From positions 1 through 64,000 of the forward strand of contig JAFRKI010000017.1 in NCBI GenBank assembly GCA_017431825.1: 64,000 bases of DNA, written 5' to 3'. The DNA comes from Erysipelotrichaceae bacterium. Lineage in GTDB: Bacteria; Bacillota_I; Bacilli_A; Erysipelotrichales; Erysipelotrichaceae. Under the pieces are notes generated by a model. The model was not told the DNA's origin and ran no database searches. It saw only the letters and a program-made list of their open reading frames with translations. This document shows positions 1-64,000 of the stretch, one piece after another (position 1 is the first letter of the stretch; each line of letters begins with the position of its first letter). Position numbers and translations under genes: made by a program.

Positions 1-338
1 AGCTGCTGGTGCGGCTCTCCGTTGACAGTATTAGTCACCGTTTCCAGATAGCCCTTGATGTGCTTCTCCAAGTCCATCTGGCAGACGGTATAGATGCTGT
101 ATTCCTTATCGTCAGAAAGGCCCGTCAGCCATTCGGGAGTAGTGAGCAGCGCTTCCGCAAGACCGTTGATGATCATGGTGCGTTTCGGATCGACCCCATC
201 CGCCTCATACCGCTGAATAGTGGATTTGTTGACACCGATCCGCTTTCCCAGCTCCGGCATGGACAGCTTGAGTTCTGTCCGGCGCTCTTTGATCCGTTCT
301 CCGACCTGTTTCGGGCTGAACATTTCTTTTGTCTTCAA
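1..338 (-). CDS. XRE-family HTH regulator (3' end cut by window edge)
   Basis: Reading starts at a TTG at 338, preceded 8 nt upstream by a clear AGGAGG; the next in-frame ATG is at 323. About 112 codons are visible and the gene runs off the window. The N-terminal half has the Cro/C1 layout: ERIKERRTELKLSMPELGKR, then a recognition helix containing GVNKSTIQRYE. A second part (LTTPEWLTGLSD) is typical of short phage and ICE repressors. It probably represses genes of the mobilization module to its right, which is transcribed divergently from 444 on. The target site was not identified. Confidence 0.75.
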   Translation of the reverse strand, partial: MKTKEMFSPKQVGERIKERRTELKLSMPELGKRIGVNKSTIQRYEADGVDPKRTMIINGLAEALLTTPEWLTGLSDDKEYSIYTVCQMDLEKHIKGYLETVTNTVNGEPHQQ

Positions 339-443
339 GGTGTTCACCTCCTAACGTATGCAAGTATAACACAACGAAACCTAATGTGCAACCCTAAATC
401 ACATATATTTTCAAAAATATTTCTTAAACGGTTGCAGAATGAG

Positions 444-472
444 TTGACAAGTGGAGGCAGAATAAGTATAAT
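444..472 (+). promoter_or_regulatory. Consensus sigma-A promoter for the HTH/relaxase module
   Basis: TTGACA at 444-449 and TATAAT at 467-472 are separated by exactly 17 nt, a perfect vegetative promoter. It lies about 50 nt before the HTH gene at 522 and divergent to the XRE gene, so the XRE protein may act here. Confidence 0.8.
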
Positions 473-521
473 GACAGAGCAAAGGTTGCAAAACAGGTAT
501 TTGCAGAATGGAGGTGATAAC

Positions 522-737
522 ATGAACGGAGTCAAAATGGGAATGACCATCGAAGAAGCCGCCGAAATGACCGGGATCGGACGGAACACCATGCGGAAGC
601 TGGTGGACTGGGGCAAGCTGCCCGTGCTCAAAGTGGGCCGGAAGACGATTATCCGAAGGGATACGCTGGAGAACTTTATGACGGTCAATCAGGGAAGAAA
701 CCTTCTCAATCAGGCAGACGTCCGGGAGGTGCGCTGA
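522..737 (+). CDS. Small helix-turn-helix (excisionase/MerR-like) DNA-binding protein
   Basis: A 71-residue protein starting at ATG 522, with GGAGGTG just upstream. It has the helix-turn-helix excisionase fold: EEAAEMTGIGRNTMRKLVDWGKLP followed by the wing LKVGRKTIIRRDTLENFM. Such genes commonly stand directly before MobA/MobL relaxase genes in clostridial mobilizable elements and are annotated as excisionase-family DNA-binding proteins. No integrase is next to it, so a regulatory or relaxosome accessory role is as likely as excision. An in-frame extension towards position 9 carries no start signal and overlaps the divergent regulator. Confidence 0.75.
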   Translation: MNGVKMGMTIEEAAEMTGIGRNTMRKLVDWGKLPVLKVGRKTIIRRDTLENFMTVNQGRNLLNQADVREVR

Positions 738-773
738 CGATGGACACAGCAGGAAAAAGGCCTCGCCGTTTGA

Positions 774-935
774 GAGCGAAATACACCCCTCGCACAAATC
801 TGACGATTTGTACAAGAGGTATTTCGCTCCTGCGGAGGGCCTGCGTCTCTGTCCCGGCGATGGAGGACAGAGGCGCAGCCGGAAACCGCCCGGCGCTTTC
901 CGGTGTTGTCCCACCGCTGCGGCGGCGTGACAACA
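774..935 (+). other. Three consecutive hairpins before the relaxase gene (candidate oriT)
   Basis: Three inverted repeats lie between the HTH gene and the relaxase. The first pairs GAGCGAAATAC (774-784) with 819-829, and inside it ACAAATC (794-800) pairs with GATTTGT (805-811). The second pairs 841-854 with 865-878 with one mismatch. The third pairs TGTTGTC (904-910) with GACAACA (929-935). Relaxase genes of MobA/MobL type usually have their nick region directly upstream, so this is the best oriT candidate. A structured mRNA leader controlling the relaxase is the alternative. A nick site cannot be named from the sequence. Confidence 0.45.
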
Positions 936-983
936 TACGGGGGACGGAGGACGGGAGACGAAGAACGAGGACGGAGGTGAACA

Positions 984-2423
984 ATGGCACGGCACAGCTT
1001 TATCCAGATGTCGAAGCTGTCCAATGTCAAGGGAAGAATATCGTATATCTCAGACCCCAAGCGGCAGGAATACCTTTACGCCACCTTCTCTACAAGGGAA
1101 GATATGACCTTCTGGAACGATTTGGCGAAGGAGTGCCAGGAGGAATTCAAGCGTTTCGGGACTGAGGGAAAGTGCATCGAGGCGCGGGAGCTGATCATTG
1201 CGCTGCCGGAAGAATACACGCAGTTTGACCCCAACCGGGTACTGCGGGAGTTCACGGAGCAGTTCAAGAAGCGGTACGATGTGGAATGCGTCTCTGCGCT
1301 CCACCACAATAAGACGAAGAAAAACTATCATATCCATCTCATCTTTTCGGAGCGGCGCTTGCTGCCGGAGCCGGAGGTCAAGATCGCCACCCGCAGCGTG
1401 TTCTATGATGAACTCGGCAAGCGGGTACGAACCAAGAAAGAGATCACCGGAGAGGACGGCAAAATCCGGGATGGCTGCACTGTTATCAAAAAAGGCGAGG
1501 CTTACGAAAGCCACCTGTTCACAGCTAAGGATGATGTTTTCAAAAACGAGCTGTTTCTGGATGAGGCCAAGCAGTTTTACACTGCCCTGATCAACCGGCA
1601 CATCCATGACCCGGAACGGCGCTTAAAGGTCTTTGATCCGAACAGCGTGTATCTCCCGACAAAGAAGATTGGGAAGAACAACCCAAAGGCGGCGGAGATC
1701 GAGGCGGACAATGCCGCGCGGCAGGATTGGAACAGAGCGGCGGATATGGCGCTGGTATCCGGGATCGCCGAATCAAAGATCATTGAGCTCAGAAACGAAC
1801 ATGTCTACAACGAGGCCAGCCGCTCCGTGCAGAAGCACGGCTGGCTGCCGGGACTGTTCCGGGGCATCATCCAGAAGGCCAAAGAAATCCTACAGGTATT
1901 GATCCGGGAGACAGAAATCCCGCCCAAGCCTACGCTGTCTATTGATATGGCGGAGTACCGAAAGATGCAGAAGCTGATGGGCAAGGTGCAGGACGAAGCC
2001 AGGGCGATCAAGCAACTCATGCACGGGGAGCTTCCCAAACTGGAAAAGCAGCTTGCCGAGACGACCGGGCTGTTCAAGGGCAAGGAGCGTAAGGCCTTGC
2101 AGGAAAAGATTGCAGGTCTACAGCAGGAAATTGACCGCCGTATGGATCGGCTGCCGGGTATCCTCAAAGAGGACGGCTACCCAGACGTGCAGGCCTTCAA
2201 ACGGACTTTTGACGCTGCCACGGCCTTTGTGGGGCAGTACAACCGTGATCTGGCCGCATGGGAGCGCCAGGCTAAGGGCGAAGAAAAGCCGCAGCAGAAA
2301 CCGCCTGAAAAAGAGAGCATACGAAAGAAGCTCCGAGATATGGAGGCAGAAGCAAAGCGCCGGAACGATGCACGGCGACAGCAGATACGACCTCGTAGCC
2401 ATGATTATGACAGAGGACGCTAA
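984..2423 (+). CDS. MobA/MobL-family relaxase
   Basis: A 479-residue mobilization nuclease, starting at ATG 984 behind GGAGGTG. The N-terminal half is the relaxase domain: an opening ARHSFIQMSKLSNVKG stretch and, near residue 115, HHNKTKKNYHIHLIFSER, whose HIH triad is the metal-binding part of the HUH-type active site. The C-terminal 200 residues are highly charged (long Lys/Glu/Arg helices from about residue 320), consistent with coiled coil. Full family length with no frameshift. It would nick oriT, probably in the hairpins upstream, and lead strand transfer using the conjugation machinery of another element, because no type IV secretion genes are in the window. Confidence 0.9.
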   Translation: MARHSFIQMSKLSNVKGRISYISDPKRQEYLYATFSTREDMTFWNDLAKECQEEFKRFGTEGKCIEARELIIALPEEYTQFDPNRVLREFTEQFKKRYDVECVSALHHNKTKKNYHIHLIFSERRLLPEPEVKIATRSVFYDELGKRVRTKKEITGEDGKIRDGCTVIKKGEAYESHLFTAKDDVFKNELFLDEAKQFYTALINRHIHDPERRLKVFDPNSVYLPTKKIGKNNPKAAEIEADNAARQDWNRAADMALVSGIAESKIIELRNEHVYNEASRSVQKHGWLPGLFRGIIQKAKEILQVLIRETEIPPKPTLSIDMAEYRKMQKLMGKVQDEARAIKQLMHGELPKLEKQLAETTGLFKGKERKALQEKIAGLQQEIDRRMDRLPGILKEDGYPDVQAFKRTFDAATAFVGQYNRDLAAWERQAKGEEKPQQKPPEKESIRKKLRDMEAEAKRRNDARRQQIRPRSHDYDRGR

Positions 2424-2457
2424 GGCGGAATATGTTCTGAATTTTATATAAAAATAC

Positions 2458-2507
2458 TTGACAAATGCATCGCACTGCGATATTGTTTATATCGCAGTGC
2501 GATGCAT
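2458..2507 (+). promoter_or_regulatory. PadR promoter overlapped by a 19-bp perfect inverted repeat
   Basis: TTGACA (2458-2463) and TATTGT (2481-2486) with 17-nt spacing form the promoter. A perfect 19-bp inverted repeat (2465-2483 against 2489-2507, 5-nt loop) covers the spacer and the -10. Each arm is itself a palindrome, ATCGCA-N-TGCGAT, so the site reads as two adjacent dimer sites. The placement fits autorepression by the PadR protein encoded just downstream. Confidence 0.75.
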
Positions 2508-2533
2508 TGTAGTGAAATAGAAAGGAGCAAATT

Positions 2534-2848
2534 ATGGACGCACATATAAAAAAAGTGTATGTTCCCATGACAGAAACAAGTTTCTATATTTTGCTGTGCC
2601 TTAGAGAACCGAATCATGGATATGGAATAGTCCAGATGGTTAAAGAGATGACAGAAGGGGATATTGTCCTGGCACCGGGAACTATGTATGGAAGCCTGTC
2701 AAAGATGGAAAAAGATGGATTGATCAGATTTGTACGTGAGGAGGAGAAAAGAAAAATCTATTCGATTACGGACCTGGGCAGTGAAGTCCTAAATCTGGAG
2801 ATGAAAAGGATAGAACGCCTTTATAGAAACATGAAGGAGATGAGATGA
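2534..2848 (+). CDS. PadR-family transcriptional regulator
   Basis: A 104-residue winged-helix repressor with the PadR hallmark pattern: SFYILLCLREPNHGYGIVQMV, then the GTMYGSLSKMEKDGLI recognition region and wing (EEEKRKIYSITDLG), ending in a short dimerization helix. AAAGGAGC precedes the ATG. Its stop overlaps the start of the DUF2812 gene by 4 nt (ATGA), the standard two-gene layout in which PadR controls a membrane-associated DUF2812 protein, often under envelope or drug stress. It most likely binds the double palindrome upstream. Confidence 0.9.
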   Translation: MDAHIKKVYVPMTETSFYILLCLREPNHGYGIVQMVKEMTEGDIVLAPGTMYGSLSKMEKDGLIRFVREEEKRKIYSITDLGSEVLNLEMKRIERLYRNMKEMR

Positions 2849-3822
2849 TGGGAAACAATAAAACGGTCTTCAAATTTTTCACGATTCCCCAATATCAGCA
2901 AGAAGAGGATTATCTGAGCGCCATGAATGAAAAGGGGTGGCGTTTTACCCGTGTGACATTCCCGGGCTTTTATCATTTTGAGAAAAGTGAACCTGAACGG
3001 TTCGCCTACAGACTGGATTATAACCAAGAAGGAATCAGAAACAAGGCTGAATATGTCCAGATGTTTTCCGATTGCGGATGGGAGTACATATGTGATTTCG
3101 CAGGTTACAGCTATTTCCGGAAAGAAGGAGTCGTTGGGGAGGAAAGAGAAGAAATCTTCTGTGATAATGCTTCAAGACTTGATATGATGAAACGTGCCTA
3201 TAGAGGAAAGATTATCCCGGTGATCCTACTTTTTGCTTTGGTGATCATCTCGCAGTTATTTATGAATACACTGGGAAATGCTCTAGGAGGTTACAGTGGT
3301 TTTATTGCCATGGAGATTTTGTCCTTCATTTTCCTTGGGCTGGCAATAGTATATCTTGTTTTTTTCTCGATCACGACCGCACATTACTATAAATATGAGA
3401 AACAGATATCGGGCGACAGCTCGGGATTCCGGTTAAATTATGCAGGGGTTTTTGTTCTTATTGTTGCAATGATTGCCATAATAGGAGTGGTTTTCTGGTT
3501 TACATATCGGTGGTCATCGTATACGACTACAGAAATTGATAACGGATACGTCAATGGATACGTCGTGGAGGCAAAAATGCTGAATACCTCCGTGATTAAA
3601 GAGTATGATCTGAAAAAGGGAGATAGCATAGAGTTTCACATTGTTGAGTTAAAACGGGGACATCTGCAATTAAGTGTTACAGAAAACGGAAAGGCCCCGG
3701 TATTCTTCTGTGATGTATACAATTGGGGTTATCATGCCTATACGATACAGAACGATGGGCACTACCTGATCGAAATAACCGGAAAAAGTGTGACAGGTGG
3801 CATAGAAGTAACTATTGAGTAA
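2845..3822 (+). CDS. DUF2812-domain membrane protein
   Basis: 325 residues. The first 100 match the DUF2812 pattern (KTVFKFFTIPQYQQEEDYLSAMNEKGW, then Y.F.K..PE...YRLDYN and a WEYICDFAGYSYFRK segment). Hydrophobic segments near residues 117-140, 148-172 and 198-220 indicate membrane insertion. The C-terminal 100 residues are probably outside the membrane and end in a beta-rich part (HLQLSVTENGKAPVFFCDVY). Translationally coupled to padR. Function unknown; PadR-DUF2812 pairs are repeatedly found together in Firmicutes. Confidence 0.8.
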   Translation: MMGNNKTVFKFFTIPQYQQEEDYLSAMNEKGWRFTRVTFPGFYHFEKSEPERFAYRLDYNQEGIRNKAEYVQMFSDCGWEYICDFAGYSYFRKEGVVGEEREEIFCDNASRLDMMKRAYRGKIIPVILLFALVIISQLFMNTLGNALGGYSGFIAMEILSFIFLGLAIVYLVFFSITTAHYYKYEKQISGDSSGFRLNYAGVFVLIVAMIAIIGVVFWFTYRWSSYTTTEIDNGYVNGYVVEAKMLNTSVIKEYDLKKGDSIEFHIVELKRGHLQLSVTENGKAPVFFCDVYNWGYHAYTIQNDGHYLIEITGKSVTGGIEVTIE

Positions 3823-3864
3823 AGGGCACACTTGGTAAACAAAGAAAACGATTAATATGCAGTA

Positions 3865-3890
3865 GGCGGCGGGGAGCAATCCCCGCCGCC
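3865..3890. terminator. GC-rich hairpin between DUF2812 and tnpV
   Basis: GGCGGCGGGG (3865-3874) pairs perfectly with 3881-3890 around a 6-nt loop. It lies between two convergent genes. No T-tract follows on either strand, so it may be only a structural stop or an element-end hairpin. Confidence 0.45.
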
Positions 3891-3897
3891 TGGTACC

Positions 3898-4275
3898 TTA
3901 TGCGTAAATCAGCTCATGGTTTACGATCTCCATTGCCCTGTTTCGGATGTTGTTCATTCGCTGCACCCACAGCATTTGATCCTGTGCTTTGAGTTGTTCA
4001 GTGACACCCTCACGTTCAGCCATCTGCTGTGTTAGCTGGAGCATCTGCTCCGTTGCCTGTTCGTTGATGTCAGCAAGGTAGATGTTCAGTCTGCCGCTAA
4101 TCAGCAGCTCCGCATATAAGGCCTTGCGCTCCGCCCTGATATATCGCAGGTGCCGCTGCCCTCATATGCCAATGGCCCGTTCTTCTTGAGCCGGTACCGT
4201 CAGGCAGGGGATGTGATAGTCTCCCCGCAGCTCGTACCACAAACCGTTGTTTTCGTCATAAATGATCTTTTCCAT
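3898..4275 (-). pseudogene. TnpV-like transposon protein, interrupted by an in-frame stop
   Basis: On the minus strand an ATG at 4275 behind AGGAGGA opens a reading frame of 125 codons that reads MEKIIYDENNGLWYELRGDY, later GQRHLRYIRAERKALYAELL, and ends MNNIRNRAMEIVNHELIYA. This is the TnpV protein of Tn4451/Tn4453-type serine-recombinase transposons. A TGA at 4162-4164 breaks the frame at a position where I expect Trp (TGG) from my memory of the family, so a single G-to-A change can explain it. No TnpX recombinase remains nearby, so this is a transposon relic. Confidence 0.75.
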
Positions 4276-4553
4276 TGTGAAATCCTCCTGTATAATAGCT
4301 CCGTTGATGTATGCGCACATATGTCACAGGCTCCCGATTGCCACACCTTGTTATATTCTGTTATGGGTTATTCTTGCCCTTGCTTTTGCCCTTATGAGCG
4401 GCGCGGGCGTCGTTGAAACGGTGTAACAATTAATAAAGGGATTCGGTGAGCAGATCGCGGAAAATCCTTTGTTTTCAACAGTTTCAGAGGATTTCATTAA
4501 AGCCCTATAATCAGCGGCGGATGCCTATGATTTCGGGGATTTCAAATTCCAAT
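4276..4553. other. Intergenic stretch with a short coding relic
   Basis: No intact gene. Around 4440-4510 the plus strand reads FGEQIAENPLFSTVSEDFIKAL and then a stop, which looks like the tail of a decayed gene. I do not recognise the family. Confidence 0.3.
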
Positions 4554-4964
4554 TTATAAATCCTTTTCTTCGTAGGGCCTATTCCACGAACCTATTTCAA
4601 TCAGATTACCTTCGGGATCAGCAATATAACAGGTTCTTTGCCCCCACGGTTCAGTTGTTGGGACTAATACTGATACTGCACCCTTGGATACTGCTTTTTC
4701 ATATTCCAAATCTACTTCTTCAAAAGTATCCACATACAAAGCGATTTCAAAATGTCCGTTATTCCCCTTGACATACTCATATTTCGCAGATGTCATATTC
4801 TCAAAATCTTTTCTTCCAAATAAAAGAAATAATGTGCCATCTTTTACAAGATATACATTGCCAGCGTCTTCGCCCTCTTTGATTTCAAAACCAAGAACAT
4901 CTCGATAAAACCGAACCATTGTTGCCATATCATTTACGAATAATCCAAAACCATCTAGTCTCAT
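4554..4964 (-). CDS. VOC (glyoxalase/bleomycin-resistance fold) protein
   Basis: 136 residues, starting at ATG 4964 with GGAGGA 7 nt upstream. It has the vicinal-oxygen-chelate pattern: an N-terminal betaalphabeta repeat with MVRFYRDVLGFEI, a middle part with NNGHFEIALYVDTFEEVD, and the C-terminal TEPWGQRTCYIADPEGNLIEIGSW. Metal-ligand candidates are the His in the second strand region and the Glu in NLIEIG. Substrate unknown; relatives are lyases, dioxygenases or resistance proteins. It stands alone between mobile-element pieces and is probably cargo. Confidence 0.85.
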   Translation of the reverse strand: MRLDGFGLFVNDMATMVRFYRDVLGFEIKEGEDAGNVYLVKDGTLFLLFGRKDFENMTSAKYEYVKGNNGHFEIALYVDTFEEVDLEYEKAVSKGAVSVLVPTTEPWGQRTCYIADPEGNLIEIGSWNRPYEEKDL

Positions 4965-4989
4965 AATATTTTCCTCCGCAAATCCCGAT

Positions 4990-5193
4990 TTATCGAGCTC
5001 TATTCAGGATGGTTGCTTCCGCTTCTTCTCGGGAAGGGTAGATCCTGGACTCTCTTACCTTGATACCACCGCCATTGTTGAAGCGGATCGTATAGAAACC
5101 TCCGGTATACTTCAGAACGGTTGCTTCCTTGATCAGGTTTTTGTTTCCTCCGGTCAGAAAGACTTTCTGTCCCGGCTGGTATTTCCCGTTCAT
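4990..5193 (-). CDS. Small SH3-like hypothetical protein
   Basis: A 67-residue protein, starting at ATG 5193 with AAGGAGGTG at good spacing. The sequence is beta-rich (YQPGQKVFLTGGNKN, ATVLKYTGGFYTIRFNNGGG, KVRESRIYPSREEAEA) and resembles a KOW/SH3-type barrel of the kind that binds nucleic acid or peptide. No family recognised. The same strand continues to the VOC gene 25 nt away, so they may be co-transcribed. Confidence 0.65.
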   Translation of the reverse strand: MNGKYQPGQKVFLTGGNKNLIKEATVLKYTGGFYTIRFNNGGGIKVRESRIYPSREEAEATILNRAR

Positions 5194-5617
5194 GAGACAC
5201 CTCCTTGGATATATTATACTGCCTGCAGGTTACCTTCGGTACCCGTCTGCGGTATGTACTGTAGTAAGAGAAAAGCTCCCGATGTTTCAGGAGCTCTTGT
5301 TGCTAATATTCGTTCCGTAAGTCTTCAGTGAACGTAATAAATCTTCATGATTTGGGGGTAAGTTGGGGGTAAGCGGGGGTAAATCGCCTTGCGGATTGTA
5401 CAAAATTCCGCTTATATAACCCGTCATAACCCGTCAAATCCATTCATTTTGACCATTTTTCAATGGTTTTTCCGGAAATTACTCTCCGCGCTGCTTCATT
5501 GTCGGGAAGAGAATATAGCCTGTTTTACAACTGTCAACAGTTCTACGTAAAGCATATTTCAGCCGTTTTTCACGCTTTCTGCACTTTATCATCCGTATGT
5601 ATCTGTTCTTGTTTGTG
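5194..5617. repeat. Gene-free stretch with tandem short repeats next to the integrase (arm-site or att candidate)
   Basis: No convincing gene in 424 nt. GGGGGTAA occurs three times at about 10-nt pitch (5354, 5365, 5375), and AACCCGTCA twice at 10-nt pitch (5418, 5428). Helically phased repeats beside a tyrosine-integrase gene are typical of integrase arm-binding sites or an attachment end. On the minus strand the triple repeat translates to a Pro/Thr-rich string like the tail of some phage integrases, so it may instead be an integrase relic. Confidence 0.4.
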
Positions 5618-6865
5618 TTACTTTTTTGTTAAGCTTGTGTTAAGCTTCTCCATCTCTGCCTTGTTGAAATCATCCGTAGCGTCCGTATAGATATTCTGCG
5701 TCGTTTCAATATCTCTGTGCCCCAGTACAGCCATACGCACACGGTCATTTACACCGGCCTCATTCATCCGTGTTGCCATTGTATGCCGCAATGAATGACA
5801 CGAGAACTTCGGCAGCAGAACCAGACCATCAGTGATTCCACCCGCTTTATCCATCTGATCATAATTACAATCCCGGATAATGCGGCGAATCGCTTTATTT
5901 ACCGTCCCCTGGTGCTGAGCATCTCCATTCTGGTTCACAAAGATGAAATTCGTATAGCCGTCAATCACCTGTCGGCACTTGATGCCTACTTCTTCCTGAT
6001 ATGCTTTTTCCATCAGAAGTGCTTCTTTCACAATCGGTAGCATCGGAATCTTTCGCCTTCCGGCTTCTGTCTTAGGTGTGTTTGCTCCCCATTTCTGGTA
6101 ACCATTCTTTGCTCGTTCCTGGCGGCTGCAGAAGTAAACCACATTATGATTCACATCAATCATGTTGTTTTCAAAATCTACATCTTCCCAGCGCAGTCCG
6201 CCCACTTCACCGATCCGCATGCCTGTATAAATCATTGTAACAATCAGCGGATACCAATGATGGTACTTGCATCCAGGATGGCTCAGATAATCCAGAAGAA
6301 GATCCTGTTCGGCTGTCGTAAGACTCTGTCTGCGGCTGTTTTCATCACCGTGCGCTCTCATCAGTTCTACGAGTGCATCATCCGCCGGGTTATGCCGAAG
6401 GTAATCGTCATCTACAGCTAACTGCAGCACCTGATGAAGGATTGTCTGTACATTCACAATGGACTGTGGTTTCAGTCCCCGCACATCGTGCAATGTATTG
6501 TAGAACGACCGGATATCAGTTTTCTTGAGCTTCAGAATCTTCATACTGCCGATCTCATCCCGCACGAACATCTCATACATATACTTGTAGTTTTCGAATG
6601 TATTCTCCTTCAATCCCTTTTTCAGGACCTTCCATTTCTCGTACAAGTCATCGATTGTAAGTGCTGCTGCTTCGGCTCTGATACCGTCATAGCTGTCACG
6701 TATTAATGCTTTTTCCGTTTCCCGAAGATCTGATAACGTCTTGGCATAAATAACATGTCTTTTACCACGACCGTCGGTCCATCTGAATTCGTAGGTTTTG
6801 TTTGGACGCTCGTATTCTCCTGTTTTCAGAACACGATTTTTACTGTCTCTTCTTTTCTCGCTCAT
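5618..6865 (-). CDS. int: Tn916/phage-type tyrosine integrase
   Basis: 415 residues, starting at ATG 6865 behind GGAGGA. The N-terminus is an AP2-like arm-binding domain (YEFRWTDGRGKRHVIYAKTLSDLRETE), then a SAM-like core-binding domain (about 75-175), then the catalytic domain with the complete set: Arg in YTGMRIGEVGGL, HSLRH (His and Arg) near residue 358, GHRDIETTQNIYTD supplying His and the nucleophile Tyr. It would integrate and, with the adjacent excisionase, excise a circular element. It transcribes away from xis, 67 nt downstream of the xis stop, the Tn916 xis-int arrangement. The element probably spans rightwards to about 18.48 kb at lysS. Confidence 0.93.
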   Translation of the reverse strand: MSEKRRDSKNRVLKTGEYERPNKTYEFRWTDGRGKRHVIYAKTLSDLRETEKALIRDSYDGIRAEAAALTIDDLYEKWKVLKKGLKENTFENYKYMYEMFVRDEIGSMKILKLKKTDIRSFYNTLHDVRGLKPQSIVNVQTILHQVLQLAVDDDYLRHNPADDALVELMRAHGDENSRRQSLTTAEQDLLLDYLSHPGCKYHHWYPLIVTMIYTGMRIGEVGGLRWEDVDFENNMIDVNHNVVYFCSRQERAKNGYQKWGANTPKTEAGRRKIPMLPIVKEALLMEKAYQEEVGIKCRQVIDGYTNFIFVNQNGDAQHQGTVNKAIRRIIRDCNYDQMDKAGGITDGLVLLPKFSCHSLRHTMATRMNEAGVNDRVRMAVLGHRDIETTQNIYTDATDDFNKAEMEKLNTSLTKK

Positions 6866-6874
6866 TATTTCCTC

Positions 6875-6923
6875 CGAAAGAAGAGAGGCTTAACACATTA
6901 TAAAATCAAGCTCTCTTCTTTCG
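6875..6923 (-). promoter_or_regulatory. 13-bp perfect inverted repeat between xis and int
   Basis: CGAAAGAAGAGAG (6875-6887) is the reverse complement of 6911-6923, with a 23-nt loop. On the xis-int transcript the hairpin ends directly against the int ribosome binding site (GGAGGA just downstream). It could limit int translation or stabilise the processed int mRNA, or be a DNA site for Xis or Int. Confidence 0.55.
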
Positions 6924-6932
6924 CATCCCAAT

Positions 6933-7181
6933 TCAGATCGAATACTGCTTGGAAATAAATTCATCAAACTGTTTTCGCTTGATCAATCGTTTTGTGCCTA
7001 CCCAGAGAACAAATTCACAGTTTTCATCATCGCTCAGCTGCCGTATTCTGTTTTTACCGATTCCGGAGTATACAGCCGCTTCATCAAGTGTAAGATTGGA
7101 TTTCTGCCACAGCGGTACAGAATCATCATTTCTCAAGGCTGTCATAAGCTGTTCCATTACTTCATTATTTGTCAGTGTCAT
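6933..7181 (-). CDS. xis: Excisionase of the Tn916 Xis family
   Basis: 82 residues from ATG 7181 (GAGGAGG upstream; the upstream in-frame codons overlap that ribosome site). The sequence VPLWQKSNLTLDEAAVYSGIG, then RIRQLSDDENCEFVLWVGTKRLIKRKQFDEFI, is the Tn916 Xis signature of a winged HTH. It directs the integrase towards excision. Adjacent and co-directional with int. Confidence 0.9.
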   Translation of the reverse strand: MTLTNNEVMEQLMTALRNDDSVPLWQKSNLTLDEAAVYSGIGKNRIRQLSDDENCEFVLWVGTKRLIKRKQFDEFISKQYSI

Positions 7182-7591
7182 TTTTCCTCCTCGCAAAGGA
7201 TATTCCTTTCCTTTTTATATCTTTTACAGATCTCGTTTCAGACGAATATATTCAGTTTTCAAGGAACTCAGCAGGTAAGCAGATATTCATATCTCTCCAC
7301 TGCTGATTTAAGCGTACAGGGTTTCTGTAATTATCGATTCGGCGCAGAAAGACGAAAAGTCGGCTTCTTTAGCCGACCTGGTTCATATCGTTATCTGCTG
7401 CCAGTATTATCCATAAGACCTTTGGCAAAAACTCTTACACTTTTTGCCGGATTCTAATGTCGAAAAGATGGCAAACTTTGCCTAGTAATCGCGAATAGAA
7501 TAGTAGCATAGAATAATAACAAAAGTTACCGACCGGCTGATGTGTTACCAGCCGGTTTTATATGTGCTTTACCCAAGGAAAGGAGTCGGAA
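7182..7591. other. Gene-free stretch between xis and the XRE gene
   Basis: About 410 nt without a supported gene. It holds two hairpins. GTCGGCT (7359-7365) pairs with AGCCGAC (7371-7377) and on the minus strand is followed by TTTTC, so it could stop minus-strand transcription coming towards xis. The other, at 7532-7556, is listed separately. AT-rich sequence at 7490-7530 may hold promoters. Confidence 0.5.
7532..7560 (+). terminator. Rho-independent terminator
   Basis: ACCGGCTG (7532-7539) pairs with CAGCCGGT (7549-7556) and is followed by TTTTAT. It lies upstream of the XRE gene and would insulate it from plus-strand transcription. Confidence 0.55.
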
Positions 7592-7822
7592 ATGGCTATT
7601 GATAACGCTGAGATCGGCAAGCGGATCCGCTTGCTGCGAATATCCCGCAATATGACCATTGAGGACCTATCGATTGCTGTTTCCTGTTCCTATGATCACC
7701 TGCAGAAAGCTGAGAAAGGCAAACGAGGACTCAGTATTGATACCTTGGACCAGATCCGGGAATACTTTGATATTTCAATGGATGAGCTTCTGTATGGTAC
7801 AGACAACTATTATTCGCTGTAA
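7592..7822 (+). CDS. Small XRE-family regulator
   Basis: A 76-residue single-domain HTH protein. The start at ATG 7592 is set by AAAGGAG 8 nt upstream; an earlier in-frame ATG near 7562 lacks a ribosome site. The pattern GKRIRLLRISRNMTIEDLSIAVSCSYDHLQKAEKGKRGLSIDTL is a standard Cro/C1 HTH. The small size and the position next to int/xis suggest a repressor of element excision or a restriction-modification controller; the hsdS relic directly downstream favours the latter history. Confidence 0.8.
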   Translation: MAIDNAEIGKRIRLLRISRNMTIEDLSIAVSCSYDHLQKAEKGKRGLSIDTLDQIREYFDISMDELLYGTDNYYSL

Positions 7823-7827
7823 GTGCC

Positions 7828-7920
7828 GATAATACTCCTTATGAGAAAATCGGTAACAATGAGCCTGTCAGCATTGCAGATGAAGTGCCGTTTGAAATAC
7901 CGGATTCATGGGAATCGTAA
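7828..7920 (+). pseudogene. Relic of a type I restriction specificity subunit (hsdS)
   Basis: A 30-codon open stretch reads DNTPYEKIGNNEPVSI, then ADEVPFEIPDSWES and stop. The segment before and including EVPFEIPDSWEW is the usual linker preceding a target recognition domain in HsdS proteins. Only this fragment remains. It immediately follows the XRE gene. Confidence 0.6.
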
Positions 7921-8033
7921 ACCTTTAAAAACAGCATCCAGGCTATCTGCTCTATTCTCTGAGCAGGTATGATTTCAACAATGTCATCAAATGTGCAATT
8001 GAAATAATTACATATTTTGACAAGGATATTGAC
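7921..8033 (-). pseudogene. Relic of an XRE-type regulator C-terminus
   Basis: The minus strand from 8033 reads VNILVKICNYFNCTFDDIVEII, which is the last helix pair common to small Firmicutes XRE proteins (kiC..f.C...DIvei). There is no N-terminal HTH and no start. It abuts the hsdS relic in the opposite orientation, marking a recombination junction. Confidence 0.45.
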
Positions 8034-8281
8034 CCTTAGCCCCTTCCTTCATCCCGGCATTACTGCTTTTGACTTGGGGTTCACCACACTTGGCGGTAAA
8101 TACCTGTGGCTGGGCTTTCACCAGCTGGAGATGTGTCATGCCCGACACACTGTAAAAGGACGGATAAAGCCTGTGTGCTCTCTCCGTCCTTTCTGTGATT
8201 CTCCGCGGTTTTCCTTCGTCATGCCGATCATGAAGATCATGATCCGCTTCATTAACATACGTATCCACCGGTTCAGCTTTC
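8034..8281. other. Gene-free stretch
   Basis: No start signal, repeat or recognisable protein on either strand. It probably carries the downstream end of the zinc-ribbon operon and recombination debris. Confidence 0.4.
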
Positions 8282-10954
8282 TCAATATGTTTTCAGTCCG
8301 TAGTATTCCCTGCCGACCGCATCGATATGTTCGGTTTTGATGTTTTCCGCTTCTTTTGCGGAAACACAGCGGTATCGGCAGGCATAATTGCCTGAATTGG
8401 TGGCGAATATGAAGTACGCTCCTTCTTCTTTCGCCGGGATGATCTCGGTCAGGGTCAGGTCAGTGAGGGTGAGCTTTCCCTGGCTGATCATGAAATTGTT
8501 CATATCTTCTATTTTCTCGGTTTTGAACTTGATCAATACACCGCCCGGATAGGCGTACGGATCCGTTGCGTCATCGATGACCCTGCGCGGGATACTGAAC
8601 GTTTTATAGGTATTCGTCTGGCTGTTCGAATCACCGGACGTACCGTAAGTGGTCTGATAGATCGTGCACGATCCATCTTCACACTTTGTTTCCGTTACGG
8701 AGCACGGCATGGCGATATACGTGCATCCCGGCTTGTTTCCGCATACTTCGTTCTGGGTCAGATGGCAGGTGTCAGTGTTATCCTTCCTCGACTGGAACAC
8801 CTGCTGGTCCATGACCCAGACCAGCTGATCCTGGGCTTCCAGGAACGATACATAGCTCGTTTCCGTCGCTGTCCTGGCTATGATGAGCCTGGCTGTGGCC
8901 ACAGGGTTTCTTCCTTCGTTTCTGTCCCTCTCGGTGGCATAGAGACTGACGGTTGTCGGAACACCGGCATTGACCCAGTCGTTGAAGCTGAACTTGGTCT
9001 CAAACCGGCCGTCCTTGTCCAGCTGTCCCTGCCAGATGTTGATGTCGGCTGTTTCCGCCAGATCGTTGAAGCTGAAGTAATAACCGGCATAGATCACCTT
9101 CTCGTTGGTGTCCTTCACTTCAAGGGGTATCTTGTAGTTGAGGTTGTTGTAGGCGGTACGCAGCCATTTCAAAGCTCTGGCTTCCGCCCTCCTGGCCATG
9201 GTCCTCTCACACTGCAGGATGATCGGATGGAGCCTGTAGGTCAGGTTTTCAACGTACGCATCGGTCATCTTCTCGATTTCCTCTTCCGTCGGATAAGGCA
9301 TGCGCTTGTAGCCGGCTCTGTCTGTTACCTTGGCTACTTCCTCAGGGCTGAGTTCCCAGAATTTCTTCGCGTAGTCATAGATCTCCTTGTTGACTGCGTC
9401 CTCGATAAAGTCCTGTTTTCCTGCGTTGGTATATCTTTCAAAGATATCGAGGAAGAGATCGTACCATTCCTTGTTGGTCCTCGGTAGGTAGTTGCCTTCC
9501 GTATACTGATCGCCGTAGTATTCGTAGACCGCGGCCATGTCCCACATCTTCTGGTACATCGCCTCTTCAAACATCGCATCGATCAGCACGGTGAAGACAA
9601 AGACACCGGACATGCACATCGCATAATTGGCACCAATCCAGCTGCCTGAGAAGAACGAGCCTGCGCGGTCCAGTCCCGTCGATAATATCGTCTTATACGC
9701 ATTCAGCACTTCTTCTCTGGACGGAGAACCGACTCTCCACGGCGATGCAAGATCAGACATCGCATAGGAGAACTTGCACATGGACGTGTAAAGACCGAGT
9801 TTGCTCAGGGAATCCAGACCCGCTCCCATCCAGGACTGGGAATACTCTCCTCCCAGGGCCACGATCGTCGCGGCATTGGTGAGCCAGCCTGTCGTGTCGT
9901 TGATATAGTTGTTGAGCGTTTTCGGGAAGATGTTCAGCTGTGCGCCCACGCCCGCTTTGACGACAAGGCTGATCGCTTCCCTGTTGAAATAACATTCTTT
10001 TTCCGCTTCGCTCATCTCATCGATATCATTGATGAAATCCATCGTCAGTTCTGCGCATTCCTTGAAGGAAAGGTTCCCTACGAAAGTATTTCCGAAGCTC
10101 AGATCATACTTTTCCAGCAGCGGCGCATTCCTGTAGTGATATATCTCTCTTTTTGAAAGATGTTCCGCATATATGATGACTTCCTTGTTCTCCGTATCAA
10201 CTTCAAACAGTTCCAGCTGGGGCTTGCCGTTTTCATCGATCACGTGCACGGCAATGCAGTCTCCCGGATCCTCTCCCGGATCAAAGAAAGTATCATCATA
10301 GGGCACCCGGATCTCCATAAAACCGTTCAGTGTTCCCTGGATCTGATCTGAGGAAACATCATATGTATAGACTTTGACGCCGGTGTTCTTATCTTCTCTG
10401 ACGTTCGACGGAGTGACCGTGTATTCCACATCCTCTTCGATCAGGCAGTCGGAAACGGTCAGTGTGACTTTGTCCGCATCCGGAGAAGGCTTCCCTGTAT
10501 CGGTCATATGAAGTCCGGAAGAGGATGAAGTGTTTGAAAATCCGTTATTGCCGGAAGGAAGATTGGAAACGGTCTGCCCCGGTTCTTTCCTGTTTTTCAG
10601 GAAGAAACCCGGTTTGACAAAACCTGTGAATGTGAGTGCGGCAGCCAGCAGAAAACAGATGAATTTTGTAAGACCGCCGGTGCTTTTCTTCTTTTCCGCG
10701 ATCGGTGCTTCTTTCTTGTTCAAAGAAGCCTCTGTTGTTTTGTTCTGTTCCGTTTTCTTCCCGGTGTTCCGTTTCGGCTTCGCATCCGGAATGCCTGCCG
10801 CCTTACTTTCAGTTACAGCAGCAGAAGAGACGCTCCGTTTGTTCTGCGGAGTTTTTTTCTCATCATTGTATTCAGGAACCGGTGTTCCGCATTTCAGGCA
10901 GAACTTCGCTCCCGGTCTCAGTTCGGCGCCGCATTTCATACAGTATTTTGCCAT
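8282..10954 (-). CDS. Large zinc-ribbon, membrane-anchored exported protein
   Basis: 890 residues, starting at ATG 10954 with AGGAGT upstream. Residues 1-30 form a double-Cys zinc ribbon (CMKCG...FCLKCG), then a Lys/Thr/Ser-rich linker to about 95, then one membrane segment (FICFLLAAALTFTGFV, about 97-115). The remaining 770 residues should lie outside the membrane. They start with a beta-rich domain (about 160-270, with PYDDTFFDPGEDPGD), have a mainly helical middle, and have a Cys-containing C-terminal part from about 740 (CHLTQNEVCGNKPGC). The zinc ribbon would be cytoplasmic. It is the last gene of a four-gene operon, 4 nt after the previous gene. Function unknown; it could be a surface sensor or an adhesin-like effector. 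Confidence 0.8.
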   Translation of the reverse strand: MAKYCMKCGAELRPGAKFCLKCGTPVPEYNDEKKTPQNKRSVSSAAVTESKAAGIPDAKPKRNTGKKTEQNKTTEASLNKKEAPIAEKKKSTGGLTKFICFLLAAALTFTGFVKPGFFLKNRKEPGQTVSNLPSGNNGFSNTSSSSGLHMTDTGKPSPDADKVTLTVSDCLIEEDVEYTVTPSNVREDKNTGVKVYTYDVSSDQIQGTLNGFMEIRVPYDDTFFDPGEDPGDCIAVHVIDENGKPQLELFEVDTENKEVIIYAEHLSKREIYHYRNAPLLEKYDLSFGNTFVGNLSFKECAELTMDFINDIDEMSEAEKECYFNREAISLVVKAGVGAQLNIFPKTLNNYINDTTGWLTNAATIVALGGEYSQSWMGAGLDSLSKLGLYTSMCKFSYAMSDLASPWRVGSPSREEVLNAYKTILSTGLDRAGSFFSGSWIGANYAMCMSGVFVFTVLIDAMFEEAMYQKMWDMAAVYEYYGDQYTEGNYLPRTNKEWYDLFLDIFERYTNAGKQDFIEDAVNKEIYDYAKKFWELSPEEVAKVTDRAGYKRMPYPTEEEIEKMTDAYVENLTYRLHPIILQCERTMARRAEARALKWLRTAYNNLNYKIPLEVKDTNEKVIYAGYYFSFNDLAETADINIWQGQLDKDGRFETKFSFNDWVNAGVPTTVSLYATERDRNEGRNPVATARLIIARTATETSYVSFLEAQDQLVWVMDQQVFQSRKDNTDTCHLTQNEVCGNKPGCTYIAMPCSVTETKCEDGSCTIYQTTYGTSGDSNSQTNTYKTFSIPRRVIDDATDPYAYPGGVLIKFKTEKIEDMNNFMISQGKLTLTDLTLTEIIPAKEEGAYFIFATNSGNYACRYRCVSAKEAENIKTEHIDAVGREYYGLKTY

Positions 10955-10958
10955 AGTC

Positions 10959-11870
10959 TTACTCCTGTCCCCGCATCATCAGAAATTCTGCGTGGGTTTC
11001 CTCCGACATCCACAGCTCCGCAAGCAGGTATTCCCGTCCTTCGCTGGCATAGTATTCCTTGAGCCAGAGGACACAGTTGTTGCCGGTGAGTTTAAGATTA
11101 TCGTTTTCGTCATATCTGCCCCCGAAAGGCTCATATCCTACTTCTTCATCCGTTTCACTCCACGATTCATACCCGTCACTCGCAAGCCGCGGATGGAGGA
11201 TGATCCTCACCGGAGGATCATCATTATTGTGGACGGACATCTCCGCATAGCCCAATTCATCAAAATAAGATATGCCCGACGGGGATTCATCACGAATCTT
11301 CAGGTTGTACTTCCATACACCGTTGGCATTGCCTAACGGCACAAGTACCTTATCCGCGGGAGTTCCTTCATAGGTAATCTGTCCATAGAGATTATCGAAG
11401 TCTTCGAAACGCAGTTTTGAGACATCATCAAAATCGAATGATTCGTTGCTGATGACAGGTTCTTCTGCCGGTACGGACGGCTGTGTATGATCGTCCGAGA
11501 TGCCTGCAGACTGGTAATCCTTTTCATCAGCGGCCGGCGTCAGGGCACTGCTGCTCTGACCGTTGTTTCCCGGATAAACATTGCCGTCCAGCGCGGGATT
11601 GTAATGCCACTTGTTCCAAAGCCACATACCTCCGTTGAACAATCCGAAAAGAATGAGCGCGCAAACAGCGAGTTTCACCAGGGTACCGGTAAAAGAGCCT
11701 TTCCTGGATGTGTTTTTCCGGGGTTCTGTTACGGGTGATATCCGGTGTTCCTCTGCGGGTTTCGGAGAAGACGTTCTTTTGCCGATATCAGGTATTCTTG
11801 TACCGCAGTTGTCGCAGAATTCTGCGTAATCCGGCAGTTCTTTGCCGCAGTTGGGACAATAAAGAGCCAT
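10959..11870 (-). CDS. Zinc-ribbon membrane protein
   Basis: 303 residues, ATG 11870 behind TTAGGAGG. It begins with the same double-Cys ribbon (CPNCG...FCDNCG) and a Ser/Lys/Arg-rich linker, then one membrane helix near 64-84 (LVKLAVCALILFGLFNGGMWLW). An acidic exported domain of about 210 residues follows, containing DDVSKLRFEDFDNLYGQITYEG. The architecture equals that of the 890-residue protein downstream, which suggests that both are delivered to the same envelope structure. The start sits 14 nt after the previous stop. No family recognised beyond the ribbon. Confidence 0.8.
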   Translation of the reverse strand: MALYCPNCGKELPDYAEFCDNCGTRIPDIGKRTSSPKPAEEHRISPVTEPRKNTSRKGSFTGTLVKLAVCALILFGLFNGGMWLWNKWHYNPALDGNVYPGNNGQSSSALTPAADEKDYQSAGISDDHTQPSVPAEEPVISNESFDFDDVSKLRFEDFDNLYGQITYEGTPADKVLVPLGNANGVWKYNLKIRDESPSGISYFDELGYAEMSVHNNDDPPVRIILHPRLASDGYESWSETDEEVGYEPFGGRYDENDNLKLTGNNCVLWLKEYYASEGREYLLAELWMSEETHAEFLMMRGQE

Positions 11871-11884
11871 ATTCCCTGGTCCTC

Positions 11885-12379
11885 CTAATTCTGAAGTTCA
11901 AAGACGATCGGTACGGGTTTTCCGTCTTTGTACAGTACCATCGGTATGGTTTCCGGTGTCACCATCTCCAGGTATTTCTGAACCGTACCGTCTTCCGTAA
12001 CGACGCCCAGATCAAGCACAACAGAGGTATCACCGGCTGTAATACGCAGTTCATGGGCTGCGTCGTAGCGGATATCAAAGCTTCCGTGCGGCGGCAGGAC
12101 ACCGCTGAGAAATGTATAGGTTCCTTCCTGCCTTCCTTCCGACAGACCGCTCAGTTCTGCCAGTTCTGTGTCAAAGTCAATAATGATCGTACTGCCGTCT
12201 CCGTTGAATTCCATAGAGCCGTGATCCGACACGAACAGTCCGTTGTGCGGGTCCGGTACCGGTGTATCCGGTTCCGGCGGGTAATTCCCGTTATCCCGGG
12301 GATAACGGTCAACCATTACGTAAATGCCGGCAGCAGCCAGCAGCACAACTGCAAGCAGGATCCATCTGATACGTTTCAT
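11885..12379 (-). CDS. Small exported or membrane-anchored protein
   Basis: 164 residues with an N-terminal KR-hydrophobic segment (IRWILLAVVLLAAAGIYVMV), acting as an uncleaved anchor or signal peptide. A Pro/Asp-rich spacer (PPEPDTPVPDP) follows, then a beta-rich domain with GSMEFNGDGSTIIIDFD. No lipobox Cys. GAGGAA precedes the ATG. It sits inside the zinc-ribbon operon, between two zinc-ribbon genes, and lacks a ribbon itself. The beta domain resembles small lipid- or ligand-binding barrels, which is a guess. Confidence 0.7.
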   Translation of the reverse strand: MKRIRWILLAVVLLAAAGIYVMVDRYPRDNGNYPPEPDTPVPDPHNGLFVSDHGSMEFNGDGSTIIIDFDTELAELSGLSEGRQEGTYTFLSGVLPPHGSFDIRYDAAHELRITAGDTSVVLDLGVVTEDGTVQKYLEMVTPETIPMVLYKDGKPVPIVFELQN

Positions 12380-12407
12380 ATCGTTCCTCTTTCCTCGTTT
12401 CTCGGAT

Positions 12408-13106
12408 TCACTTTTCTTCTATGACTGCCTGCGGACAGTGGTCAATGATATAGTCCAGTACAAAATCATAGTGCTCAGGATCGGTATAGACCTGATTCCG
12501 GATCAGTCGTCCTTTCAGCTGGATCAGGCGTTTTGAAGCGTCCGCCTGGATCTTCTTTACATCAGAGAAGCGGGAATACAGTGATGTCCCGGAGGCAGAA
12601 AGGGCTCCGGCTCCGGCAACGGTACGGTTTCCTGTTCTTGTTCCGGCGAGCACCGTCAGCAATTCCAGCGCTTTTGCCTTGTCCGTCTTGATCTGGGTAT
12701 GGTCGATCCCTTCTTCATCCATTTCAAACAGGACGGTGTATTTCCCGTTGTTGGCCTTTGTGACGATCCAGTAAGACGGCAGTGAAAGCACCATCAATAT
12801 CGCAAGTACCAGAAGACCCAGCCTCAGTGCAAAGAAGGCTCCCTCCAGGCCGTCCCCGGATATCAGGTTGATCACCGTCATGATCACAACGACGATTCCC
12901 GCGCTGAGGATGAGCACTCTCCATACTTCAAACAGAAGAAAGAAGCTCTTCATCATCGGCAGTTCATAGACCCAGCGGTACACACCGTCCCTGTCGGCCG
13001 ACGGTCTTTCAGCCGCTGTATCGTGGTTCAGTTCCGTACCGCACCGGGTACAGAAAACAGCATCATCCGGAAGCAAAGCTCCGCAGACAGGACACTTCAC
13101 CGGCAT
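12408..13106 (-). CDS. Zinc-ribbon membrane protein, first gene of operon
   Basis: 232 residues from ATG 13106, set by AAGGAGGA 6 nt upstream. A zinc ribbon (CPVCG...FCTRCG) covers residues 1-25. The segment DRDGVYRWVYELPM follows, then two membrane helices (about 62-85 and 95-118), and then a cytoplasmic domain with YWIVTKANNGKYTVLFEMDEEG and a later YSRFSDVKKI. Apart from the ribbon, the whole chain aligns with the protein encoded at 60655-61257 in the chromosomal adhE operon, so the two are paralogues. As promoter-proximal gene, divergent to the double-HTH regulator, it may be the membrane core of the system. Confidence 0.8.
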   Translation of the reverse strand: MPVKCPVCGALLPDDAVFCTRCGTELNHDTAAERPSADRDGVYRWVYELPMMKSFFLLFEVWRVLILSAGIVVVIMTVINLISGDGLEGAFFALRLGLLVLAILMVLSLPSYWIVTKANNGKYTVLFEMDEEGIDHTQIKTDKAKALELLTVLAGTRTGNRTVAGAGALSASGTSLYSRFSDVKKIQADASKRLIQLKGRLIRNQVYTDPEHYDFVLDYIIDHCPQAVIEEK

Positions 13107-13182
13107 TGTTATCCTCCTTGTACAATGATTAAAACATATACTCTTCTCTTTCATTGTAGACATACCGGATATGGATTCTGTT

Positions 13183-13259
13183 TGTGCCATTCAATATGTC
13201 AATGACTGTTTTTATGGCACATAACTGCTATACTGAATCTACAGACAGGATGACTGTCA
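13183..13259 (+). promoter_or_regulatory. Divergent promoter region with inverted repeats
   Basis: Between the zinc-ribbon operon and its divergent regulator, TGTGCCAT (13183-13190) and ATGGCACA (13214-13221) form an 8-bp perfect inverted repeat with a 23-nt gap. A plausible -10 TATACT is at 13229-13234. GACAG-gatga-CTGTC (13245-13259) is a hairpin just before the ribosome site of the regulator. These are operator candidates for the regulator. Confidence 0.45.
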
Positions 13260-13277
13260 GAGAGGAGAATTTCTATT

Positions 13278-14987
13278 ATGTTTGACCGTCAGCTGACATA
13301 TCTGCTGGATACCCTGGAGATATCCGTTACCGGTCTGGCGGGATATGCCCGTATGGACCGTACAAGCATCAGCCGGATGAAAAACGGTTCCCGGCAGCCG
13401 AAACAGAACGGAACATCCATCCGGAAACTGATCCACGGGATCATCAGGTACTGTGAAGAAAACGGGAAAACGGATATTCTGCGGGTATTGATTGGTACCG
13501 GAGAAGGATCTTCACAAGAGGACCTGGCACAGGCATTGAAGTCGTGGCTGTGCAAAGACAGTGTTCATGAAAGTACAGATAAAACTGATCTGCCTGCCAT
13601 CTCCGGCACCTCTCAGACATTCGGTGTACGGCTGAATGCTGTGATGGAGCTGGCGGATATTTCCAATATCAGGCTGAGCCGGCTTGTGTATGCGGACGCG
13701 TCCCTCATCAGCCGCTACCGCAGCTCCCGGCGACGGCCGAAGAGCGGTTCGGATATGGCGGCACGAATCAGCAGCGTGCTCTGGGAACGATTTAAAAAAA
13801 CCGGCAGGATCCAGGAACTGTGTGATCTGATGGATTGCTCTGAGGCAGATGAAACCGCCTTCTATGCATGGTTGTTTGACAGCGGCAGAGAGACAAAGGA
13901 CAGTACCACCATTGCCGGGAAACTGATCTCATTGATGAACACCGATGTATCGGAGCCGCAGGCATCCGGGCAGGAGCTTCCGGTATTGCCGGAAACGGAA
14001 ATCAGGGATGTATATCACGGGACAGAGGGACTGCGGAAAGCTGCCCTGCGGTTTCTGAAAGATGCGGCTGAGCTTCGCGTTCCGCAGATGTTCCTGTATT
14101 CGGATGAGGATATGGGCTGGCTGAGCGGTGACCGGGATTTTTTCCGGATGTGGGCTGTTCTGATGCGGATATGTACAGAGAATCATACGAAGATCACGAT
14201 CATTCATCATGTCAACCGGAGCCTGAAAGAACTGAATGATGCGGTGACAGGGTGGCTGCCGCTGTATCTTTCCGGTATGGTTTCATCGTATTTCTGCAGG
14301 AAGGATGACCATTCCCTGTTCACCGATACGATGTTCCTGATTCCCGGAAAAGCCTGTATCCGGGCATCCCATGTAAAGGGGACGGAAGCAGACGGTATCT
14401 ATCACTACCATACCGGCAGTAGATCTCTGATCCAGCTGGAAAAGGAATTCCGGTCACTGATCGCGCAGGCTTCTCCTCTGTTTGCGATCCGGCCGGGGAT
14501 CCATATCCCTGAGAGCCGGAAGATGGTGATCATCCGGAATACACTGCCGCTTGCGGCAATGTCAAAGGAAACTGTGCAGAGTTTTAACAGCACAGATCTG
14601 TATCTGCAGTGGGAGGCCGCAAGGTACCGCTTTGGTGAAACGGGTTATGAATCCATTACGGAATACATTCCCCTCTTTGAACCGGAAGCCTGCCGGAAAC
14701 AGGAGGTCGTTACGGAATCCATACCGGGTATCCCGCAGTCTGCCTACACGGAAGAACAGTACCGGCTTCATACAGAAGATATCCGGAAGCTGGCTGAAGA
14801 ACATCCCGGATATCATCCGTTCTTTCTCAGGGAGTGTCCGTATGACAATGTACAGATCTTCATTGCAGATGACAGGGTTGCCGTCATCCGCATGTATCCT
14901 TCCCCGATCACATTCGAGACATCCCATCCGCAGATCTGCCGGACATTCCTGGACTATGCACAGCACCTGCAGGAATCATTTCGGTAG
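13278..14987 (+). CDS. Large regulator with two HTH modules
   Basis: 569 residues, ATG 13278 with GAGAGGAGA upstream. Residues 1-60 form an XRE-like HTH (LLDTLEISVTGLAGYARM, DRTSISRMKNGSRQPK). Residues about 115-165 repeat the pattern (RLNAVMELADISNIRLSRLV, DASLISRYRSSRRRPK). The remaining 400 residues are a conserved but unnamed region (EGLRKAALRFLKDAAEL, FLYSDEDMGWLSGD, MWAVLMRICTENHTKITIIHH) without membrane segments or known enzyme motifs. Duplicate HTHs suggest binding to paired operators. Divergent from the zinc-ribbon operon, so probably its regulator. Arginine codons are mostly CGN, unlike the AGA/AGG-rich core genes. Confidence 0.75.
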   Translation: MFDRQLTYLLDTLEISVTGLAGYARMDRTSISRMKNGSRQPKQNGTSIRKLIHGIIRYCEENGKTDILRVLIGTGEGSSQEDLAQALKSWLCKDSVHESTDKTDLPAISGTSQTFGVRLNAVMELADISNIRLSRLVYADASLISRYRSSRRRPKSGSDMAARISSVLWERFKKTGRIQELCDLMDCSEADETAFYAWLFDSGRETKDSTTIAGKLISLMNTDVSEPQASGQELPVLPETEIRDVYHGTEGLRKAALRFLKDAAELRVPQMFLYSDEDMGWLSGDRDFFRMWAVLMRICTENHTKITIIHHVNRSLKELNDAVTGWLPLYLSGMVSSYFCRKDDHSLFTDTMFLIPGKACIRASHVKGTEADGIYHYHTGSRSLIQLEKEFRSLIAQASPLFAIRPGIHIPESRKMVIIRNTLPLAAMSKETVQSFNSTDLYLQWEAARYRFGETGYESITEYIPLFEPEACRKQEVVTESIPGIPQSAYTEEQYRLHTEDIRKLAEEHPGYHPFFLRECPYDNVQIFIADDRVAVIRMYPSPITFETSHPQICRTFLDYAQHLQESFR

Positions 14988-15225
14988 TTTTCCCAGGAAA
15001 GAGCCCGTTGCTTCTGCCATACCAGAATAAAACAACCCGGCAGCGGGATGTTTGCCGGACTGCTGGGCAATCCCAGGTCAGGGTGTGTTTTTTCTGAGGA
15101 CCTTTACCGGTACAGGGTACTCCGGCCGGTCCCGGAACTGTTTGATCGATATTCGGTCACCTGTCAGCTCCCTTCGTGGTTTTATCATACGTCATCTATG
15201 TATGATCCGTTTTCCGCTGCAGAGA
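14988..15225. other. Gene-free stretch
   Basis: 238 nt after the regulator with no supported gene and no clear terminator. It leads into decayed genes. Confidence 0.4.
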
Positions 15226-15540
15226 TCATAGCTGTTCCTCAGCGGGTTCCCGCAGCATTTCATAATATGATGCATTGCCGGAAAGTACGTGCTTCTTCAC
15301 CATCCGCATCCCGAAATGCTCATAGATCTTTACTTTCTTCTCATCATCCGTTGTGAGAATACAAGGAAGCCTCAGTCGGTCGGCTTCTGAAAAGGCAAAG
15401 CCGATCATTCTGCTCATGTATCCCTGTCCCTGATATTCTTTTGCGACAACGATGAATACCGTATACCACAAGGACTCTCGCAATGGCAAAGCGTAGAAAG
15501 AGTCTCAAGGCCATCTCCGGACGTTTCACTTCCCGTAGAC
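15226..15540 (-). pseudogene. GNAT acetyltransferase, frameshifted and truncated
   Basis: Minus-strand codons from about 15489 to 15226 encode the C-terminal acetyl-CoA-binding half of a GNAT: AKEYQGQGYMSRMIGFAF (motif A, Q-x-x-G-x-G), then LPCILTTDDEKKVKIYEHFG. The preceding part of the same domain (EVKRPEMALRLFLRFA) lies in a different frame at 15490-15540, so there is a frameshift. The first 80 or so residues are missing at the junction with the DUF4417 relic. Confidence 0.65.
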
Positions 15541-15543
15541 TGG

Positions 15544-15762
15544 TTGACACACTGGTTGAAATGTAATGGAGTCTGCGTGGTTCCAAACGTTCGTTGGTCA
15601 ACGGAATATACTTATCAGTTTTGTTTTGATGGTCTAAAACAAGGAGATATTATACAGTTTATCGATGCCGATCCGGAGAAAGGATACTTCTACCGGAGTC
15701 AAACGATTAATGAATTCCTGATTGATCAACATATTCTCAACCTCTCTGTGCTTAGAATATGA
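15544..15762 (+). pseudogene. DUF4417 relic
   Basis: The plus strand reads HWLKCNGVCVVPNVRWSTE followed by TYQFCFDGLKQGDII. This is the central conserved block of DUF4417 proteins (ViPNvRW..., CFDG). The N-terminal half is absent, and after about 15660 the similarity ends in unrelated sequence (DADPEKGYFYRSQTI). DUF4417 genes are frequent phage and ICE passengers. Confidence 0.55.
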
Positions 15763-16023
15763 CTTCCAGGAATATCCGCTGTACCTAAAAAGGGACACTA
15801 TCAACTATTTCTTTGAAAAGAGCGTTTTGTAAACATGCTTTTGGGTAATTCTGCATTACATAGTTTTTTGACTTTATCTAGCGTAAGAACATAAGTCTAA
15901 CTCTTACTCTTGATCATGTCATGTACAATCAGATTATAATCGACCTTCGTTGACATTTTGCCACTCTCCTCGAAAAAACTGTAACCCCCCCGATTCTGTC
16001 AACGCACTTTTAACTCAGCTCAA
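15763..16023. other. Gene-free stretch
   Basis: About 260 nt of AT-rich sequence. I see no gene, repeat or structured RNA. Confidence 0.4.
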
Positions 16024-16025
16024 AA

Positions 16026-16048
16026 GCCTGGGGCAATTTGCCCCAGGC
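16026..16048 (-). terminator. Palindromic terminator of the replication block
   Basis: GCCTGGGGCAA and TTGCCCCAGGC form a near-perfect 23-bp palindrome 2 nt after the stop of the gene at 16050, followed on the minus strand by TTTTG. The core GGGGCAATTTGCCCC recurs (as reverse complement) at 16520-16534, just before the same gene. Confidence 0.65.
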
Positions 16049-16049
16049 C

Positions 16050-16505
16050 TCACATCAGTTCCTCGTCTTCCAACTCCGGATCCTTCACCCGCATCTCACG
16101 CGCCACCTTCTCCGGGATCAGGATGTCCCACGGCAGCGTCATGTACAAGAGCCTCTCTACACCATCCTTCGCCCGGTCAATGTTCAACCCCTTGCACAGC
16201 AGCCGCATATATTCCTTTGCTTCCCGCGCCAGGATATTGGTAGCATTCAATGAGCGGATAAACCCGGACATATATTTTCTGAATACTCTCTCAAAGACGA
16301 TTTCCAGTCTCTGCATATAAGGATCGTTATATTCATCCGCCTGCATTGCCATCCAGTAAGTAACGACCGCATCATTGATGATCTCTGATCTGTCCTTCGG
16401 TTTCCGTTTCTGCTTCTCTGCCATGGCAGCATCCATCTCCAGAAGATGATGAAGCTTCTTCTCACACTCCTCCGTCATCCGGAATGAGATCTTCTCTCTG
16501 ACCAT
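16050..16505 (-). CDS. Plasmid-type small DNA-binding protein (RHH-like N-terminus)
   Basis: 151 residues, ATG 16505 with AGAGAGG upstream. The start KISFRMTEECEKKLHHLLEMD, then RSEIINDAVVTYWM, resembles a ribbon-helix-helix fold (strand, helix, N-x-A helix), with a C-terminal helical extension ending in acidic residues (DPELEDEEL). Position after the initiator and DnaC-like genes and next to GTCCGAC repeats suggests a replication-control or partition role. A GGGGCAAATTGCCCC palindrome lies 15 nt before the start and may be its own operator. Family not certain. Confidence 0.65.
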   Translation of the reverse strand: MVREKISFRMTEECEKKLHHLLEMDAAMAEKQKRKPKDRSEIINDAVVTYWMAMQADEYNDPYMQRLEIVFERVFRKYMSGFIRSLNATNILAREAKEYMRLLCKGLNIDRAKDGVERLLYMTLPWDILIPEKVAREMRVKDPELEDEELM

Positions 16506-16519
16506 ATACACCTCTCTCC

Positions 16520-16534
16520 GGGGCAAATTGCCCC
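16520..16534 (-). promoter_or_regulatory. Palindrome GGGGCAAATTGCCCC before the RHH-like gene
   Basis: A 15-bp perfect palindrome located just upstream of the ribosome binding site. The same 15-bp palindrome (reverse complement) is part of the terminator after the gene, so the gene is bracketed by the motif. Possible autoregulatory operator. Confidence 0.5.
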
Positions 16535-16543
16535 AAAAAACAC

Positions 16544-16673
16544 GTCCGACACAAGTCCGACGCACATATACCAAAATGCCGGACAAATGTCCCACATGCG
16601 TCCGACACAAAAACACTGTATTTATCACCAAACTGCCCGTTGGGCTGTTATTCTCACAGGGGTTCTGTCCGAC
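16544..16673. repeat. GTCCGAC repeats (iteron-like)
   Basis: GTCCGAC occurs at 16544, 16555, 16600 and 16667, all in the same orientation. A related inverted site GGACA-aa-TGTCC lies at about 16581-16592. The first two are 11 nt apart (one helical turn). Repeats of this kind between replication genes are usually initiator- or partition-protein binding sites. This is the best candidate for the element's origin or centromere. Confidence 0.5.
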
Positions 16674-16712
16674 AAAACCCCTTATCCTGCTATATATAGA
16701 AAACAGACTATT

Positions 16713-17570
16713 TCAACATTTTGGCAGAATGATATCGTCTTCTTCCATCAATAGTTCTATTGTCCTGGCTTTCTTTCTTGCGGCATTTTCTTTGCGATAA
16801 TTCTTGCCGGCGAACAGTATCGGCTGACACACTTCCAGAATCCTGTCATAGATTCTGGAAAAGCGGATGTCGTCGGATGCTGCCTTTTTCATGTCCGTCA
16901 CACTCAAGTTTGTTGTGAAGATCATCGGTTTCCCGCTTCGATATCTGGCATCGACAACGGAATAGACCTGCTCCAGCGCAAAGTCTGTGCTGCGCTCTAT
17001 ACCAAGGTCATCGATGATAAGCAGGTCAAATTCATTCAGACTGTTGATGTATTTGTTTCGATCTTCGCTGAACATCCCACCAAGCGAGTTCAATATTTTT
17101 GAAAAATTCGTCATCAGAACCGGCACTGCCTGGTCCAGAAGTGCATTGGCAACACATCCGGCAAAGAATGTTTTCCCGGTTCCAACTGGTCCAACCAACA
17201 ATAATCCAATGTTCTCTGAGTAGAAATCCTTCCAGTTTTTCACATACATTTTGGCTTTTTTCATTGCAGGATTATCTCCCCGGTCGTACTCGAACGTAAA
17301 TTCCTTGAGCATTGGATCCTGAAGACCTGCAGCTTTCATCTCCCTGATCCGTCTCATTTTCTCCGCTCTTCGCTGCTCTTCTTCCTCTGATGCCACCTTG
17401 TCCCGTTCACACTTACACATGCAATGAACGATCTGTTTCCTGTCATTCCACACGAAATATGTCTGTGTTTTCTCATGGCATACCGGACAAACGGCAAGAT
17501 CATCTTCATTCACAATATCAACCTGATCCGGTGGTGCAATAATATCCATGTACTGTTCTGCAGTTCTCAT
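16713..17570 (-). CDS. DnaC/IstB-like helicase-loader ATPase
   Basis: 285 residues. The N-terminal part holds a Cys cluster (CPVCHEKTQTYF...HCMCKCERDK, about 28-57), likely metal-binding. The AAA+ core has Walker A GPVGTGKTF near 128 and Walker B LLIIDDLGIE near 183, with the sensor-1 region FTTNLSV. The start overlaps the stop of the upstream initiator gene by one base (TGATG), so translation is coupled. It would load the host replicative helicase at the element's origin; such initiator plus DnaC-like pairs are common in conjugative elements and plasmids of Firmicutes. Confidence 0.88.
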   Translation of the reverse strand: MRTAEQYMDIIAPPDQVDIVNEDDLAVCPVCHEKTQTYFVWNDRKQIVHCMCKCERDKVASEEEEQRRAEKMRRIREMKAAGLQDPMLKEFTFEYDRGDNPAMKKAKMYVKNWKDFYSENIGLLLVGPVGTGKTFFAGCVANALLDQAVPVLMTNFSKILNSLGGMFSEDRNKYINSLNEFDLLIIDDLGIERSTDFALEQVYSVVDARYRSGKPMIFTTNLSVTDMKKAASDDIRFSRIYDRILEVCQPILFAGKNYRKENAARKKARTIELLMEEDDIILPKC

Positions 17571-18307
17571 CAGACATATTCTCCTTCAGGAAGATCATAA
17601 TTCGCTGCCGGAACGACCTTCTGTTTCATCTGTTCACGTCTTGCCCAGTTACGAATCGTCGCAAGATGATCTTTGTATTTCTTCCCAGTAGAAGCAATAT
17701 ACCCGGACAGCAGCTCAATTCTCTGGGTATAATCAGTCGGAAATTCTGCTTTGAGCTTCTCCAACTCATCGTCACTCAGCAGCACATTCGCATAGGATCC
17801 GAAGCTGTTTCTTTTAATACTTTCTTTTTTTATTCTCTCAGTCTTATTCCTGTAAGTATTATTAGATTTCAATTTTTGAACTTCTGGAGTTTCAGATTCC
17901 GAAATACTAGAAGTTCGATTTCTGAAATTCTTGAATTTCAGATTTTGAAATTCTGAACTGAATTTTCTTACATATATCCGGTTTGGATTTCCCTGTCCGG
18001 TTCTTACTTTTTCTGCCAGTCCTATTCCTTTTTCCGTATCCAGTTCATTCAAAAGTGCGACTGCTTTGGTCTTTCCGCAGTGCATCTCTCTGGCGATTTC
18101 TTCAATACTGTAGAAGATATACGCTCTTCCTTGTTCATCAAACCAACTGTTTTCCATGGACATTGCTGTACGATCCAACAGAAGACCGTACAACAGTTTG
18201 GCGTCCAGGCTGACATGGTCAAACTGTGGGTCCAGCATCAGAATCTTCGGAATTCTGTAAAATGCAAACTGCAATGATTCATTCCCATAAAAATAGTCAA
18301 ATGCCAT
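17570..18307 (-). CDS. Replication initiator (RepA_N-type)
   Basis: 245 residues from ATG 18307, with GGAAGGAGA upstream; in-frame codons before this carry no start signal. The N-terminal domain has the RepA_N pattern (FAFYRIPKILMLDPQFDHVS, DAKLLYGLLLDRTAMSMENSW, FYSIEEIAREMHCGKTKAVALLNEL), a winged HTH. A variable Ser/Lys-rich linker (about 125-175) is followed by a C-terminal domain with DYTQRIELLSGYIASTGKKY. It begins replication of an episomal form of the element. Translationally coupled to the DnaC-like ATPase. Confidence 0.85.
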   Translation of the reverse strand: MAFDYFYGNESLQFAFYRIPKILMLDPQFDHVSLDAKLLYGLLLDRTAMSMENSWFDEQGRAYIFYSIEEIAREMHCGKTKAVALLNELDTEKGIGLAEKVRTGQGNPNRIYVRKFSSEFQNLKFKNFRNRTSSISESETPEVQKLKSNNTYRNKTERIKKESIKRNSFGSYANVLLSDDELEKLKAEFPTDYTQRIELLSGYIASTGKKYKDHLATIRNWARREQMKQKVVPAANYDLPEGEYV

Positions 18308-18485
18308 AGTTTCTCCTTCCTTTTCTGCATAACAAAAACGAGCTGGCTGTACTTGCCTGCTCGTCTGAACTATATCGGTTAACACAAAGGATGATCATTT
18401 CCGATCATCCCTGTGAGCCTCTCTTCTAATATTTTGTGTTAAGTTTGTGTTAAATTTCTGCAGAAACCTTCAGAAAATGGCTTAT
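18308..18485. other. Element/chromosome junction next to lysS (att candidate)
   Basis: 178 nt between the initiator gene and the lysS stop. It contains a hairpin GGATGATC-atttcc-GATCATCC (around 18388-18409). Near 18430-18455 the minus strand reads FNTNLTQN, similar to the last residues of the integrase at 5618 (LNTSLTKK); the plus-strand motif GTTAAG.TTGTGTTAA occurs at both places. This may be a duplicated integrase tail or an att core. The lysS 3' end is the apparent boundary of foreign DNA. Confidence 0.4.
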
Positions 18486-20000
18486 TTATGCGTTTTCGTC
18501 ATTCCTCGGCTTCATCGTCGGGAACAGGATGACATCTCTGATGCTTTCGCTTTCCGTAAACAGCATCACCATTCTGTCTATGCCGTAACCGATACCGCCT
18601 GCCGGAGGCATACCATACTCTAACGCTTCGATGAAGTCCATATCAATATCATTGGCTTCATCATCACCCAGTTCCTTAGCCTTCAGCTGTGCTTCAAATC
18701 TGGCCAGCTGATCGATCGGATCGTTGAGCTCCGTATAGGCGTTGGCACATTCGTGCCCGGATATGAACAGTTCGAATCTGTCGACGAATCGCGGATCTTC
18801 TTCGTTGGCTCTGGTGAGCGGAGAGATCTCTACCGGATGGCCATACAGGAAGGTCGGCTGTATCAGCGTCTCTTCCACATACTTCTCGAAGAAGGCGTTG
18901 ATGATATGTCCGATTGTGAAGTGCTTTTCGACTTCGATGCCATGTTCCTTAGCTAAGGCTGTCGCTTCTTCAAGGGTATATTCCTTCCTGAAATCGATAC
19001 CGGTCTTATCTTTGATCGCATCAGTCATGGAGACTCTCTTCCATTCACCATCCAAGGATATCTCATGTCCCAGATAAGTGAAGGTACGTTTGCCGAAGAC
19101 ATTGTCGGCTATGTACTTGTACATCTCTTCGGTAAGGTTCATCATGCCTTCAAGGTTGGAGTAGGCTTCATAGAGCTCCATCATCGTGAACTCCGGATTA
19201 TGCTGCGGATCCATGCCTTCATTACGGAAGGTCCTGCCTATCTCATAGACCTTTTCCATACCTCCTACCAGGAGTCTCTTGAGGTTAAGTTCCAGGGCGA
19301 TCCTCAGATACATATCCAGATCCTGGGTATTGTGATGAGTCACGAAAGGTCTGGCGCTGGCACCGGTAAGCAGGGTGGTCAGCACAGGGGTTTCCACTTC
19401 CACAAAATCCTTTTCAGCCAGAAATTTCCTGACGGCACTCAGGATGGCCGGCCTGGCAAACGCTACTCTTCTTGAATCCTCGTTCATGATGAGATCGAGA
19501 TATCTTCTTCTGTATCTTTCTTCGATGTCCGTCAGACCATGGAACTTCTCCGGGAAAGGATTGAGGGCCTTGGTTAAGTGCGTATACTTGAGCACATATA
19601 CGGAAAGCTCGCCCTTAGGGTTCTGCTCGCTCGGATTGGTCCGGTAGACATAGCCGTCAACACCGATGATATCGCCCACATCGGCTGCCTTTACCAGTTC
19701 GTAAGGCTCCTCGCCCAGATCGGCCTTATTGATGACCAGCTGTATCTGTCCGTATCTGTCCTGGATATGCATGAAGCACATCTTGCCCATCCTTCTCTTA
19801 GACATGATCCTGCCGGTCAGTGTGACATCGGTCTTCTTTTCTTCAAGCTCCTCCTTGCTTAAGGATGCATAGTTATCTTTAATGATCTTGGAATTGGCAT
19901 TGCTTTTAAAGGCGTTGCCGAAAGGTCTGATGCCTTTTTCCTTCAGGTCTTCCAGTTTCTTTCTTCTGGCCAGCTGCTGATCATTGAATTCTCTTTCCAT
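18486..20000 (-). CDS. lysS: Lysyl-tRNA synthetase (class II)
   Basis: 504 residues, the normal class II length; start ATG 20000 behind AGGAGGA. An N-terminal OB-fold ([29 protein letters not shown]) binds the anticodon. Class II motif 1 is around [20 protein letters not shown]; motif 2 is [26 protein letters not shown]; motif 3 is [15 protein letters not shown] near the C-terminus. It charges tRNA-Lys. A T-box leader precedes it. It is the first core gene after the accessory region, and its 3' end is where the element stops. Confidence 0.97.
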
Positions 20001-20011
20001 AAGTTCCTCCT

Positions 20012-20205
20012 GAAAAAACTAAAAGGCAGCCCAAGGGCGCAATTGCGCGGTACCACCTTTCTTTTAACTTTTATGTCCTTAACGCAGACTTACGCTTCGC
20101 TCCAAGTCTTTATTCAACTGCCAGTATCTGTTTCTCTTCCACCGTCAGAAACTCTCTATGAGGCTTAACAGTTTACTCGTCTTTTCTACGCGACACAGTC
20201 ATTTT
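20012..20205 (-). promoter_or_regulatory. T-box leader of lysS
   Basis: The minus-strand leader contains the conserved T-box AGGTGGTACCGCG (complement of 20046-20058). A terminator stem and T-rich tail (CTTTTAGTTTTTT) follow just before the lysS ribosome site. A Stem I-like region with GGTGGAAGAG lies upstream. A lysine codon AAA or AAG follows GAAT at the expected specifier side (GAATAAAGAC), tentatively. A TATGAT -10 (20211-20206) gives a leader of about 190 nt. Uncharged tRNA-Lys would favour the antiterminator and raise lysS expression. Confidence 0.88.
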
Positions 20206-20229
20206 ATCATAAGTATTACTCTGAATATA

Positions 20230-20238
20230 TGTTATTAT
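20230..20238 (+). promoter_or_regulatory. Extended -10 box (TGTTATTAT) giving a leaderless start
   Basis: TG-T-TATTAT with TATTAT at 20233-20238; the ATG of the MATE gene follows after 7 nt, which is about the transcription start distance. Confidence 0.55.
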
Positions 20239-20245
20239 GTATCAC

Positions 20246-21586
20246 ATGAGTACGAAATCGGAAAAGATGGCCACCTGGCCTATTCCTAAACTGTTATTCT
20301 CAATGGGTCTTCCGGCAGTCTTTTCCATGCTGATACAGGCCCTTTATAACGTAGTCGATACGATATATATCTCCAGATATTCACAGGATGCCCTGTTTGC
20401 GATAGGCGTCGTAACGCCGATGGTAATGATAGGTCTTTCGGTAGCCTTGGGCGGTTCGGTAGGTATCGCCACGCTGGTCGCCAGAAGACTGGGTGAAAGA
20501 AAGAAGGAAGAAGCCGAGACAGTGGCTTCGACCGGTCTTTTACTGACCTTTGGTCATATCGTCTTCGTGATGCTTCTGTGCTTCTTTTTAGGCAAGCCCT
20601 TCATCAGGCTCTTTACTCCGCGTCCGGAAATAGTCGCTCTTGGTTTCTCATACATGAGCATCTGCATGTATCTGTGTTTCGGGCAGCACATATCGCTGTT
20701 CTTTGAAAGACTGATGCAGGCCCAGTCCAATATGCTGGTCCCGATGTTTGCCCAGCTTCTAGGTGCCGTTACCAATATCGTTCTTGATCCTCTGCTGATC
20801 TTCGGCTACGGTCCTTTCCCTAGTATGGGCATAGCCGGTGCTGCCATAGCTACGGTAACAGGACAGATCTTCTCGATGTGTTTCTGTATCGCTTTCTTTA
20901 TAAAGGATGAACTTAAGATCAGATTCAAAGGCCTGAAGATCGAAGGCTCCAGAGTGCGTGACATTTATGCGGTAGGTCTGCCGACCATGATCATGAATGC
21001 GGTGACTTCCTTTACGACGATACTGATGAATACGATACTGGTCAGGTTCTCAGAGAATGCCGTATCGAGTCTGTCGCTGTATTTCAAGGTCCAGTCCTTC
21101 ATCTTCATGCCGGTCTTCGGTTTCTCACAGGGAGCTCTTCCTATCCTTTCCTATAACTACGGTGCCTACAATAAGGAACGTTACTATAAGACTGAGATAC
21201 TTTACATCATCACCAGCGTCGTGATGATGCTTTTGGGAACCTTGCTGTTCAAGTTCAAGACCGATCTGGTCCTGTCTTTCTTTACGATGGATGAGGCTTT
21301 ACACTCCATTGCGAAGAAGGCCTTCCAGACCATCAGTTATTCCTTCGTGTTTGCGGCTTTGTCCATCTGCATGGGTTCGGTCTTCCAGTCTTTCGGAAAA
21401 GGCGTTTTCTCCATGATTCAGTCCGTATTAAGACAGATCATCCTGCTGGTACCGATCGCCTGGTTTATATCGACTTTCGGCAACGTGGATCTGGTATGGT
21501 ATGCCTATCCGATAGCGGAGATCATCGTCTGTCTGCTCTTTGTTCCTTTGACGATAAGGATCTACAGACAGCACTTTCCTTCATAA
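20246..21586 (+). CDS. MATE-family multidrug/cation exporter
   Basis: 446 residues from ATG 20246; a slightly earlier in-frame ATG at 20237 lies inside the -10 box. About 12 membrane helices, with the MATE pattern: WPIPKLLFSMGLPAVFSMLIQALYNVVDTIYIS at the start, GGSVGIATLVARRLGERKKEEA, the internal repeat from about residue 230, and PVFGFSQGALPILSYNYGA. It exports organic cations or drugs using Na+ or H+. No Shine-Dalgarno is present; an extended -10 TGTTATTAT ends 7 nt before the ATG, so the mRNA is probably leaderless. Divergent from the lysS T-box. Confidence 0.92.
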   Translation: MSTKSEKMATWPIPKLLFSMGLPAVFSMLIQALYNVVDTIYISRYSQDALFAIGVVTPMVMIGLSVALGGSVGIATLVARRLGERKKEEAETVASTGLLLTFGHIVFVMLLCFFLGKPFIRLFTPRPEIVALGFSYMSICMYLCFGQHISLFFERLMQAQSNMLVPMFAQLLGAVTNIVLDPLLIFGYGPFPSMGIAGAAIATVTGQIFSMCFCIAFFIKDELKIRFKGLKIEGSRVRDIYAVGLPTMIMNAVTSFTTILMNTILVRFSENAVSSLSLYFKVQSFIFMPVFGFSQGALPILSYNYGAYNKERYYKTEILYIITSVVMMLLGTLLFKFKTDLVLSFFTMDEALHSIAKKAFQTISYSFVFAALSICMGSVFQSFGKGVFSMIQSVLRQIILLVPIAWFISTFGNVDLVWYAYPIAEIIVCLLFVPLTIRIYRQHFPS

Positions 21587-21589
21587 AAC

Positions 21590-21618
21590 AACTGCGGCTT
21601 TGCTGCAGTTTTTATTTT
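21590..21618 (+). terminator. Terminator after the MATE gene
   Basis: AACTGC-GGC and GCTGCAGTT pair with one mismatch around TTT, followed by TTTTTATTTTT. Confidence 0.75.
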
Positions 21619-21643
21619 TGTCTTAAGACAAATCTTATACAAT
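21618..21643 (+). promoter_or_regulatory. Palindrome TTGTCTTAAGACAA and -10 before the lipase-like gene
   Basis: A 14-bp perfect palindrome at 21618-21631 directly precedes a TACAAT -10 at 21638-21643. The GTG start at 21650 follows after 6 nt, so the message has little or no leader. The palindrome is a possible repressor or activator site. Confidence 0.45.
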
Positions 21644-21649
21644 AGTGTT

Positions 21650-24229
21650 GTGAACAGACTAATAAAAAGAATCTTCAGTATATTTCTGGTCCTGCTCATC
21701 AGCCTTGCTTTTTATGTACCGGTAAGGGCGGACGATGAAGATGAAGGTGATGACGAGACCATAAACATCATCGACAATTTCTATGTGCCGACGACCAGGA
21801 TCAATCAGTCTTTCATCATTCCTTTCAACCGCAGCTGGTTCAAAGGCGATGCCCGCATCTACTACCACAATCTGGCTAAGGCATCGATAGGTCTGGCGAC
21901 TGCCGCTTTCAGACCTAAAGGCATACCTGAAGACGAAGGAAGAAAGACCGACTACAACCTTACCTACTTTCTTTCCCAGGCCGGTTTTAAGGATTTCCGG
22001 AGCGACGATTACGATAAGGATCCTAACCGCTATACCGTATCGACGGTCATAGCTCATCAGCAGATCGGAAACGGCGATGATGCTTTTGAACTGATCGCAG
22101 TAGGCATCTGCGGTCAGGGATACCTCGATGAATGGGAATCCAACTTCTCCATCGGTACCGGTGACAATCCGGACGGTTTCGTCAGGTCGGCGCAACTGGT
22201 CTACGACAGGATCTTCGGCTATATCGCGGCCAACCACATCAAGGGAAAGATCAAGATCTGGATAACCGGATTCTCCAGAGCGGCCGCTATCGCGAATATA
22301 ACGGCAGCCTGGCTTTCCGATGAAGACATCTTCACCCAGGAGAACGTCTTTGCGTATACCTTCGCAACACCAATGACCACCAGGGAAGAAGAGCCTGAGA
22401 GATATGACAACATCTTCAATATCGTCGGCAAGACCGATCCGGTCCCTTGCATACCTTTTGCGGACTGGGGCTACAGCCGTTACGGTGAAACCTTCTATAC
22501 ACCTACACTGGAAACGGATTCCGATTTCAACATAAAGCGTGAAAAGGCCGATGTCATCTATAAGGAGATAACCGGTATCTCCTACTGGTATAATCCTGAC
22601 ATCAATCTGCAGATAAGGATCATTATGGATTCCCTGCTTAAGCTCTGCCCTGACGTAGAGACCTATGTGGCCAGCCTTCAGGACAACATCATCTATCTCT
22701 GGGAGAAACACGATCCGGTAAGCGTCTTTTCCCGTGTGCTGGAAATGGCTGAGGACCCGATCCTTATCAACGAAAACAACCGTGAGGATGCCAGCATGTT
22801 CCTCAATCAGATTACCGGCATGATCATGGATTATGTGGCATCCGAGAACTCATTCAGACGTTTCAATGAAGAAGCTTCGATGGCTTCCAACGTCATGCAG
22901 ACACATACCCCGGAACAGTATGTTTCCTGGATATTCTCTTCCGATTCTCCGGTAGATCTATACAGCCCTTCATCAGTCTTTACACAGGTCTACATCGACG
23001 GTGACGTGACTGTTTCCCTGTTAAGAAACGATGCGCTTCTGGAGACCCTGAAAACAGGCGACCCGGATTATTCTTCATTACAGTACCTCAGCATACGTGA
23101 CGGCAAGATAGCCGTCCTGATCCCACGTGACGAACAGTACCGGGTGCTGATAAGCTCCGATAAAGACCAGACCATCAGCGTTCTGGAAGCTAATTTCGAA
23201 ATAGGCTATCAGGCTCCGGTGGAGACCGATACGGCATACTATGACCTGAAAGCCGGCGACACCATGAACGTCGACTACCTGAGCGACTATGCCGGTTCCT
23301 ATTCCAAGGATTCTTCCTACACCGAGACCGGCAAGTTCGGTGAAGGCTACTACTATGACAGCAGCGGTCTCGTTAACTTTGCGTTCTTCAATTCGAACGA
23401 CATTACCTGGAGAGACATGGTCCTGGGCGTTATCATCGTCTGTTTGCTGACCATAAGTCTGGTCCTCTTCGTGTGCGCGGTCCTGGTCATATATCTGCGT
23501 TTCCGGAACAGACGCAAGAAAGGCTTCATACCAAGGAATGTGCATTTCCGTCCTTTACCGATACTGTGCTTCTTCCTTATCCAGCAGCTTTTCCTCATCA
23601 AGGAATTCCAGACGGCCCTTTATGATGCGAGCGTGTCAAGGATCAACTTCTTTAAGATCGTCATCGGTCTTCTGATCCTGGTCATTGCCTTCTATGGCTG
23701 GAGACGGCACAAAGACCGTTATCATGCGTATATCATATATGCGGTGCTGATCCTGGATCTGGCCGACGTCTTCATGACGAGTTCGCTGACCATCGGTGCC
23801 CTTCTGCATATAGCCGCTTATATGCTGCTGTGCTACAACTATACCATTGCCGATGAAATGGAAAAGGCTGAAATAATTGCCTGGGTAATACTGTCCTTGA
23901 TCGAACTCTTCGTGATAGTAAGGATACCGGGAGAGTTCGGCCTCCTGCGTTTCCTGGCAGCACTGTATCTGCTTTCAGCTACCGGAATGACCGTGACTTC
24001 CTTCGTCATGCCTAGAAGGACGTTCAGAGGATCGGCCCTGCTGTTCCTGTCGGGCATCCTGCTTATCTACAATACCGTTAACGGAACCACCTTCCTTTCA
24101 CACATCGCTGCTTCCGGACTGTACTACATAGCCGTGATCACACTGGCCAGTACGGGCAACGCCTTCAAAAGGCCGAAGATGGTGCCGGAATCGGCCATCG
24201 ACTGGCAGACGGACAATGAGATATATTAA
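21650..24229 (+). CDS. Exported lipase-like alpha/beta-hydrolase with a multi-helix membrane C-terminus
   Basis: 859 residues, GTG start. Signal peptide about 1-27 (ending VPVRA, then DDEDEGDD). Residues 60-300 resemble the class 3 lipase fold: a nucleophile elbow GFSRAAA at about 206-212 preceded by KIKIWIT, then AYTFATPM and an IVGKTDPVPCIPF segment that could supply the Asp. A long exported region follows to about 590. Then come about seven hydrophobic helices (about 595-840), starting DMVLGVIIVCLLTISLVLFVC. The combination of an outside hydrolase and a polytopic C-terminus is unusual. It may be a membrane-anchored esterase or depolymerase acting on envelope or dietary lipid; the substrate is unknown. 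Confidence 0.75.
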   Translation: MNRLIKRIFSIFLVLLISLAFYVPVRADDEDEGDDETINIIDNFYVPTTRINQSFIIPFNRSWFKGDARIYYHNLAKASIGLATAAFRPKGIPEDEGRKTDYNLTYFLSQAGFKDFRSDDYDKDPNRYTVSTVIAHQQIGNGDDAFELIAVGICGQGYLDEWESNFSIGTGDNPDGFVRSAQLVYDRIFGYIAANHIKGKIKIWITGFSRAAAIANITAAWLSDEDIFTQENVFAYTFATPMTTREEEPERYDNIFNIVGKTDPVPCIPFADWGYSRYGETFYTPTLETDSDFNIKREKADVIYKEITGISYWYNPDINLQIRIIMDSLLKLCPDVETYVASLQDNIIYLWEKHDPVSVFSRVLEMAEDPILINENNREDASMFLNQITGMIMDYVASENSFRRFNEEASMASNVMQTHTPEQYVSWIFSSDSPVDLYSPSSVFTQVYIDGDVTVSLLRNDALLETLKTGDPDYSSLQYLSIRDGKIAVLIPRDEQYRVLISSDKDQTISVLEANFEIGYQAPVETDTAYYDLKAGDTMNVDYLSDYAGSYSKDSSYTETGKFGEGYYYDSSGLVNFAFFNSNDITWRDMVLGVIIVCLLTISLVLFVCAVLVIYLRFRNRRKKGFIPRNVHFRPLPILCFFLIQQLFLIKEFQTALYDASVSRINFFKIVIGLLILVIAFYGWRRHKDRYHAYIIYAVLILDLADVFMTSSLTIGALLHIAAYMLLCYNYTIADEMEKAEIIAWVILSLIELFVIVRIPGEFGLLRFLAALYLLSATGMTVTSFVMPRRTFRGSALLFLSGILLIYNTVNGTTFLSHIAASGLYYIAVITLASTGNAFKRPKMVPESAIDWQTDNEIY

Positions 24230-24260
24230 AACCCGCATCATGACGATACGGGTTTTTAAT
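24228..24260. terminator. Bidirectional terminator
   Basis: AAAACCCG and CGGGTTTT pair around a 13-nt loop with A-run and T-run on the two sides, between convergent genes. Confidence 0.8.
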
Positions 24261-24278
24261 GTCTTTATTAATTAAGCG

Positions 24279-25058
24279 TTACTTGACGGTGATGTCGGTT
24301 CCGAAGAACTGTACCGAAAGGGCAGAGAGTTCGCCGCTGGCTTTCATCTCTCTGATCACTTCGTTGACTGCTTCTCTGAAGGAATCGTTGTATTCACCCT
24401 TAACGAACGGGATGGCTACGTCAAGCGGATCGATGGTCGCAACTACCTTGACGTCGGCATCCGGATGTTCCTTGATGTACAGGCCGTAGGTGTCGGCTGA
24501 GTTGATCGACGCATCGGCATAACCGTTGAGCAGATTGTTGATGGTATCCGCAAAGGTATCGCCGCCGACGTTGGTCGCACCGTAGCTTTCACCGAGGTTG
24601 GCATAGGAAGAACCTAAGGAGTTGGTGAGCTTCTTGCCGTTGAGATCTTCCAGCGACTTGATGTCTTCATTATCGCCTTTGACGATCAGATAGCTTACCG
24701 CATACGCATAGGTCTCGGAGAAATCATATTTCTCTTTTCTTTCGTCGGTAACGTCGATGCCGTTTATTACCAGGTCATACTGGCCGTTGTCAAGACCGCT
24801 GAGGAAACCGGTGAAATCGCCGGTAACGAACTCTGCTTCAACGCCGAGCTTTTCCGCGATCTTCTTGCCTAACTCCACATCATAGCCGGTAAGGTTGCCT
24901 TCGCCGTCTACATAGGTCCATGGCTCCCACATGCCTTCGGTCGCGATAATGACCTTGCCTTCAGCCTGCACCTTGTCGAGATGCGTCGCATACTCTTTGG
25001 TCCTGCTGCAGCCGCAAAGCATCAATACTGCCAGTAATACCACAAATAATTTCTTCAT
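24279..25058 (-). CDS. Amino-acid ABC transporter substrate-binding lipoprotein
   Basis: 259 residues with a lipoprotein signal (MKKLFVVLLAVLMLCGC, Cys about 17). The SBP family 3 pattern follows: KVIIATEGMWEPWTYVDGEGNLTGYDVELGKKIAEKLGVEAEFV, NGQYDLVINGIDVTDERKEKYDFSETY, and DINNLLNGYADASINS-like hinge regions. It binds a polar amino acid or cystine outside the membrane and delivers it to the permease. Last gene of the operon, 6 nt after the ATPase gene. Confidence 0.93.
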   Translation of the reverse strand: MKKLFVVLLAVLMLCGCSRTKEYATHLDKVQAEGKVIIATEGMWEPWTYVDGEGNLTGYDVELGKKIAEKLGVEAEFVTGDFTGFLSGLDNGQYDLVINGIDVTDERKEKYDFSETYAYAVSYLIVKGDNEDIKSLEDLNGKKLTNSLGSSYANLGESYGATNVGGDTFADTINNLLNGYADASINSADTYGLYIKEHPDADVKVVATIDPLDVAIPFVKGEYNDSFREAVNEVIREMKASGELSALSVQFFGTDITVK

Positions 25059-25064
25059 ACTGAT

Positions 25065-25799
25065 CTACCTCCTGTATGTCTTTAAGAATTCCCTGGTTCT
25101 TTCTTCTTTTGGATCGCCGAATATCTTTTCCGGTGAACCTTCTTCCACGATCACACCGCCGTCCATGAAGAGTATCCTGCTTGATATGCTCCTTACAAAA
25201 TTCATTTCATGGGAGACGATGATCATCGTCCTTTTCTCAGCTGCCAGCTGTCTGATGACTTCCAGCACTTCACCGATGAGTTCGGGATCAAGCGCCGATG
25301 TCGGTTCATCGAAGTAGATGATCTCCGGATCAAGAGCCAGCGCTCTGGCTATAGCCACACGCTGCTGCTGACCGCCGGAGAGCTGGGAAGGGTATCTGTC
25401 CTTTCTTTCCAGCATGCCGACTTTTTCCAGCATTTCTTCAGCTTTTTTATTAGCTATAACTTTATCAGTTTTGCGGGCAATAATCAAACCTTCGGTGACG
25501 TTTTCCAGTGCCGTCTTATTCAGAAAGAGATTGTAGTTCTGAAAGACGAAAGCCGTCTTCTTTCTGATCTCATTGATCTCTTTCTTGCTGGTATGAGCCA
25601 TGTCATAGGTCTTACCATCAAAGACCAGCGTTCCCTCATCACTCGGCGTAAGGAAGTTCAGACATCTCAGAAGAGTGGTCTTGCCGCTACCGGAAGGCCC
25701 GATGACGGATATGACGTCGCCCTTTTCCACGTTAAAGGATATTCCTTTTAATATGGGATCACGGTCAAAGGTCTTCTTTAAGTTCCTTACTTCTATCAT
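25065..25799 (-). CDS. Amino-acid ABC transporter ATP-binding protein
   Basis: 244 residues. Walker A GPSGSGKTTLLRC (about 34), Q-loop FVFQNYNLFLNKTALENV, signature LSGGQQQRVAIARAL (about 135), Walker B EIIYFDEPTSALDPEL and the switch His in IIVSHEMNFV. This is the polar amino acid importer subgroup (GlnQ/TcyC type). Starts 4 nt inside the permease gene. Confidence 0.96.
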   Translation of the reverse strand: MIEVRNLKKTFDRDPILKGISFNVEKGDVISVIGPSGSGKTTLLRCLNFLTPSDEGTLVFDGKTYDMAHTSKKEINEIRKKTAFVFQNYNLFLNKTALENVTEGLIIARKTDKVIANKKAEEMLEKVGMLERKDRYPSQLSGGQQQRVAIARALALDPEIIYFDEPTSALDPELIGEVLEVIRQLAAEKRTMIIVSHEMNFVRSISSRILFMDGGVIVEEGSPEKIFGDPKEERTREFLKTYRR

Positions 25800-26470
25800 T
25801 CCTTACCTACCTGTGCATTGAGCTTCTTTTCCACATAGACCTGCAGCTTGCTTAAGACCGATGAGAACAGAAGATATATCATGGCTACTTCAAGATACAG
25901 AAGCAGCGGTTCATAAGTCGTAGTGACGATAGTCCTGGTCGTAAAGAACATCTCCGTTACCGTTATGTTGGAAGCTAAAGACGTGTCCTTGACCATGCCG
26001 ATCAGTCCGTTCATTAAAGCCGGGAAGGCGGCTCTTAAAGCCTGAGGAAGAACTATCCTCATCATTATCTGCAGGTATGACATGCCCACACAGTAACCGG
26101 CTTCGATCTGTCCTTCAGGCACGGAGTTGAGTGCGCCTCTTATCGTTTCCGAGGCATAGGCGCCTTCATTCAGTGCAAACACTACTACCGCACAGACGAA
26201 AGGGCTGTTCCAGGTTATGCCTAAGATCGGCAGTCCGTAGTACGCAAAGAACAGCTGTACCAGAAGCGGTGTTCCTCTGATGATCCAGACATAAAAACGG
26301 CAGATGTCCTTGATTATCCTGACGTTCGCAAATCTGATGAAAGCCACGATCGTCGCAATGATCATGGCCAGAAAGAACGCCAGTAAAGTCAATGGTATCG
26401 TGACTAAAAGGCCGGGTATCAGGATCCTCGTAAATGAGTTCAGAAATATCTCCCACAGTCTTCCGTTCAT
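25796..26470 (-). CDS. Amino-acid ABC transporter permease
   Basis: 224 residues with about five membrane helices and the HisM-type inner-membrane motif (EAGYCVGMSYLQIMMRIVLPQALRAAFPALMN, the EAA loop contacting the ATPase). First gene of the three-gene importer operon. No ribosome site; a TACAAT -10 (26483-26478) ends 7 nt before the ATG, another leaderless start. The order permease-ATPase-SBP and the sequences fit cystine or polar amino acid importers. Confidence 0.93.
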   Translation of the reverse strand: MNGRLWEIFLNSFTRILIPGLLVTIPLTLLAFFLAMIIATIVAFIRFANVRIIKDICRFYVWIIRGTPLLVQLFFAYYGLPILGITWNSPFVCAVVVFALNEGAYASETIRGALNSVPEGQIEAGYCVGMSYLQIMMRIVLPQALRAAFPALMNGLIGMVKDTSLASNITVTEMFFTTRTIVTTTYEPLLLYLEVAMIYLLFSSVLSKLQVYVEKKLNAQVGKE

Positions 26471-26534
26471 ATGAGTAATTGTAAAACAATATTCTTTATT
26501 TGTCTTTACTTATAACTGCACATCCGCGCATATA

Positions 26535-26556
26535 AAGCCCGATCTTCATCGGGCTT
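26535..26556 (-). terminator. Terminator after the secreted-protein gene
   Basis: AAGCCCGAT and ATCGGGCTT pair around CTTC at the end of the gene at 26567. Confidence 0.7.
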
Positions 26557-26566
26557 GGTTTTATTC

Positions 26567-27940
26567 TTATTTGACGCTGGTGTCCGGAACGTTGTAGACC
26601 GGATCGGAATCGCTTATAGTAAACTTTGCAGTGGCAGATCCGTAATTCGTGCCGCTTGAATTTGTGTCATCATAATAGTTTACCTTTAAAGTGTGTTCCC
26701 CTTTCTTTAAGGTCTTCAGATAGGACGGGAGCAATTTTATGACGGTGCTTCCTTCTTCGACAGTATAGTCGGTGTTTTTGGTCAGGGTCTTGCCATCGAC
26801 GCTCAGATCTTTAAATGAACCGAATGAGGAAGGGAACCCATCATCGCCGCCGTCCACAAAATTACGTACGAAGCGGAATACTGCCGGATCACTGCTTCCC
26901 TTTTCCCAGGTCTGTCCGTCGCCCTCTGTCACATCATAAGCGATCCAGATTACATATAGCTCAGTGTGGTCCCTCATTATGTTGTTGTCATCTTCATACT
27001 CGTTATAATATTCGCCATATGTGCTGTAGGCGCTCGCCTGTTTAAAGCCATAGTCATAATATACTTCGCCGTTGTCTTCAACGCCGCCCCAGTAAGGCAG
27101 AAGAGTATCTTCAAACATGTAATCAAGATCGTCCCAGAAATACTCAAAACTCATGCTTCCCGACACTCCTTTAACTTTTAATACTGAGCCGTTAACTTCA
27201 AAATGCTGTTTGTCCTCGTCAGACAGGTTCGCTGCGGCATATTGAGCAGCCAGGAAGTCGGCATGCTTGGATCCGAAATCGATAGTTACGTCCACTACGT
27301 CATCTACAAACTGCAGATCTACTCTTCCTTCATATGCGTTATTGTTAAAAGCGATCGTGATGGTCTTGCTGTTTTTATTGAAAGTCTCGGTGTAACCTTC
27401 ATGATCAACTCCTGTGCTGTTGAAGGTCAAACCATCAGCCGGTAAGACGTTCAGTACGACGGTGTTGCCTTCCGACGCAAACAGTCCGTGTCCTATGCCG
27501 TTAACAGGTTCAAGGCCTTCGATATATCCTTGGCTCTGATCATAATTATCATAGTAGGCGGTTATGTCGTATACGTAATAATCCAAATCAACTTTCTCGC
27601 TGTTGTTTTCAATATTTGAGGCTATCGCACAAACGGTCGCAGTTATCTTCCCGGTCTGGCTTGTGACGTATTGTTCATAGACCTCAGCATATTCAGCAAG
27701 TTTCTGTACCAGATCTATTTCAGGATCGTCTGTAATGAAATAAGTTGGTTCAGAGATGATCGCGGTGATCTGAACCTGGTAGTAGGAAGCTCCTTCTATC
27801 GCATCCCACTTCAATACGTTGCCATCAAAATGGAGATTGCTTGGTGTCGGCAGCTTATTGCCTTCAGCAGCTGTCTTTTTTCCGCTTAACGGTATAAGCA
27901 GTAACACTGCCATCAGCAATACAAATAACTTCTTTTTCAT
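26567..27940 (-). CDS. Secreted protein with Fn3-like and X2-type Ig domains
   Basis: 457 residues from ATG 27940 (GAGG 11 nt upstream; the longer frame lacks a start signal). Signal peptide MKKKLFVLLMAVLLLIPLSG. Residues 30-150 read like a fibronectin type III-type module (PTPSNLHFDGNVLKWDAIEGASYYQVQI). The C-terminus (about 360-450) has the X2 immunoglobulin-like pattern DLSVDGKTLTKNTDYTV, ...VIKLLPSYLKTLKKGEHTLKV. No LPXTG sorting signal or membrane tail is present, so it is released or held by unknown contacts. Probably a surface or carbohydrate-associated protein. Confidence 0.75.
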   Translation of the reverse strand: MKKKLFVLLMAVLLLIPLSGKKTAAEGNKLPTPSNLHFDGNVLKWDAIEGASYYQVQITAIISEPTYFITDDPEIDLVQKLAEYAEVYEQYVTSQTGKITATVCAIASNIENNSEKVDLDYYVYDITAYYDNYDQSQGYIEGLEPVNGIGHGLFASEGNTVVLNVLPADGLTFNSTGVDHEGYTETFNKNSKTITIAFNNNAYEGRVDLQFVDDVVDVTIDFGSKHADFLAAQYAAANLSDEDKQHFEVNGSVLKVKGVSGSMSFEYFWDDLDYMFEDTLLPYWGGVEDNGEVYYDYGFKQASAYSTYGEYYNEYEDDNNIMRDHTELYVIWIAYDVTEGDGQTWEKGSSDPAVFRFVRNFVDGGDDGFPSSFGSFKDLSVDGKTLTKNTDYTVEEGSTVIKLLPSYLKTLKKGEHTLKVNYYDDTNSSGTNYGSATAKFTISDSDPVYNVPDTSVK

Positions 27941-28021
27941 AACAGGACCTCGCTCGATACTAAAAATACAGAGATATCTATTCCACTTAAATGATAGCAT
28001 CTTCAAAACATCATTCACAAT

Positions 28022-28068
28022 TAAAAACAGACCTTTTCAAGCCTTGATGACTTAGGTCTGTTTTATAT
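28022..28068 (-). terminator. Terminator after the GNAT gene
   Basis: AAACAGACCT and AGGTCTGTTT pair over a 20-nt loop with T-runs outside. Confidence 0.7.
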
Positions 28069-28073
28069 TTCTT

Positions 28074-28571
28074 TTAGATAGCTGCCGGTTCTTCGATCTC
28101 AAGTTCGATCGGTTTGGTCAGGTCGGCTTCCATCTTGATATGTGGATATCTGGTGAATTCCATCTCGGAAACAGGCTTGAATCCGTGCTTCTCATAGAAC
28201 GGCGTATTTCTGCCGACGCATTCGACCTTAAGGGTCTTGATGCCTTTCTTCTTGGCCTGCAGCATCAGGTATCTCATAAGTTCGGATGCATAGCCCTTGT
28301 GCTGATGGGCGGCATCGACAGCCAGGTGTCTGACAAGGTCACCGTCAAGGATGACGGTTCCGATCATGATGGTATCTTCATAAAGACCGTAGATCGTCAG
28401 TTCTTTATTTTTATATCTTTCCAGTATCTCAGCGTTTCTTTGAGGTCTTTCAGAACGGAACAGTTTTAAAAGCTCTTCGTTGTATCTGATCGTCTGGTTG
28501 GCGAAGGCGTTGTTGAACATGTATACTGCCAGCATTACTTCATATTTGGAAACAGGTTTGATCTCTAACAT
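28074..28571 (-). CDS. GNAT-family N-acetyltransferase
   Basis: 165 residues with AAAGGGAGTG before the ATG. The GNAT core is clear: motif A VRHLAVDAAHQHKGYASELMRYL (Q/H-x-x-G-x-A acetyl-CoA loop) near residue 82 and GRNTPFYEKHGF near 120. The acceptor cannot be named. A C-terminal acidic tail (IELEIEEPAAI) extends beyond the fold. It stands alone, bounded by a terminator. Confidence 0.85.
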   Translation of the reverse strand: MLEIKPVSKYEVMLAVYMFNNAFANQTIRYNEELLKLFRSERPQRNAEILERYKNKELTIYGLYEDTIMIGTVILDGDLVRHLAVDAAHQHKGYASELMRYLMLQAKKKGIKTLKVECVGRNTPFYEKHGFKPVSEMEFTRYPHIKMEADLTKPIELEIEEPAAI

Positions 28572-28646
28572 ATTATTACACTCCCTTTATCGTCTAAATT
28601 ATAACTCATTTATACTTATGAATGTCATTACTTTATAAAATACCGC

Positions 28647-29291
28647 TTAACAGTATTCCAGCAGTTCTTCAGGCCTGTCGATCACGGTTTCCGCTCCGGC
28701 AGCCATGATCTTTTCCTTGCTGCGGTAGCCCCAGCTTACACCTATGAATCTGACACCGGCGTTTTCGGCTGTTTTATAATCGGTAGGGCTGTCGCCCACA
28801 TAAAGCACTTCTTCTTTATTAAGACCCATCTTTTCGATCACGTCATTCACGTTGGTCGGATCGGGTTTTATCTTGTCGCCCGACTTTACGCCGGTGATGT
28901 AATCGTCTTCAACTTCCGGGAAGTTGCTGTTGATCAGATGAATCGTATAGTTGTGGTTCTTGTTGGAATTGATTCCTACCTTACATCCTCTTTTTATCAG
29001 TTCGTCTACCAGTTCAGTGATCCCTTCATAAGGCTTTGTGCAGCAGGCATACTGCCTGTCATAAGCATCCAGAAAGACTTTTAAAGCGTCTTCAATGAAT
29101 GCTTCGTCCTTCCCCGGGAACATTTGTATCATCAGGTTCCTCATGCCGTGGCCTACCAAAGCCATCGTTTCTTCACAGGTGTTTTTCTTATCGACACCGA
29201 AATGCGCATACGTATCGTTGACGCTGTTGTTGAGGTCATCGATCGTGTTCAGCAGTGTTCCGTCAAGATCGAATATTATTCCTTTAATCAT
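28647..29291 (-). CDS. HAD-superfamily phosphatase (phosphoglycolate phosphatase-like)
   Basis: 214 residues. HAD motif I FDLDGTLLNT (nucleophile Asp), a helical cap (about 20-80), motif II region GINSNKNH, motif III Lys in KSGDKIKPDP, and motif IV VGDSPTDYKTAENAG. The layout matches Gph/PgmB-like phosphatases. It overlaps the start region of the left-handed helix gene by 8 nt, so the two are co-translated. Confidence 0.88.
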   Translation of the reverse strand: MIKGIIFDLDGTLLNTIDDLNNSVNDTYAHFGVDKKNTCEETMALVGHGMRNLMIQMFPGKDEAFIEDALKVFLDAYDRQYACCTKPYEGITELVDELIKRGCKVGINSNKNHNYTIHLINSNFPEVEDDYITGVKSGDKIKPDPTNVNDVIEKMGLNKEEVLYVGDSPTDYKTAENAGVRFIGVSWGYRSKEKIMAAGAETVIDRPEELLEYC

Positions 29292-29949
29292 TTTCCTTAC
29301 CTACGATACTATCCTTATCTTTATATATGCTGTCCGCAGGAACGACGCCTCTTACTCTGGATACCGGATAGATGTTGGTGTTTCTGCCGATGACGGTTCC
29401 CGGATTGAGTACGGAGTTGCAGCCGACTTCCACGTGGTCGCCGAGGATAGCGCCGAATTTCTTAAGTCCGGTAGGTATCTGCTCATCACTGTCTTTTACG
29501 ACGACCAGCGTTTTGTCGGACTTGACGTTCGAAGTGATTGAACCGGCACCCATGTGTGACTTGTATCCGAGGATCGAATCACCGACATAGTTGTAGTGCG
29601 GGACCTGAACGTTATCGAAGATGATGACGTTTTTGAGCTCAACGGAATTACCGACGACGCAGCCCTTGCCGACCAGCGCGCTTCCTCTGATGAATGCACA
29701 GTGTCTTACTTCGCTTTCCGGTCCGATGATGCACGGTGCGCCCAGATAGGCGGTAGGGTAGACTTTAGCGGATTTTGCCACCCAGACGTTTTCGCTCATT
29801 TCATCATATTCATCCTTACTTAAGGACTTGCCCAGTTCGATGATAGTATCCTTGATGCCGCCTAAGGCTTCCCACGGATATTCAAATTTTTCCAGGTAAT
29901 CTTTGGCTATGGTATGATCCAGATCAAGTAAATCTTTTGTCTTATACAT
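29284..29949 (-). CDS. Left-handed beta-helix (hexapeptide) acyl/nucleotidyl-transferase-like protein
   Basis: 221 residues, TAGGAGTG before the ATG. From about 55 onward the sequence consists of hexapeptide repeats (AKSAKVYPTAYLGAPCIIGPESEVRHCAFIRGSALVGKGCVVGNSVELKN...). The C-terminal GTVIGRNTNIYPVSRVRGVVP resembles the tail of GlmU-like N-acetylglucosamine-1-P transferases. There is no nucleotidyltransferase domain, so the enzyme is short. Possible role: acyl transfer or sugar-nucleotide maturation; some relatives are UDP-GlcNAc-pyrophosphorylase-like. Confidence 0.8.
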   Translation of the reverse strand: MYKTKDLLDLDHTIAKDYLEKFEYPWEALGGIKDTIIELGKSLSKDEYDEMSENVWVAKSAKVYPTAYLGAPCIIGPESEVRHCAFIRGSALVGKGCVVGNSVELKNVIIFDNVQVPHYNYVGDSILGYKSHMGAGSITSNVKSDKTLVVVKDSDEQIPTGLKKFGAILGDHVEVGCNSVLNPGTVIGRNTNIYPVSRVRGVVPADSIYKDKDSIVGKEND

Positions 29950-29958
29950 ATAACACTC

Positions 29959-30414
29959 CTATCTGATTATTGATTTATATTCACCGTCTTCGACATAATA
30001 TATCAGTTCGCTCAGCGTATCGCTTTCCATTATCTTCAGCATCCTGTCCAGATCATGTGACAGATCCGCTTTTTTGAAATCTTCTCTTTTTATCCAAAAT
30101 ACTCTTCCTTCATCCGAAGATCTGAGACGTCCTTTGAAGCGGTTGCACTTGTAATAAAGGATGATGTGGCGGTCTTCTTTATTTAATATCTTAAACTCTT
30201 CAATGCCGCAAAGTATTGGTTTAAGCAGCGTCAGTCCGGTCTCTTCTTTAACTTCTCTTATGACTGAATCATGAAAGTTTTCGCCTTTCTTGACGTGTCC
30301 TCCGGGGAAGGTCAGACCCGGCCAGTCCTTCCTCGTTCTTTCCTGTACAAGTATCTTGTCATCCTTGTAGATAAGGCATATATTAGTTATTACAACTCTC
30401 TCTGTTTTTTCCAT
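29959..30414 (-). CDS. Nudix hydrolase
   Basis: 151 residues from ATG 30414. The Nudix box GGHVKKGENFHDSVIREVKEETGL spans about 37-60 (GX5EX7REUXEEXGU complete). Substrate may be an oxidized or damaged nucleotide; the first strand VVITNICLIYKDDKILVQERT is of the MutT type. The upstream codons belong to the promoter: TTGTCA (30450-30445), 18-nt spacer, TACAAT (30426-30421), then 6 nt to the ATG, so the mRNA is leaderless. Confidence 0.9.
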   Translation of the reverse strand: MEKTERVVITNICLIYKDDKILVQERTRKDWPGLTFPGGHVKKGENFHDSVIREVKEETGLTLLKPILCGIEEFKILNKEDRHIILYYKCNRFKGRLRSSDEGRVFWIKREDFKKADLSHDLDRMLKIMESDTLSELIYYVEDGEYKSIIR

Positions 30415-30499
30415 AAGATTATTGTATTTTATCCGGGCTTTTATTGACAAGAGCGGTCTAAAACAGGGGTTTCAGAGGATCGTAAACGGTGTTAATAAG

Positions 30500-30876
30500 T
30501 TTAATACGTATATGGGTGATAATTGTTAATAAAAGCAGGAATTTCACTTATTTTCATTTTTTCATTGCACGTACTTTTCAACATCCACATTTCAGGTTTT
30601 TCAACATAATGTGGAAAAGTGCAAATCGCATGAAAACGCTTTAAATAAAGGCTTCTATGAAGGTACTACTGTTAAGAACGGTGTTGAATGTTTAAGTTAG
30701 CCACCGCTATCAACTGTGGATATTGATGTTGAATACTTACCCACAAATTATCAACACCTTAAAAATGTGGAAAAGTGTGGAAAACTCAAAATGGTGCCTT
30801 GTTTACGCACTCTTATGAATTTCCGTAATGTTGAATGTGGATAAGTCCCTGAAATTTTTTATTGAAATGTGGAAAA
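30500..30876. promoter_or_regulatory. oriC: Chromosomal origin, upstream part (DnaA boxes before dnaA)
   Basis: No gene between 30451 and 30913. DnaA-box-like 9-mers (consensus TTATCCACA, either strand): TGTGGAAAA 30610-30618; TGTGGATAT 30715-30723; TTACCCACA 30737-30745; TTATCAACA 30748-30756; TGTGGAAAA 30766-30774 and 30776-30784; perfect TGTGGATAA 30836-30844; TGTGGAAAA 30868-30876. Several sit 10-11 nt apart. This is the incA/B-type cluster seen before dnaA in Firmicutes. Confidence 0.9.
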
Positions 30877-30890
30877 CTCTTCACTATAAT
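30862..30890 (+). promoter_or_regulatory. dnaA promoter
   Basis: TTGAAA (30862-30867), 17 nt, TATAAT (30885-30890). A DnaA box (30868-30876) lies inside the spacer, consistent with autorepression by DnaA. Confidence 0.8.
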
Positions 30891-30913
30891 TGGTCTTACC
30901 ACAGGTATTGTAT

Positions 30914-32254
30914 ATGACTAGTGTAGAGTTTTATTATAACGATTTATGGTCCCGGACCTTACAAAGTATCAGTGACAGCAAACAGATCCGTCCAGAGGAA
31001 TTTGATCTATACTTTAACGATTCGAGACTTATCAATATAAGTGAAAAGGGTGCCGAAGTTGTCGTTCCGGCCTTCATTAATTATTCATTGATGCTGCAGC
31101 ATAAGCCCTTGATCGAGGACTGCCTTAAAGAGCTTTTGGGTCAGTATGTTGAAGTGAAGATAATTCTGGAAGAGAATCTCAGTAAGACTCTTAATTCCAT
31201 ACATAATGAGTATTTTGACAAGGAGATCGATCCGAAGCAGAACTTCGGTAATTTTGTCGTAGGTAAGTCAAACATCCAGGCTCAGCTTGCCGCACGTACC
31301 TGTGCCGGTAATCTAGGTCTCGTCTACAATCCTTTATTTATATATGGAAATTCAGGTCTTGGTAAAACACATCTTCTTAACGCCATCGGCAATCAGGTAT
31401 TAAGTGATTTCCCTAATAAGAAGATCGGTTTTATATCAGGGCATGGTTTTATCGAGGCTTTAAACAAAGCCCGCAAAGCAGAAGTTGTAGACAGGTTCAA
31501 GGAATCATTCTATGACCTTGATCTGCTGCTGGTAGATGATATTCAGTTCATTGCCGGTAAGTCCTGGACCCAGGAAGTCTTTTTCAGTATCTTTAATACG
31601 CTGGTCAATGACCGTAAGCAGATCTGTATCACGGCTGACCGTACTCCTGACGATATCAACGGCATGGAAAAGCGTATCATTTCCCGTTTCAATCAGGGTC
31701 TTAACGTCAATATCGAATCTCCGGAATATGAAACCAGTATCAGAATCCTGGAGATGAAGATAGCTAATAACGTTTCCGTAAATGAAAAAGTCGATGAAGA
31801 AGTGCTTTCTTATATTGCGACCAATTTCTCCCAGGATGTACGATCCCTGGAAGGTGCCATCAACAGACTGCTCTTCTATTACATCAATTTCAATTTCGAT
31901 CATGAAGATCATATAACATTAAAACTGGCTTATGAGGCCTTTAAGGATCAGATCACCGAAAACAAGAACGAGCTCAGCATTTCCAAGATCAAAAAGGTAG
32001 TGTGCGATTACTATAATCTGACATCCAAACAGATCGCTTCTTCGACCAGGACCAAAAACATCGCCATACCAAGACATATCGCAATGTATCTGTGCCGGAA
32101 ACTCATCGATGCGCCGTATAAGGAAATAGGCAATGAATTCGGAAAAAGAGATCATTCCACGGTAATAAGTGCCTGTGAAAAGGTGGAAAGTCTTATAAAG
32201 AGCGATCCTTCATATTTAAAAGCTATCGATGAAATAAAGAAGAAGCTGAATTAA
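30914..32254 (+). CDS. dnaA: Chromosomal replication initiator DnaA
   Basis: 446 residues from ATG 30914; the alternative TTG at 30890 coincides with the -10 box, so it is rejected. Domain I about 1-80 (LWSRTLQSISDSKQI...), short linker, AAA+ domain with Walker A GNSGLGKTHLLNAIG near 150 and Walker B LLLVDDIQFI near 208, C-terminal HTH with the DnaA signature around GKRDHSTVISACEKV near 410. Binds TTATCCACA boxes on both sides of its own gene, melts the origin and loads the helicase. Upstream UTR is about 17 nt with a weak AGG. Confidence 0.97.
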   Translation: MTSVEFYYNDLWSRTLQSISDSKQIRPEEFDLYFNDSRLINISEKGAEVVVPAFINYSLMLQHKPLIEDCLKELLGQYVEVKIILEENLSKTLNSIHNEYFDKEIDPKQNFGNFVVGKSNIQAQLAARTCAGNLGLVYNPLFIYGNSGLGKTHLLNAIGNQVLSDFPNKKIGFISGHGFIEALNKARKAEVVDRFKESFYDLDLLLVDDIQFIAGKSWTQEVFFSIFNTLVNDRKQICITADRTPDDINGMEKRIISRFNQGLNVNIESPEYETSIRILEMKIANNVSVNEKVDEEVLSYIATNFSQDVRSLEGAINRLLFYYINFNFDHEDHITLKLAYEAFKDQITENKNELSISKIKKVVCDYYNLTSKQIASSTRTKNIAIPRHIAMYLCRKLIDAPYKEIGNEFGKRDHSTVISACEKVESLIKSDPSYLKAIDEIKKKLN

Positions 32255-32393
32255 TCCCCGCTTATCCATAAAATTATCCATATTAAAAATGTTAAAATAA
32301 CATTATAAATAAAGGGTTTTAAAGACTTATCAACAGTTTTCCACACCTTAATAATCATTACATTTGAATATATAAGAATATAAAGGAGGCAAC
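32255..32393. promoter_or_regulatory. oriC: Chromosomal origin, downstream part (boxes and AT-rich DUE)
   Basis: Between dnaA and dnaN: TTATCCATA at 32262-32270 and 32274-32282 (12 nt apart), TTATCAACA at 32327-32335, TTTTCCACA at 32337-32345. AT-rich stretches at 32283-32326 and 32346-32380 are unwinding-element candidates. With the upstream cluster this makes a bipartite origin as in Bacillus. Confidence 0.85.
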
Positions 32394-33509
32394 ATGAATT
32401 TCAAGATCAGTAAAAAAGAACTGCTGGATGCACTGAATAAAGCTGTAAGAGCCATTTCCACTACAACACCCCTTCCTTCACTTAGCGGTATCAAACTGGA
32501 AATCAAAAAAGACAGTATTACTCTGATATCTTCTGATTCCAATATTTCCATAAAAACTGTTTTAACTAATAATGACAAGGAAGTATTTACCGTTCAGGAA
32601 GAAGGGGACATCGTTATCGATTCCAGATACATTCTGGAGATAGTCAGAAAGATCGACAGTGATGCCATTACTTTTGAAACGATAGACGGAACGCTTATCA
32701 GGATCTACGGCGGTAATTCCGAATTCAAGCTCAATTGCATGAGAGCCGAGGAATACCCGGAGATCAATTTTGCGGTAAACGGCGAACCTTTCAAATTCGA
32801 AACGGAGAAATTCTTTGATATCATTGATGAAACGGCATTTGCCTGTTCGGATAAGGATACAAGGCCGATCCTGACCGGTGTCAATTTCAAAGCCGAAGAC
32901 GGAAAGCTTTATGTCAATGCGACCGATTCCTACCGTCTGGCTTCCAAAACTGTTGATGTGGATAAGGATCTTGATTTCAACATCACGATCCCTTCGGTAT
33001 ATCTGAATGACGTGTATCACAGTCTGTCTCTGGAAAAAGAGATCGAGATCGCTATCGATAACCAGAAGATCAGTTTCATATTTGATGATTCCCTGATCCA
33101 GACCAGACTCCTGGATGACATCTTCCCGGATGTATCAAAACTGATCCCAACGAACCTGCTTCAGAAAGTGACCGTTAAGTCAAGAGATCTGCTGAATGCG
33201 CTGGACAGGACCTCTTTTATCAAGTCTGACGGCAAGAACATCGTCAAGCTCAGCATCAACGAAAAAGAGATCGACATCACTTCCAGCAATCAGATCGGTT
33301 CTTCCTACGAAAACATCGATGTGATAAGCTTTGAAGGTCAGCCTTTTGAGATATCCTGCAGCGGCAAATACCTGGTCGATGCGATCAAAGCCGTAGGTTC
33401 AGATGAAGTGACTTTATCCTTCTCGGGTGAACTGAAACCGTTCATCGTGACTAATAAAGAGGATGATTCCATAATCCAGCTTATTTCACCTGTCAGAACC
33501 TATAAATAA
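32394..33509 (+). CDS. dnaN: DNA polymerase III beta sliding clamp
   Basis: 371 residues, AAGGAGG before the ATG. Three repeats of the clamp fold: residues 1-120, 125-245 and 250-371. Typical stretches include LLDALNKAVRAISTTTPLP, DTRPILTGVNFKAEDGKLYVNATDSYRLA and the C-terminal FIVTNKEDDSIIQLISPVR. Forms the ring that tethers DNA polymerases and repair proteins. Follows dnaA across the second part of the origin. Confidence 0.97.
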   Translation: MNFKISKKELLDALNKAVRAISTTTPLPSLSGIKLEIKKDSITLISSDSNISIKTVLTNNDKEVFTVQEEGDIVIDSRYILEIVRKIDSDAITFETIDGTLIRIYGGNSEFKLNCMRAEEYPEINFAVNGEPFKFETEKFFDIIDETAFACSDKDTRPILTGVNFKAEDGKLYVNATDSYRLASKTVDVDKDLDFNITIPSVYLNDVYHSLSLEKEIEIAIDNQKISFIFDDSLIQTRLLDDIFPDVSKLIPTNLLQKVTVKSRDLLNALDRTSFIKSDGKNIVKLSINEKEIDITSSNQIGSSYENIDVISFEGQPFEISCSGKYLVDAIKAVGSDEVTLSFSGELKPFIVTNKEDDSIIQLISPVRTYK

Positions 33510-33547
33510 CGCATAAAAATCATAAGAATTGAATATAAGCGAAAATA

Positions 33548-33577
33548 AGCCCTGAATTTTAGGGTTTTATTTTTTTA
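33548..33577 (+). terminator. Terminator after dnaN
   Basis: AAGCCCT pairs with AGGGTTT (one G-T) around a short loop, followed by a T-rich run. Confidence 0.6.
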
Positions 33578-33654
33578 TTTATACTTATACCTATATTATT
33601 TAAAGAGACATTTATGCCGATTTTAGCCTTAAAAATGATATAATTATGATGTAA

Positions 33655-33861
33655 ATGGAAAATATCGAAATCAGCAGCGAGTATATCGAACTGGGTCAGT
33701 TTCTTAAGGTAGTCGATTTGGTTTCCAGCGGTGGTGAAGCCAAATCTTTTTTAAGGGAAAATGAAGTGATCATCAATGAAGAAGCGGATGACCGCAGAGG
33801 CCGGAAGCTTTATAAGGGCGATATCGTTGAGGTACTGGGAAAGAAATACCGGATATGTTAG
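33655..33861 (+). CDS. yaaA: S4-domain RNA-binding protein YaaA
   Basis: 68 residues: LGQFLKVVDLVSSGGEAKSFLRENEVIINEEADDRRGRKLYKGDIVEVLGKKYRI, the compact S4 domain normally found between dnaN and recF. Binds structured RNA (a ribosome-assembly role is suspected). Its last 7 nt overlap recF. An extended -10 TGATATAAT (33637-33644) lies just upstream and no ribosome site is present, so the transcript has a very short leader. Confidence 0.93.
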   Translation: MENIEISSEYIELGQFLKVVDLVSSGGEAKSFLRENEVIINEEADDRRGRKLYKGDIVEVLGKKYRIC

Positions 33862-34910
33862 TAAAGAAGATAAAACTGAACAATTTCCGGAATTATAAGA
33901 CGGCTGAATTCGATTTCGATCCCAATCTGAATATTATTATCGGTAAGAACGGTATCGGCAAGACCAATATCCTGGAAAGCCTGATATTCATATCCAATAC
34001 CAAATCCTTCAGGACACTGGTGGATCAGGATCTGATAAAACTGTCCGAAGAGTTCTCACGCATCATCTGCCTTACCGACAGCGAAGAATACCGGGTGGTC
34101 ATAAACAGGTCAGGAAAGAACCTTTATGTGAATAACGTTCCGATTAAAAAGACTTCTGAATTCATCGGCAGGCTGAACTGCATACTGTTCAAACCTTCTG
34201 ACCTCGACCTTTTCAACCAGAGTCCTAAAGAAAGAAGAAGGATCCTGGACCTGGAAATAGGCAAGGTATCAAGACCGTATCTGGATGCGATCCTGAAATA
34301 TAATCTCCTGCTAAAAGACAAGAACAAGCTTCTTAAGGAAAGCGAGATCAACGAAACATATCTGACCATCCTTGAGGAAGAGATGATCCCTAACATCGAA
34401 GTTATTTTAAAGGAGAGGATCGAATTCATAGAAATGCTCAATTCCCGGATAAGCGATTATTATCAGAAAATATCCGGCAAGGATTCAAAGATAGAGATCG
34501 TTTATAAGAAATGCTGCGAGATCGAAAACATCAGAGCCGCCATGGACAAAAGCAAGGACAAGGACCTTTATTACCACTATGCGACTTTCGGTCCCCATCA
34601 TGACGATTACCAGTTCCTGATGGACGGATACGAGCTGAGCACCATAGCTTCCCAGGGACAGACCCGCATGGTACTGATCGCCTTCAAGCTTTCGCTCATG
34701 GAATACATCAGAAACAAATCCGGTAAAATACCGATACTGCTGTTGGACGATATATTATCGGAACTTGATTTAGAAAACAGAGAAAGGCTGTTGCATATGA
34801 TCCCTGAAGATACACAGGTCATCATAACCGGAACCGACCTGTCGGGAATGAACCTGAACAGCAGTTATAACCTTATAGAGTTAAAGGAGGAACAAGATGT
34901 CGGAAACTAA
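33855..34910 (+). CDS. recF: RecF recombination mediator
   Basis: 351 residues. SMC-like ATPase: Walker A GKNGIGKTNILESLIF near 35, signature SQGQTRMVLIAFKLSL near 265 and Walker B PILLLDDILSELD near 295, with a helical arm domain between. Loads RecA at gaps with RecO and RecR (recR is also in this window). It overlaps yaaA by 7 nt and gyrB by 14 nt, so the three are one operon. Confidence 0.95.
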   Translation: MLVKKIKLNNFRNYKTAEFDFDPNLNIIIGKNGIGKTNILESLIFISNTKSFRTLVDQDLIKLSEEFSRIICLTDSEEYRVVINRSGKNLYVNNVPIKKTSEFIGRLNCILFKPSDLDLFNQSPKERRRILDLEIGKVSRPYLDAILKYNLLLKDKNKLLKESEINETYLTILEEEMIPNIEVILKERIEFIEMLNSRISDYYQKISGKDSKIEIVYKKCCEIENIRAAMDKSKDKDLYYHYATFGPHHDDYQFLMDGYELSTIASQGQTRMVLIAFKLSLMEYIRNKSGKIPILLLDDILSELDLENRERLLHMIPEDTQVIITGTDLSGMNLNSSYNLIELKEEQDVGN

Positions 34911-36837
34911 AATAGATCATGACAATTACACTTCGGAAGACATACAGGTCCTGGAAGGCCTTGAGGCCGTCAGAAGAAGACCGGGTATGTATATCGGTAC
35001 AACATCCGAAGCCGGTCTGCATCATCTGGTATGGGAGATCATCGATAACTCGGTCGATGAAGCTTTAGCCGGATATGCGACACATATCGAAGTAAGCGTT
35101 GATAACGACGACGTTGTCACCGTCAGGGATGATGGCCGAGGCATGCCGGTAGAGATACATCCGAAGACCGGCATCTCGACCGTTGAGACGATCTTTACCG
35201 TTCTCCACGCAGGCGGCAAGTTCGGCGGAGGCGCCTATAAGGTTTCCGGCGGGCTACATGGCGTCGGTGCCAGCGTCGTAAATGCCTTATCGAAATGGCT
35301 CGAAGTAAGTGTCTTCAGAGACGGCAAGGAATACTACGTAAAATTCAAAGACGGCGGCAAGGTCGATCAGCCGCTGATCGAAAAGGGCGAATGCGACGGA
35401 AACATCAGCGGATCGCTGGTAAGATTCAAAGCCGATGAAGAGATCTTCAAAGAGGGGACCGCTTATAACTACAAGACCTTATATGACCGTATCCGTCAGA
35501 TGGCTTTCCTGAATAAAGGGATCAAATTCTCTCTGATCTGGAACAAGGATGATGAGCACCAGGGAACGAAGGTCTTCCATTACGACGGCGGCATCAAGGA
35601 TTACGTCAAGTTCCTGAACAACGGCGAGATCTGCCTGTTTGATGAAGTCCTTTACTGTGACGGCAGCGACTCCGCCACCAACATCTCCGTAGAAGTGGCT
35701 CTTCAGTACAACACTTCATATTCCGAAAGAGTCTACTCTTTCTGCAATAATATCTTCACTCCTGAAGGCGGCATGCATCTGGACGGATTCAGACAGACTC
35801 TGGCCAGAGTGGTAAACGCCTATGCCAAGGAAAAGAAGTTTTTAAAAGAAGACGATCCGAACTTCACCATCGATGACCTGAAAGAAGGACTGGCTGCCAT
35901 TATTTCGATAAAGCACCCCAATCCGCAGTATGAAGGCCAGACAAAAGGAAAACTCGGAAACTCCGAAGCCAGGATCGTCGTCAACAAGATCTTCGGTGAT
36001 TATCTGAAGAGGTGTTTCTCCGAAAATCCCGATTATGCCAAGATAATCATCGAAAAGGCCAAAGCTGCCTCCGAAGCCAGAGTGGCTGCTCAGAAGGCCA
36101 GAGAATCAGTCAGAAGAAAAGACGACTTTACCGGATCCAATCTTCCGACAAAGCTTAACGACTGTGCCAGCAATGACGCTTCGATCTGCGAGATCTACAT
36201 CGTTGAGGGTAACTCGGCAGGCGGTACCGCCAAGAACGGCAGAGACTCCAACTTCCAGGCCGTATTGCCTTTAAGAGGAAAGATCCTGAATGTCGAAAAA
36301 GCCAGGATGCACAAGATCTTCGATAACGCCGAGATCAGAATGATGATCCAGGCTTTCGGCTGCGGCTTCGGCGACGAGCTCGATATCAGCAAGCTCAGAT
36401 ATCACAAGATCGTCATCATGACCGATGCCGACGTCGACGGACAACACATTTCCACACTGATGCTGACGTTCTTATACAGATACTTCAAGCCTCTGATCGA
36501 AGGCGGTTACGTCTACCTAGCAATGCCGCCGCTGTACAAGATCTTTAAAGGAAAGATGTTCAGATACTGCTATACGGACGAAGATCTAGAGATCGCAAAA
36601 AGAGATTTCGGCGACATCAAGTACGATGTCCAAAGATACAAAGGTCTGGGCGAAATGGACGCCAATCAGCTTTGGGAAACCACTCTCGATCCGGAACACA
36701 GAACGCTAAAAAGAGTTACGATCGAAGACGCCATCGAAGCCGACGGCGTGTTCTCGATGCTGATGGGCGATGAGGTCGAACCGCGAAAGAACTTCATCAT
36801 CGAAAACGCCCACTTCGCAAAGAATCTTGATATTTAA
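34897..36837 (+). CDS. gyrB: DNA gyrase subunit B
   Basis: 646 residues, the usual short Firmicutes form. GHKL ATPase: EIIDNSVDEALAGYA (catalytic Glu and Asn), DDGRGMPVEIHPK, GGLHGVGASVVNALS. TOPRIM: EIYIVEGNSAGGTAKNGRD and MTDADVDGQHIST. C-terminal RYKGLGEMDANQLWETT. AAAGGAGGA ribosome site lies within the end of recF. Supplies ATP hydrolysis for negative supercoiling with GyrA. Confidence 0.98.
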   Translation: MSETKIDHDNYTSEDIQVLEGLEAVRRRPGMYIGTTSEAGLHHLVWEIIDNSVDEALAGYATHIEVSVDNDDVVTVRDDGRGMPVEIHPKTGISTVETIFTVLHAGGKFGGGAYKVSGGLHGVGASVVNALSKWLEVSVFRDGKEYYVKFKDGGKVDQPLIEKGECDGNISGSLVRFKADEEIFKEGTAYNYKTLYDRIRQMAFLNKGIKFSLIWNKDDEHQGTKVFHYDGGIKDYVKFLNNGEICLFDEVLYCDGSDSATNISVEVALQYNTSYSERVYSFCNNIFTPEGGMHLDGFRQTLARVVNAYAKEKKFLKEDDPNFTIDDLKEGLAAIISIKHPNPQYEGQTKGKLGNSEARIVVNKIFGDYLKRCFSENPDYAKIIIEKAKAASEARVAAQKARESVRRKDDFTGSNLPTKLNDCASNDASICEIYIVEGNSAGGTAKNGRDSNFQAVLPLRGKILNVEKARMHKIFDNAEIRMMIQAFGCGFGDELDISKLRYHKIVIMTDADVDGQHISTLMLTFLYRYFKPLIEGGYVYLAMPPLYKIFKGKMFRYCYTDEDLEIAKRDFGDIKYDVQRYKGLGEMDANQLWETTLDPEHRTLKRVTIEDAIEADGVFSMLMGDEVEPRKNFIIENAHFAKNLDI

Positions 36838-36851
36838 AAAGGAGCACTCAA

Positions 36852-39344
36852 ATGGAAGAATTAGATAACAGATTTTTCAACCATGGCAACATGAAGGAAG
36901 TCGATATCTCTTCGGAAATGAGAGAGGACTTCTTAAGCTATTCGATGTCGGTCATCATCGACCGCGCTCTGCCGGATGTAAAGGACGGAATGAAACCCGT
37001 ACACAGAAGAGTCATCTGGGGCATGTATGATGCCGGCTTTACTCCGGACAAGCCTCACGTAAAGTCCGCCAACATCGTCGGCGAAGTAATGGGAAAATAC
37101 CACCCGCACGGCGATACGGCAATATATGACACGATGGTAAGAATGGCCCAGCCATTCTCATACCGTTATCCGCTGGTAGACGGACACGGAAACTTCGGCT
37201 CTCTGGACGGCGACGGCGCCGCCGCATACCGTTACACCGAAGCCAGGATGTCCAGGATATCTCTGGAACTCGTTCAGGATATAAAGAAGGAAACCATCGA
37301 CTGGAAAGACAACTATGATGCCAGACACAAAGAGCCGGTCGTTCTGCCTTCCAGATTTCCTAACCTGCTGGTAAACGGATCGATGGGCATCGCAGTAGGC
37401 ATGGCGACCAATATGCCTACCCACAATCTCGGAGAAGCGATCGACGGCATCATCGCCGTGATCGACAATCCGGATATTTCCGTGACTGAACTGATGGAAT
37501 ATATTCCGGGGCCTGACTTCCCTACCGGTGCCTATATAGTAGGGCGCTCAGGCATCAGACAGGCCTATGAGACAGGCCGCGGTTCGATCGTCATCCGTTC
37601 AAAAGTCGACGTCGAAAAAATGCCTCAGGAAAGATATAAACTGGTCATAAAGGAAATACCTTATCTGGTAAACAAGAAGTCGATGTATGAAAAGATACAC
37701 GAACTGGTAAAGAATAAGGTCATCGACGGCATCTCCAGCATGAAGGATCTGTCAAACGACAGAAACGGCATCCGCATCGAGATCGAACTAAAAAAGGACA
37801 CCCAGCCTGATCTGGTCCTCAATCAGCTGTATAAGCTGACGCCGGTCCAGTCATCATTCGGCGTAAACAACAACGTTCTGGTAAACAGCAGACCGATGCT
37901 GCTGCCGCTAAAAGACATAATCAGTTACTACATCGACCACCAGATCGATGTCATCAGAAGAAGATCACAGTTCGATCTGGAAGAAGACCAGAAACGCGCG
38001 CACATCCTCGAAGGTCTGAAGACCGCCTTGGACAACATCGACAGGATCATTGAGATCATCAGACATTCAAGAGATGATGATGAAGCTCTTTACAGAATGA
38101 ACGAAGAATTCGGTATCGATGAAGTTCAGGGAAAAGCGATCCTCGACATGCAGCTGCGTCGTCTGACCGGACTTTCCTATGACAAGATCGTTTCTGAGCT
38201 CAATGAGCTCTATGCCGAGATCGAAGACCTCAAGGACATTCTTGCGAATCATTCAAGAGTTCTGCAGATAATCAAAGACGAACTGTCTGCCATTAAGGAA
38301 AAATACAGCGACAAGCGCCGTACGGAAATAATCGACGGCGAAGTCGATGTGGAAGACGAAGATCTGATACCGGAAGAAACAGTCATCATTTCACTGTCCT
38401 CTAACGGTTATATGAAGAGGCTGCCGGTAAATACCTACCGCACCCAGAACAGAGGCGGCAGGGGAATCAAGGGCATGACTCTTAACGAAGATGATATCGT
38501 CGATCAGAACGTTACGATGTCCACTCATGACCACCTGCTGCTGTTCACCAACAAAGGCAAGGTATACAGAGTCAAAGGATACAAGATACCGGAAGCCGGC
38601 CGTAATGCCAAAGGCACCCCGGCTATCAATATCATCAGCATCGAAAAGGACGAGAAGATCAGAGCGCTGGTGCCGATCAACAGAGAATGGGAAGTCAAAG
38701 GATATCTCTTCTTTGCGACCAAGAACGGTCTGTGCAAGAGAGTCGAAGCTTCACAGTTCGAATCGATCAGACAGACCGGCAAGATCGCCATCTCCTTAAA
38801 GGAAGATGACGAACTCGTTTCCGTAAGACCGACGCTCGGTGATGATGAGATCATCATCGGTGCAGCCAACGGCAAGGCCGTAAGATTTGATGAAAGGGGC
38901 GTCAGAGCCACCGGCCGTAACGCATCAGGCGTTCGAGGCATGACGGTCGACGGATCGGAAGTCGTAGGCTGCTGCACCAGCAAAGAAGGCAAGATGGTCT
39001 TCGTTGTATCCAAGTACGGCTACGGAAAGAAGACCGACATCAACGAATACCGCATGACCGCCAAGGGAGCCAAGGGCGTCAAGACCATCAACATCAATGA
39101 AAAGAACGGTGAGCTGGTAGCCTTGAAGGCCGTCAACGGAAACGAAGATGCCCTGATCATGAGAAATGATGGCGTCATCATCAGGATCAGCCTCAAGGAA
39201 GTTCCGGAGCTTGGCAGAGCTACGCAGGGCGTAAGGCTCATCAAGCCGGAAGAAGGAACCTTCGTATCAGCCGTTACCATCATGGATGTGGATGAAGACA
39301 CGGAAGAGGTAAAGGAAAGCGTTCCTGAAGAAACAGCTGAATAG
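36852..39344 (+). CDS. gyrA: DNA gyrase subunit A
   Basis: 830 residues. Winged-helix and tower region with the catalytic Tyr128 in YRYTEARM; the C-terminal beta-pinwheel contains the gyrase GyrA-box-like [11 protein letters not shown] near 535, which separates it from ParC. Thr89 stands at the position of E. coli Ser83 in the quinolone region ([11 protein letters not shown]); Thr is a natural residue in several Firmicutes, so no resistance is inferred. 14 nt after gyrB with its own ribosome site (AAAGGAGC). Confidence 0.98.
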
Positions 39345-39356
39345 AACGCAATAATA

Positions 39357-39388
39357 AAAGCTCTGCAGAAACATGCAGAGCTTTTTGT
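39357..39388 (+). terminator. Terminator of the recF-gyrA operon
   Basis: AAAGCTCTGC and GCAGAGCTTTTTG pair around AGAAACAT. Confidence 0.9.
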
Positions 39389-39408
39389 TTGTTTAATTAC
39401 TGGCTGAT

Positions 39409-40185
39409 CTAGTCCATCGTTTCGTTGCCCACGACACTGTCGCCCTTGTAAAGGGTGATGGTCTTGGCATTGAAATCAAGATATGCACGGTAGCTGGCAC
39501 CGCTGAGGATCGGGTCGTAGCCGTCCAGTACCAGGTCAGACTTGTTGAACATGAATACGTTGTCTTCATAAAGGCTGGTCAGTACGGCGATAACATATTC
39601 CTTCTTGGCGATCTTCATAGCCAGGTCATCGTTAAGTTCACCGTCATAGGAAGCGGAAATGACATAGCCGTAATCGTCATCTACTGAATAGTAGAATTCG
39701 TACTTAAGATCCTTTTCAAAATTCAGAGCATATGTTTCAGCAGACCACAGGTCATAGTATCCAGGTTCGGAGTCAAAAGGCTGTTCCGCAAACTTCAGAT
39801 AGTCCAGCGGTCTGATCAGGTAATAATCCTGGCTGTCAAATAAGGCGTCCTGAGAATCAGCCGAATCAAATACGGCGATGTAAGCTCTTGAGAAGTATTC
39901 TTCGCTGTCATTATCCAGCCAGCACTTGTAGTTGCCGTTTTCCTCATCATACCAGTAAGAGTAATTGAGGTTGGCTTTGTCGTCGCTTACCCTTTCAAGA
40001 TACTTCTCATAAGCAGCGATGTTGTCATAAGAAGTATAGATGTTGAGACTGTCGTCATCGTTGCCGTTATCCGGGATCGGATCCGGTTCGTTGTCCGGTT
40101 CGGGCTCAACGGTTCCTGATTTGGCACAGGCACATAATGCCAGAGCCAGTAAGATCACCAATAATACTTAAAACAGTTTTTTCAT
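39409..40185 (-). pseudogene. Lipoprotein gene with a nonsense codon in the signal peptide
   Basis: A good ribosome site (GGAGGAA) and ATG at 40185 open MKKLF, then TAA at 40168-40170, then VLLVILLALALCACAKSG in the same frame, a perfect lipoprotein signal with its lipobox Cys. One T-to-A change from TTA (Leu) explains the stop. The mature part (about 235 residues: Asp/Glu/Pro-rich spacer, then DSLNIYTSYDNIAAYEKYLERV and a Tyr/Asp-rich domain) is intact. Rescue from the TTG at 40161 would leave a signal without basic residues. Either a recent pseudogene, a sequencing error, or poorly expressed. Function unknown. Confidence 0.7.
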
Positions 40186-40197
40186 TTATCGTTCCTC

Positions 40198-40899
40198 CTA
40201 ATAATTATTGATTATTCTTACAGCCAGCTTGGCTGCGTTATCACAGGCTTTTTCGAGATTGAAATCAAATTCCTTATAGCTGCCGTTGACAAGCGTTTCA
40301 TCGCTTATCGATCTGATGACGGCGAAGTTTACACCGTGCGCATAACAGGTTCCCGCAACGGCGCTTCCTTCCATTTCGCCGCACAGCGCTTCCGGAAAAT
40401 ATTTCCTGATCGTTCTGACCTGGGCCTTCTTATAGATGAAGGTGTCTGCCGATACGATCGGGCCCAGATGAGCCTTTTTGGATGCTCTAAGCTTCCTGAA
40501 AGCATTAAGCATCCTTTCATCACAGGCATAAGAGATATCGATACTGCTGACGGATCTTTCCCAGCCCGGTACGTCAAATTCCCAGTCAGCCACTCTGTCG
40601 GCCAGCACCACATCACCCACATGAACGTTTTCGTTCAGCGAGCCGGCACAGCCGAGATTGATGATCAGTTCCGGCTTGAACTTTTCGATCAGTTTCGCGG
40701 TGACCATCGTGGCATAGACCTTGCCGACTCCGCACCGGCACAGAACGACTTCCCTGCCCTCTATATTTCCCAGGTAATATTCATTGTTCAGTACCTTGCC
40801 TTTATAAAGGAGCTTTTCAGCCTTCCTTATCCTGACGCCTTCCATCAGCTTAAGCAAGGCGTCTCTTTCTTCAGTCATTGCACAGATAATACCGATCAT
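40198..40899 (-). CDS. mtnN: 5'-methylthioadenosine/S-adenosylhomocysteine nucleosidase
   Basis: 233 residues. The family pattern is complete: MIGIICAMTEERDALL (Glu about 11), GVGKVYATMVTAKLI near 78, NLGCAGSLNENVHVGDVVLAD, then GEMEGSAVAGTCYAHGVNFAVIRSISDE (Met-Glu ribose binding and the catalytic Asp in ISDE). Cleaves MTA and SAH to adenine, recycling methionine and removing SAH. Alone between the lipoprotein gene and DUF3842. Confidence 0.95.
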   Translation of the reverse strand: MIGIICAMTEERDALLKLMEGVRIRKAEKLLYKGKVLNNEYYLGNIEGREVVLCRCGVGKVYATMVTAKLIEKFKPELIINLGCAGSLNENVHVGDVVLADRVADWEFDVPGWERSVSSIDISYACDERMLNAFRKLRASKKAHLGPIVSADTFIYKKAQVRTIRKYFPEALCGEMEGSAVAGTCYAHGVNFAVIRSISDETLVNGSYKEFDFNLEKACDNAAKLAVRIINNY

Positions 40900-40988
40900 A
40901 GAAATCTCTTACATTAAGATTTTAACATGTCTGCCTCTAATATTGAATTCAATAAAAACATATGCTTGCGACGGCATGTGTTTCTTCG

Positions 40989-41399
40989 TTATTTTCCGAT
41001 ACACCTCACAAGTTCATCGATGGCCTTGTTCATAAGCTCATCCATGCTGTCATTGCCGGTACCCGCCACGAAGACGTTGCACTTGCTGTAAGGGATGAGG
41101 ATCTTTCTGGCTGAGCTTGAAGTGATGGCCAGGACCATGCTGGCACTGATCTCGCCAAGATACGAATTGACGTTGATGATACCGATAGGTCCGATGATGA
41201 TGTCGGCATCCTTTGAATTGACGACGACCGGATTTTCACCCGTTGCAGAATATTTTGCTCCGGCCTTGATCATGGCTGCCGTTGCCATGGAGTTGGTGCC
41301 GATGGCATAGATCTCCAGATCGGGGATCCTGTTTATTGTTTTGGCGATGATGGTGCTTCCCATCTTGCCACCCTGTCCGTCTATAACTACGATTTTCAT
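40989..41399 (-). CDS. DUF3842-family protein
   Basis: 136 residues: MKIVVIDGQGGKMGSTIIAKTI with a Gly-rich nucleotide-binding-type loop, then IGTNSMATAAMIKAGA and ADIIIGPIGIINVNSYLGEIS. This is the DUF3842 family of Firmicutes; biochemical role unknown. A GAGGTAG ribosome site precedes the ATG. Divergent from the ECF S-component gene. Confidence 0.85.
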   Translation of the reverse strand: MKIVVIDGQGGKMGSTIIAKTINRIPDLEIYAIGTNSMATAAMIKAGAKYSATGENPVVVNSKDADIIIGPIGIINVNSYLGEISASMVLAITSSSARKILIPYSKCNVFVAGTGNDSMDELMNKAIDELVRCIGK

Positions 41400-41410
41400 A
41401 TGCTACCTCT

Positions 41411-41439
41411 TTGACTAATTCTTTATAATATATTAACAT
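41411..41439 (+). promoter_or_regulatory. Promoter of the ECF S-component transcript
   Basis: TTGACT (41411-41416), 17 nt, TAACAT (41434-41439); predicted start near 41446. Confidence 0.6.
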
Positions 41440-41445
41440 TTTAAT

Positions 41446-41514
41446 ATCGGTACGAAGCCGATTCAACTTAAAGTTAGATGAGCCCGAAGGCCATTGGCGC
41501 TTTTCGGGTTTTTA
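41446..41514 (+). promoter_or_regulatory. Short structured leader with attenuator (unassigned riboswitch candidate)
   Basis: From the predicted start: hairpin ATCGG (41446-41450) with CCGAT (41458-41462); hairpin AACTT-a-AAGTT (41465-41475); then a terminator stem CCCGAA (41483-41488) with TTCGGG (41503-41508) followed by TTTTTATTTT, all directly before the ribosome site. It has the layout of a small vitamin-type riboswitch controlling an importer subunit. I do not recognise preQ1, TPP or folate classes. Confidence 0.5.
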
Positions 41515-41529
41515 TTTTAGGAGGAGATT

Positions 41530-42039
41530 ATGAATACAACGAAGAAATTGGTGTTTGCGGCACTGTGCACAGCCATCGGTGTCGTGCTGCCTCAGGCATT
41601 CCACATGATACCGAATGCCGGTTCCATCTTTCTGCCGATGCATATCCCGGTACTGTTCTGCGGCCTGGTATGCGGTCCTGTCTATGGTGCTGCCTGCGGC
41701 GGTGCTGCGTGCCTTTTGTCACACCTTCTGACCGGCATGCCTCCGGCAGCCGTTTTTCCGGGCATGATCTGTGAACTTATCGTTTACGGTCTGGTGGCCG
41801 GCCTTATGAGCATGCTGCTTAAAAACAAGAACATCGGTACCATCTATATCGAACTGATCGTTGCAATGATCGCCGGCAGGATCGTATCCGGTATCCTGAA
41901 TGCTCTGATCTTCAGAGCCGGTGCCTACAGTATGCAGGCCTGGATCACCGCATCCTTCGTGACTGCCTTACCGGGCATCGCCATTCAGCTGGTACTGATC
42001 CCGGTACTGGTATCAAGACTTAAAAAGTTTGTAGAGTAA
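41530..42039 (+). CDS. ECF transporter S component (substrate unknown)
   Basis: 169 residues, AGGAGGA before the ATG. About six membrane helices. The start MNTTKKLVFAALCTAIGVVLPQAFHM, then GSIFLPMHIPVLFCGLVCGPVYGAACGGAACLLSHLLTGMPP, is typical of energy-coupling-factor S components. It would capture a vitamin-like compound and share an EcfAT module encoded elsewhere (none here). The short attenuator leader upstream suggests control by the imported compound or its product. Confidence 0.85.
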   Translation: MNTTKKLVFAALCTAIGVVLPQAFHMIPNAGSIFLPMHIPVLFCGLVCGPVYGAACGGAACLLSHLLTGMPPAAVFPGMICELIVYGLVAGLMSMLLKNKNIGTIYIELIVAMIAGRIVSGILNALIFRAGAYSMQAWITASFVTALPGIAIQLVLIPVLVSRLKKFVE

Positions 42040-42070
42040 AATAACAGCAGGATATTCCTGCTGTTATTAT
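42037..42070. terminator. Bidirectional terminator
   Basis: AATAACAGCAGGA and TCCTGCTGTTATT pair around a few nt, with A- and T-rich flanks, between convergent genes. Confidence 0.9.
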
Positions 42071-42499
42071 TTACAGACTGTTTATAACTTTATTAAGAAG
42101 CCTGTAGAGTTCAAGGGCTTCTTTGTTTTGGAGCTTGAGACAGGCCGCCATCTTTTCCGGGACGAGTGCTGCTTTTTCTTTCAGACGTTCGCCCTTTCTG
42201 GTAAGTTCCGTCATCACAACTCTTTCGTCTTCGTCCTGTCTGTATCTTTTTATGTATCCTTTGCTTTCAAGACTTTTCAAAAGAGGCGTCAGCGTTCCGG
42301 AATCCAGATAAAGTCTGCTGCCAAGATCCTTAACGTTGATCTCCTTTTCTTCCCAAAGCACCATCATGGCAATGTATTGGGTATATGTCAGATCCAACGC
42401 TTCAAGATAAGGCCTGTACTTTCTGATCACTTCCTTGGAAGCAACATAAAGAGGAAAACACAGCTGATTTTCCAATTTCAATCCTTCTTCCTTTATCAT
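42071..42499 (-). CDS. ohrR: MarR-family regulator of OhrR type
   Basis: 142 residues from ATG 42499 (AAGGAGGA upstream). OhrR features: the redox Cys in LENQLCFPLYVASKEVIRKYRPYLEALDLTYTQYIAMMVLWE, the winged HTH with LGSRLYLDSGTLTPLLKSLESKGYIKR, and DEDERVVMTELTRKG in the wing. Organic peroxides oxidise the Cys and release DNA. It is the second gene after a glutathione peroxidase, and two OhrR-like boxes lie before that gene, so it autoregulates the pair. The usual partner Ohr is replaced here by a thiol peroxidase. Confidence 0.85.
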   Translation of the reverse strand: MIKEEGLKLENQLCFPLYVASKEVIRKYRPYLEALDLTYTQYIAMMVLWEEKEINVKDLGSRLYLDSGTLTPLLKSLESKGYIKRYRQDEDERVVMTELTRKGERLKEKAALVPEKMAACLKLQNKEALELYRLLNKVINSL

Positions 42500-42522
42500 G
42501 CTGATCCTCCTTGCTGCACTGA

Positions 42523-43059
42523 TCACAGGCACGCTTTGATCTTATCTTCCAGTTCTTTCATATTGGTCGGTTCAAATCGCTGAACGATGTTGCCTTCTCT
42601 GTCGATCAGGAATTTGGTGAAGTTCCATTTGATGTTACCGTTGTTTTTGTAATCCTTATCCATCTTCTTAACGACTCCATTAAGAACGATGGCGCCCGGG
42701 CCGTTGAAACCTTCAAACTTCGTAGTCGATGTCAGCCACTGATACAAAGGTATGGCGTTTTCACCGTTGACGTCGATCTTGGCAAACTGCGGGAATTTGA
42801 TACCGAACCTTCCGGTACAGAACGTGTGGATCTCTTCGTCATCGCCCGGAGCCTGATTCGCAAACTGGTTGCATGGGAAGTCCAGGATCTCGAAGCCCTG
42901 ATCCTTGTATCTGTCATAAAGCTCCTGAAGTTCCGTGTACTGCGGAGTGAAACCGCAGCCGGTCGCGGTATTGACTACCAGCAGGACCTTGCCTTTATAA
43001 TCTGCTAAAGACACATCACTGCCGTCACGGGCTTTGACTGTAAAATCATAAATATTCAT
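42523..43059 (-). CDS. Glutathione peroxidase-family thiol peroxidase
   Basis: 178 residues from ATG 43059 (GGAGGTT upstream). Family motifs: VNTATGCGFTPQYTELQELY with the peroxidatic Cys, ILDFPCNQFANQAPG (Gln of the tetrad and a Cys), IKWNFTKFLIDREGNIVQRF (Trp and Asn). Non-selenocysteine enzyme, likely thioredoxin-dependent. Reduces hydroperoxides. First gene of an operon with the OhrR-type regulator 23 nt downstream. Confidence 0.94.
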   Translation of the reverse strand: MNIYDFTVKARDGSDVSLADYKGKVLLVVNTATGCGFTPQYTELQELYDRYKDQGFEILDFPCNQFANQAPGDDEEIHTFCTGRFGIKFPQFAKIDVNGENAIPLYQWLTSTTKFEGFNGPGAIVLNGVVKKMDKDYKNNGNIKWNFTKFLIDREGNIVQRFEPTNMKELEDKIKACL

Positions 43060-43079
43060 AATAACCTCCATAAACAGTA

Positions 43080-43109
43080 TACAATTAAATCGTATACAAT
43101 ATAATTATA
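43080..43109 (-). promoter_or_regulatory. Double OhrR operator
   Basis: TACAATTAAATCGTA (43080-43094) is immediately followed by TACAATATAATTATA (43095-43109). These two 15-bp boxes have the arrangement and sequence of the Bacillus ohrA operator (tandem TACAATT-AAATTGTA-type inverted repeats). They lie 20 nt before the peroxidase start. Confidence 0.85.
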
Positions 43110-43130
43110 CAGCAGTCTTCGTACTTATTG

Positions 43131-43165
43131 AAGAAAAAAGGAAAGAATTTCAGTTCTTTCCTTCT
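43131..43165 (-). terminator. Terminator overlapping the pyrG stop
   Basis: GGAAAGAA and TTCTTTCC pair around TTTCAG; the left arm is made of the last pyrG codons and the T-run follows on the minus strand. Confidence 0.75.
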
Positions 43166-44757
43166 TTATATTCTAATGAAGCTTTGATAAGACCTGAGAA
43201 TAAAGGGTGCGGCTTATTCGGTCTTGATTTGAATTCCGGATGATACTGCACACCGATGAAGTAAGGATGATCCTTAAGTTCAACGGCTTCCACATAGTAA
43301 TCATCAGGAGAGGTTCCGCAGATCGACATGCCCTTCTCTTCGTATTCGTCACGGTACTGATTCTGGAATTCATAACGGTGACGGTGACGTTCGCTGATCT
43401 GTTCCTGACCGTAGACTTCCATCAGCCTGCTGCCTTCTTTTATCTTGCAAGGATAAGCACCAAGCCTCAAAGTACCGCCCATGTCGATCTCTTTATTCTG
43501 GCCGGGCAGAAAGTCGATGACCTTGTGCCTGGATTCGCTGTTGAATTCATTGCTGTTGGCATCTTCATAACCAAGAACGTTCCTGGCGAACTCGATGGCT
43601 GCTATCTGCATGCCCAGACACAGACCCAGATAAGGCACCTTGTTCTTTCTGGCATATTCAGCTGCCAGGATCATGCCTTCGATACCTCTGTCTCCGAAGC
43701 CTCCGGGCACGACGATACCGTCAGCACCCTTAAGCTCTTCTTCGATATTGTCTTTATTAAGATCAGCCGATTCGATCCATCTGATCTTTACGCGGGCATT
43801 GTTGGCATAAGCGCCGTGTCTTAATGATTCGTTGACGCTCAGATACGCATCATGAAGTTCCACGTATTTACCGACCATGGCAACTTCGCATTCATGTTTA
43901 GGGTCATCATATTTATTGACCATCTCCACCCAGAATCCGAGGTCAGGTTTGACGACGTTAAGACCAAGTCTGCTTAAGACGATCCTTGACATGTCCTGAG
44001 ACTCAAGGACCAGCGGCAGTTCATAGAGATTATCGACAGTCGGGCTTTCAATGACGCATTCCCTGGCGACGTTGCAGAACAGCGAGATCTTCTTTTTGAT
44101 GTTGTCGGGAAGATCGCCCTCGGTCCTGGCAACGATGATATCTGGTACTATGCCCAGTTCCTGCAGCTGCTTGACGGAATGCTGCGTAGGTTTGGATTTG
44201 TATTCATCGGATCCGGAGATCAGAGGGACCAGCGAGACATGGATGAACAGCGTGTCGTCTCTTTCATTTTCAAGTCTTATCTGTCTGATGGCTTCGAAGA
44301 AAGGCTGTGACTCGATATCGCCTACCGTTCCGCCGATCTCCGTTATGATCACGTCAGCCTTGCTTTTGGTACCGGCCGAATGGATATAGGCTTTTATCTC
44401 GTTGGTGATGTGCGGGATTATCTGTACCGTTTCACCGAGATAGTCGCCCTTCCGTTCCTTGTTCAGTACGTTCCAGTAGACCTTACCGGAAGTAAGGTTG
44501 GAATACTTGTGCAGATTCTCATTGGAGAATCTTTCATAATGTCCCAGATCCAGATCGGTCTCAGCGCCGTCGTCCGTCACGAAGACTTCTCCGTGCTGAT
44601 ACGGAGACATGGTTCCGGGATCGATGTTGATGTATGGGTCGAGCTTCTGCAGAGATACCTTCAGTCCGCACTCTTTCAGAAGCCGGCCTAAAGATGCGGC
44701 TATCATGCCTTTGCCCAAGCCTGATACCACACCGCCGGTCACGAATATGTATTTCAT
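43150..44757 (-). CDS. pyrG: CTP synthase
   Basis: 535 residues, standard length. Synthetase domain [27 protein letters not shown] (P-loop), [38 protein letters not shown]. Class I glutamine amidotransferase domain with [19 protein letters not shown] (nucleophile Cys) and QYHPEF (His). Makes CTP from UTP, ATP and glutamine. 8 nt after glnN, so it is likely co-transcribed with glutamine synthetase. Ribosome site AGGTGA. Confidence 0.98.
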
Positions 44758-44765
44758 ATTTTCAC

Positions 44766-46820
<2,055 letters not shown>

Positions 46821-46880
46821 AATGTATAACCTTTCATAAAAACACTGTTGTCCTTGATGAGTGAATACGTTATCTGATCT

Positions 46881-48695
46881 TTATTCTACTGTAACTACTT
46901 TAGCTAAATTTCTCGGCTTATCGACATCCAGTCCTTTATCGATGGCGATGTAATAAGCCAGTATCTGCAATATGACCACTGCCACGAACAGTATGAAGTC
47001 ATCGTGATAATCCTTTATAAGAATTGTATCAACTTTCTGACCCAGATGCGGAAGCAGTGATTCCTTTATTATTACCAGGACCTTGGCTCCCCTGGCCCTG
47101 GTCTCCTTGACGTTGGACGATTCCTTCAGCATCAGCTCGTCCTGAGTCATAAGAGCGATGACCGGCATGCCCGTTTCGATCAGGGCTATCGGTCCGTGTT
47201 TGAGTTCTCCCGAAGCATAGGCTTCGGCATGTATGTAGGTGATCTCCTTGATCTTAAGCGTTCCTTCAAGAAGAGCCAGGTAGTCCGGTCCTCGGCCGAT
47301 TAGGAAGAGGTCCTTGTGGTCCAGGAACCTTTTAGACAGAAGATGGAACTCATCCTTTCTGTCGATGACTTCCTGTACCTTTTCCGGCAGCTTCTGCAGT
47401 TCTCTGATCAGCGAACGGGCTTCATCCCTGCCGACCTTTCCTTTGACCAGTCCGATGTAGAAAGCCAGAAGATACATCAGCGACAGCTGACAGGTATAAG
47501 CCTTGGTGCTGGCTACCGCGATCTCCGGTCCGGCATCGGTGTATAACGAAACGTCACAGATCCTTGACAGGGAAGAGTCCTTGACATTGATGATACCGAT
47601 GGCCGGATACCCTGCCTTCTTCGCCTTCTCCACCGCCTCGATCGTATCGATAGTCTCTCCCGACTGGGATATCGACAGAAACAAAGGCCTTTTTGAAAAA
47701 ATGTTTCCAGAATAGATGAACTCCGAAGCCAGCGATACGTTGGTCTTGATGCCGGCATATTTTTCGAATATGACCTTGGCCGCCAGACCCGCATGATAAG
47801 ACGTACCGCAGGCGATGATCTCGATGCTGTCGATGTCTCTGACGAAGTCTTCATCAAGACCGTCCTTGCTCAGATCAGGCAGACCGTCCGTGATCCGGTG
47901 TTCGATCGTTTTCCTGATCGCTTCCGGCTGTTCGGATATCTCCTTTTCCATGAAGAAAGGATAGCCCTTCTTGTCGTACTGATCGGCTTTCCAGTCTATC
48001 TTGCGGTATTCCGGTCTTACCTCGTTATGATCGGCGTCATAAAGAGTTATGCCCTTCCTGTTCATCTCCAGGACCGTATCTTCAGGCAGGATGAAATACT
48101 CATCCGTCATCAGTGATATCGGCATTAGATCGGATGCCAGCAGACGTTCATCTTCATGACTGCAGGCGACGATCGGTGATACCTTTCTGAAAGCATACAT
48201 CGTATCTTCGATGTCTTCAAACATCACTACGAAAGCATAAGTGCCTCTTATTTCTTCCAGCAGTTTTCTGATGGCTTCAAAGGGATCGCCACTATAAAAG
48301 ATATCCAGAAGAGCGGCTGCCACTTCGCTGTCGCAGGTCGTCTGCAGCCTGTCCTTAAGATCGTATTTGTCGATCAGATCCTTATAGTTTTCAATGATAC
48401 CGTTATGTACCAGCGTAACTTTTCCGAAGAAGTGCGGATGCGCATTCGGCTGTCTGACACTTCCGTGAGTGGCCCAACGTGTATGACCGAAACCACAGGA
48501 AAAAACATCTCCCTTGTTTCCCAGTGTTTCCTCAAGATCTTCAATTTTACCTACACACTTATATATTTCGACATTCTGACCACTATGAAAAGCGATACCG
48601 GCACTGTCGTATCCCCGGTATTGGAGCATTTTCAAGCCGTCAAGAATTATTTTCGCTGCGTTGTCGTTACCGACGTAGCCAATAATTCCACACAT
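46881..48695 (-). CDS. glmS: Glucosamine-fructose-6-phosphate aminotransferase
   Basis: 604 residues. N-terminal glutamine-hydrolysing domain starting MCGIIGYVG (Cys1 after Met removal), GHTRWATHGSVRQPNAHPH. Two SIS sugar-binding domains from about 285 (ACGTSYHAGLAAKVIFEKYAG, SQSGETIDTIEAVEKA) and 455. C-terminal DVDKPRNLAKVVTVE. First step of hexosamine and cell wall precursor synthesis. Ribosome site GAGGA. Controlled by the ribozyme upstream; its glutamine could come from the next gene. Confidence 0.98.
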   Translation of the reverse strand: MCGIIGYVGNDNAAKIILDGLKMLQYRGYDSAGIAFHSGQNVEIYKCVGKIEDLEETLGNKGDVFSCGFGHTRWATHGSVRQPNAHPHFFGKVTLVHNGIIENYKDLIDKYDLKDRLQTTCDSEVAAALLDIFYSGDPFEAIRKLLEEIRGTYAFVVMFEDIEDTMYAFRKVSPIVACSHEDERLLASDLMPISLMTDEYFILPEDTVLEMNRKGITLYDADHNEVRPEYRKIDWKADQYDKKGYPFFMEKEISEQPEAIRKTIEHRITDGLPDLSKDGLDEDFVRDIDSIEIIACGTSYHAGLAAKVIFEKYAGIKTNVSLASEFIYSGNIFSKRPLFLSISQSGETIDTIEAVEKAKKAGYPAIGIINVKDSSLSRICDVSLYTDAGPEIAVASTKAYTCQLSLMYLLAFYIGLVKGKVGRDEARSLIRELQKLPEKVQEVIDRKDEFHLLSKRFLDHKDLFLIGRGPDYLALLEGTLKIKEITYIHAEAYASGELKHGPIALIETGMPVIALMTQDELMLKESSNVKETRARGAKVLVIIKESLLPHLGQKVDTILIKDYHDDFILFVAVVILQILAYYIAIDKGLDVDKPRNLAKVVTVE

Positions 48696-48744
48696 AATTT
48701 CCTCAGCTTTCTCTATTATTATTTTCTTTAAAAAAATTTCCTAA

Positions 48745-48890
48745 AGTATATCCATCATAGTATTTCTGTTTTGAAGTTACCCTCATATTTGCCACTATGT
48801 ACGCAAAGGACAGTTGCGTAGGGGCACCCGCCGAATTTTCGAAAATCCCCTAACCTCGTTAACCTCTCTGTATAGGTGCTTGGCGCTAGA
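48745..48890 (-). ncRNA. glmS ribozyme
   Basis: On the minus strand the leader shows the glmS ribozyme core: cleavage site A-GCGCC (48887 down to 48882), then GTTAACGAGG, then TTAGGGG, TTTTCG and AAAATTCGGCGGGTGCCCC, followed by ACTGTCC and GGGTAACTT, in the order of the family. Glucosamine-6-phosphate triggers self-cleavage of the 5' leader and degradation of the glmS mRNA. The 3' limit is approximate. Confidence 0.93.
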
Positions 48891-49046
48891 AGAGAAAATC
48901 TGTATTCACGTCATCAATTTCAAAGAACAACATTAGTCTAATGATATAAGAAAACAGGATCTAATGCAACAACATATAGCCCGGGAAATATGATAAACAT
49001 TAAATCAGGCATCCTCAAAGGCCCTTCTTTGTGATATGATTCTTAT

Positions 49047-49235
49047 GTAGCGAATTAAGGGTCATAGTAAGCATACTGTCTTAAGAGAGATGACGGCCGG
49101 TGCAAGTCATCGTCAGCGCTTATGAATCTGCCTTATAGCTGATCTAACCGATCACGTGTACTCGCGTTAAGAGAAGAGAAACAAGCTAAGGTGGTACCGC
49201 GCAGGAAAGCGCCCTTGTGTCACCTTTTTATTTTG
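49047..49235 (+). promoter_or_regulatory. T-box leader of serS
   Basis: AGGTGGTACCGCG at 49189-49201 is the T-box, followed by the terminator half (GCGC, CCTTGTGTCACCTTTTTATTTT). Stem I features lie upstream (AGAGAGATGACGGCCGGTGCAAG). TCT (Ser) follows GAA in the expected specifier position (GAATCTGCC, around 49130). An extended -10 TGATATGAT (TATGAT 49035-49040) sets the start near 49047. Senses uncharged tRNA-Ser. Confidence 0.9.
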
Positions 49236-49244
49236 GAGGGACTT

Positions 49245-50528
49245 ATGATTGACATCAAACTGATCAGAGAGAATCCGGAACTGGTAAAGGAAAATATCCG
49301 GAAGAAATTCCAGGACGAGAAACTGATCCTGGTCGACGAAGTAAAGAAACTCGATGAGGAATACCGCGCCGTAAGAGTCAAGGCCGATGAACTCAGGGCC
49401 AGAAGGAACTCGACATCCAAGGAGATCGGCGGGCTGATGAAGCAGGGTCTTAAGGAAGAGGCCGAGAAAGCCAAGGCAGCTGTAGCTCAGATCGGCAAGG
49501 ACATCGAAGACTGCGAAGCCAGGGAACTCGAATATGAAGAAGAGATCAGAAAGAGAATGCTGGTGATCCCGAACATCATCGACGAATCCGTTCCGACCGG
49601 TAAGGACGACTCCGAGAACGTGGAGATCGAACAGTACGGAACCAAGAGAGAATTCGATTTCGAGATCCCGTATCACGTCGATATCATGGAGAATCTCGAC
49701 GGTATCGATCTGGATTCTGCCCGTAAGACGTCCGGCAACGGCTTCTATTATCTGAAGGGCGACATTGCCAGACTGCATTCGTCGATCCTTTCCTATGCCA
49801 GAGACTTCATGGTCGGAAGGGGCTTCACCTATTACATTCCTCCGTTCATGATCAGATCCGACGTCGTGACCGGCGTCATGTCCTTTACGGAAATGGAAAA
49901 CATGATGTATAAGATCGAAGGCGAAGACCTCTATCTTATCGGTACCTCCGAACATTCCATGATCGGCAAGTTCATCGACACCATCCTTGATGAAGCCGAC
50001 CTGCCGCAGACTTTAACGTCTTATTCGCCTTGTTTCCGTAAGGAAGTAGGAGCTCACGGCATCGAAGAAAGAGGCGTTTACCGTATCCATCAGTTTGAGA
50101 AACAGGAAATGATCGTCGTCTGCAAGCCGGAGGATTCCAAAGACTGGTACAACAGGCTCTGGCAGAATACGGTCGATTTCTTCCTGACACTGGACATTCC
50201 GGTAAGAACGCTGGAATGCTGCTCAGGCGATCTGGCCGATCTGAAGGTCAAGTCCTGTGACGTCGAAGCCTGGTCTCCGAGACAGCAGAAGTACTTCGAA
50301 GTCGGATCATGTTCGAATCTGGGCGATGCGCAGGCCAGAAGACTGAAGATCAGGATCAAGGGCGAAAAAGGAAATTACTTTGCCCATACACTGAATAACA
50401 CCTGTGTAGCTCCTCCGAGAATGCTGATCGCCTTCCTGGAAAACAACCTGAACGCAGACGGCTCGATCAATATTCCTAAGGCCCTGCAGCCGTATATGGG
50501 CGGGCAGGAAAAGATCGTAAGAAAATAA
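49245..50528 (+). CDS. serS: Seryl-tRNA synthetase
   Basis: 427 residues from ATG 49245 (TTGGAGGG upstream). N-terminal coiled-coil arm (about 30-100) that holds the tRNA-Ser long arm; catalytic core with GFTYYIPPFMIRSDVV, motif 2 CFRKEVGAHGIEERGVYRIHQFEKQE, and motif 3 NNTCVAPPRMLIAFLENN. Charges tRNA-Ser. Under T-box control. Confidence 0.98.
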   Translation: MIDIKLIRENPELVKENIRKKFQDEKLILVDEVKKLDEEYRAVRVKADELRARRNSTSKEIGGLMKQGLKEEAEKAKAAVAQIGKDIEDCEARELEYEEEIRKRMLVIPNIIDESVPTGKDDSENVEIEQYGTKREFDFEIPYHVDIMENLDGIDLDSARKTSGNGFYYLKGDIARLHSSILSYARDFMVGRGFTYYIPPFMIRSDVVTGVMSFTEMENMMYKIEGEDLYLIGTSEHSMIGKFIDTILDEADLPQTLTSYSPCFRKEVGAHGIEERGVYRIHQFEKQEMIVVCKPEDSKDWYNRLWQNTVDFFLTLDIPVRTLECCSGDLADLKVKSCDVEAWSPRQQKYFEVGSCSNLGDAQARRLKIRIKGEKGNYFAHTLNNTCVAPPRMLIAFLENNLNADGSINIPKALQPYMGGQEKIVRK

Positions 50529-50543
50529 ACATCCGTACAAGAA

Positions 50544-50559
50544 TGTTTCACGTGAAACA
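50544..50559. other. parS site (perfect), overlapping the serS terminator
   Basis: TGTTTCACGTGAAACA is the exact Bacillus-type parS consensus bound by ParB/Spo0J. It is extended to a 24-26 bp palindrome (AAGAATG...CATTCTT) and followed by TTTTT, so it can also terminate serS transcription. Confidence 0.92.
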
Positions 50560-50609
50560 TTCTTTTTATGAAGAAGGCGCAAGCGTGGTAGACTATAGGC
50601 GATGCGTGA

Positions 50610-50625
50610 CGTTTCACGTGAAACA
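50610..50625. other. parS site, upstream of the first HAD gene
   Basis: CGTTTCACGTGAAACA, one mismatch to the consensus, ends 13 nt before the ATG at 50639. Confidence 0.88.
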
Positions 50626-50638
50626 ATGGGGAGCAAAG

Positions 50639-51310
50639 ATGATAAAAGGAGTGATATTCGATTTTAACGGAACGCTGTATTTCGATGAGGAAATGGCTGA
50701 AGGAGCCTTTCATCACCTTTTCAGGGAAATGGGCTATCCGGAAGACAACTTCACGGAAATGTTCCTCTATGCCCGTCGCAACCCCTTTTCCGCCTTTCTG
50801 TTAAAGGTCGGCAAGGAACTGAACCGGACGTATACGGAAGCGGAGAAGGAATACTACATCGGCAGACTCAGTCATCATTACCGTAAGAGCTGCCGTGAAA
50901 GCGGACAGAACGGACCGGCTCCTGGTGCGGCGGAACTGCTGGATCAGCTGAAAGAAAAGGGCTATAAGCTCAATCTCTGCACCGCGACGGTGGAAGAGAC
51001 CGTCGATTTCTATTATGAACATACCGGATTGGGAAGATGGTTCGACAGAAGCCTGACGGCCTTTGACGACGGCGTGACCCGCGACAAGAAGGAGATGTAC
51101 AGGCAGGCGGCCGAAAACATCGGATTGGATCCCAAAGACTGTCTGGTCTTTGAAGATTCGCTCAACTGCATAAATGATGCGATAACGGTCGGATACGAAA
51201 GGTTCATCTACGTAAACCACTACGGACATGAGAAGGCGGCACAGAAAGAAGTCCTGCAGGAGATAAAGGACTATCATGAGCTCGACCGTTCCCTGTTTAC
51301 GGAAGAGTAA
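50639..51310 (+). CDS. HAD-superfamily hydrolase, first of a tandem pair
   Basis: 223 residues from ATG 50639 (GGGGAGC upstream; earlier in-frame codons would translate the parS sites and are not a start). HAD motif I FDFNGTLYFDEE: the usual second Asp (DxD) is Asn, the nucleophile Asp is retained. The cap holds FREMGYPEDNFTEMFLYARR. Motif III Lys and motif IV LVFEDSLNCINDAITVGY are present. Resembles beta-phosphoglucomutase/phosphatase types. About 40 percent like the next gene, clearly its duplicate. Confidence 0.85.
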   Translation: MIKGVIFDFNGTLYFDEEMAEGAFHHLFREMGYPEDNFTEMFLYARRNPFSAFLLKVGKELNRTYTEAEKEYYIGRLSHHYRKSCRESGQNGPAPGAAELLDQLKEKGYKLNLCTATVEETVDFYYEHTGLGRWFDRSLTAFDDGVTRDKKEMYRQAAENIGLDPKDCLVFEDSLNCINDAITVGYERFIYVNHYGHEKAAQKEVLQEIKDYHELDRSLFTEE

Positions 51311-51369
51311 CGCATCTGTGCTGATATATGAGCAGACAGAGAAGACCGCAGGTCTAAAGTCAAAAAGAA

Positions 51370-51385
51370 CGTTTCACGTGAAACA
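51370..51385. other. parS site, upstream of the second HAD gene
   Basis: CGTTTCACGTGAAACA ends 13 nt before the ATG at 51399, the same spacing as in the first HAD gene, so it was copied with it. Confidence 0.88.
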
Positions 51386-51398
51386 TGAAGGAGCGAGG

Positions 51399-52067
51399 AT
51401 GATAAAAGGGGTTATATTTGATTACAACAACACGCTGTACTTCGATATGGATATCGCCAAAGCGGCATTCCGCCAGCTGTTTAAGGAAGCTGGCTGCGAC
51501 GAAAGCGAGTTTGAGGACTTCTATACGACAATCTGCCGCTCGCCGAGCTCGGTGGCGGTAAAACTGCTAAGCGAGTTTGCGGGCAGGGAATTCAGCAAAG
51601 AAGAAGCACGCCATTACACCGGCCAGATCGATGTCTATTATCAGCAGGGGTGCATCGATATGCATCGTGACCGGCTGGCTGAGGGAGCCGAAGAACTGTT
51701 CGATTATCTTATCAGAAACGGCTATAAGATAAACATCTGCACCGCGACCGTTGATTTCAGCGTGGATTTCTATTTCCGGAACACCCGCCTGGATAGATGG
51801 TTCAAAAGAGAGCTGGTCGCCAACGATGACGGACACATCAGCAATAAAGTGGAAATGTACAGGAAAGCAGCCGAAAGGATCGGTGTCGAAGCCAAGGACT
51901 GTCTGGTATTCGAAGATTCTCCTAAAGGCATCGAAGATGCCATGAAAGCCGGCTTTAAGCAGTTCGTTTATGTGAATCATTATCATAATCCGAGCATAGG
52001 CCTCAAGGAGATCCTGCAGGAGATCGAAGACTTTACACAGCTGGACTATTCAATATTTGAACGATAA
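51399..52067 (+). CDS. HAD-superfamily hydrolase, second of a tandem pair
   Basis: 222 residues from ATG 51399 (AAGGAGCGAGG upstream). Motif I FDYNNTLYFDMD: Asp nucleophile kept, second acid replaced by Asn as in the first copy, followed by Asn-Thr. Motif IV DCLVFEDSPKGIEDAMKAG. The shared text MIKGVIFD.N.TLYFD and TATV(E/D)..VDFY shows recent duplication with divergence. The missing second Asp suggests altered acid-base chemistry or a different phosphotransfer substrate. Confidence 0.85.
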   Translation: MIKGVIFDYNNTLYFDMDIAKAAFRQLFKEAGCDESEFEDFYTTICRSPSSVAVKLLSEFAGREFSKEEARHYTGQIDVYYQQGCIDMHRDRLAEGAEELFDYLIRNGYKINICTATVDFSVDFYFRNTRLDRWFKRELVANDDGHISNKVEMYRKAAERIGVEAKDCLVFEDSPKGIEDAMKAGFKQFVYVNHYHNPSIGLKEILQEIEDFTQLDYSIFER

Positions 52068-52071
52068 CTGA

Positions 52072-52077
52072 TATAAT
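52072..52077 (+). promoter_or_regulatory. Promoter of the SRP RNA
   Basis: TATAAT at 52072-52077 preceded by TG-A (extended -10), about 7 nt before the RNA. Confidence 0.65.
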
Positions 52078-52082
52078 AACGA

Positions 52083-52158
52083 TGCGCAACAGATATGTGC
52101 TAATCTGGTCAGGACGGGAACGTAGCAGCCATACGAACCTCTGTCTGTGTGCGCTTTT
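52083..52158 (+). ncRNA. ffs: Signal recognition particle RNA, small bacterial type
   Basis: GGTCAGG...GGGAA...AGCAGCC is the universal SRP RNA domain IV core (about 52108-52133). The ends pair (GCGCA-CAGA with TCTG-TGTGTGCGC) and TTTTTATTT follows as terminator. Total about 75 nt, so there is no Alu domain, unlike Bacillus 6S-like scRNA. Partner of Ffh. Confidence 0.9.
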
Positions 52159-52164
52159 TATTTG

Positions 52165-52170
52165 TATAAT
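52165..52170 (+). promoter_or_regulatory. -10 box giving a leaderless tadA start
   Basis: TATAAT at 52165-52170 ends 6 nt before ATG 52177, with no ribosome site between. Confidence 0.5.
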
Positions 52171-52176
52171 TTAATT

Positions 52177-52623
52177 ATGTATAAGCAGAAGTTCATGGAC
52201 GAGGCGATAAAGGAGGCCGTCAGAGCCTATGAGGAAGATGAAGTCCCGATCGGATGCATCATCGTGAAAGACGACAGGATCATCGCCAGAGCTCACAATA
52301 ACAAGGAAAAGAAAAACGACGCGACCGCTCACGCGGAAATGGAATGCATCAGAAAAGCCAGCAGAAAACTGGGAAACTGGTATCTGGACGGCTGTGAACT
52401 TTATGTAAGTCTTGAGCCCTGCATCATGTGCGCCGGCGCCATCGTCAATGCGCGGATCGACAAAGTCTGTTTTGCGGCCAGGGATCCCAAAGGCGGCGCC
52501 TTCGGCAGCAATCTGAACATTACCGAAATAAAGAAGATCAATCACTATCCTGAATATGAATTCAGGGAAGACAGGGAATACATAAAGCTGCTGAAGAGGT
52601 TTTTTAAGGAAAAAAGAAAATGA
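52177..52623 (+). CDS. tadA: tRNA adenosine(34) deaminase
   Basis: 148 residues from ATG 52177; longer in-frame codons run into the SRP RNA terminator and are rejected. Zinc-deaminase motifs HAEMECI (His, Glu) near 56 and PCIMCAGAI (two Cys) near 87, with SLE before. Converts wobble A to I in tRNA-Arg(ACG). Leaderless-type start. Overlaps the next gene by 4 nt. Confidence 0.96.
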   Translation: MYKQKFMDEAIKEAVRAYEEDEVPIGCIIVKDDRIIARAHNNKEKKNDATAHAEMECIRKASRKLGNWYLDGCELYVSLEPCIMCAGAIVNARIDKVCFAARDPKGGAFGSNLNITEIKKINHYPEYEFREDREYIKLLKRFFKEKRK

Positions 52624-53087
52624 AAATAGCGGTGATCGGATATACCGGCAGCGGCAAAAGGGCCATGACCGAGTATCTTAAAAACAAATTCTACTGTGCA
52701 ACGCTGCTTCTGGATGATGTGAGCTTTCCTGAAGAAAGCGAAGAAAGAGGCGCTGAACTTACAAAGGAACTGGTGAAAAGCTTCCAGAGAGAGCACGTTT
52801 CCTGGGTGATCGAAGGGAACGCCTTTGACATTGATTTTGAAGAACGTATGGAAGAAGCTGACAAAATAGTCATCATGAAGTATGACCGCATCCGCAGTCT
52901 TCTCAGGACCGTCAGGGAACACTCAGCCAAAGGCAGGAAGATCGGCAGCACACTGATAAAGAAGATCCTCTTTGAAAGCAGGGCAGACGAAAGAAAAACA
53001 TACAATTACGTAATGCGGAAATATCCGGGCAAAACGGTAATGATCTTCAACAACATGCAGCTGCTGATGTATCGCGATCTTATCTAG
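52620..53087 (+). CDS. P-loop nucleotide-binding protein (kinase-like)
   Basis: 155 residues. Begins MKIAVIGYTGSGKRAMTEYL, a Walker A G-x-x-G-S-G-K-R, with LLLDDVSFPEE and WVIEGNAFDIDFEERMEEADKIVIMKYDRIRSLLRTVRE, the layout of DNA-topology-modulation/FlaR-like adenylate-kinase relatives. Start overlaps tadA by 4 nt. Substrate unknown. Confidence 0.7.
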   Translation: MKIAVIGYTGSGKRAMTEYLKNKFYCATLLLDDVSFPEESEERGAELTKELVKSFQREHVSWVIEGNAFDIDFEERMEEADKIVIMKYDRIRSLLRTVREHSAKGRKIGSTLIKKILFESRADERKTYNYVMRKYPGKTVMIFNNMQLLMYRDLI

Positions 53088-53095
53088 AAAGGGCC

Positions 53096-53115
53096 TAAAA
53101 GAGCGGCTCTTTTTT
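53096..53115 (+). terminator. Terminator before dnaX
   Basis: AAAAGAG-cgg-CTCTTTTTT, a short hairpin with T-run, separates the tadA pair from dnaX. Confidence 0.55.
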
Positions 53116-53123
53116 GTTATAAT
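53115..53123 (+). promoter_or_regulatory. Extended -10 (TGTTATAAT) giving a leaderless dnaX start
   Basis: TG-T-TATAAT with TATAAT at 53118-53123; ATG 53130 follows after 6 nt and no ribosome site fits. Confidence 0.65.
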
Positions 53124-53129
53124 GGGTAT

Positions 53130-54872
53130 ATGAGTTATCAGGTTTTGTATCGTACATACCGCCCGGCAAGATTCTCGGAAGTAGTCGGTCAGGACTATGT
53201 AGTAAAGACGCTGAAAAACGCCATTAAGCTCAACAAGATCGCGCATGCTTATCTTTTTGCGGGACCGAGAGGAACCGGAAAAACCAGCGTTGCCAAGCTT
53301 TTTGCGAAGGCCGTAAACTGCGATGATTTCGATGAGGAATCCTGTGACAGCTGCAAGAGCTGTCTGGCCTTTAACGAGAACACTCATCCTGATATAATCG
53401 AACTCGATGCCGCCAGCAACAACGGTGTCGAAGAAATAAGGAACATCGTCGAGCAGGTGAATTACGCACCGATACTCGGAAGATACAAGGTATACATCAT
53501 CGATGAAGTGCACATGCTTTCGGTGAATGCATTCAATGCGCTTCTCAAAACGCTGGAAGAACCGCCGGCCCATGTCATCTTCATCCTGGCCACTACCGAT
53601 CCGCAGAAGATAATCCCGACCGTTCTTTCAAGATGCCAGCGATATAACTTCTCCAAGATCACCAACTTTGACATGAAGAGAAAGATGAGCGAGATTCTGA
53701 AGAAGGAAGGCATCGAATACGAAGACAAGGCGATAGATGAAGTGGCGATCCTGGCCGAAGGCGGAATGCGCGATGCGCTGTCCATCCTGGAACAGGTCCT
53801 TTCCTACAATGACAAAGGCGTCTTCATGGAAGACATCCGCAAGATATTTGGTCTGTCTTCTACTGAAGAAAAACTCGGTCTGCTGTCACTGGTGCATCAG
53901 AATAATATTACCCAGGCAATAAGCAGTCTAAGAGAAATGTATCAGTCAGGTGTCGATGCCAGGAGACTGGCCGTCGATCTTCTGGAGATCCTTAAGGATG
54001 CGCTGATCTATTCAGACGATGCGGATGACAAGCTTCTGACCAGGATCTCAAAGATTCAGGCCATGGATCTGCTTAATGAAAACAGCAGCAGAACGCTGCT
54101 TAACGATATCGAATGTCTCAAGGACGTTCTGATGAACAGCAACAGCCGTCAGAATTTCCTGTCATATCTTGAACTGTGCCTTATAAGGATGTCCGGATTT
54201 GAAGGAGGCAAGGTCCAGCCGATCATAAAGGAAGAACCGAAGGCAGAAGAGACAAAGCCTGCCGTCGAAGAGGAAAAGACAGAAGCAGAACCGGAAACCG
54301 CTGTACAGCCAGCACAGGAAGAAGAGACGCCTGAAGAAAACAGTATCGAAGAAAACGAAGCTGTAACCGAAGAGATTATTGCCCGGGCAACAGAAGAACC
54401 GCTAGGCAGTAAAGAAGAAAGCACCATCGATATCAGATATCTGGCTTCCCTGCTGCTCGGTGCCAGCAAGGACGAGAAGATCAGCGACGCCATCATCTAC
54501 AACAAGCTTGAACTTTATAAGCACGAAGCTGACAAGAGAAAGTTCTATGAACTTCTGAACAGGACCGAGCTTTTCGCCAGCGCCAAGGACGCCATCATCA
54601 TCGTAACCAACGACATCGAAGCCGACAATATCAACTCCAAAGAAACCAGAGACTATCTGTATGGTTTCCTTGTTAATGAATTCGGGCTCGATAAAGTCAT
54701 CTATGCGATAAAAGCCAGCCAGCAGAAAGAGCTGGTCGAAACTTACCGTGAACTTGTCAAAGATAAAAACAATATCGTTCCGGCAGTTGAAAAACCGGTG
54801 ATCAAAAAAGAACGGACCAACGAAGAAAAACTGAGAGAGCTCTTCGGTGATGATCTGAGGGTCGAAGAATAA
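53130..54872 (+). CDS. dnaX: DNA polymerase III tau/gamma subunit (clamp loader)
   Basis: 580 residues. AAA+ clamp loader: YRPARFSEVVGQDYVVKTL, Walker A GPRGTGKTSVAK near 45, zinc-binding Cys (CDDFDEESCDSCKSC) near 64-79, Walker B IIDEVHMLS near 127, sensor 1 ILATTDPQKI. An acidic Glu-rich linker (about 370-430) leads to a C-terminal tau domain. No programmed-frameshift site of the E. coli type was found. Leads an operon with recR and two nuclease-like genes. Confidence 0.97.
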   Translation: MSYQVLYRTYRPARFSEVVGQDYVVKTLKNAIKLNKIAHAYLFAGPRGTGKTSVAKLFAKAVNCDDFDEESCDSCKSCLAFNENTHPDIIELDAASNNGVEEIRNIVEQVNYAPILGRYKVYIIDEVHMLSVNAFNALLKTLEEPPAHVIFILATTDPQKIIPTVLSRCQRYNFSKITNFDMKRKMSEILKKEGIEYEDKAIDEVAILAEGGMRDALSILEQVLSYNDKGVFMEDIRKIFGLSSTEEKLGLLSLVHQNNITQAISSLREMYQSGVDARRLAVDLLEILKDALIYSDDADDKLLTRISKIQAMDLLNENSSRTLLNDIECLKDVLMNSNSRQNFLSYLELCLIRMSGFEGGKVQPIIKEEPKAEETKPAVEEEKTEAEPETAVQPAQEEETPEENSIEENEAVTEEIIARATEEPLGSKEESTIDIRYLASLLLGASKDEKISDAIIYNKLELYKHEADKRKFYELLNRTELFASAKDAIIIVTNDIEADNINSKETRDYLYGFLVNEFGLDKVIYAIKASQQKELVETYRELVKDKNNIVPAVEKPVIKKERTNEEKLRELFGDDLRVEE

Positions 54873-55468
54873 TGTATCCTGCAAAATTTGAAAAGCTGAT
54901 CGAGATATATGAAAAGCTTCCGGGCGTCGGAGCCAAGACGGCTCAAAGATATGCCTTCGGTCTTTTGGATTATTCGGAAGAAGAGATCGAAGAATACATC
55001 GATGCCCTGAAGAACATTAAGAATATAAAGAGATGCAGACAGTGCGGTTTCCTTTCCGATGACGATTACTGTCCGATTTGCAAGGACGAGAAAAGAGACG
55101 CTTCGACGATCATGGTCGTAGCTTATCCGCAGGATGTCGTAGCCATCGAAAAGACCGGGACCTACAACGGCCTCTATCATGTGCTGGGCGGACTCATTTC
55201 CTCCAGCAAAGGAACTTTCCCGGAAGACATCGCTATCGATACTTTGATCGCAAGGATCGAACCGGGCGTGAAGGAGATCATCATCGCCGTATCGCCGACG
55301 ATGGACGGGGAAATGACAGCTCTTTATCTTGATAAGATACTTAAGGAAAAAGAGGTCCTGGTCACCAGACTTGCCCACGGTCTGCCGATGGGCGCCAATC
55401 TCGACTATGCGGATGAACTTACCTTAATAAAGGCTCTGGACAACAGGAGGCAGATCAAGGAAGAATGA
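54872..55468 (+). CDS. recR: Recombination protein RecR
   Basis: 198 residues. HhH start (KLPGVGAKTAQRYAF), four-Cys zinc finger (CRQCGFLSDDDYCPIC), TOPRIM (VVAYPQDVVAIEKTG, then VSPTMDGEMTALYLDKIL) and the C-terminal GLPMGANLDYADELTLIKALDNR. One-base overlap with dnaX (TAATG). The small ybaB gene that often separates dnaX and recR is absent. Confidence 0.97.
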   Translation: MYPAKFEKLIEIYEKLPGVGAKTAQRYAFGLLDYSEEEIEEYIDALKNIKNIKRCRQCGFLSDDDYCPICKDEKRDASTIMVVAYPQDVVAIEKTGTYNGLYHVLGGLISSSKGTFPEDIAIDTLIARIEPGVKEIIIAVSPTMDGEMTALYLDKILKEKEVLVTRLAHGLPMGANLDYADELTLIKALDNRRQIKEE

Positions 55469-56592
55469 GTAAACGGCTGCTTAAGACTTTTGAAGAAGAC
55501 AACAACCTCAACAACGTTCTGGTACCTTTGTCGATCGATGTTGATGAGGTCATTTACCTGTATCACCACGACGTAAGCCAAAGGAAGATCAACAACTGTT
55601 CAAAGGTACTGAACAAGTATAAGAAACTCAAAGTCCTTTACAAGAAAGTAAAGGAAGAGGAAGTAGAGAAATACATCACTGAAGACACTGTCGTGGATAT
55701 CAGTGCCTCAAAGTATCTTTCGATCGTCCTGTATGAAGAGGCTATTAAAAACGACCTCAAAGTCATCTATTACGACGAAGAGGAAAGGGTCGTCAAGGAG
55801 TACAACAATCACAAGGTCTATGGCGATAAGATGTTCTCGCTCAAGATAGAAGACATCGTAACACTGGGCGGAGGACGCATCATCTCGATGATGCATAAAC
55901 CGGTACAGGACCGCAGGACCATCGATATGATATACAAAGCGGTGGATCAGGCCGGCAGTCAGTACAACCTGTTTACGGCCTATGTTTCACGTGTGAACTC
56001 CTTCCTGGCCGATTATGAAAACGACAGGAACTCCTATCACTTAAGCGACAACGTCGTCCGTAAGATCGTAACGGATGAACAGTACATCAGATACAAGGAT
56101 CTTAATCTCTTCGAGATAAACGGCAACGATCTGAAATTCGTAAACGGCGACATCAGAAGGATCTTCATGGTAACGGGAGCCTTCCTGGAAAACTACATCT
56201 ATCACAAGCTCTCGGAGAGCAACTACTTCGATGATGTGATGATGTCTTCGACGATCGAGTTCAATGATGAAAAATGGAAGTATCCGGTAAGTTGTGAGAT
56301 AGACTGTCTGGTCCTTAAGGACAACAATCTTCTCTTCGTGTCCATCAAATCCAACAAGGTCGAAAAGGATGACCTTAACGAGATCAAGGTCCATAACGTC
56401 GTCTTCGGCAACAGGCAGTCATCGCCGGTCATCTGCATCAACAGCGATCTCTCCAACAAGAAGCCGAGCATCTATGCCAAGGCCGAAGAGCTTGGAGTTT
56501 ACGTAATAGACAGCAGCAGCTTCCAGAGAGGCGAGATGGTCGATAAGTTCATCAGCATTATGGAAGGCACGTATGAATATGAAAAAATATAG
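55465..56592 (+). CDS. CARF / PD-(D/E)XK protein of the VC1899/Card1 (DUF1887) type, active site altered
   Basis: 375 residues, start ATG 55465 overlapping recR by 4 nt. The N-terminal half has a CARF-like Rossmann layout: VIYLYHHDVSQRKINNCSKVLNKYKK, VVDISASKYLSIVLYEEAIKN in place of the NxTGGTK-type turn, and LKIEDIVTLGGGRI at the domain end. The C-terminal half (about 230-360) matches the nuclease: GAFLENYIYHKL, CEIDCLVLKDNNLLFVSIKS, FGNRQSSPVICINS and AEELGVYVID. The Asp (about 278) and Lys (about 293) of the PD-(D/E)XK triad are kept, but the Glu of the ExK is Ser (FVSIK), so cleavage may be lost or changed. Family members respond to cyclic oligoadenylate in type III CRISPR immunity; none of that is nearby. 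Confidence 0.75.
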   Translation: MSKRLLKTFEEDNNLNNVLVPLSIDVDEVIYLYHHDVSQRKINNCSKVLNKYKKLKVLYKKVKEEEVEKYITEDTVVDISASKYLSIVLYEEAIKNDLKVIYYDEEERVVKEYNNHKVYGDKMFSLKIEDIVTLGGGRIISMMHKPVQDRRTIDMIYKAVDQAGSQYNLFTAYVSRVNSFLADYENDRNSYHLSDNVVRKIVTDEQYIRYKDLNLFEINGNDLKFVNGDIRRIFMVTGAFLENYIYHKLSESNYFDDVMMSSTIEFNDEKWKYPVSCEIDCLVLKDNNLLFVSIKSNKVEKDDLNEIKVHNVVFGNRQSSPVICINSDLSNKKPSIYAKAEELGVYVIDSSSFQRGEMVDKFISIMEGTYEYEKI

Positions 56593-56602
56593 GTGAGGTA
56601 AC

Positions 56603-57475
56603 ATGGCAGCTATAGCTTATATCACTGATTCCAAATTACTTGAACTGCATCGTCTCAACGCACACGAGACGATGAATTTCTGGCGTCTTTCCGTCAAGAC
56701 GACTTTCTCTGATTTCGCTAAGGGCGACCTGGTCTTCTTCCTTTCAAAAGACAGGGAGCACATGAAGGAAAAGGAAAAGGGCATCGTCGGTTTCGGTAAG
56801 CTCGAAGCCATTCATGTCTACACGCCCAAGACCATGTGGAACAAGTTCGGACAGGAGAACGGCTACAATACCTACGAGGAATTCAGGGAAGCGATCAAGC
56901 GCGTCAGCAAGGATCACAGCCTTCCTAAAAGGATATCGTCCTTTTATCTTAAGAACGTCGTCTTCTTCCAGGCTCCTATCTATCTCAGCGAACTGGGCAT
57001 GGACATCTCTTCGAAGACCGAGTCTTTCGTCTACATCAAGCCGGAAGAGTCCGTCATAAAACTGCTGGAATACGGAAAGAACGCCATCGACATCTGGTCC
57101 AGCGGCGAAACGGCTGCCGAACGTGTCGATGACGAAGAACTGGAATATGCGATCAAGCTGGCCCAGAAGGAAATAGGCGACTTTAACTTTTCCGAAAGCA
57201 AGCTCGCATCCGCCAATAAGGTCATGAAGAAACTGCAGCAGAAGAATCCGGCTGCATCCTTCATCGGAAAGTCGAAACTGGATCTGTGCCTAGTGAATAA
57301 CAGGGACGTCCTGATCGTTCTGTATAACAGCAAGAACCTTGATTACCGCATGCTGGTGGGACAGGCAGAACTGTATAAGAAATACATAAAGAAATATTAT
57401 CCTTACAGCTACAAGATCTACTTCAAGACCAGCGACAACAACAGGAAACTAAACGAACTCATCAACAGCATCTAA
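56603..57475 (+). CDS. EVE-like protein with a degenerate nuclease-like C-terminus
   Basis: 290 residues, GGTGAGG before the ATG, 10 nt after the CARF gene. Residues 20-145 look like an EVE/PUA-type base-recognition fold: MNFWRLSVKTTFSDFAKGDLVFFLSKDR, GIVGFGKLEAIHVYTPKTMWNKFG, then LKNVVFFQAPIYLSELGM. Residues 205-290 have a PD-(D/E)XK-like order: KLDLCLVNNRDVLIVLYNSK (Asp, but no acid before the Lys), GQAELYKKYIKKYYP (Gln helix). Could recognise a modified or damaged base. Not matched to a named family with certainty. Confidence 0.5.
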   Translation: MAAIAYITDSKLLELHRLNAHETMNFWRLSVKTTFSDFAKGDLVFFLSKDREHMKEKEKGIVGFGKLEAIHVYTPKTMWNKFGQENGYNTYEEFREAIKRVSKDHSLPKRISSFYLKNVVFFQAPIYLSELGMDISSKTESFVYIKPEESVIKLLEYGKNAIDIWSSGETAAERVDDEELEYAIKLAQKEIGDFNFSESKLASANKVMKKLQQKNPAASFIGKSKLDLCLVNNRDVLIVLYNSKNLDYRMLVGQAELYKKYIKKYYPYSYKIYFKTSDNNRKLNELINSI

Positions 57476-57512
57476 GACCGCAAGGTCTTTTTTAATATAC
57501 CCGTTAATGTTT

Positions 57513-57518
57513 TATAAT
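57513..57518 (+). promoter_or_regulatory. -10 box giving a leaderless start for the HPt-like gene
   Basis: TATAAT (57513-57518), 7 nt before ATG 57526. Confidence 0.5.
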
Positions 57519-57525
57519 AAACAGG

Positions 57526-57861
57526 ATGAAAGAGAAATACGCAAAGGTCGGACTCAACTACGATCTGATCGCCGGCAGGTATCCGGACATCAATGAATAC
57601 GAGGAAATAGTCAACGCTTATCTGAGCGATCCTTTCTTTGAGGAACTGGAAGACTACCTCGATGATGAAGACTATGCCCTGGCCAAGGATGCTCTGAAAG
57701 GACTGTACATCCTGGCTCAGGACCTGTATCTCTATCCTTTATACATGGCCATAATGGAAGTCTATGAAGACATCGAAGAAGAACTGTATATGGACGTCAT
57801 GGGACATTATAAAGAGATGATGGCAGTCTATAAGAAGATAAGAGGAGCTTTTCATGTTTGA
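57526..57861 (+). CDS. HPt-like four-helix protein lacking the phospho-His
   Basis: 111 residues, leaderless-type start. The helical pattern YLSDPFFEELEDYLDDEDYALAKDALKGLYILAQDLYLYPLYMAIMEVYEDI follows the histidine phosphotransfer domain (aHtLKG...LG...Ly.a...lE), but the His of xHxLKG is Asp (AKDALKG). Possible scaffold or inhibitor rather than phosphocarrier. Ends 8 nt inside mnmG, so it is translationally coupled with that gene. Confidence 0.55.
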   Translation: MKEKYAKVGLNYDLIAGRYPDINEYEEIVNAYLSDPFFEELEDYLDDEDYALAKDALKGLYILAQDLYLYPLYMAIMEVYEDIEEELYMDVMGHYKEMMAVYKKIRGAFHV

Positions 57862-59719
57862 GGCGATAGTCGTAGGTGCCGGACATGCGGGAATAGAAGC
57901 GGCCATGGCTTTGGCTCATGCGGGTAAGAAGACGGTTTTGGTGACCATCTCTTTTTCCAAGATCGCCAACATGCCTTGCAATCCTTCGATCGGCGGACCG
58001 GCCAAAGGAATCGTCGTAAGAGAGATAGATGCCTTAGGAGGCGTCATGCCTCGTGTTGCGGATAAGACGGCGCTGCAGTTCAAGATGCTCAATACCACCA
58101 AAGGACCGGGCGTCTGGAGCATGCGGGTGCAGTCCGATAAGGAAGCCTACGGCGACATGATGAGGGAGCTCTGTCTTAATACCGAGAACCTCACGATGTA
58201 TGAAGATATCGTCGAAGAAGTGATTTGCGAAGAAAAGGTCTTTAAAGCCGTGCGTCTTAAGAAGGAAGGCATCATTGAAGGGAAGGTCTGTATCCTTACG
58301 ACCGGTACCTATATGGATTCCTGTACGATGATATCCGATGAGGTGACTCCGGAAGGGCCTGACCATGAACCGACGACAAAGGACCTCAGCGAATCATTAA
58401 GAAAGCTCGGCATCGAACTCTTCCGCCTGAAGACCGGCACTCCGCAAAGAGTAAGGACGTCGACCATCGATTTTTCAAAAACCAAGTATGAACCTGGTAC
58501 TGATGAATTCATCAGGTTCTCTGAAGATACATTAAAGGAAGAAGTCCTTCCTTATGATGAACAGCTGCCGTGTTATCTTACCTACACGACCGAGAAGACA
58601 AAGGAAATAGTAAAAGCCAATCTCAATAAATCTTCCATGTATTCGGGAGTCGTAAGAGGCGTCGGCCCAAGATACTGCCCGTCCTTTGAAGACAAGGTCG
58701 TAAGATTTGCGGACAAGGAAAGACATCAGCTCTTCCTCGAGCCTTTGACCAGAGACAGGGAACTGACCTATGTCCAGGGTTTCTCCACCTCCATGCCTAG
58801 AGACGTGCAGGAAGAAATGGTCCATTCGGTAATAGGTCTGGAAAATGCCGAGATAGTGAAATATGCCTATGCGATCGAATACGACGCTGTCGATCCTTTG
58901 CAGGTAAAACCTAATCTTGAACTGAAGGATATAGACGGCCTTTTCATCAGCGGCCAGATCCTGGGCACGTCGGGATACGAAGAAGCCGCAGGCTTAGGCA
59001 TAATGGCCGGCATCAATGCCCGAAGAAAACTGGACGGCGAAGAGCCGTTCGTGCTTAAAAGAGACGAAGCATACATAGGCGTCATGATCGACGATCTGGT
59101 CACCAAGGGAACCAAGGAACCTTACCGTCTTCTGACGAGCCGTGCCGAATACAGACTGCTGATGAGACACGACAACGCAGAAAACAGATTGATCAGATAC
59201 GGCTATGAGAATCACCTGATAAGTGAAGAAAGATATCAGCGATACTTAAAGAAGCAGGAAAGTATAAACGGACTCAAGGAATATCTGAAGGACACCAAGG
59301 TTTCATATGATACAGGGATCAACGAGTATCTCAATAACCTGGGTTATGAGGAAGACGACAACACCTCACATAATGCCTATGAGCTGTGCAAACGTCCTAA
59401 TGTGGAGATAGCCGATATCCTCGACCTTATTGACAACAGCGAATACGATGAAGAAGTCGTAAAGGAAGTTCAGATCGGGATCAAGTATGAGGGCTACATA
59501 AGCAAGGCCCGCAAGGAAGCCGACAGGATGCTAAAGATGGATAAACTGAAACTGCCGCAGGATATCGATTACACTAAAGTTGACAACCTGCGACTGGAAG
59601 CCAGGCAGAAGCTCAATCAGGTAAAGCCGTTTACTCTTGGACAGGCCGGCAGGATATCGGGAATAAATCCGGCAGACATCCAGGTACTGGCGGTATATGT
59701 GAAACAAAGACAGAAATAA
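57854..59719 (+). CDS. mnmG: tRNA uridine-5-carboxymethylaminomethyl modification enzyme MnmG
   Basis: 621 residues. FAD-binding start VVGAGHAGIEAAMALAHAGKKTVLVTI, CNPSIGGPAKGIVVREIDALGG, GTYMDSC and the C-terminal helical domain with RPNVEIADILDLI and QVLAVYVKQRQK. With MnmE, modifies U34 of tRNAs reading NNA/NNG. Ribosome site AGAGGAG inside the HPt-like gene. In many Firmicutes rsmG-noc-soj-spo0J follow; here the next gene is on the other strand. Confidence 0.97.
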   Translation: MFEAIVVGAGHAGIEAAMALAHAGKKTVLVTISFSKIANMPCNPSIGGPAKGIVVREIDALGGVMPRVADKTALQFKMLNTTKGPGVWSMRVQSDKEAYGDMMRELCLNTENLTMYEDIVEEVICEEKVFKAVRLKKEGIIEGKVCILTTGTYMDSCTMISDEVTPEGPDHEPTTKDLSESLRKLGIELFRLKTGTPQRVRTSTIDFSKTKYEPGTDEFIRFSEDTLKEEVLPYDEQLPCYLTYTTEKTKEIVKANLNKSSMYSGVVRGVGPRYCPSFEDKVVRFADKERHQLFLEPLTRDRELTYVQGFSTSMPRDVQEEMVHSVIGLENAEIVKYAYAIEYDAVDPLQVKPNLELKDIDGLFISGQILGTSGYEEAAGLGIMAGINARRKLDGEEPFVLKRDEAYIGVMIDDLVTKGTKEPYRLLTSRAEYRLLMRHDNAENRLIRYGYENHLISEERYQRYLKKQESINGLKEYLKDTKVSYDTGINEYLNNLGYEEDDNTSHNAYELCKRPNVEIADILDLIDNSEYDEEVVKEVQIGIKYEGYISKARKEADRMLKMDKLKLPQDIDYTKVDNLRLEARQKLNQVKPFTLGQAGRISGINPADIQVLAVYVKQRQK

Positions 59720-59746
59720 AAAGCATGGATGACCATGCTTTTTATT
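59716..59746. terminator. Bidirectional terminator after mnmG
   Basis: AAAAAGCATGG and CCATGCTTTTT pair around ATGA; the gene at 59765 converges. Confidence 0.9.
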
Positions 59747-59764
59747 TAATGATTTAAACTGTTG

Positions 59765-60139
59765 TTAGATCTCTTTTTTCCAGAAACCGTGAAGGTTGCA
59801 ATATTCATAAGCGGCAACGACTTCATCGCCGTCAGCCAGTGCGAATACAGCTTCCGGCTTTTCACCCGGATTCAATGCCTTGAGCTGATAACCGTTCTTC
59901 GTTTCCAGAGCGATCCATTCGATGTAGTGTTCTTCCAGCATCGGATGTTCGACGGAACCGACTTTAACGGTAACGAGTTTTCCTTCCTGTTCAACGACCG
60001 GAACATGCTTTTCCAGTGCGGCATCGGTAGTGTTTGGAGTAAGTTCCTCCATCGCTTCTCCGCAGCACATCGTTGGACAAGGCTTCTTGTTTAACTGGAC
60101 TACGATCTTCTTACATTTGTTGCAGCGTAATACTTTCAT
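59765..60139 (-). CDS. Desulfoferrodoxin-type superoxide reductase
   Basis: 124 residues, AAGGAGGAA before the ATG. N-terminal Cys cluster (RCNKCKK...CCGE), the desulforedoxin-type Fe centre; the SOR centre has EKHVPV (Glu-Lys-His), SVEHPMLEEHYIEWI (His ligands) and CNLHGFWKKE (Cys and His). Reduces superoxide to peroxide without oxygen release, as expected for an anaerobe. Overlaps the flavin reductase by 4 nt. Confidence 0.92.
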   Translation of the reverse strand: MKVLRCNKCKKIVVQLNKKPCPTMCCGEAMEELTPNTTDAALEKHVPVVEQEGKLVTVKVGSVEHPMLEEHYIEWIALETKNGYQLKALNPGEKPEAVFALADGDEVVAAYEYCNLHGFWKKEI

Positions 60140-60630
60140 CTTGTTTCCTCCTTTATAATGATATCTATGACTTCACCTATATACATGTCATGAATTGCAG
60201 CCTCCGCATAGTTTTCCCGGGCAATATATTCCGGAATGGCTTTAATATCCATCTGCTGTTTATAGAGTTTTTTGCAAAGAAGCGTTATATCAGCTTCCCT
60301 GAAGGTCACTGACTCTCGTGCTTCGATAGCGGTGAGACCGGAATCACGGATCTTATCGATGTCTCTGCCGGACTTGCTTCCAAGGACTCCCAGTATTTTT
60401 CTGTATTCTTCAGGATAGAAGCTTACCGTAAAGTAATCCTCTTTGTCCATGAAATCATGGGTATAGCGTGATGTCCTGACATAGACCGTAGCGACCGGTC
60501 TGTTCCAAAGAGTACCCATGCCGCCCCAACTGATGGTCATCATATTGAAATCGTCTTTCCTTCCTGCTGTCAGCAGGGCCCACTTCTTGTCAAACTGTTC
60601 GAAGATCTCTGTTTTAAATTTCATATTCAT
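60136..60630 (-). CDS. Flavin reductase-like FMN-binding protein
   Basis: 164 residues. Split-barrel FMN fold: KWALLTAGRKDDFNMMTISWGGMGTLWNRPVATVYVRTSRYTHDFM and FTVSFYPEEYRKILGVLGSKSGRD. Start behind GAAGGGCAG. Overlap of 4 nt with the superoxide reductase gene suggests that it supplies its electrons or repairs its iron centre (inference). Confidence 0.88.
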   Translation of the reverse strand: MNMKFKTEIFEQFDKKWALLTAGRKDDFNMMTISWGGMGTLWNRPVATVYVRTSRYTHDFMDKEDYFTVSFYPEEYRKILGVLGSKSGRDIDKIRDSGLTAIEARESVTFREADITLLCKKLYKQQMDIKAIPEYIARENYAEAAIHDMYIGEVIDIIIKEETR

Positions 60631-60654
60631 CTGCCCTTCTTTAAAACCTTTTTA

Positions 60655-61257
60655 TTATCTTTTGATCCTGGCGTTCTCACATCTCTGAGTGATGTAATTC
60701 TCCACGAAATCAAAGTCTTCATCATCCACATAGATCATGTTCAGAAGAAACGGAGAACACAGGTCGATGTGATTCTCATCTCTTTTGACGATGACCTTTC
60801 TGACTTTGGAGAATTGTGAATAATTGTTGGTGTTATTGGCAACGGCAAAGCCCGATGCCATCAGTCCGTAATTCTTGGCGGCTGCTCCGGCCAGTGAAGA
60901 GAAGCCGGCGATGATCCTGGTCTTCTCGGCCTGGTCGGCAGTCTGGGAAAAAGAGATGCCTTCATCATTCATGTCATAGATCATCACATAGGTGCCGCCA
61001 TACATCTTTGTCACCAGCCAGTAGGCAAAGAAGCATATTGCGATTATGAGAGCGAAACACAGCAGGATTATCCAGGCCATATCCATGATTTCCGCAAAGG
61101 CCATGCCGTCTTTCATGCATATGGCAATCACGATCGCAAAGATACCGGCCAGGCTGCCTATAACGATCTTCAGGATCAGCCAGAGTATGGACTTGTTCTG
61201 TTTCATGTCCATTTCATGTATCCAGTGATAGTTACCGATCTCATCTTTTACCAGCAT
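60655..61257 (-). CDS. Two-helix membrane protein, paralogue of the zinc-ribbon operon protein
   Basis: 200 residues, GGAGGAATG before the ATG. Begins DEIGNYHWIHEMDM, then two membrane helices (about 25-50, 58-82), then YWLVTKMYGGTYVMIYDMNDEGISFSQTADQAEKTRI and YSQFSKVRKVIVKRDENHIDLCS. This aligns along its length with the protein encoded at 12408-13106 but lacks the zinc ribbon. It lies in the adhE operon between adhE (18 nt upstream) and the flavin reductase. Function unknown. Confidence 0.75.
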   Translation of the reverse strand: MLVKDEIGNYHWIHEMDMKQNKSILWLILKIVIGSLAGIFAIVIAICMKDGMAFAEIMDMAWIILLCFALIIAICFFAYWLVTKMYGGTYVMIYDMNDEGISFSQTADQAEKTRIIAGFSSLAGAAAKNYGLMASGFAVANNTNNYSQFSKVRKVIVKRDENHIDLCSPFLLNMIYVDDEDFDFVENYITQRCENARIKR

Positions 61258-61275
61258 TATTCATTCCTCCGTTTA

Positions 61276-63966
61276 TTACTTTTTTCTTTTTACAGTTTTC
61301 TTCTTTGCCGGAGTCTTGGCTCTGGTCCTTCTCTGGGCTTTCTTCACTTCATCGAGAGACTTATAGGTGCCCTTATAGGAATTGATCAGGATCTCTTTGA
61401 TGTCATCCAGCATCGGTACTCGCGGGTTGCATGGCGAGCACTGATCTTCATAAGCCAGGAAGGCGATCTTGTCGAGGTTGTTCATCCAGACTTCTTCACC
61501 GCACTGGGTCTGATTCTTGAAGGCCACATCGATGCCCACTTCCTTAGCCAACTTGTAGCAGGCATCCGCATAGGCTCTGACGCCTTCTTCAACGGTATTG
61601 AACTTAAGACCGATGAATCTGGCGATCTCGGCATATCTTTCATCGGCCTTGTAGTAGTTGTACTTAGGCCATATACCAGGCTTGGAAGGTTTGGTTCCGT
61701 TGTAGGTGATCACATAAGGCAAAAGGATGGCGTTGGCTCTTCCGTGCGGTACGTGATATTCGCCGCCGATCTTATGAGCTATCGAATGATTGAGTCCTAA
61801 GAAGGCATTGGCGAAAGCCATGCCGGCCAGACAGGATGCGTTATGCATCTTTTCCCTGGCTTCCGGATCGTTCTTGCCGTTGCGGTAAGCTCTCGGCAGA
61901 TATTCAAAGACGATCTTGATGGCCTGTAAGGCGATACCATCGGTAAAGTCTGATGCCATGGTGGATACGAAGGCTTCAGTCGCATGCGTCAGTACGTCCA
62001 TACCGGTGTCGGCGGTTATGCTGGCAGGAAGCGAAAGTGTGAGGCTCGGATCGACGATGGCGACCGTCGGTGTCAGCGAGTAATCGGTCAGCGGGTATTT
62101 CTTGTTTTCGACCTTATCCGTTAGAACGGCAAACGGCGTTACTTCCGAACCGGTACCAGATGTGGTAGGGATACAGATCAGTTTTGATTTTCTTCCTAAC
62201 TCAGGATACTTGAAGGCACGCTTTCTGATATCCATGAATTTCTGCTTAAGGTCATTGAAGTCTACTTCCGGATGTTCATAGAAGAGCCACATGCCCTTGG
62301 CAGCATCCATACAGGAGCCGCCGCCTAAGGCGATGATGGTATCCGGACGGAAAGCGTTCATGAGAGACAGGCCCTGCTTGACGGTCTGGATCGAAGGATC
62401 CGGTTCGACATCACAGAACAGCTGTATCTGACAGTGATCCCTTCTCTTTTCCAGCTGGGAAGTGATACGGGATACATATCCCAGATCGACCATCGATCTG
62501 TCGGTAACGATGAATACCTTTTCCAGACCTCTGCAGGTCCTGATGTATTCAATGGAATTCTTTTCAAAATATATCTTCTGCGGTACCTTAAACCACTGCA
62601 TCGTATTTCTCCTCCTGGCTATCTTCTTTACATTCAGCAAGTTCACGGAACTGACGTTGCCGTCGACCGAGTTATGTCCGTATGTACCGCATCCTAAAGT
62701 CAGTGACGGGATCATGGAGTTATAGATGTTACCGATACCGCCAAGGGATGCCGGAGAGTTAACAAGGATTCTGCAGGTCTTCATCTTTTCGCCGTATTTT
62801 ACTGCCAGTTCATCATTGGATGTATGGATGACGGCCGTATGGCCCAAACCTCCCAGTTCGACCATGGCTTCAGCCTTATCGAAACCGTCTTCGATCGATT
62901 CAGCCTTGAACATGGCCAGTACCGGAGAAAGTTTTTCTCTGGATAAAGGTTCATTAGGTCCGACTTCCTTGCATTCGACCATCAGTATCGAGGTGTCTTC
63001 CGGCACCTTGAAACCGGCTCTTTCGGCTATCGCATAAGCGCTCTTGCCGGCGATCCAGGAATCGAGTCTGGCCTTCTTCACATCTCTTGAATAAGCTTTT
63101 ACTCCGAACATGTTCAGTTCCAGGAGTTCCTTTTCCTTCTTTGTGCAGAAGTGGACTTTATAGTTAAGGAAGAGTTCCTTGGCATCGTCATAGATCTCCT
63201 TGTCGACGATGACGGCCTGTTCGGATGCACAGATCAGTCCGTTGTCGAAGGTCTTGGACATTACCACGTCATTGATGGCCTGTCTCAAGTTGGCTGTCGT
63301 TTCGATGTAGGCAGGAACGTTTCCGGCACCGACGCCCAGTGCAGGCTTACCGCAGGAATAGGCAGCCTTGACCATGGCGTTGCCGCCGGTCGCCAGGATC
63401 GTTGCGATATCCGGGTGATTCATCAGTTCAGCTGTAGCATCCATGGATCTGTCTTCCAGCCACTGGATGCAGTTCTTCGGAGCACCGGCCTTTACGGCAG
63501 CGTCATAGACGATCTTGGCAGCCATGGCCGATGATTCATGTGCGAACGGATGGAAGGAGAAGATGATCGGATTCCTGGTCTTAAGACATATCAGCGACTT
63601 AAAAATGGCAGTACTGGTAGGATTGGTGACCGGAGTGATTCCGCACACGATGCCTGCAGGTTCTGCCACATAGGAAACACATTCGACTTCGTCTTCCTTG
63701 ATGACGCCGACAGTCTTCTGATGACGCATGTTGTTGACGATGTACTCACACGCAAAGAGGTTCTTGGTGGCTTTGTCCTCAAAGACACCTCTTCCCGTTT
63801 CTTCGATCGCCGCCTTAGCCAGATTGCCGTGCTGATCCAGGGCAGCGACGGATGCTTTGGCAACGATATAATCGATCTGTTCCTGATCTAATTCCATGAA
63901 CTCTTCCAGAGCTTTTCTGGCCTTAGATACTAAGGTATTGACTTCTCTTTCGATGTTGTCTGACAT
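61276..63966 (-). CDS. adhE: Bifunctional acetaldehyde-CoA/alcohol dehydrogenase with a basic tail
   Basis: 896 residues. N-terminal aldehyde dehydrogenase (catalytic Cys in DNGLICASEQAVIVD near 245), C-terminal iron-dependent alcohol dehydrogenase (GGGSCMDAAKGMW; metal ligands in HSIAHKIGGEYHVPHG). Converts acetyl-CoA to ethanol and regenerates NAD+ in fermentation; forms spirosome filaments. Unusual: the last 25 residues are Lys/Arg-rich (KKAQRRTRAKTPAKKKTVKRKK), beyond the usual end. GAGG precedes the ATG. First gene of an operon with the paralogue, flavin reductase and superoxide reductase. Confidence 0.96.
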   Translation of the reverse strand: MSDNIEREVNTLVSKARKALEEFMELDQEQIDYIVAKASVAALDQHGNLAKAAIEETGRGVFEDKATKNLFACEYIVNNMRHQKTVGVIKEDEVECVSYVAEPAGIVCGITPVTNPTSTAIFKSLICLKTRNPIIFSFHPFAHESSAMAAKIVYDAAVKAGAPKNCIQWLEDRSMDATAELMNHPDIATILATGGNAMVKAAYSCGKPALGVGAGNVPAYIETTANLRQAINDVVMSKTFDNGLICASEQAVIVDKEIYDDAKELFLNYKVHFCTKKEKELLELNMFGVKAYSRDVKKARLDSWIAGKSAYAIAERAGFKVPEDTSILMVECKEVGPNEPLSREKLSPVLAMFKAESIEDGFDKAEAMVELGGLGHTAVIHTSNDELAVKYGEKMKTCRILVNSPASLGGIGNIYNSMIPSLTLGCGTYGHNSVDGNVSSVNLLNVKKIARRRNTMQWFKVPQKIYFEKNSIEYIRTCRGLEKVFIVTDRSMVDLGYVSRITSQLEKRRDHCQIQLFCDVEPDPSIQTVKQGLSLMNAFRPDTIIALGGGSCMDAAKGMWLFYEHPEVDFNDLKQKFMDIRKRAFKYPELGRKSKLICIPTTSGTGSEVTPFAVLTDKVENKKYPLTDYSLTPTVAIVDPSLTLSLPASITADTGMDVLTHATEAFVSTMASDFTDGIALQAIKIVFEYLPRAYRNGKNDPEAREKMHNASCLAGMAFANAFLGLNHSIAHKIGGEYHVPHGRANAILLPYVITYNGTKPSKPGIWPKYNYYKADERYAEIARFIGLKFNTVEEGVRAYADACYKLAKEVGIDVAFKNQTQCGEEVWMNNLDKIAFLAYEDQCSPCNPRVPMLDDIKEILINSYKGTYKSLDEVKKAQRRTRAKTPAKKKTVKRKK

Positions 63967-64000
63967 ATTATAGATACCTCGCTTTATATAACAATTATCC

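What the first reader, a model, noticed from the sequence alone, without database searches (positions are those of the whole stretch)
50541..51401. parS sites duplicated together with tandem HAD genes
Three parS sites lie within 850 nt. Two end exactly 13 nt before the ATGs of paralogous HAD genes, so a unit of parS plus HAD was duplicated. ParB loaded here could affect transcription of the HAD genes. ParA/ParB genes are not in the window.
Basis: seen in the sequence. Interest (0 to 1): 0.65.

Follow-up and report, generated by a model that had tools for sequence, protein, structure and literature searches.

The report
Centromere sites built into gene junctions
The only three chromosome-segregation sites found in this gut bacterium's genome sit at gene junctions next to two duplicated enzyme genes; the first is part of the transcription stop signal of the gene before it, a fixed layout in relatives, but the sites belong to the place rather than to the enzyme genes.

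Summary
Three parS sites lie at 50544-50559, 50610-50625 and 51370-51385. The last two each end exactly 13 nt before the ATG of a HAD gene. They are the only parS sites in the 1.68-Mb assembly, 19 kb from dnaA. The genome has soj/parB and noc on another contig, and ParB has the parS-type specificity residues.

Comparison of about 30 same-genus genomes changes the interpretation. The interval serS-(variable genes)-SRP RNA-tadA carries parS at its gene junctions across the genus. The first site directly follows the serS stop codon. It forms the upper stem of a covarying hairpin followed by a T-rich tail, so it is probably also the serS terminator. The next sites abut the start of whatever gene follows: usually HAD, but also GNAT and membrane-protein genes. 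The two nearest relatives keep parS but lack HAD. The window's two HADs are sister paralogues, so a lineage-specific duplication of a parS-HAD module is the simplest reading. The close spacing is nevertheless a property of the slot, not of HAD. In several relatives parS replaces the -35/spacer or overlaps the start codon, so ParB repression is plausible, but untested and doubtful given B. subtilis. Verdict: partly supported.

The parts
49245..50528 (+). serS (seryl-tRNA synthetase)
   Evidence: ORF; named from recognised sequence and the conserved serS-SRP RNA-tadA-dnaX-recR order; conserved neighbour in relatives
50544..50559 (.). parS1, 15 nt after the serS stop
50539..50567 (+). putative serS intrinsic terminator: 26-nt perfect palindrome with parS1 as its upper stem, plus T-run
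   Evidence: folds at -12.2 kcal/mol for 50534-50570, z -4.7; flanking pairs covary in relatives; not picked up by the generic terminator scan
50610..50625 (.). parS2, in the leader of HAD1, 13 nt before its ATG
50639..51310 (+). HAD1, HAD-IA family protein with motif I DFNGT
51370..51385 (.). parS3, in the leader of HAD2, 13 nt before its ATG
51399..52067 (+). HAD2, paralogue of HAD1 with motif I DYNNT
52078..52163 (+). SRP RNA (small bacterial type); right-hand border of the variable slot
   Evidence: Rfam RF00169
52177..52623 (+). tadA (tRNA adenosine deaminase)
   Evidence: ORF, conserved neighbour
31229..31708 (+). DnaA domain (dnaA), marker of oriC, 19 kb from parS1
   Evidence: PF00308, E 9.6e-55

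Best explanation
This is the chromosome's parS centromere cluster. ParB, encoded with Soj and Noc on another contig, loads here about 19 kb from dnaA, forms the partition complex and marks the origin for segregation (established biology of ParABS; binding here is inferred). In this genus the cluster lies in a variable-gene slot between serS and the SRP RNA/tadA genes, with sites at the gene junctions. parS1 is the upper stem of the serS terminator. parS2 and parS3 lie in the leaders of two HAD genes that arose by a lineage-specific tandem duplication of a parS-HAD module, possibly by unequal exchange between parS-containing repeats. The sites are maintained for segregation. Any damping of HAD transcription by bound ParB is a side effect or a secondary adaptation and is not shown.
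For: Perfect 14-bp parS cores occur only here in the genome. ParB has R173/G201-type residues (RIKG), the parS class, whereas the paralogue has QKKR, the Noc class (criteria from PMC7383237). Same-genus genomes hold parS in the same serS-tadA interval, in the named public assemblies as well. Six flanking pairs of parS1 all show two-sided changes and 88% of cells are paired, 0 of 500 shuffles, with a T-rich tail; parS2 shows none of this. HAD1 and HAD2 are sisters at 100/99. HAD-less relatives keep parS. Gene content between the sites changes: HAD, GNAT, several membrane proteins, or nothing.
Against: No ParB binding data exist. The genome is a 94%-complete draft, so further parS sites could be missing. 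Outside the 16-bp site and the SD the two HAD leaders share little sequence, so joint duplication of parS with HAD is inferred rather than read directly. The generic terminator scan did not list the parS1 hairpin. No promoter of 9 of 12 or better was found for either HAD upstream of its start on the coding strand.
Confidence: 0.8

Rival explanations
1. parS2 and parS3 are true operators. ParB bound there represses (or times) HAD transcription, so HAD expression follows the state of the partition complex, for example a brief release when the locus is replicated. The parS-HAD unit is then kept as a regulatory module.
For: parS ends 10-22 nt before the start in 16 of 17 junctions of at least 60 nt, against 2.4 expected by random placement (ignores shared ancestry). 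Nine HAD genes have a leaderless-type -10 5-9 nt before ATG against 1.7 expected, and in most of these parS occupies the -35/spacer. Five or six others have parS over the start codon. 19 of 21 HADs of this group in named assemblies have parS starting within 50 nt upstream, against 0 of 59 HAD relatives elsewhere. P. aeruginosa ParB represses the promoters next to parS3 and parS4 (PMC5521831).
Against: The same spacing is found before unrelated genes. The position relative to -10 and SD is not fixed: upstream, inside or downstream of the promoter. The nearest relatives keep the sites without HAD. In B. subtilis loss of Spo0J does not change genes next to parS (PMC7022226).
Confidence: 0.3
2. 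The palindromes are binding sites of an ordinary transcription factor of the HAD genes, not parS.
For: They are palindromic and lie in leaders of two paralogues.
Against: Exact match to the parS core; no other copies in the genome; one copy sits in a terminator, not a promoter; the same site recurs in 56 of 61 relatives, including sites inside holB and after recR/rsmI in the sister family; a cognate ParB is present.
Confidence: 0.03
3. The parS sequences in the HAD leaders act as RNA hairpins, as 5' stabilisers or translation control, not as DNA sites.
For: parS is self-complementary, and parS1 does act as an RNA-level hairpin by covariation.
Against: The window leaders fold no better than shuffles (z -0.03 and -1.4). 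Pairs flanking parS2 show no covariation. In leaderless-type relatives the site is not transcribed with HAD (inference).
Confidence: 0.05
4. The parS-gene-parS arrangement is a cassette system: parS repeats serve as recombination joints through which genes enter, leave and duplicate in the slot.
For: Gene content turns over between parS sites. HAD is flanked by parS on both sides in G014, G031, G024, G030, G015 and G032. In G005 and G017 a GNAT reading frame runs through parS (encoding FHVKQ or FHVKH) into HAD, while in G002 GNAT ends right after MFHVKH. G025 has a second tandem HAD pair with parS between.
Against: 16-26 bp is short for homologous recombination. No recombinase was recognised in the slot. 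Insertion next to a pre-existing parS cluster would leave the same pattern.
Confidence: 0.2

Closest known systems
Origin-proximal parS clusters of ParABS (B. subtilis Spo0J/parS, P. aeruginosa parS1-4)
   Same: Same 16-bp site, same kind of ParB and ParA, several sites close together near the origin
   Different: All sites found in the genome lie in one 842-bp interval at gene junctions; the first is part of a terminator hairpin
P. aeruginosa parS3/parS4 upstream of PA0011/PA0013 (PMC5521831)
   Same: Intergenic parS just upstream of genes, where bound ParB represses
   Different: Different genes and phylum; no expression data here; the spacing here applies to whatever gene follows the site
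S. pneumoniae parS(-1.6) and comCDE (reviewed in PMC7022226)
   Same: A single parS in a Firmicute affects expression of a nearby operon
   Different: There the promoter is 5 kb away; here parS abuts the start codon
Noc and its NBS sites
   Same: A Noc paralogue is encoded beside soj-parB
   Different: The window sites are parS, not NBS; no exact NBS 14-mer is in the genome

Membership tests
Chromosomal parS site | 16-bp palindrome TGTTNCACGTGNAACA | tested here: met
   15-16 of 16 match to TGTTTCACGTGAAACA
Chromosomal parS site | Near oriC | tested here: met
   19 kb from dnaA on the same contig
Chromosomal parS site | Cognate ParB with parS-type specificity residues | tested here: met
   soj-parB on C9; R-I-K-G at 173/179/184/201 by alignment to B. 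subtilis Spo0J
Chromosomal parS site | Bound by ParB in the cell | not testable with these tools
   needs ChIP-seq or in vitro binding
Intrinsic terminator (parS1) | Stable stem-loop after a stop codon | tested here: met
   -12.2 kcal/mol, z -4.7; two-sided changes in all six flanking pairs
Intrinsic terminator (parS1) | U-run after the stem | tested here: met
   mean 7.5 T in the 12 nt after parS1, 3.4 after parS2; T-run 50563-50567 in the window; the generic scan missed it
Intrinsic terminator (parS1) | Transcripts end there | not testable with these tools
   needs Term-seq
ParB-repressed gene (PA0011/PA0013 type) | parS within the promoter or leader | tested here: met
   13 nt before both ATGs; in most relatives 9-25 nt before or overlapping the start
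ParB-repressed gene (PA0011/PA0013 type) | Expression rises without ParB or with mutated parS | not testable with these tools
   needs reporter or RNA data
HAD-IA phosphatase | Motif I DxDx(T/V), two aspartates | tested here: not met
   second Asp is Asn in all 26 aligned family members (D8, N10, T12 invariant)
HAD superfamily fold | Matches HAD profiles | tested here: met
   PF00702 E 6.6e-23 and 1.3e-15; profile matches PDB 6w04 at 7.4e-42

The most novel reading that the evidence does not exclude
Genus-wide, the centromere is written into expression signals. One parS is the serS terminator stem, and others are promoter or leader operators through which ParB holds down a set of exchangeable accessory genes (HAD, GNAT, membrane proteins), tying their expression to the partition complex.
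Probability: 0.25. Interest if true: 0.6.

Novelty: new variant of a known kind. Interest (0 to 1): 0.4.

Why it matters
It shows, with covariation, a centromere site that probably also serves as a transcription terminator. It also gives a natural series of species in which parS sits before, inside or after promoters of different genes. That makes the open question of when chromosomal ParB affects neighbouring transcription directly testable. It corrects the idea that parS is tied to HAD genes.

Tried and rejected
A link specific to HAD was rejected because of the HAD-less relatives and because other genes stand at the same spacing. A shared ancestral tandem HAD duplication with G025 was rejected: the G000 pair are sisters, and the G025 pair are not each other's sisters in the tree, though deep forks are weak. 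RNA hairpin function of parS2/parS3 was rejected. A sigma-70 promoter scan of the window gave nothing convincing upstream of the HAD genes on the coding strand. Two structure-count calls failed on string length, and a first terminator alignment had one mis-registered row and was redone. A literature search for parS used as a terminator found nothing relevant.

Full report
What is there. parS1 (TGTTTCACGTGAAACA, 50544-50559) starts 15 nt after the serS stop. parS2 and parS3 (both CGTTTCACGTGAAACA, 50610-50625 and 51370-51385) each end 13 nt before an ATG. They are the only sites with fewer than two mismatches to GTTTCACGTGAAAC in the 1.68-Mb, 94%-complete assembly. dnaA is 19 kb away on the same contig. 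The partition genes are on another contig, in the classical order rsmG-noc-soj-parB. By alignment to B. subtilis Spo0J and to Noc, the second ParB-like protein carries R-I-K-G and the first Q-K-K-R at the four specificity positions. These are the parS and NBS classes defined in PMC7383237. That these are parS sites is therefore well supported; binding itself is inferred.

The HAD genes. Both are HAD-IA-like (PF00702/PF13419; no NCBIfam equivalog reached its cut-off) and 47% identical. They are sisters with 100/99 support in a tree of 43 relatives, so the pair arose in this lineage. Single-HAD relatives typically show serS-parS-parS-HAD. With a parS at the same spacing before each copy here, duplication of a parS-HAD module is the simplest reading. 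Outside the site and the SD the two leaders share little, so this remains an inference.

Comparison within the genus. About 30 same-genus assemblies (uncultured Erysipelotrichaceae, mostly from ruminant guts, by the public records) carry parS in the interval from serS to the SRP RNA/tadA genes. Among the named assemblies, all 21 HADs of this group have parS in the same locus, 19 of them starting within 50 nt upstream of the HAD match, and none of the other 59 HAD relatives fetched has one (many of these assemblies are the same as those in the genome search). In 16 of 17 junctions of at least 60 nt the last parS ends 10-22 nt before the start codon, against 2.4 expected for random placement. 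That test ignores shared ancestry, but by eye the sequences between parS and ATG have diverged almost completely.

The spacing is not about HAD. GNAT genes (9 and 14 nt in G002 and G009) and small membrane-protein genes (11-25 nt) start just after a parS in the same slot. The nearest relatives by full-length serS identity, G002 (89%) and G001 (86%), keep parS but have GNAT or no gene between the sites. parS also runs into reading frames at their ends: proteins in the slot end in FHVKH or VSRET, and some HADs begin MFHVKQ or MFHVEH with the start codon inside parS. In G005 and G017 a GNAT frame continues through parS into HAD. In the sister family of the order, parS lies inside holB or just after the stop codons of recR or rsmI, not before starts (gene names from sequence recognition).

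parS1 as terminator. In 22 genomes the six base pairs immediately outside parS1 are 88% paired. All six show two-sided changes and 23 cells are changed on both sides (0 of 500 shuffles), and sliding the partner by one column destroys it. The same test on parS2 gives 38% and nothing above shuffles. A T-rich tail follows parS1 (7.5 T of 12) but not parS2 (3.4). The window hairpin folds at z -4.7. parS1 therefore appears to double as the upper stem of the serS terminator. The generic scan missed it, and no transcript data are available. Some parS sites after stop codons in the sister family have similarly long arms and T-runs.

Does ParB regulate HAD? The geometry allows it. In nine HAD genes a -10 box stands 5-9 nt before the ATG (1.7 expected), and in most of them parS fills the -35/spacer; in others parS is in the leader or over the start codon. 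P. aeruginosa ParB represses promoters next to parS3 and parS4. Against this, the position relative to promoter elements is not fixed, the same sites precede unrelated genes, and B. subtilis genes next to parS do not respond to loss of Spo0J. I put direct regulation at about 0.3.

Conclusion. The finding is real and partly correctly read. It is an origin-proximal parS cluster, ordinary in kind, with an unusual genus-wide layout. The sites are kept at the junctions of a slot whose genes change. One site doubles as a terminator, and in this genome the HAD module next to one site has most likely been duplicated together with it.

Noticed in passing
50639-51310 and 51399-52067; alignment A1: The second aspartate of HAD motif I (general acid/base) is Asn in all 26 family members (DFNGT, DYNGT or DYNNT). 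A large DxN HAD subfamily exists in gut bacteria of several phyla (503 relatives by one motif), so ordinary phosphatase activity is doubtful.
   Followed up: partly
L053:3825-5045 and L057 (reverse-complement coordinates 2835-4055): GNAT and HAD are one open reading frame in two relatives, and the linker FHVKQ/FHVKH is encoded by parS itself.
   Followed up: partly
L073-L079, L010-L033: In the sister family of the order parS lies at a fixed place inside holB, about 760-775 nt from its start, and right after stop codons of recR or rsmI.
   Followed up: partly
48746-48898 (-): glmS ribozyme upstream of the glmS gene (Rfam RF00234).
   Followed up: no
L071:7813-10216 (contig C9): noc-soj-parB operon. 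No exact NBS 14-mer is found in the genome and only one with a single mismatch, so this Noc may recognise a variant site.
   Followed up: no
L040: A second contig of relative G004 without serS or HAD carries three further parS sites; that assembly is about 6% contaminated, so it may be from another organism.
   Followed up: no
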